From Myotis daubentonii (Eukaryota > Chordata > Mammalia > Chiroptera > Vespertilionidae), in NCBI RefSeq assembly GCF_963259705.1, contig NC_081842.1, positions 61,144,787-61,208,786 of the forward strand: a stretch of 64,000 nt of DNA, read 5' to 3'. Positions 1-64,000 of this stretch are shown one piece after another. Position 1 is the stretch's first letter; each line of letters starts with the position of its first letter. The notes beneath the pieces are model-generated. The model ran no database searches and was not told the DNA's origin. It saw only the letters and a program-made list of their open reading frames with translations. A program made the translations under genes and the position numbers.

Positions 1-1264
1 TGATTATAATTAAAATGCAGCCAACAGAAGATTTGTCATGAATTTATTTGCTTTATCTCTTCCTTTGCCCTTGTGGGTTCCTTGTGGGATGTTTCTGTAT
101 CTTACATTAATGTTTTTCAAACTTTAATAATCTATATAAAGCCCACCTTTTTATTTGTTTTATTTAGGTTTCCATTCTATGCTGTGTGTAGAATAATGAC
201 TCAATTCTCCCCATTTTGTCTGTTCAAACTACTGTGAACTCTTCATTCATATAGTGTGCCTTGGCATCATTTGGTCTCATTTGGTACAAATGCATTTATT
301 AGATAATAAGGATACTATGTTAATTTCTCATTAGTGCACACAACTAGATTGGTGTTACCTTGGTTGTAAATAAAAAACCAAATTCAGACACAGAAATTTT
401 ATGACACTGCTCTGTCATCTAGATGAATCTAGATGATACAGGATATTCTTATATTGATTTTTAAAAATAGGTTATTATTAATATGAAAACACAAAATTTT
501 AAGTTTGTAGAAGTCTGTCCTTTCTCTCCATTATGATAGTAGACACCAACTTGAGAAGTGCTCTCTCCCACTAGGCAGCCAATGGAGTTATTATTATTAT
601 TTTTTAATACATTAATGTGGTTTTTCTAAAGAGAAGAGCTTCTTGTTCTTAGAGGTCAGGTAAATACAGTCTAGAAACAAAAGCTGCTTTGTTAGAATGC
701 ACTTTAGCCCCATTTTCTGAAGCTTGTGGGTATCCTGATTTCTTGTGCTGCAGTATAATACAGCTATCTCACCAGGATTCGGAGCCAGTGTTCTCAAAAA
801 AGTAGGTAGATATAAAAATCAAGAGAGAAAATATCTTCCATGGGAACACTGAGGTGAGAGATTCAGGTATGTAGGAAAGATAACAAACAGAAGAACAAGA
901 CCACAAGATGATCACAGTGTACTGTATGACAGGAATCTTGAGAATTTTGAAATCCAGTAAGTTGCCCTTGCCTATTACTTTATAGCCAGAGCAACCTAAT
1001 TCATTGAGAAAGCATTTGTGGTTTAGGTAGGAAATAGGTGCTAATGTTTTGAAATAGGGATATTCTTGGGAGTGGGGGTAAGAAAGATAAAGACCTCTGC
1101 ATTGATGTATGCTGTACACATCAAAGAGTAAAAGCCAGGTGGGAAGCAAAAGGAAGTGATGCAAAAGTAGATTGAGAATTAAGTAGTAATGGAAATTGGT
1201 TGGAAGAAGAGAGTAAACTTAAATTCTGCATTTAGAAAATGGAGGTCTGGTTAAATTATATTCT

Positions 1265-1464
1265 TTTTTCTTTTTAAAAAAGTCTATTCATTTTTATGGG
1301 GGGAGAGAGAGAGAAAGACTAGAGCAACACATCGATCTGCTGCCTGCAATCTTCCCACCAGGGTTGGAGCCCGAAACCCAGGCACATGCCCTGGCCGGGA
1401 ATCAAACTGGCAATCTTTCGGTGCACGGGACTATGCCCAACCAATGAGCAATACCAGCCAGGGC
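1265..1464 (-). mobile_element. Ves SINE, antisense
   Basis: A T-rich stretch is followed by a GA-rich block, the 'ctgctgcctgc' core and the complement of a tRNA-like head ending in 'accagccagggc'. This is the layout of the tRNA-derived Ves SINE of bats, inserted antisense to GSK3B. The copy is diverged, and no clean target-site duplication was seen. Confidence 0.85.
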
Positions 1465-4400
1465 AAATATAATAGTCTCTTAGGTATGAAGTGGGGATCT
1501 AATTTAAGCACTGCTTCTTTGTTCCTCAAGTTTTTTCTTTTGTTAACAATCTGTTGTATTTTTTTCTCTGGATTCTTTTGAAAATATTGTGAAAGTGTGC
1601 ATATAAAGGATTATTTCATTTTAGTTCTGAATAAATGTAAAGATTCTACCTCCATTATAGTTCTGTGATTTGTCTTATCTATCTCCACTGCCCTGACTTT
1701 AATTTAGGCCTTCGTAGAATTGTTAAAACAACCTCCTACCTCCTAACCAATTTCCCTCCTTCAGTTTCACATACGTCACATTTTCCTTTCTGTCAAAGTT
1801 AGGTTTCTTAAAAGCACATGTGACACTGCCATTTCTGTTTAAAATCCTTCTCTGATTCCTCATTGCCTTTAGGAAAATTTGACATAATATAGATATAATG
1901 ACAAGTGAACATAATACCCAATTTATGCTTGTCAATGTAATTATTAAGTGCATGCCCCTTTACTCTCAAGTGTTCCAGTTTGGATGACAAGTATACATTT
2001 ACTCTGCTCCTAATCATTTCTACCTTTCCTGTCCAAAATAATAGGATATTTAATTCTTGTCCTGCTCTTAACCTTCCCTGAAGCATCAACTTGATAGAAC
2101 CCAGTCTTTTTCTTAAGCTTTCTAGCTCCTTCACCCTTAAATGCATATATTTAGGCAATTAACTTAAAAGTTAATAGTTAGGGTAGGTTAGGGATGTCTA
2201 ATAAGGTTATAGTATAATTGATATGAGTCGTCCCCCCTCCCATTTTGAGTGCCCAATTCTGTTAACTTTTGTCTAAGTTATTTAAGAAAAGTATTCCCTC
2301 TTTATCCCAGTAGTAAATAAACCTATGATATGAAATCAGTTAGGTAACACAGATATCTGTATATTCTTTCAGATTAATGAAATTCATAAGTGATATAACT
2401 GTTTAGTGAAAGGAAGTAAATTAGAATCCCAAGGGTCCTGATCTCTTTCAATTGGATTAGGGCTGTTTAATATGTTAGCTTTTAGCTCATTTTGAAGGGA
2501 GCATGCAATCATGCTGAATTTTTGTGTCCAATAAAACTGGTCTCCTTAATTGGATCCCAGAGAAGCCACAATCATTTCTGCCTCCTGCTATTGTCTTTTT
2601 TTTTCTTCCACATTTAGAATGTTTTTCTCTGCTTACTAAGTTTTAATCTCTTCTCAAGACCTGAAATTTCACTTCTCCCATGAAATATTTTCTGATTATT
2701 TAAGCTCTCCATGATTATATATGTACCAAGTTATACTATATGTATTATAGCATTTACAGATTTCTCTTTCAAAATGGTAATAACAAAATGGGTCCAATTC
2801 CCTAAAAATGTTTTTTGCTGTTTTTGGCATACATGATAGCTTCCTTAATAGTTAAGTGTCTGTAGGATATGTGGAACCATAGGTCATTTTTATTAAGTAT
2901 CCCAGAATGCATTATCCACAATAATCAATCCTTGCATACTTGATTTCTTAGGACATTGTACATATGTTTTAAAATGAATGAATACTGGCATTTCCATGTA
3001 GCTAACAGAGTAAGCAGATTATTGGGTTCTGAGGTCATTTCTGCTATCGAGGAATCAGACTGGACTAAACAATTATACTTAATTACTCTCTATGCTTAAA
3101 GCTATACTTACTTTTTAAAGACTTCATAATCTTACTTTTTTTTGAGCCTTTCAGTGCAATATTTTTCACTTAGTAAGCTTACCTGTTCCAACTGTAGTTT
3201 AACATGTTACCAAAAATACTTCCAGGCAGGACATGGAGAGCACAAAACAAAAATTGCCTTTAGAAACGTTTTTGCAGGTCCACTTCATCTAGCTCTTCTA
3301 GTCTCTTTACCCTAATCATTTTGCTCACTTGTATTCCAGAAAGCATAAAACTATGTTGGGGATTTCTGTTTGTTTCTATGATTGCCACTTGTCTGTTTTA
3401 TTCTATTGATTAGGTGAATCATTTCCTATATTATTATTTAACCCCTTCCGCCCTGAACATTCTACTATCCATTATCACTTTTCTCATAAATACACTGTTT
3501 TCTATTGCATTTGCTACGTATATCTTTACTAGTGCTAGAATAATCACTTTTCTTATTCTAACATTGTTTCCTATGTGAGTAGACATCTTCATTTTTCTAT
3601 TTACACTGGCTATGCTCCCATTTCTTTGCTGGTACCTAGGCTTCCTAGGGTAGTCAATCAATATGGGAGAGGAATAATATAAAAAATAAGAATATTTTTT
3701 AATTTATCATTTGTTTTTTAAAACCCATATATCCTTTGTAACCCAGTGCTGTGTTGGATGCCATAAAGAATGCAAAAGATGTAAAATATATAGTCCTTGT
3801 CCTTGAAAAGGTTACAGGTGACAAACTGACTCAGTTGAAGCAAGTACCAAATAAATATACACTAATGTATAACCATATACTTGATTGTATGTTCTAGGTG
3901 TTCAAAGGTGTTTCCCATGTTGCAGGCTTTATAAGACATCAAGGGTGGTGGAGGGAAAAAGGTGATGGAAGGACCCAGGAAAGTGGGTTGTTGAAGGAGG
4001 ATTTGGATTTCCTTAGATGTACTTAGGTTAGAATTGTTGTAGCCTAAGGGACTCTCCTTTAAGATGAGGAAGTGTGAATGAAAAATAAGTCCCTATTCTT
4101 AGGAAGGTCAGCCTGACTACAATAATAATTTCATGAACAATGAGCGATTAAATTGGATAAGTGGACATTTGGTAAATCACAATTCTGTGTAAGCCTGTAG
4201 TAATATTGATCAGTGAATGATGTTAGAGGGAGAAATTACATAGCATAGTTAAATGCTGATATCAAAACATACATAGAATGCAAGAAAGCTCAATAAGCCT
4301 TTTAGTTAGCACAGGTGAAATTTATTGAATGTTAGCTCTGTCATGGCTAAGGAAAGGATGTTTATGTTTCTTATGAATTATGTACTATATGTGAGCACTT

Positions 4401-5345
4401 AAGTAGATTTAAGTTTTTATCTTAATTAATTAGCTTGGTTAATCATCATAATTAACTGTTCAAAAAAATCCATGCCATTCTCTCACTTTTAATCCTATAT
4501 TTACATTTACAAATTGCAAATAATTTTAACTGATTAATAAATTACCTGAGAGCCAATACTTGGGTTGCCCTTTAGGAATGTTCAGAATTTATCCATTTTT
4601 AACATTAGGTTCCTTTGTATTTTGTGTATAATCAGAGAACAGTGTCTGTGTTGTGCATTTATCACAATCAAAACGGGAGGAGTAGCTGGTCAGAATAGGC
4701 ATGGCACTAGTCCTGTGTTCTACTTAGATTATCATTGCCCATAGGCATTTTTACATTGCTCTGGTTGGCTGTTTAATGCAGTAGAATTATTGAGAGTTAA
4801 TGCTCTGAGAATCAACAGTAGGCTTTGGTATGGTATATGACTATTTATAAATGGTAATTTTAAAGTGCTCAAGATTCAATCATAACATTTAGCTCCAGGT
4901 TGAAATTTGATATTTAATGGCAGAAGTCTATTCTAGGACATGTAAAGGAAAATTGCCTCTATCATTTTTGAGTTATCCAAATGCAAATTTATTTTGAATA
5001 ATTCTTTATTTAAGTACTCATTTGCATTTGTTCAATATCACTGAGACTTCCTTTTTGAAAAACTTAATTTTTTCTGTTAATTTCTTCTATGGATTAGTAT
5101 TTGTGATGAGAGTTTGTTTCAATTTAAGAAAATGTGTTGCTGCACAGGTGAGGTAGTATTTGAATCACTTGAAAGTTCATGTCAGTGTTTTGATTCCTTT
5201 CAATTTTTTCTTTTTCTTTTCTTTCTTTCAATTATTTATTTATTTGCTTTGTTCTGTTTTGTTTTATTTATTTACTTCTGTTTTTAGTTATTACAGGGGT
5301 GTTTTGGGCTCTTCATGGCCTTGCTAACATACTTGGCTGGCCATA

Positions 5346-5535
5346 TTTAGTCTGCGTACTAATTGTTAGTTGGCCCAGTTGAGTCTTACTTTGTGCTCTC
5401 AGTTTTTTTAGTCTTGTTTTCTACTTTCGTCCACCTAGTTGTGTTTTAGTTCATGAGAGATTTCTATTCTGATGGGCCGGATTTTAGTCCGTGTACTAAA
5501 TTTTAGTCTGCAGACTAAAAGTAATCCGCGGATTA
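5346..5535. repeat. Cluster of four short palindromes
   Basis: Three hairpin-like motifs of the form TTTAGTCYGNNNACTAAA lie at 5347-5362, 5483-5500 and 5501-5520. The last is a perfect 20-bp palindrome (TTTTAGTCTGCAGACTAAAA). A perfect 14-bp palindrome (TAATCCGCGGATTA) follows at 5522-5535. Three of the four are contiguous. A 12-base string complementary to part of the last palindrome occurs at 6085-6096. No transposon family is recognised. Confidence 0.75.
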
Positions 5536-5969
5536 TTTATTTTTGCAAAATATTTAATTCGCCCACTGGAAACTATCCTAAAAGAATGTTAAATTCTCTT
5601 AGAATAGCCAAGGGAATTCACAGCTACTGGTGAGTTCTGCCATTGTTTGTTCTCAATACCTAGACATAATAGACCCTACCACCTCCCTTGCATATTTGGC
5701 TCCTTTGTGCCTAGGTGTTGGTGTACATTATTATGCATGTCACCTATAACTGTGACTGTCCCTTAGTTGTATTGTTTATTGTATATATTTTTGTTTAGCT
5801 TTTGGTGGGTGAATTGGGCATATTTGCAGATGGAACTGTGTTGAATTTGTAGTGCTCAAAGATGTAGGATTTTTTTTCCAGTGAGTTTTTCCAAAAAGGA
5901 AAGAATGTTATATATTTATTTTTCCTAAGTAATGGGTGCAAGGGTATGAGGGGGCAAAGCCCACAATAG

Positions 5970-6060
5970 AAAATGTAAGTTTATACCCGCACTCCTGAGG
6001 TGATAATGTCTATTCCTGAAGAGTCCTAAGATAATGAGAATGTCAGCAAATATCTTTTAG
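5970..6060 (-). other. Inverted intronic copy of GSK3B exon 8b
   Basis: Read on the minus strand, 6025 to 5987 is a 39-nt segment with the same length as exon 8b. It is bounded by an AG (6027-6026) and a GT (5986-5985), like the exon. The last 13 exon bases plus the donor GTA form a perfect 16-nt complement (5984-5999 against exon 8b 6726-6741). The rest matches with a few substitutions and compensating single-base indels. Similarity continues weakly about 15-25 nt beyond the exon on both sides. Within the pre-mRNA this arm can pair with exon 8b across a loop of about 0.65 kb. Whether it acts this way is inference. Confidence 0.85.
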
Positions 6061-6699
6061 CAGGGAAGTCAATCCAAAATGGAGAATAATCCGCGGTGGC
6101 CTGATCCTTCTTAGCTCACACAAATTGGAAATATTTGGCTTGAAATCTATAGTAATACAAATTAAATATATTACTTCCCATCACTAATAATTTAGCAAGA
6201 AAAATGTTTATACTGTATAACTGGAATATGTTAATAGAGGAAAATTAGCATATTGGGAACATATCTTTAAAAGCAGTCTTAAATGCCCCCTCCCAGCCAT
6301 GTCAATGGATGATGAATCCAGGTCATAGAAGACCAAACACTTTACTTTGGGAACGTTACTTCTAGATTTCATTTTGATTTTAACTTTTTTTGGTTTTGTA
6401 TTTTTTTAATAAATGCACTGGCATTGGAACATAATATAAATTAAAATGTTTCTTTACTGTGCCTCACCATTGCGCAATCAAAAAAATTTTTTTGCATACA
6501 CTGTGGTGAAATAATTTTTAAAACTTGGACTTGCTACTGTGGAGACTGATGTTTAAAGTTTATAACTGTATAAACATTTTCTATGTCCCCCCCACACCAT
6601 GGATTTCTTATAACATTGGATATATTTTTCCTTGCTGGACTATTCTCTTTTGGATTGACTTCCCCTGTTTGGATTATTTCACTGCATTATCATCTTTAG

Positions 6700-6738
6700 G
6701 ATTCATCAGGAACAGGACATTTCAACTCAGGAGTGCGG
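6700..6738 (+). CDS. GSK3B: GSK3B alternative exon 8b (neuronal insert)
   Basis: The exon is 39 nt, phase 0 at both ends, and encodes DSSGTGHFNSGVR. The known mammalian insert of the GSK3B splice variant enriched in neurons is DSSGTGHFTSGVR, placed after Lys303 in the kinase C-lobe, so one Thr is Asn here. The acceptor is 'catctttag' after a pyrimidine-rich tract, and the donor is 'gtatgt'. Inclusion adds 13 residues between exon 8 (outside the window) and exon 9, and is known to change substrate preference, for example toward microtubule proteins. A UGC lies about 15 nt upstream of the acceptor, as is common for SRRM4-dependent neural exons. The exon is complementary to an intronic inverted copy at 5987-6025. 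The identification rests on exact length, phase, position before exon 9 and near identity of the peptide. Confidence 0.93.
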
Positions 6739-8411
6739 GTATGTACTTAATTTTTTTTTCCCAAAATTTCAGGGCAGGTTTATAAAACTAGGGGGAAAAC
6801 TTTTTGAAAGGCTAAACAATTATTCATTCTTGGAATGTAACAGTAAAAACAATGTAGGTAGCTCTGATTTCTGTTCATTCACTGTATGATACAGGTTTTG
6901 CTTATGGTATAGATTGTCAGTCTTCTGAGTGATTTATTGACATCTAGACTAAAGTTTAGGAATTAGGGGGGTTGAAAATTGTTTTTATAAGAATAAATAT
7001 TGACGAAGGTCCATGGAACCAAAGGTTCTGAATGTTAAGCAATTGAAATAAGTGAAGAATGAAGCAGAAACTTCTTTATTAAAAGTCAGATTTCAGTAGT
7101 TACTGGTGTCCTTTCCTTTAGACACAAAGATAATTCAGAAGAGTTGTTTTCTAGTTTAGACTGCAATTTTTAGAAGTTGCTTGCTACCACACCCTATATT
7201 ACAGTTAAAAATCTGAACTTTAGGAGACACTGGTTTTTGACCTCACATAAATGTCTACTTAACCTTTATAAGGTAATGAACCAAAGGTTTTCTCATCAGG
7301 AATCTTTCAAAGGGCTTTAAGTAATAATGGATAGTTTTTTAAAAGGCAGGTTAAGTCTTGATTTTAATGTAGGTTCTTGGAATTAATGCCTTTATTTTTT
7401 TAAAATCTGATTCCATGAGTTAGGATTCCCTGGCAAAGTAGGCTAATATGTGTCTTAGTGCTAACATGGATGGTCCTGTATAGCCTGTAAGTTACCGGAA
7501 AGATGTGGATGGCTCTTTTTTAATAATCGGAGAAAAGGTTACAATAGTGATTTATTAATAGCTTTACAAAATCTTCATTAACAAAACAGGAAATTTTTTA
7601 AAATACACTCACTGTCCAGCTACCCGACATTTGAATGTTAGCAGGAGATACTTATTTCTACTTTTAATTCTACTTATCTGCCTCCCATATTGGTGCAGAA
7701 GCATTTTTTATTATACTAGCTAGCAAAATAAATCCATATGCTGTCAAATAAGTATAAACTGTACTAGGATAAATTATGTCAGTAGTGCTTAATATTTTTA
7801 TTAAAAATTTTCCTACTGACTATTTTCTTTGACATGTTAGTTTGAGTATGGTCCTGGCTGGGAGCACATGAGGGGAAAATGACCAAGAACAGTAGAAAAT
7901 CTAAACGTTTCAAATAATACAGTAACTTTGGGTTTTCTTGACTGAGGCAAGTCAGGTCACTCAAAAGAAAAAAGGATGAAGCAGGTTGTTTTTTACCTTA
8001 CAGAGGGTTTTCTAACACAGCCAAATAAATAAATTACCAAGGCCTTCAATTTTCTAAAATAAGTCCATGAGATCCTGCTTAAATCAGTTTCTCAGTTTCC
8101 ATGGAAAATATATTCATCAATAATAAACTTTTTGTAAAACGAGAAAAAAAAAGGTTTACTCTGTACAAAGAACTCTTTTTTTTTTTTTTCAGTCTCTTGA
8201 AATCTAATGAGCCCTGTAATAGTAATTAGTTCTCCTACCTTTAGTCTAAGTGAATGCCCAGAGTTACATGAACCATTCTCATTAGGAAACCTTAGCCTCC
8301 CAGGCTCCTCCATGCCATGTCACAATCTGCATATCCTTTGCTCATTTGTGGGTCTGTTTCCCTCCATTTATACATTTCTGCATTTTTTTTAAATCTTCAT
8401 CTAAGAATACT

Positions 8412-8629
8412 TGTTTCTTTTGTTTTTTAAAGAGAGAGGGCGGAGCAAGAGAGACATTGATGTGACAGAAACACATCAATTGGTTACCTCCTGCACACAT
8501 CCCGACTGGGGCTGATGATTGAGCCTGCAACCCAGTTACGATGCCCTTGACCAGGAATTAAACTCGTGACCCGCTGGCCCGCTGGTGCGAGGACTGATGC
8601 TCCAACCACTGAGCAACATTGGCCAGGGC
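8412..8629 (-). mobile_element. Ves SINE, antisense
   Basis: A poly(T) start is followed by a GA-rich block, the complement of the SINE core and the tRNA-like end 'ggccagggc'. It directly abuts the next Ves copy, whose target duplication begins at 8630. Confidence 0.85.
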
Positions 8630-8644
8630 ACTTCTGCTTCTTTT

Positions 8645-8852
8645 CTTTTTTTAATATATTTTATTACAGAGAAGAAGGGAGAGGGATAGAGAGTTAGAAA
8701 CATCGATGAGAGAGAAACATCAATCAGCTGCCTCTTGCACACCCCCTACTGGGAATGTGCCCGCAACCAAGGTACATGCTCTTGACCTGAATCTCTGGGA
8801 CCCTTGAGTCTACAGGCCAATGCTCTATCCACTGAGCTAAACCGGTTAGGGC
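8645..8852 (-). mobile_element. Ves SINE, antisense, with target duplication
   Basis: This is a complete antisense Ves SINE ending in 'accggttagggc'. The flanking direct repeats 'acttctgcttctttt' (8630 onward and 8854 onward) mark a retroposition event next to the preceding SINE. Confidence 0.9.
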
Positions 8853-8949
8853 AACTTCTGCTTCTTTTTATGTCTGTTAATTCCACCACTGCTACTACCA
8901 CATCTTCTGTTTGAGTCTATGTTCTTCCTGTCAAGAGATACATGTTTCA

Positions 8950-9123
8950 TTTTTTTTTTTAGCAGACTTTTAAAATTTATTGATTTAGAGAGGAACAGTC
9001 TGTTCCACTTATTGATGGAATTCATTGGTTCTTTCTTGTATGTGTCCTGACTGGGGATTGAACTTCCAACCTTGGTGCATTAGGACAAAGCTCTAACCAC
9101 CAACTGAGCTACCCGGCCAGGGC
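8950..9123 (-). mobile_element. Ves SINE, antisense, diverged
   Basis: A T-run, 'attgatttagagagg' and an end in 'acccggccagggc' identify a Ves-type SINE. The internal region is shortened and diverged, suggesting an older copy. Confidence 0.75.
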
Positions 9124-9578
9124 CAGTGTTTCCTTTGGGTTTTTTTTGTTGTTTGTTTTTAAGTTTTATTTTCCCCTTCTGTTTGTATTCTTTAACTGTC
9201 CATAATTTAAAACGAAGTATATTTTCATAGTTTTATGTATTGATTAGGGATTTTAAGACATAGGTAAGTAGAAAGCTTTCTATTCCTTTAAGCAAATTAA
9301 TTTATTTGCATTTTGCTTCAATTGACTTTTTCTGTGAGTTAATGGCTCTTGATGAAAACTACATTTCTCTCTTCATGATTAAAAAAACCTTAGAGTATTC
9401 ATACAAATGAGGGTAATCTGGCCATGTTCATGAGAAATAGCTAACTTGAGAAAACAGATTTTGGAAATTTTGTCGAATTCTGGATATTCAGGAATTTCTT
9501 CAAATAATGATAGGTTCTATTTATTAACAAGATAAAATCATTGACATTTATAGACTTAGAGTAAATAGCTTTTCTTTT

Positions 9579-9807
9579 TTTTTTTTTTTAAATATATATA
9601 TATTTTATTGATTTTTTACAGAGAGGAAGGGAGAGGGATAGAGAGTTAGAAACATCGATGAGAGAGAAACATCGATCAGCTGCCTCCTGCACACCCCACA
9701 CTGGGGATGTGCCCGCAACCAAGGTACATGCCCTTGACTGGAATCGAACCTGGGAACTTTCAGTCCGCAGGCCGACGCTCTATCCATTGAGCCAAACCAG
9801 TCAGGGC
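9579..9807 (-). mobile_element. Ves SINE, antisense, with target duplication
   Basis: This is a full-length antisense Ves SINE with intact box B complement ('ggaatcgaacc'). It is flanked by 'tagcttttctttt' direct repeats (9566-9578 and from 9808). It lies about 470 bp upstream of GSK3B exon 9. Confidence 0.92.
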
Positions 9808-10249
9808 TAGCTTTTCTTTTTTAAAAGATATTGATCGCCAGATTTGAAAAGTGCTCTCTCCATTATCAATAGTTGTTCTACTACAAATCACATAAAAGAG
9901 GCAGTCAAAACTTTTAAAAAATTTTATATTCTTTAAAAAAATTTTTTATATTCTTCATGTTTTTGCCTCCAGAACTCATCCTTTCTCTTGTGCCTGTCAT
10001 ATTTTGTGTGCATGTTAGATTGTTCTGCTTTATGGTTAGCATATATAGATTTTTTTCCCACTTCTCCTAGTTTTTTCTCTGAGCTTTTCTCATAGTCTTT
10101 AATTAGCAGTTCACCACAGTGTGGTGAAGTATATGAAGTTAACTCTTTTCATTCTAGAAGGTTACTTTCACAAATGCAACCATGTTTTTGTATGTGGTAA
10201 GAATTCTCAGTACTTGGGATAAATTGCTAAGATTCTTAAAAAACATTAA

Positions 10250-10522
<273 letters not shown>

Positions 10523-12039
10523 TGACACTCTTGATTCAAATCTGTAGGACAAAAATGAACATTCTAAGTACTTATGCAGGTGGGAAAGAGCCTTTCTAAC
10601 CACTTATTAGACCACTACTTGTATGTTAGATAAAATTTTTCAAATGGGCTTAGCTTCTCTGATTTTTAGCCGATTATAATAAATCTTGGCATATGACAAG
10701 TTATAGAGATTTCACTAATATGATCTTCAGGTTTGTTTCTGAAACTTAGAACATGTAGCATTTCTTGCTTCCCAAGGGTTTATATCAAGTTTTATAAACC
10801 TAGAAACAGATTGGTGGCTGTGTTTTTTAAATTGAGATATCTTAAAAATGGGGAGAACTAGAGTGCTATACTCTTTCTTAAAACTGATATAAGTGATATA
10901 GAGAAATTTCCATCCTCTCTATAGCTTGGCACCACTGCTGCTGCTGAGAAAACAAACGTTCAAAGGAAAACTTGAGTTTTTGCATTGCTGGTTTCTAAAA
11001 GATTCAGGGATAAACACTATTTCTTCACCACGTCTATGTTCTCTCTTCTTTTCTCTCTGATTAAGACCTTACATGATTCATTTAATCAACCACACTGCCT
11101 CTAAAGATGTGACTTTCTTCAGAATTGAACATTAGAAGAGTACAATTTCCCATAGATAAAATAAGCAATAAATAAATGATTGATTGATTGACTAGTCTGC
11201 TGCTTAGTCAAGCTAAAAATAGAGACAGGGAGCTTTCTCTGATGAAATAAATACATTTCCTTTATTCTAAGGTGTATTTTTAGCCCATATTTAAATTGAA
11301 TGTGGACAAATGCATTGCTTAAGCTGTAAATTTGGAAGACCTGAGTTGCTGGTAAAATAGACTTGAATGATTCTGTTTTCTGTAATCTTAAGCTGTCAGT
11401 ATTACATAACTACTAACAATGATGGTGTAGTCTTAAACTACATTTATAAAAGAAAAATATTCACATATCTTGGGACTATTAATTTAGACTGTTTAGGTCT
11501 GATTAGAAATCATTTGAAATGTTGTTTTTGGTTCTGGCTATGCAATTTTAAGAAGAATATTAATGAATGGCAGAATTGAATATAGAGCCTGGAAAAATGA
11601 AGACTTAAGGGACTCCCAAAAGCTGTCTAAAAATACCTCAAAGACTGTATTCTAAAGAAAGGAGTAGACATATTTTTTCTCCAGATTGCAAAATTGAAAA
11701 TAGTTGCAAAAAATTAGATCAGTACACATTTGGGCTTACTATAAATACTTCAGCACCCGGCACAAATAGAGATTGAATAAAGCTATTAAGATTCAATGAA
11801 GTATTCAATTGTTTAACAGTAGAATAAGTTGTTTTCAAAACATTGATCTCTGGATCAGGAGAAAGCTGAATAATGTCAATAATGTAAATAATATTACTTC
11901 AAGTTGGCAGAAGATTAGGTTGGACACTCTTGGCCTCTTGTAGAGCAAGGTGATTCACCTCACTTCCTCCCATCACATTGTATCATCTTATATCATCACA
12001 AGAAGGATAAGTACAGTCCAATAAGCTATTTTGAGAGAG

Positions 12040-12270
12040 AGCTAGCACATGCACATTCACATAACTTTTATTACAGTATGTTTTAATAATTGTTCTATTT
12101 TATTGTTGTTAATCTCTTACTGTTCCTAATTTATAAATTAAATCTTATCATAGGTATATATGTATGTATAGGGAAAAAAAACATATATAAGGTTTGATAC
12201 TATGCTCAATTTTAGGCATCCACTGGGGGTCATAGAACGTATCCCCTGCGGATAAGGGGGACTACTATAA
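12040..12270 (+). mobile_element. Tigger-like DNA transposon remnant
   Basis: The segment ends in 'cgtatcccctgcggataa' followed by 'gggggactacta', the complement of the terminal repeat typical of mammalian Tigger (pogo-type) elements. The upstream part ('atgtatgtatagggaaaa', 'aggcatccactgggggtc') also resembles the Tigger 3' region. The left end was not located. Confidence 0.6.
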
Positions 12271-12395
12271 TTACATTTGATTTATTAGTCACTTTCATAT
12301 AAGTGGAGTCATGTAATATGTTACTTTTTGTGTCTAGCTTCTTTTAGTAAGGCAAACCTTGCCAATGAACAGAACTGTGAAGAGTAAACACTTGA

Positions 12396-12610
12396 GCCCT
12401 AACCGGTTTGGCTCAGTAGATAGAGTGTCGGCCTACGGACTGAAGGGTCCTGGGTTTGATTCCAGTCACAGGTACATGCCCAGGTTGCTGGCTTGATTCC
12501 CAGTGCGGGGTGTACAGGGGCAGCCAATCAATGATTCTCTCTCATCATTGATGTTTCTCTCCCTCTTCCTTCCTCTCTAAAATCAACAAAAAAAAAAATA
12601 TTTTTTTAAA
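12396..12610 (+). mobile_element. Ves SINE, sense
   Basis: The copy begins 'gccctaaccggtttggctca' and has a tRNA-like head, the tail 'ctctctaaaatcaac' and a poly(A) end. Imperfect direct repeats 'agagtaaacacttgag' flank it. It is one of the sense copies downstream of exon 9, opposite in orientation to those upstream. Confidence 0.9.
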
Positions 12611-13292
12611 AAAGAGTAAAAACTTGAGAAAAATACAATATTGTATTAAAGTAAAGCTTTAGAACAATGCTAACTGCAATTAGCTGTTTGTTACTGTGTC
12701 ATGAGTAATTAGCCATAAATAGTAATTGGTATTACTTTCATATAATCAAAAGAAGTATTCCTGGAAGAAGAAAGATGACAGATAAGAGACAGAAAACTTT
12801 GAGAACCTTCTGACATCCTGGTTCCACAACTCATGAGACTGTCAGAGCCTTCATTTTCCAGCCCTGGGCTTCAGTGTTCTAGGACCCTGGATTGACAGTA
12901 TTATCTGCATCCAGACATTGGAAACCAGATCATACCTTTGGCACACCCCCTTTCCTCCAGTCATTTGATTTCAAAGTAGACATAACTGAATCAAGCCTTA
13001 GAAAGTAGACGGAATCAGGAAATCCCAACAGGGATCAATATTTCTTTTTATTCACCAAAATATTTCTTTTTGTTCACCAATTCCTTGCCTGTTCCAAGGC
13101 TGGAATATATTGGGAAATAGATTGTTTTGTATGTTTAAAGGTGTGTCTCCAATTAACCTCACCACAAACATCCCCGATCCCAATTTTCTACCCAAATTGG
13201 TACGACATTTTACCAACAAATTATTTTAACAAGCCTGGTGGGCTTAGGCCAGGACAAGGGTGGCCAGGGGTGAGTAAAAATTATCAATTATT

Positions 13293-13500
13293 GCCCTAAC
13301 TGGTTTGGCTCAGTGGATAGAGCGTCGGCCTGCAGACTAGAAGTTCCCAGGTTCAATTCCGGTCAAGGGCATGTACCTTAGTTGCGGGCACATCCCCAAT
13401 AGGAGGTGTGCAGGAGGCAGCTGATCGATGTTTCTCTCCCATTGATGTTTCTAACTCTCTATCCCTCTCTGTAAAAAAATCAATAAAATATATTTTAAAA
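13293..13500 (+). mobile_element. Ves SINE, sense, with target duplication
   Basis: This is a full-length Ves SINE with tRNA-type boxes ('tggctcagtgg' and 'ggttcaattcc'). It is flanked by 'aaaattatcaattatt' on both sides, a 16-bp target duplication. Confidence 0.93.
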
Positions 13501-14313
13501 AAAATTATCAATTATTTATATTAGTATGGTTTAATTTGAAGAGTTTACTGCTCTACAACTTAGCTGGGTTATCTGAAAGAATGGCAGCTTTATGGAGAGA
13601 TAAGGAGGAAGAGTGGATTACCGGCTAGGCCAGAAGAATGGAAAAGTGCTTAAATGAGAGTAAAAGTAGGAAATTTGGGGCAGACAGAGAGCAACAAGCA
13701 AACTCATGCAGATGTAGATGTCTTGGAGTACAAGGGCAAGGGGATCTGGATGTGAGGAAAGCAGATGGGGGGATCCAGAAAGTAAGTAAAAAAAGGACAC
13801 TGAGAAAGAGTAAAGGTTCAGAGAACAATTTTTAACAGTGTAGGAATGTGTCACGGAATAGAAAGTGATGCAAACAGGATTGAGAACAAGTTGGGGATTG
13901 GCAACTAAAGCGGGTGTTCTAGAAGCCCAGCTCATCAAAAGGTTATACTTTTTTCATTTGAAAGCAGTAGACTACTTATTTACAAAACTTATGCAACTCA
14001 TTTTTTATGATAATTAGCAGATTCTGTGATCTTTGTAGCAGTGAATTTTAAATCAGTTGTCCTGTTATAAAATAGTGATTCACATAAATATGATCCGTTC
14101 ATCTGCTTACCTGCCTTTCTATGTCTTAGGCATTTCTTCTAGCCAGCCTTATGCTGAGCCACATAGTAGGCACAATATCTCAACCAACTGAAGTGATGAG
14201 GTGCCTTCCAATATTATTCTCAAATTATTATAAGCTTTAATATAGAACTTTTCACGTTTTAGCGTATTTTATTATAATTTACAATGGCAAGGATAAATTG
14301 ACGTAAGATAGGA

Positions 14314-14481
14314 ATTCTTTTAATCCTCACATGAGGACATTCATTTATTTTAGAGTAAGGAAGGGAGAGAGAGAAATATCGATGTGAGAGAAAAACATAC
14401 GTGCCCCCAACTGGTAATCAAACCCGCAATCTTCGGTGCATGGTATGATGCTCCAACCAACTGAGCCACACCAGCCAGGGC
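14314..14481 (-). mobile_element. Ves SINE, antisense
   Basis: The antisense core and 'ccaactgagccacaccagcc' followed by 'agggc' identify the SINE. Direct repeats 'aagatagga' (14305 and 14482) suggest the insertion bounds. The middle of the element is deleted. Confidence 0.8.
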
Positions 14482-15936
14482 AAGATAGGAACTTAACTTA
14501 TATGTAGGATATGAATCAGATCATAAAGTGAAACTCATAAACTGCTCTAATTTGCAGTGCCCCTCCATTTTTTAAAAATTAAACTGTAAACCTTTCCTGT
14601 GGCTATCCCTGTTTCCTGTTGTATTCTTCTGAGTGAAAATGGCTATAAAAAGGTTGTTTTTATAAGACAATGAACTTGAGAAAATCTCGATATAAATAAA
14701 TGGATTATTTTGTAAATAAGTGAGAGAGCTGTTCATACTTAAGTTGATGTCAGAATTATTCTTTAATAGTTTATAAGCAGTCCAGAAGAGCACATTTTCT
14801 AGATAAGCAAGCTGTACTCTTCTAGGTACTGAAGTGCTAAATCGGTGGAAATGCACTACAGGAAGAGCTTGAGAAAATTCATGGGTGGCCTTCAAATTGG
14901 TAGGTGGCAGGTTAAATAAGCAAGGCAACTTACCAAACTTGTGTTGGGTGACAAGACAAGTAGATCTCAGCACCCATCTGCCAAATCTTAAAAGGTTTTA
15001 TAGAGGCCCTAACTAGGTTTAGTCACATACTTAGGGGGCCATAACTGGGGTCAGTCACATGCTCAGTCCAGATAATCTCAACACCACATTTCTATCTTAA
15101 GGCTGTATCTTTGGAGCAGCTTCTAGGACCAGGGAAAGCAAACATAGTGCACATTCCAATGCACAAGGGGAGGGCAGGGGAGGAGCCTCCAATTGTAATG
15201 TCCAGGTTGAAGGTCCAACATGTGGCCATATCTTCTTGATGACCTTCCCCAACAAGTATTCCATATGAAAAGAAGTGAGTCAGACCTAGCATTAGTTTCC
15301 AGTCTCTAACTAGTTGTGGACCTTGGCCAAGGCATTAGTTTGGAGTTTCCGCACTTAAAAAAATATATTAGTAGGAGTAAAGGATATTCAGGGACCCATC
15401 TAGCTCCAAAATTCTGATTATAAAAATGAATTGACTCGACAGAAAGACAATGAAAATAAGAGATAAAGCTAACAACATAGGCCATGCCAGGGTGAGATGT
15501 GTAAAGTCATGGTATAAATGGATACAGAAAAACACAGACTGATTTCCCCAAAATTCAAAATATTAGCAGTTTTATTTTTAAATGCTCAAAAATTATTAGT
15601 TGGATAGAGAACTCATCTCATAGTAATGCTATGTTTATTCAACTTCATCAGAAATGGAATGCTGAGTATAAGAATTTTAATTTATAAAGCTTATTCTTAT
15701 AATCACCAGAATTTTTAAAATACTAACATTGCCACATATAATTTCTAAAATATATCACCACTGTAAATGTAGTGCACTAAACACATTCATGTATTTTGGG
15801 GTGACTAATGTAAGTTGTGATGCTCCCTCTTGGGCAGTTCTGAGGCAAAGTAGTTATGGATTTTACAGATATAATTTTGTCGTCATGTAAAACATCGCCA
15901 GTATCACCAAGCAGCAGGAGCAAGACTAAGCCTTGT

Positions 15937-16068
15937 GACTTGTATGCATGCATATGAGCAAAACCAATGGACACAGACTAGGGGTGTGAGGACGGCTGGG
16001 GAGAGGTCAATGGGGGGAAAAGGAGACTTACGTAATACTTTAAACAATAAAGAATTTAAATTTTAAAA
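15937..16068 (+). mobile_element. 5'-truncated L1 3' end
   Basis: The sequence 'ggggtgtgaggacggctggg' and 'gtaatactttaaacaataaa' is the typical 3' terminal part of bat L1 elements. Flanking repeats 'aagactaagccttgt' (15922-15936) and 'aagagtaagccttgt' (16069-16083) mark the insertion. Confidence 0.75.
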
Positions 16069-17230
16069 AAGAGTAAGCCTTGTAATATTTGTTACCTATT
16101 TGTCTGATCTTCTAATTAGTATTTACTTTTCTGAATGAGTATGGGCTATAGTCAGCATTTGTAAGTTGATCGGGGATTTCGTAGGGACTTTGAAATTGTT
16201 AGGGGAGGCGAAAAGCAGTTTTGAGGAGGTTTCTTGTTTAACTAAAAAAAAAAAAAAGTTCAGTAACGTGTGAGATCAAGGTGCATCACCCTAGCATTTG
16301 AATTACTGCTCAAAAAAGTACACAAATGAAATGAGCACACCATTGTTAAAATCATTTAAACCTTTATGACTGGAGAGAAATAACAGCTTAACTATGTAGA
16401 TCATCATTGCCAGTTTTCATATATATAAGAGGACTGATACACACAAAGAAAGTCTGACTCTTAATGTTTCCTTTCTGGGGATCTGCAGGGTCGAGCTCCC
16501 TCAAGCCTAACAAAGGAAGAAGAGTCCCTTCTACCTTGTGACTGGTATTTCTTTATTACATCACTGTAAGAGCAGGTCTAGTTAACAAAGGAGTTACTTT
16601 ATCTCTTTTCTCTAGTTAACACATTGATTGTGGCTCTCAAATTTATCTTCAGTTTTCAAACTACACAGTTTGAACAAACATATATGCCCCCCCACCACCA
16701 CACCAAACAAATAAGAAAGTTTCTTACCTGTTTTTTTTATCATTAATTTTGGGAATTCTATATTTGGAAGAATAGACATTTCAGATTAAGGGAAACTTCA
16801 GGTTTTGTCAGATGATTAGGTGTGGTTGAGTTTATCCAGTTTGTCTTTTCATGGAAATTTTAATGAAAAATTTTGCAGCAAAATTTAGTTAAATAAATTT
16901 GCTTAACCTTTTAGTTGATTGATATCTGTGTTGGTTGGTTTATTGATATCTATTTGAAAATCATTTTACTTTTCTTTAAATTGTGCATGCATTAAATGTT
17001 TGGTTATGGAGCACGTAATAACTGATACACCATCAAAACATTCTTAATATTTCCTGATAAACTACTAAGTGGCTTTTTGGTGAATAGTTTCATGGCCTCT
17101 GCAATTGGTTGAAGAAATCCTTATCATAAATTAACTTTTCTACAAACGTCTGGAACTTGTTGACATGTTGTTTTGAATCATGTCTCTGAAGTAACAGTCT
17201 ATCTCTTACTCTTCCCAAGAATTCTGCCTC

Positions 17231-17453
17231 ACCAAACCGGTTTGGCTTAGTGAATAGAGCGTCGGCCTGCGGACTGAAAGGTCCCAGGTTCGATTCCGGT
17301 CAAGGGCATGTACCTTGGTTGCGGGCACATCCCCAGTAGGAGGTGTGCAGGAGGCGGCTGGTCGATGTTTCTCTCTCATTGATGTTTCTAACTCTCTATC
17401 CCTCTCCCTTTCTCTCTGTAAAAAATCAATAAAACATATTTAAAAAAAAAAAA
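17231..17453 (+). mobile_element. Ves SINE, sense, with target duplication
   Basis: This is a near full-length Ves SINE with a long A tail. The 14-bp repeats 'aagaattctgcctc' at 17217-17230 and 17454-17467 are identical, so the insertion is young. Confidence 0.94.
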
Positions 17454-18268
17454 AAGAATTCTGCCTCTTGTCCAAAGCTAGTTCCACTCAATATTATGGC
17501 CCTCCTTATTCTTAATTATCTTCCTACTCTTAAGCCTAGCACACATATTTAGTAAATAAATACTAGCTTTTTTATTTTCAGTCTCTTCTACACTCTTTAT
17601 TCTCTATATTTAAGAGCACATGCACTCTTCCTGATCTTGAATAGTTCAGTTGCTCTGCTATTTCTGTCCTCCAAAATGTCATCCTTTTTGCATTCTTTTA
17701 CTGCAGTTTGAGTCCACACTTATTGTCTCAATTTTCTTACTAATGGCCATAGATAGACAGATGGTTAGTAGGTAGTAATTGCGTGCAAAAAACAAATACA
17801 AACAAACTGGACTAGTTGTGAAATCCCCATAGAAGCACCCGCAAAAAGGACAAAATTGTAGAGTAGAAAACAGGACTATAACAAGAGTACAAGGAGGCTT
17901 CTTCATTCACACAGACATAGCTGTGACAGTTAACAAGCTCACTGAAGTAGAAAAGAGCTAATAGATGGAAAGTGATGGGCCTTAAGGAATGCCTGTACTT
18001 AAGGAAGAGGACAATGAGATAGAGTTTGGAGGGAGATAGAACTATACATGATTGTCCAGTTTAGAATTCTTAACTTTTAAAATGTTTGACTCAAAAAAGT
18101 TTACAGAAATGTTCCTCATTCCTCCCCTCCCCCCCCCCCCAAAAAAAGAGTATTTATTAGCAACTGTAGGTTAAAAACCAAGTCTTTTTTCATTATTTTG
18201 TAGATGTTACTTATACTCTCCTCTGTGTTTTTGGATGTGGCAAAGCCTCCAGGATTTCATAACTTCTC

Positions 18269-18487
18269 CTTTTTTTTAAAAAAAAATCTTTTTTAATTGA
18301 TTTTAGAGAGAGGAAGGGATGGAGGGAGAGAGAGACAGACAGACAGACATCAATTGGTTGCCTCCTGTACCCAGCCAGACCATGATTAAATTCACAACCT
18401 GGGTAGGTATCCAGACCAGAATCTAAACCGCCACCTTTCACTATGTGAGAACAATATTCCAACCAACTGAGCCACACCAGCCAGGGC
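18269..18487 (-). mobile_element. Ves SINE, antisense
   Basis: The T/A-rich tail, 'attgattttagagagaggaa' and the end 'cacaccagccagggc' define it. An internal (GACA)n run is present. 'acttctcctttt' and 'gcttctcgctttt' on the two sides look like a diverged target duplication. Confidence 0.87.
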
Positions 18488-18654
18488 AGCTTCTCGCTTT
18501 TTGACTCCTATTTTCTTTATTTTCTTCACTTTTCCCCTTCTTTCCCTTCATTAGCTACCACACTTTTCCTACCAAAGACCAAATGACTACTACCTAGGGG
18601 GAAAGAGGATTTCTTTTTTCAAGCCCTTCACACACACCTACGTACCTACCTACC

Positions 18655-18668
18655 TCCTCTCTCTCTTT

Positions 18669-18699
<31 letters not shown>

Positions 18700-18720
18700 T
18701 CTCTCTCTCTGTATGTGTGT
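18655..18720. repeat. (CT)n-rich microsatellite
   Basis: The stretch is made of tctc and ctgt units immediately upstream of a Helitron array. It is simple-sequence DNA with no coding value; the open frames running through it are artefacts. Confidence 0.9.
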
Positions 18721-18748
18721 GCACGCACTCGTGTGCCCTTACCCCAAA

Positions 18749-19085
18749 TCCTATATAATAAAAGACTAATATGCAAATCAGCTGAATTGCGGAACGACTG
18801 GTTGCTATGACACATACTGACCACCAGGGGGCAGGAGCTGCCCCCTGGTGGTCAGTTCTCTCCCACAGGGGGAGCACCGCTTAGCCAGAAGCCAGGCTCA
18901 TGACTGGTGAGTGCAGCAGCTGTGGCAGGAGCCTCTCCCGCCTTCGTGACAGCACTAAGGATGTCCGACTGATGGCTTAGGCCTGCCCCTGGGGAGCAGG
19001 CCTAAGTCATCCGGCAAGAGGGCGCAGGCCAGGCTGAGGGACAACCCCCATCCAAGTGCACGAATTTCGTGCATCAGGCCTCTAG
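18749..19085 (+). mobile_element. Non-autonomous Helitron (HeliBat type)
   Basis: It starts 'tcctatataataaaagact' and ends with a hairpin ('tgcacgaatttcgtgca') followed by 'ggcctctag'. These are the 5' TC and 3' CTAG ends of rolling-circle Helitrons; no target duplication is expected. It encodes nothing. Inside, 18818-18854 is an inverted repeat with 18-bp arms, each arm containing ccaccagggggcag, a CTCF-like core. It is first of three head-to-tail copies. Confidence 0.92.
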
Positions 19086-19724
19086 TCTATACTAATAAAA
19101 GAGTAATATGCTGCCCTAACTGGTTTGGCTAACTCAAGGGTCCCAGGTTCGATTCCGGTCAAGGGCATGTACCTTGGTTGCGGGCACATCCCCAGTAGGG
19201 ATTGTGCAGGAGACAGCTGATCGATGTTTCTCTCTCATTGATGTTTCTAACTCTCCATCCCTCTCCCTTCCTCTCTGTAAAAAATCAATAAAATATATAT
19301 ATTTTTTTAAAAGAGTAATATGCTAATTAGACCGGGAGACCTTCCGGAGACCTTCTGGACAAAGCCAGGGGCTTTGCAAACTGCCCCAGGCCCCTCACCC
19401 AGGCTGCCCATGCCCCAGCGGGGACCCCCACCTTGATGGGGGTGTGGCCAGCCTGCACATGGCCCTCAGCCCCTCTCCCAGGCCAGCCATGCCCCCCAGC
19501 AGGGACCCCTCACCCCTGATGGGGCATGGCCAGCCTGCAAACTGCCCCAGCCCCTCACCCAGGCTGGCACTGCCCCAGTGGGGACCCCCACCCCGATGGG
19601 GGCGTGGCTGGCCTGCAAACCGCCCCAGGCCCCTTGCCCAGGCTCCTCAAGGGGGCCGCCACCCTGATCTGGGACCCGCTTCAGGGCAGACCAGCCAACC
19701 CCCACCTGTGCACCAGGCCTCTAG
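19086..19724 (+). mobile_element. Non-autonomous Helitron, second of three, with nested SINE
   Basis: It begins 'tctatactaataaaagag' immediately after the CTAG of the previous element and ends 'caccaggcctctag'. It is interrupted by a Ves SINE at 19113-19308. Inside, GC-rich units of about 78 bp ('cctgcaaactgccccagccc...') repeat several times between about 19380 and 19650. The open frames on both strands here are read-through of that repeat. Confidence 0.9.
19113..19308 (+). mobile_element. Ves SINE nested in Helitron, promoter part deleted
   Basis: It is flanked by a perfect 16-bp target duplication 'aaaagagtaatatgct' (19097-19112 and 19309-19324). After 'tggtttggct' it jumps to 'aactcaagggtcccagg', so about 30 bp of the tRNA-like head between box A and box B are missing. 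Confidence 0.93.
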
Positions 19725-20012
19725 CTTAAGGGTAATATGCTAATTAGACTGACATCCTTCCAGACAAAGCCATGGTGGCGGGGCCAAGGCAGAGGCAGTT
19801 AGGGGTGATCAAGCTGGCAGGGGAGAGCAGTTAGGGGGATCAGGCCAGCAGGCAGGCAAGTGGTTAGGAGCCAGCAGTCCCAGATTGCAAGAGGGATGTC
19901 TGACTACTGGCAGTCGGACATCCCCCGAGGGGTCCCGGGTTAGAAATTGTGCAGGCCAGGCTAAGAAACACCTTCCCCTCCCGTGCACAAATTTTGTGCA
20001 CTGGGCATCTAG
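19725..20012 (+). mobile_element. Non-autonomous Helitron, third of three
   Basis: It has the typical early motif 'gggtaatatgctaattagac' and ends with the 'gtgcacaaattttgtgcac' hairpin and 'gggcatctag'. The 5' TC is not clean ('cttaagggtaat'), so the left few bases may be altered or lost. Confidence 0.85.
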
Positions 20013-20881
20013 TAAGACCTAAAACCATCGTGACCCCTCAAGTAGGCATACAGATACAGAGAAAGATAGATGATCTAGTAAAAGAGGGTAAACAAATGGG
20101 CAGCATGGACCATGAGTAAAGTGACTACAAACCCTGATGAGTTTATTTTAAAGTTTATCTCAAATTAAAATCCCTGGTCATATGTTCTTATTTTCAAATG
20201 TTGGGCATTTGGTCATAGAAATCTTTTAATTTAAAAGTGCCTGTATCCTGAATATGTTGAATGCCTTTCGTGCCAATTTGTTTGTCTAGTTGTCTTTCCA
20301 TTTTCTATTTCTGTTGATCAGACATAGACAGTTAACGTTTTCTCTCTGTGTATCCTGGGACCTAACACACTGTTTCATGTTCAATATTTTTCAGTGGATA
20401 GATGGATTTTAAAGAAGCCTTTCTATTTTAGCAGATTTTTATCTTAATTGCGATGGTAAATCTGACTTTTAAGTTACTGAGAATACTACATCCTGTATTC
20501 ATTTTTATTCCATTTTCATCCCAGCCGTGGCAATTGGGATTCTCTTTCTTTGCTAGGTATAAGATTGCATTTAAAATTGATCTATGCTGTTTTATTTCAT
20601 GAACTATAGTCATATTCTTTTTTTCTCTGGCACCATCACCCTCAATTCCTTAGTCAAATATTATCAGAGTAGTTTGGGAAAATCTAGTATATTTAAGTTA
20701 TTAAAAGATGGAAATAGATCTTATTGATATGCTTAATCTCAAACTTTTGGCCAGTGCTTCTCCCAGATATCTTGAGTTCTCAGGCATATTCTAATTTTAG
20801 CAGATAGTGTCTTGGTTTCTCTGTAGCTCATTTAGTTTCAGGCATAGGTTTATCACATCTTTTTTTTTTCTTTTAAACTAG

Positions 20882-21088
<207 letters not shown>

Positions 21089-22545
21089 TAAGTCTCTTTT
21101 ATAAAAATGTATTGTTTTTTTAAAAGTCATGATTACCTCCATTTTATTTCTTTTGATACATGTGAATATTTAATACCTTCCAAGTATCAACAGCACAGCC
21201 AAAAGAATAAATGTGAATGAAATAGTGCTCTATTTTCAAAAAGCACAAAAGGATCCCATAAATAACTTTTTATATAAGGCGTAAATATCTTATGTTAAAT
21301 TTTTTTATTATTTTTAAAGTCACACTTTCCATATAATTTCTTGATTATATATCAAATGAGATGCCAATAGCAGAAAGCAATCTGTACAGACGTAATGTCA
21401 TTGAAGATAATTCACTTTAATTCCAACACCCTGAATGTAAACTATATTAGTATATTAGAGAGGCAAATTTTTAAGAAGTAAAAAATATAGATTGGTGAGT
21501 TTAATCATTCAACGGGACTAAAACTGCAATGCAGGTACATTTAACTAAGATTTAGATGAGAATGTGATTAGGTCTTCTATCAAAAAAAACCCTCGTTGGT
21601 CTCCCAGGATACAGCTTAGTGTACTGCCGGTCCCTTAGCCAATTAGTGGTGTGGCCTGTTTTGGCACAAATCACTGTCATTACAGATATGCTGAAAGTAC
21701 CCAACCCTTGTGTGAATTGAAGTTCTTCGGAAGAATGGCTGGATGCTGTTTAAAATGAAGTTAGAAATATACTAGGTAGCCTACTCAGGCTCAGAATTTG
21801 GAATCCCCTCTTTTCTTACAAAAAGCAGATGTCAGAAGCTGACTTTATTTTCATTAAATCATTTATTACATTGAACTAAGTTGGATCAGACCCATTTTTG
21901 CCTAAGGGCATTTATGCTGCAGGAGATGAAATCTTTCATTATTAGTTCCCTGCATTTAACAGTAAAGTCAGAATCCATCTGTTGTCTGACACAAAGTTGT
22001 TTGTTTTTGTCCAATATTAATCTTTTGCAACATTGCTAGTGAAGATTAAAAACACTTCATGCTAGTCCATGTCCTGTCTTCATTCCAGAAGTCTGGAAAG
22101 TTCTCTTTTTCACTTCTAGTTCTATTAGCACATGCTACCTTGAGAAAGGCATTAAAACTTTATTAGTTTTAGTATGTCTTGTTAGTTTTCTCATTTCTGT
22201 AAAATGAGTGGCAATGCTCTCCTAGAAAAATTTTATAAAAGCCAAATATGTACTAAAATATGCTTTAAATCTTTTAAATGTAAAATACAGAGTTTTTAAA
22301 AAATATATATATGTTACCTATCTATTTAAAACAAATATAGATTGCTTAGATGAGCTGTTAATAACTTACTAGATCACAGGTTAGGCTATGTTGATTGTTC
22401 AAAACCTGAAATAGACCCTAACCTTGAACTAAATGCATTTGCTTGTTGAGCTAGTTTCCAGAGTTTTATCAGAATTACTTTAGACTATGAATAAAAATAA
22501 GAATTATGATTGGAAAGTTTTGAGTAATTTTAAGTGATTTTCTTT

Positions 22546-22802
22546 ACATATATATATATATATTTTTTTTAATTGATTTCAGAGAGGAAAGAAGAGGGAG
22601 AGAGAGAGAAACATCAATGATGAGAGAGAATTATTGGTTGGCTGCCTCCTGCACGCCCCCTATTGGGGATTAAACCCACAACCCATGCATGTGCCCTTGG
22701 CCAGAAATAACAGTGGTAAACTGAGTGCTGGAGTTACTAGTATGCCTGGGACCTTCAGTCCATAGGCTGACACTCTATCCACTGAGCCAAATTGGCTAGG
22801 GC
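22546..22802 (-). mobile_element. Ves SINE, antisense, with extra internal segment
   Basis: It is an antisense Ves SINE ending 'attggctagggc', flanked by 'taagtgattttctt' and 'taaatgattttctt'. The part near 22705-22745 contains extra sequence not seen in the other copies, making it longer than usual. Confidence 0.87.
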
Positions 22803-22833
22803 TAAATGATTTTCTTAATGTGAGATACTAAAC

Positions 22834-23059
22834 CAGCCGTGGGCAAACTACGGCCCACAGGCCGGATCCGGCCTGTTTGAAATGAATAAAACTAAAAAAA
22901 AAAAAAAAAAAAAAAAAGACCGTACCCTTTTATGTAATGATGTTTACTTTGAATTTATATTAGTTCACACAAACACCCCATCCATGCTTTTGTTCCGGCC
23001 CTCCAGTCCAGTTTAAGAACCCATTGTGGCCCTCGAGTCAAAAAGTTTGCCCACCCCTG
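22834..23059 (+). mobile_element. Non-autonomous hAT transposon
   Basis: It begins cagccgtgggcaaact and ends agtttgcccacccctg, imperfect terminal inverted repeats. The 8-bp target duplication 'tactaaac' (22826-22833 and 23060-23067) is perfect, as expected for hAT. It contains an A23 tract and no ORF. A second copy lies at 48192-48409. Confidence 0.95.
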
Positions 23060-23889
23060 TACTAAACTAAGGTTTTTAGGCAGTTTGCCTAGTAGGAATG
23101 TAAGGTTATTTTTACATTCGATGCAGGTTATAGTAGTTACCCAAAAAATATTTTCATTGCTTTATGTGTATACACACACACATACATACATATTCTTATA
23201 GCTACTGAAGTCAGATTTCCACATAAATAATGGAAACTGGCACTGGACTGTGATCCTTAAAGTTTACTTCAAAGTTGAAGTAAATCAGGGGGTGGAGAAC
23301 TTAATAGAGGAATAGTAGGCTGAGAGCAGAGCTAAAATTAGTTTAGAAAAATGCATGTCTTGAATAGCTTAATAGTTACCAAAAGAGGATTTCAGATATT
23401 GCTCTGAATTTCCTAGTAGCTAAAGTAAATAAATGTTATCTGTTAAAATTTTTCACTGTTCGTTAGATTAAAAGTACACTTGTGGCTTAGGAGAAGCGAA
23501 GTGTTTCTGGCCCTGCTGTGAAAAGTATTTCTTCTCCGTCAGGGCCTTGGATTTGGTATTGTAAGAGATATAGGAAATGAAGTTCTCATCACCATTTCAA
23601 CAATAAATGTAATAGTGAGTTTCATGTGGATACTTCTGAGTATCCCTCGTGTAAGCTAAAGGTATAACACTACAGTATAGTTAAAGGAAAACAGTTTCTT
23701 TGGGGCCAAAGTAGTGAGAGCCAAGTATGTTATCAAATATATCTCAGGTAATACTGATCTAGATGAATGGATTAACTGTATGACATGAACAGCTGCCTGT
23801 ATTTAAATAAATATATATGTATGTTTATATATTTTTTAAATAAGAATTTGATGGTGTGAATTATATTTTTTAATAAGACCTTAAAATAT

Positions 23890-24040
23890 ACATGCTCTCT
23901 ATTGCCTGCCTTAGCTTCAGTTTCTTTAGCCATAAAACAGGAATAGTAACTACCCACTGCATAGAGTTCTGAGAAGTAAGGTACAAAATGTATAGAGTGC
24001 ACAGCTTGTGTTTTGCTCAAGGTCTAAGTAGTGGCTACAG
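23890..24040 (+). mobile_element. MIR-like ancient SINE fragment
   Basis: The pattern 'cttcagtttctttagccata' and 'aaacaggaatagtaac' matches the conserved 'cctcagtttcctcatctgtaaaatggg' core of mammalian MIR SINEs. Confidence 0.55.
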
Positions 24041-24175
24041 GTGAATTGATTAAGACCCAGTGGAAAGCATTACTGTGTGTATAGCAAGAACCATTGAAGT
24101 TCATACTTTATATTGCACTAATTCCACTTTAGGGATTTATCTTCAGGATACATCTACCGTGTACAGAGATAGGAA

Positions 24176-24322
24176 TCTATAATAATAAAAGTGTAATATG
24201 CTAATTAGACCGACGTCCTTCCAGACGAAGCCGGGGTCCTGGGTGCCAGAGGGAAGCCGGTGCTGGCAGCCAGGGGAAGGAAGGCCTACTCTTGCACAAG
24301 TATTCATGCATTGGGCCTCTAG
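24176..24322 (+). mobile_element. Short Helitron
   Basis: It runs from 'tctataataataaaagtg' to 'gggcctctag' and is only 147 bp. It keeps both Helitron ends but little in between, so it is an internally deleted derivative. Confidence 0.88.
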
Positions 24323-24742
24323 TAATTACATAATAGCAAAAAGGAGAGCCAGTATGATTTGAATGGTCAACAGTAGGAAATCGTTTTAATACATTATGAA
24401 TCTCCATTTTTATTAACCATGAAATAATTATGAAGCTTATAGACATTTGTGGAAATAAATACTCAATTTATGTGGAGAAAATCTTTAAAAAATCTTATGT
24501 ACCATGCTGATAATTCCCAAAATGTGTGGATAGGGACTAAATAGAAATATGCAAAAAGTTATGTTAAATTAGTAGGTGTGGATTTTTTTCCCTCTCAAAA
24601 ACTTTTGCATTCTTTTTAAATTGTTAAAATACCTCAGTTTCTGAGGGCATTATAGTTGATCATGGCTCTGACATGACAAGCTCTTGAAAATTATAGGTAT
24701 TACTAGTCTCAATTCAGAAAGTATAATTTCTTATTTTGATAC

Positions 24743-24770
24743 GTGTGTGTGTGTGTGTGTGTGTGTGTAT
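24743..24770. repeat. (GT)n microsatellite
   Basis: About 13 GT units in GSK3B intron sequence. Confidence 0.95.
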
Positions 24771-26879
24771 GTTCTGATTTTCTCCACACCCCAAACATCC
24801 TCTCATTCACTCCATTTGAGAGACCATTCATCTAAACTATTTGGTTAACAAATCTTGAGAAATCACAGCTTCACTAATCAAGAGATCACCTGATCCAGTT
24901 CTAGAATAGTTAAATGTGACATGTGGTAGGGAATTTTAACTACAGCAGTTTTTTTCTCTTCGTTTGTTTTGTATATCAGTCTGCAGGGCAATGGTTCTTT
25001 TATTAAAACTAATTTGAAAACTGATTTCAGTTCACCTCTCATACCTACTGAGAACTAATTGTTTATACCATGCTTATGTATATTCAGTAATTGGAAGCTC
25101 ATTACTGAAAGAAGGAGCACATTCCATCTATATATCAGTCTGTTAGGAAGTTTTTCCTTTTTTCACCCTAAAATTTGTTCCCGTATACTTTTATCTACTC
25201 AGTGATTCTACTTTGGGGTTACATAGAACCAACCCATTCATTAAAATAATCCTTCAAATTTTAGTAATGGATAACATGCCTCTCATACTAACGAGGTTTT
25301 TAAAACTAACCCTGTTCTAAAGTGTCAGGGTGTTAGGTTTTCTATACAGTTGTATATCACCTGCACATTTTCATAAACACATCAACTCCTTGTCTATATT
25401 CAAGCAATTAATAAAATCTATCAAACAGGACAAGGCAGGGCTTTCTAGAGGTGGTCTTTTTCCCTTTGTTGAAATTACTGATAAAATAAGTTAAATGGGA
25501 CCAGGCAAGGCTTACTAAAGATGATTCTTCTGGTGGTCTCCAGGTAATTGGTTAATCTTCTTGTTTGCTTAGCTACAGACCAACCTTACATATATATAAT
25601 AATGTTATTTAAAAACTTTGTAAAATGCTTTGCTGTTGTCAATAAAACATTCAGTTTTCTTCTGTCAAAAAGGTATAACTGTCAAAGATGAAAATAAAAC
25701 TTTTTTAAGACAGGGAAATTTCTAGTGCCTGAATGTGTATAAACTGCATTTCTGTAGTCCATGTTAAGAATTTGTTTCTTGGACTATAGGCTCTGTGTTT
25801 AATGACATTTACATGTGTAAATTGCCCTCACCTTCCTTGGGCTGCATTTTGTTTATTAGGATTTTTGTTATATCCTTTCCAGGTTGAAAACCCTTCTAAC
25901 AGAAAAGGGAATCATGATAGGAGTTGGACAAGGTCTGTCTTCTCTGTCTTTTTACCTGGTCAGGGTATTTAACTTTTCTTGATCTTGCTTTGAAAACCTT
26001 TTGCTGTTACTTATTTTAACCAAGCCTGGCCTGTTTTCACATTGTTATTTTTTATTCTTCCTTGCATATGTGTCCTTCTTCTCATATATTTTTTAATATG
26101 AGCTCATATGAGAAAACCCTTTAAGCTGGTTTATTTGGTTCTTTTCCCTCTACTTTGCGTTGATATTATTTGCAATTGATTGGTCAGAAATTATTTTTCT
26201 AATTTTCTCTTTCTTGTCAATTGTTAGCCTCTTTTGAAGACTCTAGCCACAAAATCATACTTGTTAGTTCTCTGAACTTTTTGAAATTAATTTTGCTAAA
26301 GTCATGGTTCAGATTTAGCCGGAGCCAGAGATCCCATTTCCTTAATTATTATAGTTACTTTTACCCCAGAATTTCTGTCACCTATATCATCAGCCAGTTC
26401 TTCCTAGTTGGACAGCATCTCACATTTTTTTTTGTTTCCACTGATATTGAGAGATGGAATGTTAAATTAAGTCAGTGTATTAAATTCTCATTTAAACAAA
26501 ATGACAATTACCATTTCTTCTCCCACTCCCCAAGTACTGTTTTTCTATGCCACTTTCACATGTGCACTGGGACAGCTGTATCCATATCCTGTCTAGTTGT
26601 AGACTCTGCAGTATGTGCCCTCAGGTGTTCCTCTTCCTAACCCTGTCCTTTCTGTTCTCTCTACCTTAACCTAAATGTATGTGAAATTTCATTAAAGTAT
26701 ACAGCTTAAAAAAAAACACACGGGTTTTTCTCTTATTAATTACATAATATATAGTTATTTTAGGGGTTGGGGAGTCTCCCATATTCTCACTTCCATAGGT
26801 AGTTAAAGGTAACATTATTTTATATATTAGTCTATATATGAATGGACAGAGAGACATGCTTTTATTAAATGGGCTTATG

Positions 26880-27130
26880 CTCTTACTGTATGGGAGTATA
26901 TGATTGCATTATATTCTAAACCTGTATCATAATTTATTTAACTAATTCCTTATTCTTGGACATTTGGGTTGTGTCCCAGTTTTTAGAAGTAGAATTGCTG
27001 AGTCAAAAGGTATGAAGAATCTGATACATATTGTCAAACTTCCTTCCAGAAAGCTTTTACCAGTTTACACTGTCCACTGACAGTGCACATTTTTTCCATT
27101 TCTCCATTACCTTAACATTAGCCAGCTCAG
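26880..27130 (-). mobile_element. L1-like fragment
   Basis: The sequence 'ggacatttgggttgtgtccc' and 'agaattgctgagtcaaaagg' resembles the antisense 3' region of old mammalian L1 elements. The boundaries are uncertain. Confidence 0.5.
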
Positions 27131-27423
27131 AGTTATGGTAGGGGGAATAGGGTACACATGTTTATTTTTAGGTGTTACCAACTTAGTAGCCAAAGAACAT
27201 GGTTGTCTTTCTTAGGTCCAGTATTTTACCCATTTCCTCCTATTGGCTCTGTGTTTGAAATAAGACCTATGTATATATGCCAGTTTGGCCAATTCACTGA
27301 CACCAATGAGGTTGTATCTATTCTGTGTCAAGGTTTCAAATTCACTTGGTAAGTTAATACACAGGGTGAGGCAAAAGTAGGTTTACAGTTCTGAGTATGT
27401 AAAACACAGAATTTATTCTTATA

Positions 27424-27719
27424 CTAGCGGCCTGCTGCACGGATTTGTGCACCAGTGGGGTCCCTTGGCCTGGCCTGCAGAGATCGGGCCAAAACCAGCT
27501 CTCCAACATCCCCCGAGGGGTCCCGGATTGTGAGAGGGTGGTTCTTGGGTGACACGCCGCGGAATCAAGCTCCCTCCTCTCTGGTTCCTGGTGCATCACC
27601 TGAGAACCACAGCTGCCAAGTCACCGCAGCTTGGCAGCTCCTGGGTTGAGTATCTGCCCCCTGGTGGTCATTGATGTCATAGCTACTGATCAGATGGTCG
27701 CTTAGGCTTTATTTATTAA
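27424..27719 (-). mobile_element. Helitron, reverse, array copy 1
   Basis: It begins with the reversed 3' end 'ctagcggcctgctgcac'. It contains one CTCF-like motif (27654-27667, reverse). Its 5' end is replaced by 'tttatttattaa', so it is truncated or altered. Confidence 0.8.
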
Positions 27720-28284
27720 CTAGAGGCCCAGCTGGTCACACCCCCTTCAGGGTGGGGGTCCCCACTGGGGTGCCTGGCCAGTCTGGGTAAGGGCCTGAGA
27801 GCTGTTTTCAGGCTGGAGGGGAACTTAAGCTCCCAGCCTCTCCTTTCTTTCTTTTTTTATTTATTTTTATTTTGGGATTTATTTATTTACCTTCTATAGC
27901 TGTCACTGGAGCTGAGAGCTGGCTCCAGCTCTGAGGGCTGAAAGCAGGTTCTGGGCCTGTTTGGCTTCTATAATTGAAACTCTATTGCCATCACTGCAGC
28001 TCTAAGCTCTGAGGCCGAAGCTGGCTGAAAGCAGGTCTCTGGAGCTTGTTTAGCTTCTATCATTGCAACATAGTTGCTTAGAGTGCAGCTCAGAGCCCAG
28101 CAGCGGCAGGCGGGGAACGTTGGCTTCCTCCGTCACTGGAGCAAGCAAGCCTCCTATTCGCTTCAGACGGTGGCTGCTGGCCGCCATCTTGGTTGGCAGT
28201 TAATTTGCATATCCTGCTGATTAGCCAATGGGAAGAGTGTTGGGGTTATGGTCAATTTGTATGTTTATCTTTTATTAGATAGGA
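27720..28284 (-). mobile_element. Helitron, reverse, array copy 2
   Basis: The reversed 3' end is 'ctagaggcccagctggt' and the reversed 5' end 'tcttttattagatagga'. It includes the 'gccgccatcttggttggcag' block found in the other 'tcctatcta' type copies. Confidence 0.9.
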
Positions 28285-28749
28285 CTAGAGGCCTGGTTCA
28301 CAAAAATTTGTGCAGTTGGGGGGGGGGCGCCCTCAGCCCAGCCTGTGCCCTCTTACAGTCTGGGACCCCTCAGAGGATGACCATCTGCTGGCTGAGGCCT
28401 GCTCCCTAGGGGATTGGGCCTAAGCTGGCAATCAGACATTCCTCTGGCAGCCCGGCAGACCTCGGGGGATGTCCACTTGCCAGCGGGGAGCAGACATAAG
28501 CTGCAGTCAGACATCCTTAGCGCTGCTAAGGAGGCAGGAGAGGCTCCCACCACCACCGCTGTACTGGTAGCCATCAGCCTGGCTTGTGGCTGAGCAGAGC
28601 TCCTCTATGTAGGAGCACACTGACCACCAGGGGGCAGCTCCTGCATGGAGCGTCTGCCCCCTGGTGGTCAGTGTGTGTCAAAGTGACCAGTCATTCCCAG
28701 TCTTTCTGCTGTTAGGGTCAGTTTGCATATTACCCTTTTACTATATAGA
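28285..28749 (-). mobile_element. Helitron, reverse, array copy 3
   Basis: It has the reversed end 'ctagaggcctggttcac' with hairpin and finishes 'cccttttactatataga'. It carries an inverted pair of CTCF-like motifs: ccaccagggggcag at 28624-28637 and its complement at 28654-28667. It is very similar to the Helitron at 54791-55262. Confidence 0.92.
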
Positions 28750-29585
28750 ATAGAGGCCTGATGCACGGGTGTGGGCCGGCTGGTTTGCCCTGAATGGTGT
28801 CCCGGATCAGGGTGGGGTCCTGCTTGGGTGCCTGACCAGCCTGGGTGAGGGGCTGATGGCTGTTTTCAGGCTGCCCACACCCGCTTCAGGGTGGGGGTCT
28901 CCAATGGGGTTCCTGGCCAGCCTGGATGAGGGGCTGATGGCTGTTTTCAGGCTGCCCGCACCCCCTTCAGGGTGGGGGTCCCCACTGGGGTGCCTGGCCA
29001 GCCTGGATGAGGGGCTGATCGCAGTTTTCAGGCTGCCCACACCCGCTTCAGGGTGGGGGTCTCCAATGGGGTTCCTGGCCAGCCTGGATGAGGGGCTGAT
29101 GGCTGTTTTCAGGCTGCCCGCACCCCCTTCAGGGTGGGGGTCCCCACTGGGGTGCCTGGCCAGCCTGGATGAGGGGCTGAGGGCTGTTTTCAGGCAGGCC
29201 AAGCCTGCAACTGAAGCTCCCAGTCTCTCCTTTCCCCCCCTTTTTTTTTTCTGGGATTTATTTACCTTCTGTAATTGAAACTTTGTTGCAGCTCCAGCTC
29301 AGATGCCAGCTGTCTGAAAGCAGGTCTCTGGGGTTTGTTTTGCTTCTATAATTGAAACATAGTTGCATTTTGGAGCTGTTGCTTTCAAGCTCATAGCCCG
29401 GCGCAGCAGGCAGGGAACCTTGGCTTCCTCCATCGCTGGGGCAACCAAGCCTCATGTTCGCTTCAGCTGCGTGGCTGCCGGCCACCATCTTGATTGGCAG
29501 TTAATTTGCATATCACCCTGATTAGCCAATGGGAAGCATAGCGGCGGTATGGTTAATTACCATGTTTGTCTATTATTAGATAGGA
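28750..29585 (-). mobile_element. Helitron, reverse, array copy 4
   Basis: It runs from 'tagaggcctgatgcacgg' (reversed 3' end without the first C of CTAG) to 'tattattagatagga'. It contains a tandem repeat of 81-bp units (about 28790-29196). The long open frames in it are read-through of the repeat and not genes. Confidence 0.9.
28790..29196. repeat. 81-bp tandem repeat with 162-bp higher-order period
   Basis: About five units alternate between two versions ('gctgcccacacccgcttcag' and 'gctgcccgcacccccttcag'). Successive A-B pairs are almost identical, so pairs of units were copied together. It lies within a Helitron. Confidence 0.9.
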
Positions 29586-31216
29586 TATTATTGTACTATT
29601 TTCCATACAAACAACTGTAAACCTACTTTTGCCCCCACAGTGTATAGATACTTAAAAGTCAAGCCAGTTTAGTCATTATTTCACCATGTTTTTATGCAAA
29701 ACCAAAATATGTTCTGTCCTATTAAGTCAAATTTTTTTACCTGCTTTTCCCCTACCTGCAAACACAATGTAAAATCTTTTTGAGTTGGTGAGTGTCCTAT
29801 CAAGACCTTTCAGGTGTTCAAGTGCTCTTTGGTTCCTTGCCTGAAATCACCTACTTAACTTCATGTGCCTTTCCTTGTTCTTTATTCCTAAATTGTGGGG
29901 GGTTTTTAACTTAAAATATGAAAATGTTTCCTGTGTTTTCATGGCCTTCAGTTCCCTATTTTGAACAACCAAGCCTCTTAGTTAAAATGTGCTCTGCCCC
30001 TGAGCTCAGAGCAACTAAGACCTCTCCGCTGCTAGCAAATCAAATAAAAGCAGTCTTGTGGACAAGCCCTCCAGGTTTGCTGGTGTATGGCTGGCTCACT
30101 AGTGTCTGAATTTCAGTTCTATTTTTGAAATGACTAAAGCACCTTGGTGTCTTATGCCATACCTTTTCCTTGGAATGATAGGAAAAGAGAAGTGATGATG
30201 CTTTGCTGAAGAGGCTCCCCCTCTGCTCCCCAATTGTTACCCAGGCAGAATTGTCAAAATCACAGTAAACATTATGAGTTCATCTTACAGGTGATACTTT
30301 GATTTCATTAGTGTACATTATGATATAAATGTAACACTAGGGTATACCTTTTATTATCTGTAATGATTTTGTTGCTGGGCAAGATGATGAACACTTACTT
30401 GTATCAACTAGAAGGCTTTAACTTTTATAGACCCATAGCTCTGGAACACTAGTGCATAGTGGCACAGCTTTTGGAACCCAGTTTCTATGTTTATTTTCTG
30501 TCCTTTCCTCCCAACCTGTTTCCTTGTTTCCTATTCTTCTTATTTAAACCCTTTAACTACAATTTATAAGTGTGGCCTTTCATTTACTCTTTCCTCCTGA
30601 TTTGCACATTTGGAGGGACAGGACTTGCTGATGTGTTGGGGAAGGGGGACATGAAGAATCTAAGTAAGAACTTTTGGAGTATAACCTGGTCAACTGGGTG
30701 GGCCAGTTTCCTAAATATTGAGACAGCTGCCCATCAGATCCAGGGCTCAGTTATCCAGGGACTCTTACAGATCTCTGAGAATCTGGGGGGAAACTGGGTC
30801 CTTTCCTAGAAAATTGTTTATGTATCATATATGGAATTTTGCATGTAAAAATTTACTCTAGAACAAAATCACATCCTCATGGACTCTGTTGGGAACCTGA
30901 AACCTTAGGGCTTCACCCTTGGTTTTACTGTGGGTTGCCCAACTTGTCATTTTTACCTCAGAATTTACACAGAATAAAATCGGTTTTAGTAAATACATGC
31001 ACAAATTCCCCTTGTCACATCCAGTATAAAAGCCATGGAGCCATCAGCTTCTCTTAGGGTTAGGGAAAAAACAGTTGATCGTATGATGCAGTCTTTCTGT
31101 GTTACATAGTTTATTAGGAGCATTCCTGATTTCGTAGAGGGACTTGGTCAGTGGTGCTCTCATGGACTTGTGAGCATAAACCCTAAATGGCATTTAAGTT
31201 TTTTGACATATATGTA

Positions 31217-32143
31217 CTAGAGGCCCGGTGCACAAAAATTTGTGCACTCAGGGGGGTGGGGGGGAATCCCTCAGCCCGGCCTGTGCCCTCTCGCAGCCTG
31301 GGAACCCTCAGGAGATAACGACCTGCTGGCTTAGGCCTGCTCCCGGGTGGCAGAGGGCAGGCCCAATCCCTAGGTGCAGCCCCTGGTCGGGCTCAGAGCA
31401 GGGCCGATTGGGGAGTTGGGGCGCCGCCCCGTCATGCACAGAGCAGGGCGGATTGGGAGGTTGCGATGCCACCCTCAGTCACGCTCAGGGTAGGGCCGAT
31501 TGGGGGGTTGGGGCACCGCCCCATCAAACTCAAGGCAGGGTCGATGGGGAGGTTGCGGCGCCACCCCCTGTCACACACAGAGCAGGGGCCAATCAGGGGG
31601 TTGGGGCGCTGCCCCCTGTCACGCACAGAGCAGGGCCGATCAGGGGGGTTGGGGAGCTCCCCCCTGTCATGCACAGAGCAGGTTCGATCAGGGGGTTGGA
31701 GAGCTCCCCCCTGTCACGCACAGAGTAGGGCCAATAGGGGAGTTGGGGCACCGCCCCCTGTCACACACAGAGCAGGGCGGATCAGGGGGTTGGGGCGCCG
31801 CCACTGTCACACTCAGGGCAGGGCCGATGGGGAGGTTATGACTCTACCCAGTCACACACAGAGCAGGGCCCGTGGGGTGGGGGGTTGGGGCGCCGCACCC
31901 TGTCACACACAGAGCTGCAGGGTGATCAGGGGGTTGGGGAGCTCCCCCCTATCAGGCACAGAGCAGGGCCGATCAGGGGGTTGGGGCGCTTTCCCCTGTC
32001 AGGAACAGAGCACGGCCGATAGGGAGGTTGTGGCCCCGCCCCCTGTCACACACAGAGCTGCAGGGCGATCAGGGGGTTTGGGCGCTGCCCCCTGTCACGC
32101 TGATCCCAGTGCTGGGAGGCATATTACCCTTTTACTATATAGA
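31217..32143 (-). mobile_element. Helitron, reverse, array unit A with minisatellite
   Basis: The reversed 3' end 'ctagaggcccggtgcac' has its hairpin, and the reversed 5' end is 'cccttttactatataga'. Most of the element (about 31390-32110) is a GC-rich minisatellite with a unit of about 47 bp containing 'cacagagcagggccgatcag'. Open frames of up to 288 codons cross it because the unit lacks stops; they are not genes. Confidence 0.93.
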
Positions 32144-32786
32144 ATAGAGGCCTGGTGCATGGGTGGGGGCTGGCTGGTTTGCCCTGAAGGGTGTCCCAGA
32201 TCAGGGTGGGGGTCCCCACTGGTGTGCCTGGCCAGGCTGGATGAGGGGATGATGACTGTTTGCAGCTGGCCACACCCCCTTCAGGGTGGGGGTCCCCACT
32301 GGGGTGCCTGGCCTGTCTGGGTGAGGGGCTGAGGGCTGTTTTCAGGCTGGGACTGAAGCTCCCAACTGCTCCTTTTATTCTTTTTTTTTTTATTATTCTG
32401 GCCAGCTTTAGCTCTGAGGCTTGGCTCCAGCTCTGAGGCCTCAGCTGCTGAAAGTAGGTATCTGGTTTGTTTAGGTTCTATAATCGAAACTCTATATCAA
32501 CTCCAGCTCTGAGATCCCAGCCGGCTGAAAGCTGGTTTCTGGGGTTTTGTTTAGCTTCTATATTTGTTACAATGTTTCTTAAACTGCAAGCTCAGAGGCC
32601 GGCAAAGCAGGCGGGGAACGTTGCAGTCCTCCATCACTGAAGCAAGCAACCCTCATGTTCAGTTTAAGCTGCCTGGCTGCCGGCCGCCATCTTGGCTGGC
32701 AGTTAATTTGCATATCGCCCTGATTAGCAAATGGGAAGGGTAGCGGTCTTATGCCAATTACCATGTTTCTCTTTTATTAGATAGGA
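32144..32786 (-). mobile_element. Helitron, reverse, array unit B
   Basis: It runs from 'tagaggcctggtgcatgg' to 'ttttattagatagga'. Like the other 'tcctatcta' type copies it holds the 'ggctggcagttaatttgcat' block and one partial 'ggtgcctggccag' unit. Confidence 0.92.
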
Positions 32787-33701
32787 CTAGAGGCCCGGTG
32801 CACAAAAATTTGTGCACTCGGGGGGGAGTGGGGTCCCTCAGCCCGGCCTGTGCCCTCTCGCAGTCTGGGACCCCTCCCTCGGGAGATAACACCCTGCTGG
32901 CTTAGGCCTGCTCCCGGGTGGCAGAGGGCAGGCCCAATCCCTAGGTGCAGCCCCTGGTTGGGCTCAGAGCAGGGCCAATTGGGGAGTTGGGGCGCCGCCC
33001 CCTGTTATGCACAGAGCAGGGCGGATTGGGAGGTTGCAATGCTTACCCTCAGTCACGCTCATGGTAGGGCCGATTGGGGGGTTGGGGCACCGCCCCCTGT
33101 CACACTCAAGGCAGGGTCGATGGGGAGGTTGCGGCGCCATCCCCTGTCACGCACAGAGCAGGGCCAGTCAGGGTGTTGGGGCTCCGTACCCTATCACGCA
33201 CAGAGCAGGGCCCATCAGGGGGTTGGGGAGCTCCCCCCTGTCACTCACAGAGCAGGGCAGATCAGGGGGTTGGGGCACCGCCACTCTCACACTCAGGGCA
33301 GGGCCAATGAGAGGTTATGGGCTCTACCCTGTCACACACAGAGCAGGCCTGTGAAGGGGGGGCAGAGGGGGCGCCGCACCCTGTCACACACAGAGCAGGG
33401 GCGATCAGGGGGTTGAGGCGCCGCACCCTGTCACAGACAGGGCCGCAGGGCAATCAGGGTGTTGGGGAGCTCCCCCCTATCAGGCACAGAGCAGGGCTTA
33501 TCAGGGGGTTGGGGCGCCTTCCCCTTTCACAGAGCAGGCGGATAGGGATGTTGTGGCCCTGCCCCCTGTCACACACAGAGCCGCAGGGGTGATCATGGGG
33601 TTTGGGCGCTGCCCCTTGTCACGCTGATCCCGGTGCTGGGAGGCCTCGTGGCTCGGCTGATCCCGGTGCTGGGAGGCATATTACCCTTTTACTATATAGG
33701 A
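32787..33701 (-). mobile_element. Helitron, reverse, array unit C (copy of A)
   Basis: It has the same ends and same 47-bp minisatellite as unit A (here about 32950-33625). A short duplication of 'ctgatcccggtgctgggagg' occurs near 33624-33680. Confidence 0.93.
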
Positions 33702-34339
33702 TAGAGGCCTGGTGCACGGGTGGGGGCCGGCTGGTTTGCCCTGAAAGGTGTCCTGGATCAGGGTGGGGGTCCCACTTGGGTGCCTGGCCAGCCTGGGTGA
33801 GGGTCTGATGGCTGTTTGCAGCTGGCCACACCCCCTTCAGGGTGGGGGTCCCCACTGGGGTGCCTGGCCAGTCTGGGTGAGGGGCTGTGGGCTGTTTTCA
33901 GGCTGGCGGGTGACTGAAGCTCCCAACCACTCCTTCTTTTCTTTTTCTTTTTATTCTGGGCCAGCTTTAGCTCTGGCTCCAACTCTGAGGCCTCTGCTGT
34001 TGAAAGCAGGTATCTGGTTTGTTTGGGTTCTATAATCAAAACACTGTATTAACTCCAGCTCTGAGATCCCGGCTGGCTGGCTGAAAGCAGTTTTCTGGGG
34101 TTTTGTTTAGCTTCTATATTTGTAACAATGTTTCAAACTGCAAGCTCAGAGGCCGGCAAGGCAGGCGGGTACGTTGGTTTCCTCTGTCACTGAAGCAAGC
34201 AAGCCTCATGTTAGCTTCAAGCTGCCTGGCTGCCGGCCGCCATCTTGGCTGGCAGTTAATTTGCATATTGCCCTGATTAGCCAATGAAAAGGGTAGCGGA
34301 CGTACGGCTAATTACCATGTTTCTCTTTATTAGATAGGA
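33702..34339 (-). mobile_element. Helitron, reverse, array unit D (copy of B)
   Basis: It is closely similar to unit B along its length and ends 'tttattagatagga'. Together A+B and C+D are two copies of a dimer of about 1.56 kb. Confidence 0.93.
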
Positions 34340-35065
34340 TGTGTTGGTTATCTGTTGCTACATATCAAGATACTCTAGTAAAATTTAGCAGCTAAAACAA
34401 GAGTAACCATTACCCCACATATTTTCTGTGGGTCAGGAATTCAGAAGCAGCTTAGCTGGATGGTTCTAGCTCCGGGTCTCTAGAGGTTGTAGTCAAAAAA
34501 TATCAGCAGGCCTGCAAAGATCTGAAGACTTGCCTGGGGCTAGAACAGTGATGGCGAACTTATGACACGCGAACTCATTTTTTTGGTTGATTTCCTTTGT
34601 TAAATGGCATTTAAATATATAAAAATAAATATAAAAAATGTAAATCTTTGTTTTACTATCGTTGAAATATCAAAAAATTTCTATATGTGACATGGCAGCA
34701 GAGTTAAGTTCGGATTTTTCAAAATGCTGACACTCCGAGCTCAAAAGGTTCGCCATCACTGGGCTAGAAGATATCCTTGCAGGATGGCTCATTCATGTGG
34801 TTGGTGAGTCCCTGCTGGCTGTATGCAGGAGGCCTCAGTCCCTCCCCAGGTGTACCTGCCCATAGTGCTCCTTGAGTGTCTCACATGACTGCAGCTAGCT
34901 TCTCTTAGACCAAGTGATCCAAGGAGGAGGACAGGGTGGAAGCCACACATCATTATTTCTGAAATGATTGACAAGCCAATACTATTCACTGGGGAAGGAG
35001 ACTACATTAGGGCATAGACACCAAAAGTCATTACTTATTAGGGCTATCTTGGAAGCTGGCTACCA
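34340..35065. repeat. Ancient interspersed repeat, split by hAT insertion
   Basis: The sequence 'gttatctgttgctacatatc', 'gtgggtcaggaattcagaag' and 'ttggaagctggctaccacaa' is the pattern of a common old mammalian interspersed repeat. I do not name the family. A hAT element (34546-34761) sits inside it. Confidence 0.55.
34546..34761 (+). mobile_element. Non-autonomous hAT transposon
   Basis: The terminal repeats are cagtgatggcgaactt and the complement of 'ggttcgccatcactg'. The 8-bp duplication 'ggctagaa' (34538-34545 and 34762-34769) is perfect. There is no ORF. Confidence 0.95.
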
Positions 35066-35138
35066 CAATGTGTAAGAATGATGTTATACTTTCCTTCCCA
35101 AAGCTAAATATTCTCTCTGTTCCCCCTCAAGGCCATCC

Positions 35139-35191
35139 TTGGTTGGTTGGTTGGTTGGTTGGTTGGTTGGTTGGTTGGTTGGTTGGTTGGT
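35139..35191. repeat. (TTGG)n microsatellite
   Basis: About 13 tandem TTGG units in the last GSK3B intron. The open frame reading LVGWLVGW... here is an artefact. Confidence 0.95.
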
Positions 35192-35469
35192 TTGTACTGC
35201 AGCAGCATCAGAAGGGTGGTAATGGGCATTGGTTTCTAGGAAGCAAGGAAGTCAGTGAACTGTCAGTTCTTTCCAAAACACTTGTATCTCTGTATACCCC
35301 ATACAGACTTTGAAAATTAGAAAATAAAATAACTATACCTTTAATTCTTAACATCAATTCACTGATCTGTTTTAGTGTAGTAACCCTTTTAGATAATAAC
35401 AGTAGGCTTCTAGAAATCACAGAGGATCATGTAAGGGCTAGGTCTGAATGAAATTAAGTTCTTTTCTCC

Positions 35470-35985
35470 CTTTGCTAGGAAGTCTTTTCTGCTGCTCCCT
35501 ACTACCCATGAAAGTCGTCATCCTCTTACACTGTGCTCAGCTCTCCCACTTGTTAGTCCTCCAATGTTAGGCATATAACTTAATCTCTTTGTGCTTCCAT
35601 TTGCCATTGCAAAATGGGGGCAATAATTTTTACCTATTTCTTGGAATTGTTGTGTGGGCTAAATGACATGCCTGCAATGTGTACTTATTACGATGTTTGG
35701 CACATTGGTAAGCACTCAGATATTAACTGCTGCCACTTATTTATTATGATGGTGATGGTGGATGTTGAAGTCACACTAAACCATTTTTAGATGCCTGTTC
35801 TAACCTGTCCATTTATTAAACAATTACTAGGTGCTATGCCAGCTGCAATGCTAAGCACTTCGTAAACCATATTTTGTAAATAGGTAGTATTATCGCCATT
35901 TGACAAGTGAGGAAATTGAGAGATAGAGAAGTTTAAGTAACTTGTTCCAAAATTACACAGCTATTAAGTTGTACAACTAGATCTC
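35470..35985. mobile_element. Two MIR-like fragments, opposite orientations
   Basis: 35470-35735 contains 'ttgcaaaatgggggcaataa' in sense. 35810-35985 contains 'ttgacaagtgaggaaattga' and 'acacagctattaagt', the complement of the same MIR region. Both are old and diverged. Confidence 0.55.
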
Positions 35986-36440
35986 ATACTCAATAAATGT
36001 TTGTGGAATTGGACCAGGTTTAAGAGATTGTCAGTGTGAATATCAGAAGAGCATTTCTTAAGACTAAAAACTAGAAACTGTACACTCAGTGTTTGGTGAT
36101 TCATAGTTGGATTGGATGCTTTGGGATGAAAAGATCTTAGCCGACCCTGTAAACCCTAATGCTGAGTGGCGTCACTTTACCAGTGCGAATATGAAGGGAA
36201 GGGAATGCAGGAGAGCAAATGCTGCTTTTAAAGAGTTACTGTTTAAATGCTTCAGAGAAAAGTTACAGAAATCACCATACATATTCAAATCAAGTGACAG
36301 TTTTATCAGAATTTTAAATTAATGAGCATTATTAATTGACAGTGGGAACAAAATAAGTATGTAGCAAGAAGAATTTACGAATTGTAATTTTGTTCAGTCA
36401 GAAAGCCAAGTGGTCCATTGGAGCTATCTTTGAGTTTGTA

Positions 36441-36640
36441 NNNNNNNNNNNNNNNNNNNNNNNNNNNNNNNNNNNNNNNNNNNNNNNNNNNNNNNNNNNN
36501 NNNNNNNNNNNNNNNNNNNNNNNNNNNNNNNNNNNNNNNNNNNNNNNNNNNNNNNNNNNNNNNNNNNNNNNNNNNNNNNNNNNNNNNNNNNNNNNNNNNN
36601 NNNNNNNNNNNNNNNNNNNNNNNNNNNNNNNNNNNNNNNN
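36441..36640. other. Assembly gap (200 N)
   Basis: There are 200 N bases, a round number that suggests a placeholder of unknown true size. The gap cuts into an antisense Ves SINE that resumes at 36641. Translations across it are meaningless. Confidence 0.99.
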
Positions 36641-36809
36641 AGGAAAAGAGAGAGAGAGATAGAAACATCAATGATAAAGAGAATCATTGATCAGCTGCCT
36701 CCTGCACACCCCCTACTGGGGATGGAGCCCACATCCCGGGCATGTGCCTTGACTGGGAACCTCCTGGTGCATAGGTCAATGCTCAACCACTGAGCAATAC
36801 CAGCTGGGC
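36641..36809 (-). mobile_element. Ves SINE, antisense, cut by the gap
   Basis: The GA-rich block and core are followed by 'accactgagcaataccagct' and 'gggc'. The A-tail side lies in the N gap. Confidence 0.85.
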
Positions 36810-36839
36810 TTTTTTATTTGTTTTGTTTTTTATTAATGA

Positions 36840-37198
36840 CTAGAGGCCTGGTGCACAAAATTTGTACACTGTGGGGTGTCCCTCAGCCCAGCCTGCACCA
36901 TCTCCAATCTGGGACCCCTCGGGGGATGTCCAACTGATAGTTTAGGCCTAGTTTAGGCTCGACGCCTAACTGCTCCCAACTTCCAGCCTGGTCCCCCTCA
37001 ACTGCCCTCCCCTGCAGGCCTGGTCCCCCCCAACTGTCCTCCCCTGCAGGCCTGGTCCCCCCAAACTGTCCTCCCCTGCAGGCCTGGTCCCCCCCCCAAC
37101 CGCCCTCCCCTGCCAGCCATCTTGTGACCTCATGGGGGCAGCCATCTTGTGCGAGGGCGTGATGGTGAGTTTGCATATTACCTCTTTATTATATAGGA
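36840..37198 (-). mobile_element. Helitron, reverse
   Basis: It starts 'ctagaggcctggtgcac' with hairpin and ends 'cctctttattatatagga'. Inside are four tandem units of about 32 bp ('ctcccctgcaggcctggtcc'). Confidence 0.9.
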
Positions 37199-38918
37199 TT
37201 ACAGTGCTATGACTTAGGTATCAAAGATATTTGTAATCAAAATAATTAGCTGTTAAAATTTTACTCATCAGATTATTTGGAAATAATTCTAAGCAAAAAT
37301 AAGAGATCATTAAAGTACAAACCTGAGGAACATGAGTGTGTTTTCAAATTTTATTGTTTGGAAGATGAATTCATTTTTGATTGTGTGCCCACTTAAAAGG
37401 CTTGTGCTTTTTATTCTCATGGTAAGCAGCCTCTGGCTTCATCCGAGGAGGGTGGGACTCATTTGGGAAATGTCTTAAGCTCACAGGTAGTATCCACTGA
37501 AAGAACATTTGCCGATTAATAGCTAATTATGATTTTGCCAAAGAGTGAATTAACATAATGGGCTGGGTGGCAATGTAGTTAAGTCTTCATGGGTGTTGGC
37601 TGATGCTGATGCTGCCCTGGCCAGAGCTGCCAGCAGTGCTAGTACATGTGCTGATGTCATGATCAAGCAGATAAATTCCCGGTGATTAGTGCATCTCTTA
37701 ACTCCTGGGAAAGATCAGAACGTGGCAATTTTACCTGTCATGTTCACAAACTGACAAGGGATAGAAGTGTTGTCTGATGATGATCCCGCAGAGGAACTGA
37801 GTGTCATACACAGCACGAGAGGTGCACAATGAGCTTGGCTTTGTGAGGAACATTATTAATTCTGAAACAGCTCTGTGGCCCTTCGGCTTTCTCTGGACTG
37901 TTGTTTAATGCAGCCTATGCCTAAATTATGAAAATGGGTGTTTTTCTTGGGAAAGGCTCACAGGATCCTGTGGTCTGGACAAGAATTGTTCGATTATTAT
38001 TGATGCATAGAATTTGTGTGATCGTTGAGAATAAAACTCAAGCCACCTCTCCTGTTGCTCAGGGCTTACCATGAAGTGCTTGGGAGAAAATTTGCCCAGC
38101 AGGATATTCCCAGTCATGTGTAAGATGACAGGGATGCAACTTAATTAAACTAGTCACTGAAATAGCAGGGTATGTCTTCCGGAGATGGGGAGCCAATCTG
38201 GACACAAATGTCCGCTTAAATGTTAATGGATATTGTGAAATAATAATGGGCTTTTAGAAAAGGGAACAGGTTAAAGTTAGTTATAATGTAACACCTATTT
38301 CCAAAGCATTAGGCAAAGTAAGCTTAGTGCCAAGATAGTTAAGTTACTACAAGATACTTTATTGAATTAAGTGAATTGGTACTCTGGTAGCTGTTCCTTT
38401 TTTTGCTAGTTGTCTATCTTCCATGTCTGTGAATAACGAAGATGGCCTATACTTAAAAAGCAAGCAGTTGAATTTGACTTACACACAGCACTTCTGCCTG
38501 TCACGCTGGCCCACAGTACTTTCACTGTCTACACCCCTTTTACCCCCTAGGCAGATGGCATGGTTCAGGACTTCTAACAAGTTTCCGGCTGTGCATTTTC
38601 AGATGCACTAGACTCCAGCTGATCCTATACCGTTGATCCAGGCTAGAACAAGAGCTTGGACAGACATGGTCTCTGGCTACCTGAGTCTGTAACTTATTCA
38701 AAGACAGTATCTTCCTGCATCAGGACCAGGCCACAGCATGGACTTAGCTCTAAGCAGAAGGAAATCCAGATTTCATAGTATTGGCCGTATTTAAAACAAC
38801 ATTTCAGATACACTTGGAAGCAGGTCACACAGCTCAGTCTGCAGTTGAGACAGCATGCTTTTCTTTTTGAGGTCTTACAGCATCGCTCATGCTCTCTCTT
38901 GGAACTTTCGATTTGCAG

Positions 38919-38986
38919 ATGCTAATGCTGGAGACCGTGGACAGACCAATAACGCTGCTTCTGCATCAGCCTCCAACTCCACCTGA
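38919..38986 (+). CDS. GSK3B: GSK3B last coding segment with stop
   Basis: After 'gatttgcag' the exon completes Asp399 and encodes DANAGDRGQTNNAASASASN followed by ST and TGA (38984-38986), giving residues 399-420. The human protein has Thr at the fourth position (402) where this one has Ala. Added to exons 9 and 10 this matches the 420-residue main isoform (433 with exon 8b). The tail is disordered, and the exon continues into the 3'UTR. Confidence 0.98.
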
Positions 38987-41507
38987 ACAGTCCCGAGCAG
39001 CCAGCTGCACAGGAAAAACCACCAGTTACTTGAGTGTCACTCAGCAACACTGGTCACGTTTGGAAAGAAAATTAAAAAGAGAAAAAAAAAACCTGTTCAT
39101 TTTAGTGTTCAGTTTTTTTATTATTGTTGTTATTATTTAACCTTGTAAAATATCTATAAATACAAACCAATTTCATTGTATTCTCACTTTGAGGGAGAGC
39201 CAGGGGTGGGAGGGTTCGGGGGAGGGAAAGCGGAGCACCAGAACACGATCTCTCTCCCACGACAATCTTATCAGAAGTCTGCTGTTGGATACTTTAAAAA
39301 CAGGACTCCTGCTTCATGCCCCTTCCACAAAAGAAGAAAACTTTGTTCTGTGCTGAAGTTTTTTTGAACTTTTTTCTTTTAAAGTCAAGTGTAAGACTTG
39401 GTATAGTGCACAGCTTGAAATTGGTTGGGAGCTTAGCAGGTGTAACTCCATGGGGACTTAAATGTCACTTGTAAAATTAATCCATATCCTGGGGCGTTCG
39501 AAGACTTGCCTTTGGCATGTTGGTGGCAGGTGTGGCAGACAAAAAAAAAAAAAAAGGAAATGTGTATCCTTTGTAACCCTGGGAGGTCAATAAAGTTAGA
39601 AGCTGTAAGGGGAAGATTCTTAATTGATTTGTTAAAGTTCTGTTTTGCTCTTCATCAATGCTAGTGGTGGGGGAACTTGTGTAAGAGGCTGTCGGGAGGA
39701 GCATGCCTGTGCTTCCTGTGGATCTCTGTTTGCCTGGCCAAAGGTTCTCTGCAAACCTTAGTACGGTTGTAAACTAGTGACCCAGGAGAAGGCTGACAAA
39801 GCGTTGAGCCGGCCACTCTGGCTGTGGAGGTCAAAAGTCGATAAACCCGGAAGAAGGGACTGGCCAGGGCAGATCTCACCACTGTGAATGAAGTATTCCA
39901 GATTCTTCTCTAAAGTTGCTTCCCTTGGAAAGATACACTTGAGAGGACATTATAGTTAAATAATGTGAACTGTCACAGTCTACTGGTTTATTTTCATATT
40001 TTTTAATTACAGATTGAGCTTGCAGAAATTGCCACGTTCTGCACATAGTTCTAATTTTAAATCCAAATCTAGAATCTGTATTTAATTTCAGCTTTTTTTA
40101 ACCTCATGCTTTTTAAATTTTATTTATTGATGCATGTGTCAGGCCATTATGATTCTAGATGATAGGAATATTAAGAACTACGCATCCAAATGATATAAAC
40201 AGTCACTAGTACCTGCTGACGTTATAGGAAAGTGGATTATATAAATGTGTGTATATGTGTTATGTATAATAGATTCAGTACTGCCTTTTGTTTTTGTTTT
40301 CATTTTGTCCACAGTATCAAAATTGACTGCTTGAAGAGTGAGAAGAAGAATGATTTCCCTATACCCAGTTAAGAGTTTTGTTTGTTTTCTTTTCTGTATC
40401 AGTGGATGGTGTAAGAACCAGTCTCTGTTTTTGAAGAAAAAGCAATATTCCTTGGAAAGCAAGGAGGATTGAAGGATTATGTTTGCAGTGAGGAAATAGA
40501 TTTTTACAAAGAGTTTGTTTTACATGTTTAAGGTTGACATCTATGTGGGCCTTATATACTCTAAAATGAACCTTAGTCACCTTGGTGCTTATGGGCCATT
40601 ACTTGACCTATGAATCTTTAAGGCACAACCAGTTGTACTTTACATGTAAAGATTACTTGAGTGATGGCCGCCTTTCCCCGTACCTGCTCCTTCCCCACAT
40701 GCCTTCTACGGTTCACTGAGAGCTAGGGCTGCAGAGTTGGGTCCTAGGTTGTGTGTAACCTACCTTCCCCTTCTCATTGCCACCTTAGGTCATGTTAGGG
40801 GTCTCGCCCTCCAGGCGATTTGGAAATAGAGTCTCTTGACAGCCCTCATGCTGGTCCCCAGAGCCTGTACTACTTACCCAAGTGTGTGTGACTCCCGGAG
40901 AGTCGACTGCCTGCTGAAGTGAACCAGTGCCAGAAAGGCAGCTGTGAGCCATCGTCGTTTTCACTCACTGTTTAGCTGTGCTCTTAGGCCGCAGAAGGGG
41001 TTTCTCAAACCTCTGGTTGTATCAGAGTTCATGAGGAAGGAAGCATCCTCGGTCAAACCAAATCAAACGTATTGAATTTCAGTTTTCATAATGAGCCTCT
41101 AAGAGCTGATTAAGATTGGAAGGACGTCTGAGTGAAAGTATTTGGCAACATGATACTAAAGGAACGGCTTTGATAGGCCATTTTCAGAAAAGATTTATAA
41201 AGAGGCCGAACAGCAGGTCTGTGACAGAAATGGACCTGCTTTCAGACCACTGCCTGGCCAAACATCTGGACAGACACTACTCTGTATTTGGTATATCTGC
41301 CAGAGTCCATAGAAACCTGTGCTTATTTTACAAAATACCTTCCCCCGATAAATGGGGTGAGAAAAGAGAAGAGTCTGATGCTTTCCTCTCGTGTTGTGTG
41401 TGCGTGTCTGAGGGCTGAGGTGCGTGATTTTTTTTCTTTCTCAAGGATCATGGCAGGATCACAGAGCTTTTTTATACAAGTGAGATCCAGGTCTCTGCGT
41501 ATCTTTT

Positions 41508-41537
41508 TGTAAATAATAAAATAATAATAATAATAAA
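41508..41537 (+). promoter_or_regulatory. GSK3B: Proximal poly(A) signals overlapping a Pumilio motif
   Basis: TGTAAATA (41508-41515) shares its last base with AATAAA (41515-41520), and a second AATAAA follows at 41532-41537. T/GT-rich sequence follows. Use would give a 3'UTR of about 2.6 kb. Function is inferred from motif only. Confidence 0.5.
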
Positions 41538-44392
41538 AGCTCCTCACCAAATTCAAGCTTGTACATTATATTTTCTTTCGATGTTTTTAAATTTAAGTTT
41601 TATTGTTTTGTATGTAAATATGTGGACCCAGGAACTGTTATTAATGAGCAAAAAGTTACTGTTCAGGGCAGTGATTCTGTTTAATAATCAGACAAAATGT
41701 AGACGAGCTTTTTAAAGCCATATAGTTTTAACTCTGTACAGTAGGTACCGGCCTGTATTATTGTAACAATAACTCTAGCAATGTATAGTGTATCTATATA
41801 GTTTGGAGTGCCTTCGCTTCCATGTGTTTATTTGTTGTTTTTCATTTTTTAAATTTTAATTGGTTTCTCTCTATATCCATGTCTCCCTGTCCCCACCCTT
41901 TTTTTCCTATGAAATAATAGCTCACTCATAACACAGTGTCTGTGCCCCTTCACGGTGAATTTCAGTGATACCATGCTCAGGAGTGGAAAGAGGAAACCAT
42001 GTTTATAATCTCCTGTCATGTAAGCCCTGCCTTTGTTTTGGTTCTGAACATACATGTCTTCCTCAGTAGCAGTGACAGGTTTCATTTCATCCTTAGGCCA
42101 TCCAGGGACTCAGCGTAGTGCCAGGGAGCCCTAGAGCTGGAGGGTATCAATTAGATTTTGCTCGTCTCTTCCCCAAACCCTAACCATGGGTCTTACAGTC
42201 AGCAGATTCCATGCTCACTCTCCTCATTTCCTTCCCCCCACAAATGAGAGGGGAGAACTGGTTTTTGTAAGTCAGTTCCATTGTAGCATCGGGTTTTGCT
42301 AATCAGTGGTCTGAAATGCCATGGTAAGATGGCAGGCAGTAATGCCGGAGTGTGTGCGAGGACTGTGGTTTATAAGGGGACTCCGCCTGTCTGTCCTCCC
42401 GCCACCTCCACCCTTTCAGCAAAATCTCATTTTAATTTCTTTTTGAAAAAAATCATTTGAATTCTTACTGTGTGCCCATCATGAAGGCCTTTTTTGAAAG
42501 AAAAAAATCAAAATTACTTGTTTTGCCTCCAAGTACTCCATATGAGATGTCTTGAATAGAAGAAGAAAATAAACTTTACCAAACCAAAGGTTCCTATTTT
42601 TGAAACATCATGTGTTCATTCCAGCAAGGCAGAGGACTGCACCTTCTTTCCAGTGACATGTTGTCATTTTTTAAAGTCCTCTTAATTTTTAGATACATAT
42701 TTTTGGTGTGTGTTTTAACAAAGCTGCCTAACCAGTCATCTGGTCTGCACCAATGCAAAGGTTTCTGAGAGGACTATTGTATTCTCTATCCCTGTGGATA
42801 TAAAGACACTGGCATTTTATTTCTTTTTCCCTTTCCTTTTTAAGGGATTTAACTTTGGAATCTTCCAAAGGAAGTTTGGCCAATGCCAGATCCCCAGGAG
42901 TTTGGGGTTTTTTCTTTTCTTTTAAACAAAAATTGTAACTGATTCCTGTTGTTGTTCTTAGTGATCATCTAATCACAGAGCCAAACACTTGTCCCGTCTA
43001 TAGAAAAATAAACTAAGCATGCTTTACAATAAAATCTGTCTTTTCTGATAGAAACCTGAGCCACTGAAGATAAGAGAGACAACTAGAAGCAGAGTAGAGT
43101 CCCAGACTAAGGTCTACGTTTGAGAGGCTTCGGAAGTAATCCCTGAGGTTTGGATTATTTTCTAAGGGTTATGATGTTTTATTCAAGTTTGTTGCTCCGT
43201 TTTGCACCTCTGCAATAAAAGCAAAATGACAACCAGTACATAAGGGGTTAGCTTGACAAAGTAGACTTCCTTGTGTTAATTTTTGTTTTTTTTTTTTTTC
43301 ATACTATATCTGCTACAGGCAGATTCAGATAGATGTATGAAATGTGCTTGCCTGTAAAATTGCATTTATAAATGTGTTGCCGATGGATCACTTGGGCCTG
43401 TACACATACCAATTAGCGTGACCACTTCCATCTTAAAAACAAACCTAAAAAACAAAATTTATTATATACATATATATATATATATATAAAGGACTGTGGG
43501 TTGTATACAAACTATTGCAAACACTTGTGCAAATCTGTCTTGATATAAAGGAAAAGCAAAATCTGTATAACATTACTACTTGAATGCCTCTGTGACTGAT
43601 TTTTTTTTTTTCATTTTAAATATAAACTTTTTTGTGAAAAGTATGCTTAATGTTTTTTTTTCCCCCCTTTCCCCATTCCCTTGTAAATACATTTCGTTCT
43701 CTGTGACTTGGTTTGGAAATAGTTAACTGGTACTGTAATTTGCATTAAATAAAAAGTAGGTAGCCTGGAAATGAAATTAAAATTCACAAGTGTGTGGTCT
43801 TTATTTCACTACCCAGCCCTCTTCTTCACCCGGCCTGTTTTGCCACTGCAATATGTAGACACATCACCACCTCTTTTCCTCCAATTAGAGAAACACGGAT
43901 CTTTGTTATAAAAATCGAGATCCGAACATTAGTTCCCGTTCTTTCAAATGATCTTACTCCATTGTGTAGCCGAGAGGTGCAGCTTCCGCCTTGGAAACCT
44001 TTGGATTTGATGCAGAGGAAGCTTTGCAGACATGGCATTGAGAAGAAAGAAAACATCCCTGCAAGGGACACATTTTTAAAACGTGAATAAGCTGCTGTCT
44101 TCTGTTACTGTGCTCATGGTTTGGTGTAGCTGTATCTTTTTTTTTAAGTTCCATCCCATTAGTAATGGTCTTTGGGAGTATCTGTATAATAAATGAACAC
44201 AAACAGTGGGGCTGTACCTCCCTGGTAACCAACACATGTTGTGTTTGAGTCTATCATTTCCAATATTGGATGATGTATGTAAACATGTAATGTCTCTTAG
44301 TGCAAAAAGAAACCTTTTTTTTTCTTTTTAGGGCTGGCTCACTGTCAGGCCTAATCTAAAGGCTAGATATAAAGTCATGTGACTGCTGCTTC

Positions 44393-44398
44393 AATAAA
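44393..44398 (+). terminator. GSK3B: Distal GSK3B poly(A) signal
   Basis: AATAAA in 'gcttcaataaaaacaaattt' is followed 20-50 nt later by GT/T-rich sequence ('gttcacttatgtttttgttg'). It is the last strong signal before repeats begin, so the transcript end is placed near 44,415-44,420. Confidence 0.75.
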
Positions 44399-45423
44399 AA
44401 CAAATTTATATTGGATAAAGTCTGGTCCTCTTTGTTCACTTATGTTTTTGTTGTGAGACATGTAACAGGGGAGGGGCAGGGGGTTAAGATGTCTCTTGTG
44501 GGATAAGCCAGCCTCCTGATGGCACTGAAGTGCTTTTGTTTGGGATTCACTAATATTTCCTGCCCCATTTGAATGGGGGTTGAACAGGATGCCCTTTTAA
44601 CTTAAAATCCTGGAAGTCTGCATTTCCAGTCCTTTGGGATCACATTTCTGGGGGAGCAGTGACTGGATGCCATTTGGGGTTCTAAGAGGGTAGTGAGGAA
44701 AGGGAGGGGTCAGGTTCCCTTCAAGGAGAAGGTGGTGAAAGAAAGTGACTACAGTGATGGACGGTCACCCAGTCCTCGGGTGCAGGAATATTTGACTTAC
44801 CCACCAACACCTTGGGACTTAGGAGAGTTGTGAGTGCATTATGGCAACGTGTCCGGGGAAAACAAGCTGTTGTGGAAGGTGGGATGATGAGGGAGGGGAC
44901 AGTCAATCAAATGTACGTTTCTCTTTCCATCCTCTCCACAAAGGAGAAGCCCTGGGCCTTCCCCAAAGATGTCAAGGCTTTAATGGGATCCTTCAAGTTG
45001 GGGCAGGTAGGGATTGGCTGCTGCGTGGCTCTGACCAGTGGGGGAGCCAGACAGTGAACATAACTTCCTTAGGAGGTCTTTCTCCTGAGCTTTGGAGTCA
45101 GACTTCATCCTCACCTGACGGGCAAAACCTAGAAAAAGAATGGTGGCTACAGAGATGCCCAGAAAGTGACACTCCGTCTAATGCTCAGAGCTCTGGAAGG
45201 GAGTAATAAGGAAATCCGAATGCTTGAGAGTAGGGTCTGGCGTCCAGCCCTCTAAACGAGACCACACAGCTGCTGAGACGAAGGGTCCTGTGTGAGCTCT
45301 TTGGTACACCTAACCTTGACTCTTAACTGCACTTGGACTACACTTACTTTTTAAAAGTATTTACGTGGTTAGTATTAAATCATTGTTTAGGGAATTGCCC
45401 AGGTATTTTTAAAACCAATACAT

Positions 45424-46060
45424 TCTCTTTTTTTATTTATTTAAATTTTTTATTGTTGACACTATTGCAGATGTCCTGCATTTTCCTCCTCTTTGCCCAC
45501 CTCCACCCAGCCCTGCTCTTGGTCCTCCCATTATTGTGTGTGTCCATAGACTATGCATATATGTTTTTTTGTTGTTGTTTGTTTTTTAATATATTTTATT
45601 GATTTTTTACAGAGACGAAGGGAGAGGGATAGAGTTAGAAACATCGATCGATCAGCTGCCTCCTGCACGCCCCCCACTGGGGATGTGCCCGCAACCAGGG
45701 TACATGCCCTTGACCGGAATCGAACCCGGGACCCTTGAGTCAGCAGGCCGACGCTCTATCCACTGAGCCAAACCCGTTCGGTGCATATATGTTTTTTAGC
45801 GAATCCTACCTCACCTTCCTTTATCCAGTGTCCCTCCCCTCCCTGCCCTCTGACATCTGTCAGTCTGTCCCATGTATCCATGCCTATGGTTCTATATTGT
45901 CAGTTTATTTTGTTCACCAGATGCCACATATGAGTGAGATCACATGGTATTTGCCTTCCTCTGACTGGCTTATTTCCCTTAGCATAATCTCCAGGTCCAT
46001 CCGTGTGACAAAGGGTAGGATTTTTATTGTGTAAATGTTCCACAGCTCTTACCTACTCAT
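45424..46060 (-). mobile_element. L1 3' fragment split by a Ves SINE
   Basis: 'tttattgttgacactattgc' on the left and 'catatgagtgagatcacatg', 'ctgactggcttatttccctt' on the right belong to the antisense 3' part of mammalian L1. The Ves copy at 45570-45782 interrupts it. Confidence 0.75.
45570..45782 (-). mobile_element. Ves SINE, antisense, with target duplication
   Basis: This is a full-length antisense Ves SINE flanked by 'gcatatatgtttttt' on both sides (45555-45569 and 45783-45797), inserted in an L1 fragment. Confidence 0.94.
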
Positions 46061-46627
46061 CCACTGATTACATCCTGTCCTAATCTCACCTTGCCCTCAC
46101 TTAACTGTAGCCTGCATTTGAATGAATAGCACACTCAAAATTATTCCAGTGGGAAAGAGGCGACCCATTTGATTTATGAATACAGTTGAAGTTTATATTT
46201 ACAAAAGAAATTCCTGGGGGCAAAAACTGAAGTCATTGCATTTGCAGAAAGAAGCTTTTCCCCTCCGTTTCCTTTCTAAAAATGAGGGTGTTTGTCTCCT
46301 TGATGCAGAGAAGCTGGTACACCTGGAGGAATTTGGGGCATAAGTTTGCTTGCTTTGATATATTGTGTCAATTTCTTATGGTCTCAAAGTTTGGCCAAGT
46401 TCTTGTAAAATGGTAAAAGCTAAGCAAGTATCTGTTCCTTAAAATTCAGTTAACGTGCAGCTTCATTTGCATCAACATATTACACTTTTGAAATTAGTTC
46501 AATTACTACATTTTTAATTATGGTATAAATATGTTAAATTTTTATATGGAGCAATCATTTTACGAGGAAGCCAAGTTAATGCATTTTTATGTTCTTTCAC
46601 CACAATCTTCAGATATGTAAAGGGCAA

Positions 46628-47077
46628 TCCTATATAATAAAGAGCTAATATGTAAATGGTCCTCGCGCCCTCGCGCCGGGGCCAGGGGACTTGAGGCTGT
46701 GCCCCCTACCCTGGCGCTGGGCCAGGGGACCTGAACCCGGGCTGGGGAACCTGAGGCTGCACCCCCCGCCCCAGTGTCAGGGCCAGGGTACCTGAGGCTG
46801 TTCCCCCACCCCCCGCCCTGCAGGCTTGATGGGGGTGGGGCCGGTTGCATCTGGGTCTCATGCAATTTCGAGGTGTGCACAGATGGGTGGGGACTTGACT
46901 CTGGGTCCTGCGGCGTGCCCCAGACTCTGACAGGAGGAAGATTTTCATGTACATTTTACTAATTTTCTTTCATCTCTGACACTTCTATTATAGAGAAAGG
47001 GCAAATAGCAATATTAAAATATTTCCTCTAATTAATTCCCTTTTAATGTGCACAAATTTCATGCACCAGGCCACTAG
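46628..47077 (+). mobile_element. Helitron, first of tandem pair
   Basis: It runs from 'tcctatataataaagagct' to 'atgcaccaggccactag'. Its 3' 170 bp ('gactctgacaggaggaagat' onward) are shared with the Helitron at 55490-56179, so the two belong to one subfamily. Confidence 0.92.
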
Positions 47078-47755
47078 TCCTATATAATAAAAGGCTAATA
47101 TGCAAATAGACCGAACGGTGGAACAATGGGAACAGCCAAACAGCTGGTCACTATGACATGCGCCGACCATCAGGGAGTGTGTGCAGAACATGGCGGGTGT
47201 TGGCTGCTGTGGGATGGTGGAGCAAGTGAGCAGGGGCGCCAGACCGAGGCAGGGCACTGGTCACTGTCATTGGGGTGAATCTCTGGTGGTTACTGAAAAT
47301 TCTTTGCTCCTGCGTGCCACAGTTCCGCCCGGTGCTTGCACCTGCTGCTGGCACCGGCCCTGCTCACACCCACTAACGGTGCCTGGTGCTGTTCCCGATC
47401 ACTTGGCACCATCAGCTGGTGCAAGCAGCGGCTGCAGGCCCTGATCACCCCTGAGGGCTTCTCTACCTCCCCCTGCTCCTGAGGGTTGATCAGGGCAGTA
47501 GCCGCTGCTTGCACCCGCTACTGGGGCCAGCCCCAATTGCTCTGTGCCATCAGCAGGTGCCAGCAGACCCAGTGCTGTCAGCATGTGTGAGCAGCAGCAG
47601 GAGCAGGGCTGCTGACAGACAGGGAACCAAGGGCTGTAGGGGGAGGGGACAGGAGGGGGCAGGGAGGATGGGCCAAGACCCGCCCCTGTGCCTACTGCAG
47701 CCTCTTGGCCCACAGTTCCTTTCAAGGTGCACAAATTCATGCACTGGGCCCCTAG
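47078..47755 (+). mobile_element. Helitron, second of tandem pair
   Basis: Its TC directly follows the CTAG of the previous copy. It ends 'catgcactgggcccctag'. The GC-rich middle contains several loosely repeated 'gcaccagctgatggtgcc'-like blocks. No ORF of known family was found. Confidence 0.92.
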
Positions 47756-48121
47756 TAGTAAAATCAGTAGTAAAGAATAGAAACAGAAACTTATATATTA
47801 TATACAAGACATTTCTGTTTTCTTACCCCCACGTCTATCCCTGTCCCCAGAAAAGGCAAAAAGAAGAAAAAGGTTTAAATATCTAGCCAAAAGTTAATTA
47901 TTTAAGTCAGCTTGCCTTAATTTGACAATAAACTCGGGATTATATTTGCTAACTAAGCCTTAGCTGTGGAATGCATTATGTAAAATTAGTTAAAATGTAA
48001 TAGGCAAAAAGCAAAAATGTTTTTACTCAAATGGCTATAAACAAAGCAGACACTTTCATACCCTTTAGCTTTGAAAACAGAATCGTGACCGGGAACATAC
48101 GGTGCAAGCATATCTAGCACA

Positions 48122-48127
48122 TTTATT
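48122..48127 (-). terminator. NR1I2: Likely NR1I2 poly(A) signal
   Basis: TTTATT on the plus strand is AATAAA in the NR1I2 sense (AATAAATGTGC). It is the first canonical signal after the NR1I2 stop and would give a 3'UTR of about 0.65 kb that includes a hAT element. Confidence 0.5.
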
Positions 48128-48765
48128 AACTGCCTGTCAACGTAGCCTGTCACAACACCCCAGCGTTCAGCCCCAGGAGCAAGCCCCAGCCCAGCCGTGG
48201 GCAAACTACGGCCCGCGGGCCGGATCCGGCCCATTTGAAATGAATAAAACTAAAAAAAAAAAAAAAAGACCGTACCCTTTTATGTAATGATGTTTACTTT
48301 GAATTTATATTAGTTCACACAAACACTCGATCCATGCTTTTGTTCCGGCCCTCCGGTCCAGTTTAAGAACCCATTGTGGCCCTCGAGTCAAAAAGTTTGC
48401 CCACCCCTGGAGATGGCCCAGCTCCCATCGTCCTTTCTGCTCTCCTACCACTAAATCCCAGACCACAGGGCCTTTTCTTAGGGGGCAGCGGCTTTGCCTC
48501 TTCATAGGCTCTACCTTCAGGCCCAGGCGCTCTCCTGTAAGGCCAGTGGCTTTGCTTTCCACAGACTGAGCTGGGGCTGAGGGCCCATGTCCCCTTCCTG
48601 GGGACCGCTGGCCAGCACCGTCAGAGCTGTCGCAAGTTCCCTGAGAAGGCCGGACCTGCAGGGCCTGGTCAGCTCTCGGCGGTGTCCATCTGTCCAGTCC
48701 CAGGAGTGGGCCCCGAGGGCTCTGGTTCTGGCTGCCCCACGGAGGCGTGCCCCTAGGGCAGCCCC
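48128..48765 (-). other. NR1I2: NR1I2 3'UTR
   Basis: Sequence between the stop codon and the inferred poly(A) signal. About a third of it (48192-48409) is a hAT transposon. The extent depends on which poly(A) signal is used. Confidence 0.55.
48192..48409 (+). mobile_element. Non-autonomous hAT in NR1I2 3'UTR
   Basis: It is the same element as at 22834-23059, with the same ends (cagccgtgggcaaact ... 'gtttgcccacccctg') and a shorter A tract (15). The flanking 8 bases (ccccagcc and gagatggc) do not match, so no target duplication is visible. It is antisense to NR1I2. Confidence 0.92.
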
Positions 48766-48910
48766 TCAGGCATCTGAGATGCTGAACAACTCCTGCATGA
48801 GGGGCGTGGCGAAGGGGTGGATGTCGTGGATGCGCAGCAGCCGCTGGGTGTGCTGGGCGTTGATGCTGCGAAGCTCGGTGAGCCTGGCCATGATCTTCAG
48901 GAACAGGAAC
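48766..48910 (-). CDS. NR1I2: NR1I2 exon 9 (helix 10/11 and AF-2)
   Basis: The first base completes an Arg codon. It then encodes [19 protein letters not shown] up to [10 protein letters not shown] and TGA (48768-48766). It holds the dimerisation helix, the pocket His (DIHPFATP) and the AF-2 helix PLMQELF that recruits coactivators. The last residues differ from human (SISDA against GITGS). The acceptor is 'gcccgcag'. Confidence 0.97.
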
Positions 48911-51900
48911 CTGCGGGCCGGCCAGAGGGAAGGTTGGGGTGCAGCCCACCCTGGCCCCACCTCCCGCCCTTGGGCCCCTCTGAAGTCGCCCAAGTTTGGG
49001 GATTTTAATCTCAGAACAACATTTCGGGTCAGCCCAGGGAAAGGCTCAGTGGAATTACTTAAGCTTGTCCTTCAGCCTGTGGGCGAGAAGGTGGGGCAGC
49101 CTGGGGGACTTGAAGTGCTACACCCCCACGGGCACCTCTTGAGTCCATGTACGGGAGATACCTGTGGGGACACCCAGGTATTTCAGGCACCGAGTGCATG
49201 GGTCAATTTGTGGGGGAATCGCCGTGGCTAATGGCTGGGGGGAGGACCGAGGGCAGGGGTTATGGAAGCAGGGGTTGTAAGCAGCGATCCCTTCTTGGTC
49301 TAGTCTGGGATCTCGTGCCTCACTTTCCCCATGATGCCTCCCAGCTCCGTACAGGGGAGGACTGAGCAAATGAAGACACAGCCACTGCAACACCCCAAGA
49401 CTCTGAGCTCAATAGAAAGCTGGAGTGGGCCAAGTACGGGCGGGGCGTAAGTTGACACCAGCATACCAGGGCTGGCCCTTCAGCCCTCGTGGCTGGAGCC
49501 TGTGGACCGCTGAGGCCCGGGAAGGGTGGACGCCACTGTCCGGCCAAGCCCTTGGCAGCCTCCCTCCCTTGGGTTGTAGAGAACAGACTAAGGGGTCTCC
49601 TGCTCAGTTTGCTAGTCTTTGTTCTGGGAGGCGGTTAGGCAGTGCTCAAGAGAGTGGGCTGTGGACTGGCCACCTGGGGCCACCTCCGGCCCCACCCCTG
49701 TCGGCCGTGGACCTACCTGGGCCAGTCACCCTGAGCCTCAGTCCCCTGCAGGATGGTGGTAGCACCACTTGGTGGAGCTGTTTTCAAGACTAACTGTGTT
49801 AGTTCCTGGCACAAGGGCTGGCACTTCTCAGTACATGACAGCTATTATAGATGTACTGTTATCATGGTTATTGTCACATCTTTATTACCAGGTGGTCATT
49901 GCTGGCTGTTCCTAGAGACGCTGTAGGAGCCTCAGGAGCCTGCCTGGCTGTGCCGTCCTTGGCCACAGAAGGGAAGGCCCCAGGCAGCCGTGCGGCTGCG
50001 GAGCGTGGCCTCGGGCCCTTCTCCACTGCTGGGCTGGAGCCCAGGCTGAGGGGGCAGGAGACCTCGCTGGAGGTCCCAGTGCGGGGCCCCAAAGCCCTGG
50101 CCCTCATAGCCCACCCCGAGTGTCTCCAGTCTGCTCTCCCAGAAGACCCAGAACAGCGGCCGGCAGGCAGGGTGGGGCGCCCCTCACACCTGCCCTGCTT
50201 GCTGCTCACCGGTGGCGGGGCTGGGGACGATGATACTCGATGTAGGCCTTCAGGGCGATGGCGAACCGCTCCTGCAGCTGGTCCACCACACTGCGCTGCA
50301 CCACCCCAGGGCGGTCTGTAAGGAGGGAAGCAGTGTGGTGCCAGCAAGGCCATGAGGGCAAAGCTCCCAGCCCAGAGAGGGCACATTGCCTGGCAACACC
50401 TTCCAGAGCAGAGACCCCAGGCAGGGAACTGAGTGGAGCACCAGGAGGACTGTGCATCCCGCCCCCACCCTCCCTGCCCCGCCCCCGCCAAGGAGAAACC
50501 AGCAGGGCCCTACCCTGGCTGTGCAGTGAGAGGGGCAAAGCCACTGGGCAGGACCTTCCCTGGGGAGGGGAGGGGAGGGGAGGGGAGGGGAGGGGAGGGG
50601 ACGGGAGGGGGGGGGACAAGGAGGGGAGGGGTGGGCTAAAAGCTGAGGGGATGGGAGTAAGCCTGCGGGGGGGGGGGGGGGGGGGGCGTGCAGGGAGGCT
50701 GAGCGGCCGCGGGGTCCCCACCTGGGGAGAAGAGGGAGATGGCCTGCATGAGCACGTACTCCTCCTCGTGCAGCCGCAGCTCCTTCAGCATGTAGTGGAA
50801 CTTCAGCATAGGCTCCAGCAGGAGCTGCTGGAAGCCCCCTGTGGGTGGGTGCGGCATGAGGACCCAGTCCCAGGCCTCCCTCACTTCTGCCATGCTGGTC
50901 CTAGGACACGCACATCCTGGCGTGGCTCCTCTACCCCGCCCGGCTGATTCCCTCCCTCTGCAGGGCGGGCAGGAGGCTCTTGGGCACCTGCAGGGTCTTC
51001 CAGGCAGTAGGACAGCCGGCCACACTCCCAGGTCCCGGTCTCTGCGTTGAACACCGTGTTGAACCTCAGCTGGCACAGCTCAAAGGCGGCGCCCTTCAGC
51101 AGGGAGATCTGGTCCTCGATGGGCAGGTCCCTGGCAGAGGGGAATAAAGGGGAGGCTGGGAGGGGAGCCGCCACTGGCCAGCCCCACGCCCACAATCCAG
51201 AAATCGGGGGAGAGGGCAGGAGAGGATGGGCTCCAGCCCTGAGGATTATTCCAGTTGCTTTTGGTTGCCTCCAATCTCTGTCCCTCACAACCCAGCCAAG
51301 CAGGTCACCCCTCCCTGCCCCTTTCTCCAGCCTCGCCCACCTCAGGGACTCCCCACTGACAGATGGAGCTTGGCGTCCCTTCCAGCCCAGCCCCCTCTCC
51401 TCCAACTCCCTGCACAGCCACTGACCCACAGCCGATGCCTTGGCTCCTGGTCCCTGGCCTCATCCTTCCTGCCTCAGTTTCCCTGCTTGGAGTGATTGCC
51501 TCTTTAGCTTCACTTGACTGAACCTGCTAATCCTTCAGGCCAAGCTGTCTCTGCCTCCTAGGCGTCTGTCCGGGGTCCTTCTGCCGCTGCCACTCCTTTG
51601 GCATGAGCTCCACGCACCCTCTTCTTTCAGATCCACACTACTGAGCTACAGATGCCGTGAAATGTGAAATGGATTATGCGCGCCTTCTCTCCCCAGCCCC
51701 CAGCCTGGGACCTGACAGGCTGTGGCCCTGAACTCTGTACTATGTGCTTCCCAATCTGGCCTCTGATGAGCTGTGAGCCTGTGCGAGTGCCTTGGCTCAG
51801 TGAACTGCTTTCTCTCTGTGGAACGAGGGTGATCGCAATGCCTGCTCCTGGGCGGCTGTGCTCAGAACTGTGGCCGTGGGACTGGGTGAGTGGCCTCCCA

Positions 51901-53274
51901 CCCTAGGGTTGTACCACGGCCACTGGGTGTCGGTGGGGACCGTCAAGGTAGGTAGGTAGGCCTTACTCCTGCTCCTTTGACCTCATTGCCACAATCTGAC
52001 CTCCATTCCAGCCTGTGGCCATCCTCCCCGCTTGCTTAAATAAGTCCTGTGTGTCACCCCTGGGCTCCTGGAATAGAACTGCCCCCTGCCTGCTGAGGAG
52101 ATCAGGCTCTCGTGTGTGTTGTTCGGCTGCACCTGAGCAGGCCTGGCAAGGCCAGGCGGCCACCCCGGAACAGGTATGCCCAGCACCATCTCCAGCCCGG
52201 ACAGGTTACGTGTCACGGGCAGCGTGTGCCCCACAGCAGGAGGATCCGGGGTGTCTCCCTGCCCCACTGCCCCATGGCTGTTGCCCCCACACCTCGCTGT
52301 GGGGAGTCCCGACCCTCTGGTTCTTAGGACTTCCCTTCCTCCTGGGGGTCTTCTCAAGCACCTCTGATGGGGACTGCTAGAGACCCGGCGTCTGTGCCGC
52401 CTCTCTCCTCCCTCTGGACTTCCTTCCCTTTCCTTCCAACTCTTCCCTTGTTCTGGAACTGCCTAGCTGTGAATCCTGCCCGTTTGGGGGAAACATAGGG
52501 GAGGGAATGACTACTGACTGTCCATCATACATGAGCTGGATGCTCTTCAGATCTTTTCCTATTTCATAGGACAGCCCAGCAGTGGGCATCGTTAGCTCCT
52601 TCTAGCAGATGAGGGGCTCAGACACAGTGGGATTAAAGGGCAGGCCACCGTCCCCCAGCTAAGGAGCCATGCAGCAGGGGCTCCGTTCCCCCACAGTGCC
52701 AGGTCCCCGGAGTTGGGGGGCAGAGACAAAGAAGGGTCTTTGGGCACCAACATCCCCCAACTTCCGGAGGATCTAGCCCAGAGCCTTTGAACCTGTTGGC
52801 CATTTTCTGCTCCTTCCCATTCCCATCCTCCACCCAGCCCCTGTGCCCCACCTGAAGTGGGAGATGACTTTGGCAAAGTTGATGATGCCTTTGAACATGT
52901 AGGTTGACATGTCAGCCATGTGAGGCAGCAGGGAGAAGATCTCTTTCCCACTGCCCTCGGCGGGGGGCTTGTAGTTCCAGATGCTGCCGTCTTCCCCCCG
53001 CAACTGCAGAGAGACCACCTTCAGGGGGGACAGATCTTCTCTGATCTTGCTCCACTTGGTAGCTTCTTCCCCAGGTGGAGTCTGCAGAGACTCTGGGAGC
53101 TCATGGCCACTGCTGAGCACCTCTGGCAGCTGGAACCGAGAGGAGGTGGAGAAAGGAGAGGTAGACAGCATGTACTCTCCCCATCAGGTTCCCACACAGG
53201 CCCTGGATGGGCTCCCACAGCAGCAGGCTTGAGAGGATGCACAACTGCAGGCAGAAGCGCACGTGCACACGCAC

Positions 53275-53327
<53 letters not shown>

Positions 53328-56300
53328 CACTTGCTTCTTCTCCCTGGTCTCCTATCGGGTGGTGCACTTTCTGGATCTGTGAATTAATGTCCCTCACATC
53401 CCTGCCCCATCAGATATGGGCTTGCTCCCTGTCCCTGGGGAGGGTGAGAGGGCCGATACCCTTAGCTATGCCCCAAGCATCCCTGGCCTTGTAGTTGGGA
53501 GACTCAGGGAAGGGTCTGGGGTCTACAGATGGAAAAAACAGACTCCTGGGGGCCCTGGCTACCGGTCCTCTGAGCTGAGCAGGTCACCTGGGGACACTGT
53601 GAGCATCGAAGGGGAGAGGGCACAGAGCTGAGACGTGGCTGACAGTGCTGAGATCACTAACGTTTCTTGAATCAGTAAAACCAGTTCACAGACGTCAGAC
53701 CCCCAGCATGCCCTGGCCCTGTTTTCATTAAATCCTGAACCCCAGCAACCCTGGGACTACTCAGCTTCTAAGGCTCCATTTATGGCTCAGACCCGGTTCC
53801 CACCTGTTGCAGAAGGAGGAAGCAAACCTGAGCGTGTGTCAGACTCCCCCCCCCCCCCCCGGGGGTCTTGTCAAAATACAGATTGTGGGCCCGGCCTCGA
53901 GTATCTGAATTGGAGCCTGGGGGCATCTGAGAACTTGCATTCATAACTAACAAGTCCCCAGGGTGCTGCTGGTTTCAGGGGCCAGTCTTTGAGGACCCCT
54001 GGGAATGGGATTGGGGTTTGGAGGAACTGGCATAGCCACTGAGCCAACTCTAAAGCCTCATACCCGGAAGTTCTTGAAATGGGCGAAGGTGGTGTCAAAG
54101 GTTTTCATCTGAGCATCCATCAGCTCCCTGATCATCGCCCACTGCTCTTCAGTCAGACCCTTGGCTCCCGGGGGCTGCGTCCCAATCCGTTCTCGCTTCT
54201 TCCTGATCAAGGCCCGTCTCTGCTCCACGGCTGTGTCAGACATGATCACTGTAGGGACGGCCAGGGCAGGCTCAGCTGCCTGCAGGAGTGAGGCCGCCCT
54301 CAACCCACCCAGGCAGCAGCAGGGGAAGAGCTGCTAACAAGAAACCCAGACTCGTGAGGACAATGGCTCCTCTGGAGAAACACTTGGGTAAGGACAGAGG
54401 AATCAGGTGCGGCTGGTGTGCTGCCCACAACTGTGGGGTTTGACAACTTTGTGGAACAGTGGGCAGAGCTTGGCTTCAGAACCAAAAGGTGCCGGGTTTG
54501 GTGACAGCTGGGTTTGAGTGACATCAGTGACCCTGGGTAAATTCCTGAACCCCTCCTGCCCTCAGTTTTCTTCTTTGTCATCTGGAATGACAGTGCTCAC
54601 CTCCTAATGCTATTCCAATGAGGCATTGCATGGAAGGTGCCTAATGTAGCTCCTGGCTATGTATGTAGGAGCTATACACACACACATATGTATACATCAA
54701 CATGTATACATATACATACATCTATATGAATATATATAGGGAGAGAGGAAGGTGGGGAAAAGTAGGTTTGCAGTTGTATTAATGATACAATCCTATATAA
54801 TAAAAGGGTAATATGCAAACTGACCCTAACAGCAGAAAGACTGGGAATGACTGATCACTATGACACACACTGACCACCAGGGGGCAGACGCTCAATGCAG
54901 GAGCTGCCCCCTGGTGGTCAGTGCGCTCCCACAGGGGGAGCTCTGCTCAGCCACAAGCCAGGCTGATGGCTGCCAGTACAGCGGTGGTGGTAGGAGCCTC
55001 TCCCGCCTCCTCAGCAGCACTAAGGATGTCAGACTGCAGCTTCAGCCTGCTCCCTGCTGGCAAGTGGACATCCCCTGAGGGCTGCCAGGCTGCCAGAGGG
55101 ATGTCTGATTGCCAGCTTAGGCCCGATCTCCCAGGGAGCGGGCCTAAGCCAGCAGGTGGTCATCCCCCGAGGGGTCCCAGACTGCAAGAGGGCACAGGCC
55201 GTGCTGAGGGACCCCCCTCCCCCAACCCCGAATGCACAAATTTTTGTGCACTGGGCCTCTAGTAATAAATAAATGATAGCCTGGCTGGTGTGGCTCAGTG
55301 GTTGAGCATCAACCTATGAACCAGGAGGTCACGGTTCGATTCCTGGTCAGGGCACATGCCCAGGTTGCAGGCTCGATCCCCAGTGTGGGGCATGCAGGAG
55401 GCAGCCAATCAATGATTCTCTCTCATCATTGATGTTTCTCTCTCCCTCTTCCTTCCTCTCTGAAATCAATAAAAAATATCTTTAAAAACTCCTGTATAGT
55501 AAAGAGGGGATATGCAAATTGACAGTCACTCTGCCACAAAATGGCTGCACCCACAGAGGAGGCCGAGTTCCCATAACAAGCCTTAACGAGCAATCAGCAG
55601 GGACCTGAGGCTGCGCCCCCCTCACCCCCATGGGGCTTGACAGGGAACCTCAGGCTGCACCCCCCACCCTGGCGCCAGACTGGGGACCTCAGGTCGTGCC
55701 CCCCGCCTGGCGGGGCTTGACAGAGGACCTCAAGGTGCGCCCCCCCCACCCCAGTGCTGGGCCAGGGGACCTCAGGCTGCTTCCCTTGCCCCAGGCTGGG
55801 GGACCTGAGGCTGTGCCCCTGCCCATCGGGGCTTTACAGGGGATCTCAGGCCGCATCCCCCACCTGGTGGGGTTTGACAAGGGTGGGACCAGCCAGGTCT
55901 GGATCTAGCCCAATGGCGGGGGGGACAGGGGGGGAGGCGGAGGGGCTGGCCAGGTTGGTCTCATGTGATTTTGAGGTGCACATGGGTGAGCGGGGACTTG
56001 ACTCTGGGTCCCCTGATGTGCCCCAGACTCTGACAGGAAGAAGATTTTCATATACATTTTACTAATTTTCTTTCATCTCTGACACTTCTATTATAGAGAA
56101 AGGGCAAAAAGCAATATTAAAATACTTCCTCTAATTAATCCCCTTTTAATGTGCATGAATTTCGTGCACCGGGCCACTGTAAATAAATAAATGATAATAC
56201 AAGAATAAACTGTTTCCTGTACTCACAACTATAATCCTACTTTTGCCCGCCCCTGTATATTCACACCCACACTCCCTGGAATGTAATAAGTGTTCAGTAA

Positions 56301-59300
56301 ATGGCACCTGGTAGCATGTATTCCTGTCCCCTGCATTCAATACCAACAAGACTCCTCAGAGTCGCCCAGGTTCTCTGGGTCTCCAAGCCCTTGGAAAGCT
56401 GGGGCCACTGCTTAGCAAGAAATGTCAACCCAACCACGTCCCAAGGAGCTCGGGGCTCTCAGGCCTCCCATGGGTTTCTGGAGCCCACTTGTGTGTGCAC
56501 AGTGACTCTGGGGGGCGCTTGGGGGACAGCAGGGACAGCGGGTGGAGGCCTCTCCCAGCTGATCCGTGGGAAAGCTCTGCCCACAGGCCCAGGGAACGTG
56601 TCCCTGAAGGGGCTGCCCATCTGTGATCGCTGGACACGTGCGCTGGAGGCTTCCAGCCCCTTCCCCACAAGCTGTAACCCAGAGTGGCCTGGGCACAAGC
56701 ACACCAAAGCCCGCAGGCAGAACGAAAGCATCCGGTCCCCTGTCTGCAAACGTTCCTCTGCAGGATGCCCATGGGGGCAGCAAGGGCGCTAGGCACCGGA
56801 AGCTGGGGTCACATCACACTGGCGTCTCTGGCTTCCCTCTCCCAAGTTCACGCCCCCCACTTTGCCTAAAACGCCACAAGGGCAATTATAAAGGGGACAA
56901 AGAGTCACAAGGGCACCTGAGGGGAGGGAAGGGCATGACTCTGGTCTGAGATGCCCACCCACCCAGAGCAGAGGGCAGAGGTGCCCTCCACCTGTCCTGC
57001 CCCCCAGAGGGACTGTTGTGCCGGCAGATGGGCTGCAAGCTCCGCTCCCTGTGCCTGCCCACGGCTCACAGGCCACGAGCTGCCCAGGGACCTGTGCGCG
57101 GGCACACACCTGCATGGTGCCCGTGTGCACGCCTGCGCATACACATCCCCGAGGCCCACGCCTGCTGCGCCCCAGCTCGCGGTGCCCGTGCACCCGGCCC
57201 CAAGCCCGCCCGGGCACACCCTGCCACTCACTCTCCTTCCTCATGCCGCTCTCCAGGCACTTGCGCAGGCGGCAGGCCTGGCATTGCCGCCGGGTCTTCT
57301 GGGTGATCTCACAGGTGCCCTTCCGGAAGGGGCACCGCAGCCGAGCGTTGCGTTTCATGGCCCTCCTGTGCGAACAAGGAGCAATACGTGGGCGGCGGGG
57401 AACAGGCCACACCTCCCTCTCCCTGCCCCTTCTGTCCCTAAGGGATACGAGCCACACCTCTGTGGGCCTGCCTTTGCCCTGAGACAGGTCAGGCTCACAG
57501 GAAAGCTGGAGGGGGCTCCTCAATCTTCCCTCGAGGCCCGAGGTGCTGGAGGAGGGCAGCAGGTGGCAGCTTTCCTGTGAAGTTCGGCTGTGCTGGTGTT
57601 TCTGGGGGCCCCGCCCCGCCCCTGCCAGTCTGGGTGCCTCAGCTGCAGGCCCGGCCATGTCTCCACCCCACGCCCATTCCCTTCCCTTCACACCCTCTGG
57701 CCGTGTCACTGGGAACCTAGAGGAGGGCCTTGGCAATGTTTCTGTGGCGGTGGCCTCTTCCCAGATTTCTCCTTCTTGGAAGAGGGAGCCCGTGGAGACC
57801 AGCCCCAGAGGGTGAGACATATAGGAAGCCCTCTCTCTCCTTAGCCCCCACCGCAGATTGGGGGGTGGGGGGCAGGCAATGGCTTCCCCTTTGGAAAGAT
57901 GGCTCCTCCTGATTGGCCTGGTGGAGCGAAGAGGCTCACTGCCCTGTGAGAGTGAGTGTGCCAGGTAGGGGAACGATGGGGTCACAGTTTCTTAGAGACC
58001 CCAGCACAGCCACCCTGTCCCCACAGCCCAGCCATCCGGAACTGCCCACCAAAGACCAGCCAGTGGGGCCTAACTTTATCCCCCATCCCCGCCCTTCACC
58101 GCTGAAGAGAAAGAAACCAATTCCTCCCTGGCCGGCCGCAGGTTCTGGTCCAGCAGAGTGGGAATGAGGCACAGCTGGCGGGAACATGGGCACAGACAGG
58201 AGTGGCTGCCAACGGGCCCTGGGGCTGAGCCCGAGGCTAAGTCACACTCAGGTGGCGGACAGGTCAGGCCAGGGACCAGCTCAGGGAGCAGGTGCGTCAC
58301 AGGCACCACCCCCTTTGGCCTCCCCTGCTGGTCTGGGTAAGAGACCCCTGATCCTGCTCCAGAGCACCCAGAGGGTTAGAGGGGAAGGCGCTCAGGTTTA
58401 GTGCAGGTTTAGTATCCACACGCCGTGGGTCAGATACTGGGCCAGATGTTTCGCAGAGCTTCGCGCATTTAGTTCTCACAACTCTGCAAAACACATGGAG
58501 TCACCTGCCTGGCACGGGTGCAGAAACCAAGTCCAAGTAAATCGCAGGTTCGAGGGGGATCTGGCTGCGACATCCGTCACCCCATCGAGCGCCAGGGTTG
58601 ACTGGGCTGATCTGGCTGGGCGGGTGTCCCCTCCCCCTTCATCGCTCCACAGGCGTCCCTCCCGAAACCACAAGCTGTGTGCTCCATCAAAGACAGTGAC
58701 CCCCCCAGCGGAGAGGATGGCCTTCTGTCAAGGGTGTAGAGTAGCTGCATCCCCTGCCAGGCCCCCAAACACGCTCTCAAAGGTAAATCGCTGCCCGTCC
58801 TCCAGGTAAGTGACAACTGAGCTTTGAATCTGTGGCTGCCTGACACCAGAAGGCAGCAAGCTCTTACCTCTGCGGCGCTGCCTCCTCTGGGGGTCCCAGG
58901 GCAGCCAAGGTGCGGGGAGAGCAGACGACCCCCCCCCCTCCCAACCCCAGGCGGTCTACACCGACAGGGCCAGGTCCGGCTCAGGCGTCCGCCCTCCTCG
59001 GCGGGCCCTGGTGGCCTGTGCCTCGCTCGGGGGTGAGCTCTCCGTGAGCGGCCAGCGCAGGAGCAGCCTGGCGCCCAGGGTGGGAAAGGCTTCCTTGCTC
59101 GGCGAGAGGAAGAGCCGGTCCTTCCTTCCCGCTGCACACTGAGGTCCCTGCCCGCCCCGCACTGCTCTGCCCCGAGCAGGCTGAGCTCAGAGCTCGCGCA
59201 GGATGGCAGCGGAGAACAAGCAGAGGAGCTGAGCTGCTGGTCACACCACAGGTAGCTTTGCGACCTCCAGTACGAGAGGTAACGTGTTTTCCTTATTGGC

Positions 59301-60588
59301 AAACCCCTCTGAGTGGAGCGTTCTGCACGTGTAACTGAACGCAGCCCGACCCCGTTGCTGGTCTGCCCGCTCTTACAATCCACACCACCGCGTGCTCGTT
59401 TCCCACGGGAAATGGGCTTCTTAGAACCTGCCCTGGGCTCACCTAACCCCGGGGCCCGAGAGTGGCCCAAGCTTGACCACAGCAGCCCGAAGCCGGGGTT
59501 TCCTCACTCAGGGCGTGTGTGTGTGGACACTGAACTGCTCCGGTGACTCCCTGGGCTGACGCAGGCCTGGATGTCCTGTGGGCTCTGGTCCCCCACCCAG
59601 GACATGCTGACCAGCAGCCCATTTGGGGGGACCCTAGGGGGCGCCCTTGCTCTAAGGTTTGTTTCCATTCACCTGTCCAGCCTCCAGGAAGTCAAGCGTC
59701 TGTCCTAAGAATGCCCGAGGCTCCCAAGGGTGGTCCCCCAGGTGGGAGCTGCTCTCAGCATGCCCTGCCCTCCACAGGGGCCAGTGGGGAGCTCCCTCAC
59801 AATCCTGCCTCCGCCCTCTCCCTCCCCTACCCCCCCATCGGCTTCTCCTCCTGGTCTGAGCCCTGCACTGAGCTTCAACTCTTCTCTTTCTTCAGCTGGA
59901 CAAGCTGAGCCCTTCTGTGTGGGCCTGTCTTGTTGTGCTGGGACTTTTCAGTCTTTAAATTGTTGGATTATGTGCCTGTTTCTAGGTGAGCTTGTCTTTC
60001 ACATTCTTCATTTATTTTATGCCATTCTTACTTAACAACCACTCTCTAAGGCTGATTTGAACACTTGCATTTTGGACTTTCACATCCTTTCCTCTTTTAC
60101 AGACTGAATTTCTATTTTACTCAGAATGTTCGGAGAAACAAAGGGTACCTTAATAGAAGGAGACCTTTTCCAGGAAGGAAGATGGAAGATGGAAGATGAA
60201 GGATTCCTCTGAGATATACGTGGCTCTCCTGAGACTAATTAGGAGGCCTTCGGACGGCCCCGGCCCACACGCTGAACCTGGGAGACGGTCAAGCTGCAGC
60301 GCTGGTGCCCAGTGGGCTAATGGCAGAGCCCCAGTCGGATGGGCCCCGGGGTGTCAGGGTGGCCGGTGGGGAAGGTGGCAGGGTACTCTACCTGAAGAAG
60401 CCCTTGCATCCTTCACACGTCATGACATTGAAGTGATAACCAGTGGCCTTGTCCCCACATACACGGCAGATGTGGGGCTCCCCCTCCCCCTCCTCGCCAT
60501 TGATGGTGGGCTTTCCAGGGGTGGAGCCTGCTTCTCGGCAGTGCTCAAGGTCATGGTGGTTCCAGCTTTCTTCAGGTCTCACCTCCAG
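48766..60588 (-). CDS. NR1I2: NR1I2 (PXR, pregnane X receptor), complete, 8 coding exons
   Basis: Joined coding segments (minus strand): 60588-60392, 57365-57232, 54248-54064, 53129-52852, 51130-50988, 50838-50722, 50315-50210, 48910-48766. All junctions are GT-AG and in phase, giving 434 codons plus TGA, the same length as human PXR. PXR is a nuclear receptor that binds drugs, bile acids and steroids, pairs with RXR and induces CYP3A, transporter and conjugation genes. Layout: N-terminus 1-40, two C4 zinc fingers 41-107 with P-box CEGCK, hinge, then ligand-binding domain from about 140 to the AF-2 helix PLMQELF. Pocket residues known in human PXR (Ser247, Gln285, Phe288, Trp299, His407) are present. 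Two single-codon length changes cancel: one fewer in exon 4 and one more in exon 5. The start is a CTG. Confidence 0.97.
48911..50209 (-). other. NR1I2: NR1I2 intron 8
   Basis: GC-rich intron of 1.3 kb. A MIR-like segment is seen at about 49640-49880 ('tgagcctcagtcccctgcag' and 'gttcctggcacaagggctgg'). I recognise nothing else; the many open frames reflect GC content. Confidence 0.75.
50210..50315 (-). CDS. NR1I2: NR1I2 exon 8
   Basis: 106 nt encoding [20 protein letters not shown] to HRPQPRH: helices 8-9 of the ligand-binding domain. The acceptor is 'ccttacag' and the donor 'gtgagc'. The phase joins exons 7 and 9 exactly. Confidence 0.97.
50316..50721 (-). other. NR1I2: NR1I2 intron 7 with (GGGGA)n and G20 runs
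   Basis: A 406-bp intron. On the plus strand it has GGGGA repeats (about 50557-50600) and an uninterrupted run of 20 G (50667-50686), the latter about 35 nt from the exon 7 donor. In the NR1I2 transcript these are C-rich. Confidence 0.9.
50722..50838 (-). CDS. NR1I2: NR1I2 exon 7
   Basis: 117 nt encoding [20 protein letters not shown] to QAISLFSP. It includes pocket residues around Met323 and His327 (LKFHYM). The acceptor is 'cacccacag' and the donor 'gtgggg'. Confidence 0.97.
50839..50987 (-). other. NR1I2: NR1I2 intron 6
   Basis: A short GC-rich intron of 149 bp bounded by gtgccc and cacag. It has no other feature. Confidence 0.9.
50988..51130 (-). CDS. NR1I2: NR1I2 exon 6
   Basis: 143 nt encoding (R)[19 protein letters not shown] then [20 protein letters not shown] and SYCLEDPA. 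This is the helix 4-6 core of the receptor, with pocket residues Cys284, Gln285, Phe288, Trp299 and Tyr306 present. One change from human is visible near the end (EDPA for EDTA). The donor is 'gtgccc'. Confidence 0.98.
51131..52851 (-). other. NR1I2: NR1I2 intron 5
   Basis: A 1.7-kb intron. The segments near 51680-51860 and 52540-52660 resemble diverged MIR SINEs (for example 'tgctttctctctgtggaacg'). I see no coding content or bat-specific element. Confidence 0.7.
52852..53129 (-). CDS. NR1I2: NR1I2 exon 5 with alternative acceptor
   Basis: 278 nt encoding [20 protein letters not shown] to [10 protein letters not shown], covering helices 1-3 and the variable insert of PXR with Ser247 (HMADMSTYM). 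Human has 275 nt: this copy has an added Val (KVVSLQL against KVSLQL). After 111 nt (37 codons) there is an internal AAG (53021-53019) preceded by a C/T-rich tract. Human PXR uses the same site to make an isoform lacking 37 residues. The extra Val codon is the first codon after that site. Confidence 0.97.
53277..53327. repeat. (CA)n microsatellite
   Basis: About 25 CA units within NR1I2 intron 4; probably length-polymorphic. Confidence 0.96.
53822..54000 (-). mobile_element. MER5A-like hAT remnant
   Basis: 'cttgtcaaaatacagattgt', 'tctgagaacttgcattcata' and 'ctaacaagtccccagggtgc' follow the pattern of the ancient mammalian MER5A element. It contains C15 followed by G5 at 53846-53865. The orientation assignment is tentative. 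Confidence 0.6.
54064..54248 (-). CDS. NR1I2: NR1I2 exon 4 (hinge, helix 1)
   Basis: 185 nt. With the last A of exon 3 it encodes [18 protein letters not shown] to [12 protein letters not shown]. The human exon is 188 nt; here one residue is missing in the basic stretch (RKKRER for KRKKSER). The acceptor is 'cctacag' and the donor 'gtatga'. The hinge joins the zinc fingers to the ligand-binding domain. Confidence 0.97.
54791..55262 (+). mobile_element. Helitron with inverted CTCF-like pair
   Basis: It runs from 'tcctatataataaaagggt' to the 'tgcacaaatttttgtgca' hairpin and 'ctgggcctctag'. CTCF-like ccaccagggggcag lies at 54874-54887 and its complement at 54904-54917. It is the same subfamily as 28285-28749. 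Confidence 0.94.
55279..55489 (+). mobile_element. Ves SINE, sense
   Basis: This is a full Ves SINE ('gcctggctggtgtggctcag'). Its target duplication 'aataaataaatgata' is at 55264-55278 and, displaced by a Helitron inserted at the SINE tail, at 56182-56196. Confidence 0.92.
55490..56179 (+). mobile_element. Helitron in the SINE tail
   Basis: It starts 'tcctgtatagtaaagagg' immediately after the A-rich tail of the SINE and ends 'gtgcaccgggccactg', with CTAG mutated. GC-rich units near 55590-55860 are loose repeats of about 60 bp. Confidence 0.88.
57232..57365 (-). CDS. NR1I2: NR1I2 exon 3 (second zinc finger)
   Basis: 134 nt encoding [20 protein letters not shown] followed by [20 protein letters not shown] and GMRKE. 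It holds the four Cys of the second zinc finger and the basic nuclear-localisation stretch. The acceptor is 'ttcgcacag' and the donor 'gtgagt'. The exon length equals the human exon. Confidence 0.98.
57366..60391 (-). other. NR1I2: NR1I2 intron 2
   Basis: A 3-kb GC-rich intron with no bat SINE or Helitron. A MIR-like piece is possible near 58400-58560 ('cgcatttagttctcacaact'). The long open frames on both strands here lack known domains and have no splice or homology support. Confidence 0.75.
60392..60588 (-). CDS. NR1I2: NR1I2 exon 2, CTG start, first zinc finger
   Basis: 197 coding nt: 65 codons plus AG. It begins CTG GAG GTG AGA ([16 protein letters not shown]) and ends with the first zinc finger ([26 protein letters not shown]). 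Human PXR is known to start at the equivalent CTG. Here the CTG has A at -3 and G at +4, a good context. There is no in-frame ATG between the acceptor (60612-60611) and CTG, and the first in-frame ATG downstream lies inside the zinc finger. The 22 nt from 60610 to 60589 are 5'UTR, or coding if an upstream alternative exon supplies an ATG. The donor is 'gtagag'. Confidence 0.96.
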
Positions 60589-61159
60589 GTTGGCTTCTGG
60601 CCTTCTGGGACTAGGAGTAAACAGCCTAAGGTCAGTAAAGGGCAGGACAGGAATGTGCAGAGGCTGTCCCCACGGGGGACCCAAGAGCTGACCTGTCATG
60701 GGAGAAAGAGGGTGGGGTGGAGTTGCTATAAACAGCGATGTAACCATCTACAAAAGCTGGAAGTTGTTTCCATGGCAGAAATCCAGGGCCTACCGAAAAA
60801 CCTCCAACTACCCAGAGTTACAGAGAGTGCTCCACAAGCAAAGACTGTCACAGGAAGGGACATTTTATACACAAGGCATTGTTTCAGAATGCACACTGGA
60901 GGAAAACAACCCGCCTTCCGTTTTCAGCTTCATTCAGGAGCCACTAAGAATAGCAGGACCTGGGGCTATGGAGATGGTTGCCAGACATTCTGCACGTAAA
61001 TCATCAACTGTGGACAAAGGAAAAGTGAGACGACACTCCCTCTGCCATCGATATAAAGGCCTGTCCCTAGAAGGGAAGTGGTACACAATTACAACAAGAC
61101 GTGTGAACCATGGAAGTTCAGTAGAGGGCACCCACCAAGAAGGTAAAGAAATGTCTCTA

Positions 61160-61367
61160 GCCCAGCTGGCATAGTTCAGTGGCTGAGCGTAGACCTATGA
61201 ACCAGGAGATCATGGTTCGATTCCCAGTCAAGGCACATGCCCAGGTTGCCAACTGGATCCCCGATGTGGTGCGTGCAGGAGGCAGTCAATCATTGATTCT
61301 CTCTCATCATTGATGTTTCTATCTCTCTATCCCTCTCTGAAATCAAAAAATATATATAATTTTTAAA
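61160..61367 (+). mobile_element. Ves SINE, sense, with target duplication
   Basis: A full Ves SINE ('agcccagctggcatagttca'). The flanking 'aaagaaatgtctct' occurs at about 61145-61158 and 61368-61381, overlapping the target site of the SPIN element. Confidence 0.93.
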
Positions 61368-61385
61368 AAAGAAATGTCTCTAAAG

Positions 61386-61696
61386 CAATGGTTCTCAACC
61401 TTCCTAATGCCGCGATCCTTTAATACAGTTCCTCATGTTGTGGTGACCCCCAACCATAAAATTATTTTCGTTGCTACTTCATAACTGTAATTTTGCTACT
61501 GTTATGAATCCTAATGTAATTATCTGATATGCAGGCTGTATTTTCATTGTTACAAATTGAACATAATTAAAGCATAGTGATTAATCATAAAAACAATATG
61601 TAATTATATATGTGTTTTCCGATGGTCTTTGGCGACCCCTGTGAAAGGGTCGTTCAACCCCCAAAGGGGTCGTGACCCACAGGTTGAGAATCGCTG
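61386..61696 (+). mobile_element. SPIN-type non-autonomous hAT transposon
   Basis: The ends are caatggttctcaacct and the complement cagcgattctcaacct. The interior ('acagttcctcatgttgtggt', 'cattgttacaaattgaacat', 'gtgaaagggtcgttcaaccc') matches what I know of SPIN_NA elements. The 8-bp duplication 'ctctaaag' (61378-61385 and 61697-61704) is perfect. SPIN elements are known to have spread horizontally among tetrapods, including vespertilionid bats. Confidence 0.95.
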
Positions 61697-62679
61697 CTCT
61701 AAAGGGACCGAAGAGAGACATCTACTTAAACTGTGTCTGATTAAACTTTCCCCAATTCCTTAATGAGGAGGCACTAGAATTAATGACAGAATCCCACTCC
61801 CTGATATTGGAATGACTTTTACTTGGTTTTGCCTATAAGTTTTCTGTTAACATAAGTTCCATGGTCCATTCTCTCCTATTATGAAGCCCTAGGTAGAGAA
61901 CTCTGACATATTCTCCAAAGATGGTCCCAATAAACCTCACGTCCTGAGCCCCACCCTCATGCAGTCCCCTCCCAGGATGAGTCTGGGATGGTCTTGGACT
62001 TGCTTGAAGCAATAGAATGTGGGGAAGTGACACTGGGTCAGTCCTGGGCCTGAATCATAACAAGGCCTGGGAGCTTCTGCTTCTCCACTTTGGGGAGCCC
62101 GACATCACCATGTGAGAACGTCTGGCTACCCTGCCGGGGGGGGGGGGGGGGGGCGGGCCATGCAATAAGGCCATGTGGAGAGAGAGAACCCTGAGATGAC
62201 ACACATGAGAGAGACCCAGCTGCTCCAGGCTTCCAGCCATGCCCCCCGAGCTCAGCACATGTGAGGGAGCCCTCTGAGATGTCTCAGCCCAGGTAAGCAT
62301 CCACCTGAAGCCATTTGGAGCGGAAGAACTCCCAGCTGAGCCCTGCACCAAGCCCCAAGTGGGCAGGAAAATGGCAGTGACTAGGTGACTGGTGTGTGCC
62401 AGCCAGGTCTCTCTTTTATGTGAATTTCATGACGAGTTAGGCTGTGCTGACCTGAGGTGACACCTGCCCTCGCTGTGCTGGGTGGCAGCTGGACACTGGA
62501 AAACCATGGGAGCAGGTTCTCCCCTGGAGCCCCCAGAAGGAGCCAGCCTGGCAATGCTCCGGTTTTAGCCCAGGGACGCTGGCTTTGGACTGCGAACATC
62601 CAGAACTGCAAGACACTGAATTTTGTATTGTTTAAGCCACCAAGTGTGTGGTATGATTTTTGTAAATGTCATGTTTAAC

Positions 62680-62797
62680 CCATGGACCAGGAGGTCACGG
62701 TTCCATTCCTGGTCAGGGCTCATGCCTGAGTTTTGTGCTCGATCCCTAGTAGGGCATGAGCAGGAGCAGCTGATCGATGATGTTTCTCCCATCATTG

Positions 62798-62839
<42 letters not shown>

Positions 62840-62872
62840 TCCTCTCTCTGAAATAAATAAAAATTTATTTTT
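62680..62872 (+). mobile_element. Ves SINE, 5' truncated
   Basis: It begins within the tRNA-like region ('aacccatggaccaggaggtc') and ends with a long (CT)n run (62799-62836) and 'aaataaataaaaattta'. Confidence 0.87.
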
Positions 62873-63341
62873 AAACATTTTTGCTTTTTGTTGTGATAAT
62901 GGAGAAAAGTTCCATCTTCACAATTGTCGAGGATGTTGTCAGACAAGCACACCTCTACCAAGATTCTGTCACATGAGTCTTCTTATCTGAAAGAATGTTC
63001 CAGAGACTGAGTTCTGGCTCCACACATTTCAATTCTCATTCCCCTCCTTCAGCCTGACACCACAGGGTGAGCTGATCCTGTGAGCACCTCCAGCCCTGCG
63101 TCTCCCTGTCATGACGGCGGATGACCAGGTGGTGCGGGCCATCCTGGAGCCCGTTTCTGCACTGGACGGCTAGCAGGAATGAGCTCACATGCAAGCACAT
63201 GGAAACACACAAGCTAAATGTACCTCCAGCTCAGCTGCCTTTAGCCTGATGTCCGGTTGCCCATGGCCATCCCACCACAACTTGACAGTGGAAGTAAAAA
63301 TTAATCCAAAGCCCACTGTGGTTAACTATCATACTTTTTAA

Positions 63342-63907
63342 TCCTATCTAATAAAAGAGAAACATGGTAATTAGCCATACATCCGCTACCATTCCCATTG
63401 GCTAATCAGGGTGATATGCAAATTAACTGCCAGCCAACATGGCAGCCGACAGCCAGGCAGCTTGAAGTGAACATGAAGCTTGCTTGCTTCAGTGACGGAG
63501 GACTCCAATGTTCCCCACCTGCCGCTGCCGGCCTCTGAGCTTGCAGTTTGAAACATTGTTACAAATATAGAAGCTAAACAAAACCCCAGAAACCTGCTTT
63601 CAGCCAGCCGGGATCTCAGAGCTGGAGTTGAAACAGTGTTTTGATTACAGAACCCAAACAAACCAGATACCTGCTTTCAGCAGCGGAGGCCTAAGAGCTG
63701 GAGCCAAGCCTCAGAGCTAAAGCTGGCCCAGAATAAAAAAGAAAAAGAAAAAAAGGAGCGCTTGGGAGCTTCAGTCACCTGCCAGCCTGAAAACAGCCCT
63801 CAGACCCTCACCCAGACTTGCCAGACACCCCAGTGGGGACCCCCACCCTGATCCAGGACACCCTTCAGGGCAAACCAGCCAGCCCCCACCCGTGTACCAG
63901 GCCTCTA
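63342..63907 (+). mobile_element. Helitron (B type)
   Basis: It starts 'tcctatctaataaaagaga' and ends 'gtgtaccaggcctcta', lacking the last G. It is the forward-strand counterpart of array units B and D (32144-32786, 33702-34339). Confidence 0.9.
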
Positions 63908-64000
63908 TCCTGTATTGTAAAAGGGTAATATGCCTCCCAGCACCGGGATCAGCGGAGCTGCGAGGCCTCCTGGCACTGGGATCAGCGTGACAGAGGGCAG
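63908..64000 (+). mobile_element. Helitron (A type), start only
   Basis: It starts 'tcctgtattgtaaaagggta' directly after the previous copy and matches the 5' end of array units A and C ('atgcctcccagcaccgggat'). The window ends inside it. Confidence 0.88.

Follow-up and report, generated by a model that had tools for sequence, protein, structure and literature searches.

In work by Clouet d'Orval from 1991, RNA structure was reportedly held to repress a muscle-specific exon, that of beta-tropomyosin. The exon considered here, GSK3B exon 8b of the bat Myotis daubentonii, is similar in being a tissue-specific exon that RNA structure would hold repressed. It differs in that an inverted copy of the entire exon unit would do the masking and in that the repression is predicted only. 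The hominoid TBXT gene offers a second parallel, as its AluY–AluSx1 pair is a lineage-specific inverted pair within one pre-mRNA from which exon skipping is expected; in mouse TBXT, the addition of inverted pairs flanking an exon reportedly led to skipping (PMC10901737). The TBXT pair, however, consists of transposons that sit on either side of the exon and loop it out. At our locus the exon lies within one of the arms, and neither of them is a transposon. Exons Ab and 3 of U2AF1 likewise combine exon duplication with long inverted repeats near alternative exons. When these repeats were mutated splicing was unchanged, and the authors suggest that in vertebrates contacts of this kind may be less accessible (PMC5224494). 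In U2AF1 the repeats are located ahead of two alternative exons, whereas the pairing described below runs across an exon. On the role of long pre-mRNA hairpins in vertebrates, TBXT and U2AF1 point in different directions (PMC10901737, PMC5224494). A human catalogue of paired conserved complementary regions covers intronic sequences that pair at long range in the vicinity of splice sites, with sites inside the stem obstructed (PMC8052449). It requires deep conservation and leaves out exons except for 10 nt at their borders, whereas here the exon lies in the stem and the arrangement is known from one genome. Because exons are left out, stems between an exon and its inverted copy are missed by the design of the catalogue, whose main text does not mention GSK3. 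Among the papers listed in our literature searches, at most 20 per search, no title or abstract opening concerned an inverted copy of GSK3B exon 8b.

The window analyzed is a stretch of 64,000 nucleotides on a 220-Mb contig, in a genome of 2.13 Gb in 121 contigs. GSK3B lies on its + strand, with the end of exon 8 about 2.1 kb upstream of the window start. Exon 9 was placed by tblastn with a human GSK3B protein query. Translation and a check of the borders found the reading frame and splice borders of exon 8b intact. The peptide DSSGTGHFTSGVR is present in all 20 complete exon 8b cassettes that were read, from snakes and birds to mammals, and the residue at codon 9 is Thr in each of them (20 complete cassettes among the best 120 of 1352 protein matches, with P0020 and P0058 left out). 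Judged from these cassettes, exon 8b is old. The window itself encodes Asn at codon 9, a variant for which there was no match of 100% over the query stretch among the best 120 of 191 matches, in a protein search whose clustering at 90% hides cluster members. In human and mouse the isoform with exon 8b is reported to be a form of the central nervous system; its reported level peaks in heart and brain in the goat, and in testis and fetal liver in the pig (PMC3391277, PMC4198110). The peaks in different tissues in pig and goat mean that the tissue pattern varies among mammals.

Upstream of exon 8b, intron 8 contains an inverted copy of the exon together with its flanks (Table 1). A first-pass annotation of this DNA had drawn attention to the exon and to an antisense segment of equal length that keeps AG and GT at its ends, and all of this was borne out. 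It had also reported similarity beyond both splice sites, which by our alignment covers 63 nt on the upstream side of the exon and 16 nt on its downstream side. Self-BLAST aligned the arm with the 118-bp exon unit over 126 columns at 78.6% identity (E 9e-14). A perfect core over the 3′ end of the exon and the donor, previously given as 16 nt, measures 17 nt, and a second perfect core of the same length, which had been missed, lies upstream of the acceptor. The TTGAC within this second core is a candidate branch site. On the exon side up to 6754, 101 of 118 bases form Watson–Crick pairs with the arm and 4 form G–U pairs; the rest are 8 mismatches and 5 bases without a partner, and the alignment has 11 gaps. 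For the exon alone, the earlier estimate of about 34 of 39 pairing bases with a G–U pair included was close; the alignment gives 34 Watson–Crick pairs and 1 G–U pair, with 1 base unmatched and 3 mismatches. The equal lengths of exon and antisense copy conceal one deleted and one inserted base.

Table 1. Features of the GSK3B exon 8b locus, in window coordinates
Feature	Position	Strand	Description
Arm	5970..6092	-	Inverted copy of the exon 8b unit in intron 8; self-BLAST against 6637-6754
Antisense copy of exon 8b	5987..6025	-	39 nt; AG and GT kept at ends
Spacer	6093..6636	.	544 nt; loop of the predicted hairpin; interval between the BLAST arms
Exon 8b unit	6637..6754	+	Candidate branch-site region, acceptor, exon and donor; partner of the arm; self-BLAST, alignment
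Upstream core	6648..6664	+	Perfect 17 nt about 40 nt upstream of the acceptor, with TTGAC; partner 6063-6079
GSK3B exon 8b	6700..6738	+	39 nt; translates as DSSGTGHFNSGVR; borders AG and GT
Second base of codon 9	6725..6725	+	A here (Asn); C in human, goat and arm (Thr)
Downstream core	6726..6742	+	Perfect 17 nt over the exon 3′ end and donor; partner 5983-5999
GSK3B exon 9	10277..10462	+	Coding match, start 10277; tblastn

The two segments are close together, single-copy and opposite in orientation, with a long alignment and defined ends, as in a local inverted duplication. In 264,000 bases of joined sequence there are 24 inverted BLAST matches of at least 40 nt and at most 3 kb apart, this pair included, and we counted the matches of each arm by median depth. 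The arm and the exon unit are the only such pair of at least 100 nt in which both arms are otherwise unmatched. Other inverted pairs include one of 173 nt at 71%, each arm of which has 2 to 3 matches, along with a 55-nt and a 48-nt pair whose arms match nothing or only each other. A genome search returned this locus only, in counts that are lower bounds; 63 query bases were not matched even to themselves. Neither the 264 kb nor the genome search placed both arms in a dispersed repeat family, and an inverted transposon pair was rejected on these grounds. Searches of other sequence collections found no mammalian counterpart in genome contigs; the one match, 19 bases in a viral contig, is unrelated. 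An assembly artefact is unlikely, as 12 of the 113 sites aligned between the arms differ, in addition to the gaps. We do not favor a larger duplication with decayed ends, for 50-nt stretches taken from beyond the arms had scores no higher than their shuffled counterparts; lenient alignment scoring does stretch the match further, at low identity. The geometry, in which an entire exon unit lies opposite an inverted copy of itself, is unusual; the likely origin is ordinary.

Folding against shuffled controls, a check that had been suggested for this locus, clearly separated the arm from its controls. The duplex of arm and exon unit was predicted at -128.6 kcal/mol, compared to -43.6 ± 5.3 kcal/mol (lowest -61.5) for 150 dinucleotide-shuffled arms. 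Chance complementarity was rejected, given the E value of the match and an energy far below that of every shuffled arm. In a context of 861 nt, the unpaired probability of the donor was 0.12, against a mean of 0.49 for 24 shuffled arms. In a context of 1501 nt with 11 shuffles, the probability of exon–arm pairing was 0.88, against 0.002. The unpaired probabilities in this larger context were 0.03 against 0.50 for the branch region, 0.21 against 0.56 for the acceptor, 0.12 against 0.35 for exon 8b, and 0.12 against 0.35 for the donor. These splice signals are thus predicted to be paired beyond the control level, in single-strand folding that ignores proteins and kinetics.

We take exon 8b as the source and the arm as the copy because the Thr cassette in all complete cassettes marks the exon as old. 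The flanks were copied along with the exon, and the arm is therefore an inverted duplication of the exon unit. The direction of the later changes was read from published primers, from which 34 nt of exon 8b were recovered. The goat letters come from a primer table (PMC4198110) and the human letters from primers in PMC4676129, labelled h, and in PMC4226675, which we took as human. Over these 34 nt, the exon of the window differs from the primer-derived letters at 2 sites; the arm also differs at 2 sites, and it carries a single deletion and a single insertion. Codon 9 is AAC in the window's exon and ACC in human, goat and the arm, and by parsimony the change from Thr to Asn would have come after the duplication. 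At the second difference between exon and human, the human sequence, the exon and the arm each carry another letter.

The divergence of the arm is 0.127 (16 mismatches in 126 BLAST columns), and the median for HeliBat-like sequences of the same region is 0.129 (27 pairs among 16 ends). The repeats in the window resemble vesper-bat elements that we take to be Ves SINEs and HeliBat; the spread of the latter is dated to about 30 to 36 million years ago. The arm is probably of bat-lineage age, an estimate that depends on these repeat names and dates and on divergence within one genome rather than between species. It would be up to about twice as old if selection held the exon side still. The alignment of the arms is also rich in gaps, with 9 gap openings to the 16 mismatches. 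Among 507 control repeat pairs of comparable size and divergence, which are not independent of one another, 2 reach such a ratio. Error-prone copying at the birth of the arm could account for the gaps. Few substitutions together with many gaps make the substitution clock doubtful.

This doubt leaves some room for an old paired element, common to mammals and selected, with a regulatory role for exon 8b: the arm may be older than its substitutions indicate, and the stem takes in all splicing signals. Against such an element, the changes between the arms are uncoordinated. Paired stem-keeping changes, which mark conserved complementary regions, were sought and not found in tests limited to small numbers and one genome: neither of the two exon differences from the primer-derived human letters is matched in the arm, and a hand count over 6637-6754 divided the transitions across the duplex into 4 that keep a wobble pair and 4 that break it. 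Such an even split, small as the numbers are, is as expected for drift. The Asn change at codon 9 broke a pair with the arm, at a modeled cost of 6.7 kcal/mol, and the gaps fall in the exon copy too, where a pairing constraint would resist them. As read from these changes there is no sign of selection for pairing. We regard a conserved element as very improbable, and of the masking switch put forward in the first-pass annotation the masking is retained as a prediction, with branch-site region, acceptor, exon and donor all paired, while a selected switch is not supported. The proposal that the arm keeps exon 8b out of most tissues is not supported either, given the same uncoordinated changes and lost pair and a divergence that fits a bat-lineage age. 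Other mammals already regulate exon 8b by tissue, which would not call for this arm unless they carry it too, and an arm confined to one lineage would therefore not be the general cause.

The same tallies are in keeping with an inert relic, whose hairpin would seldom form in vivo, with proteins coating the nascent RNA and exon 8b unaffected; the intact frame and splice borders of the exon agree with this as well. Because mutating the U2AF1 repeats had no effect on splicing (PMC5224494), we keep this possibility at about one third. It sits poorly with the very high predicted stability, the short loop and the coverage of every splice signal. That a lone inverted duplication should overlap a whole exon unit by chance also has a small a priori probability, although one judged afterwards. 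The duplex could instead be a substrate for editing. GRIA2 pre-mRNA undergoes ADAR editing with an intronic editing complementary sequence, and the arm might serve as such a sequence for adenosines of exon 8b or of its splice sites. A long exon–intron duplex is indeed predicted, and A-to-I sites are abundant in human paired regions (PMC8052449). Particular adenosines show no sign of selection, however, and we regard this explanation as very improbable.

Our preferred reading, which we consider to have an even chance of being right, is that the upstream inverted copy of the 118-bp unit is likely a bat-lineage inverted duplication, predicted to pair in the pre-mRNA, that likely lowers inclusion of exon 8b. 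As had been pointed out, the arm is made before the exon in the nascent RNA, lying 544 nt upstream. It would emerge first and then capture the branch-site region, acceptor, exon and donor as each is transcribed; with this order of transcription, masking of exon 8b and reduced inclusion are likely. If leaky, the mask would still allow exon 8b to be used where helicases or neuronal RNA-binding proteins open the hairpin. The uncoordinated changes suggest that the arm persists through tolerated drift and would not be a tuned switch. A bolder and distinctly doubtful extension treats the arm as an "anti-exon" of the bat lineage, which zips up a conserved neuronal exon, lowers the long GSK3-beta isoform and relaxes the constraint on 13 residues. 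Relaxed constraint on the 13-residue insert is hinted at by the one Thr-to-Asn change at an otherwise invariant residue. If the hairpin works, one local inverted duplication turns down a conserved neuronal exon and leaves both the exon and any splicing factor untouched. Bats with and without the arm would then provide a natural experiment on long pre-mRNA hairpins in vertebrates.

Several further features were observed in and near the window. A single TGCATG, which we take to be an Rbfox-type motif, lies at 5734-5739. It falls outside the hairpin, about 960 nt before exon 8b, and is the only + strand copy in 4701-8700. In intron 8, about 1.1 kb before the first base of the window (bases 198881-198988 of the joined 264 kb), a stretch with an in-frame stop resembles the 35-residue cassette that sits between exons 8 and 9 of the Myotis lucifugus isoform P0051. 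Weaker matches elsewhere in the 264 kb suggest that this stretch may be a repeat-derived exon. The sequence at 58546-58861 is 7SK-like (Rfam RF00100, 98.4 bits) and is probably a retrocopy. An Rfam mir-9223 match of 75.8 bits at 27537-27611 adjoins repeat-rich sequence.
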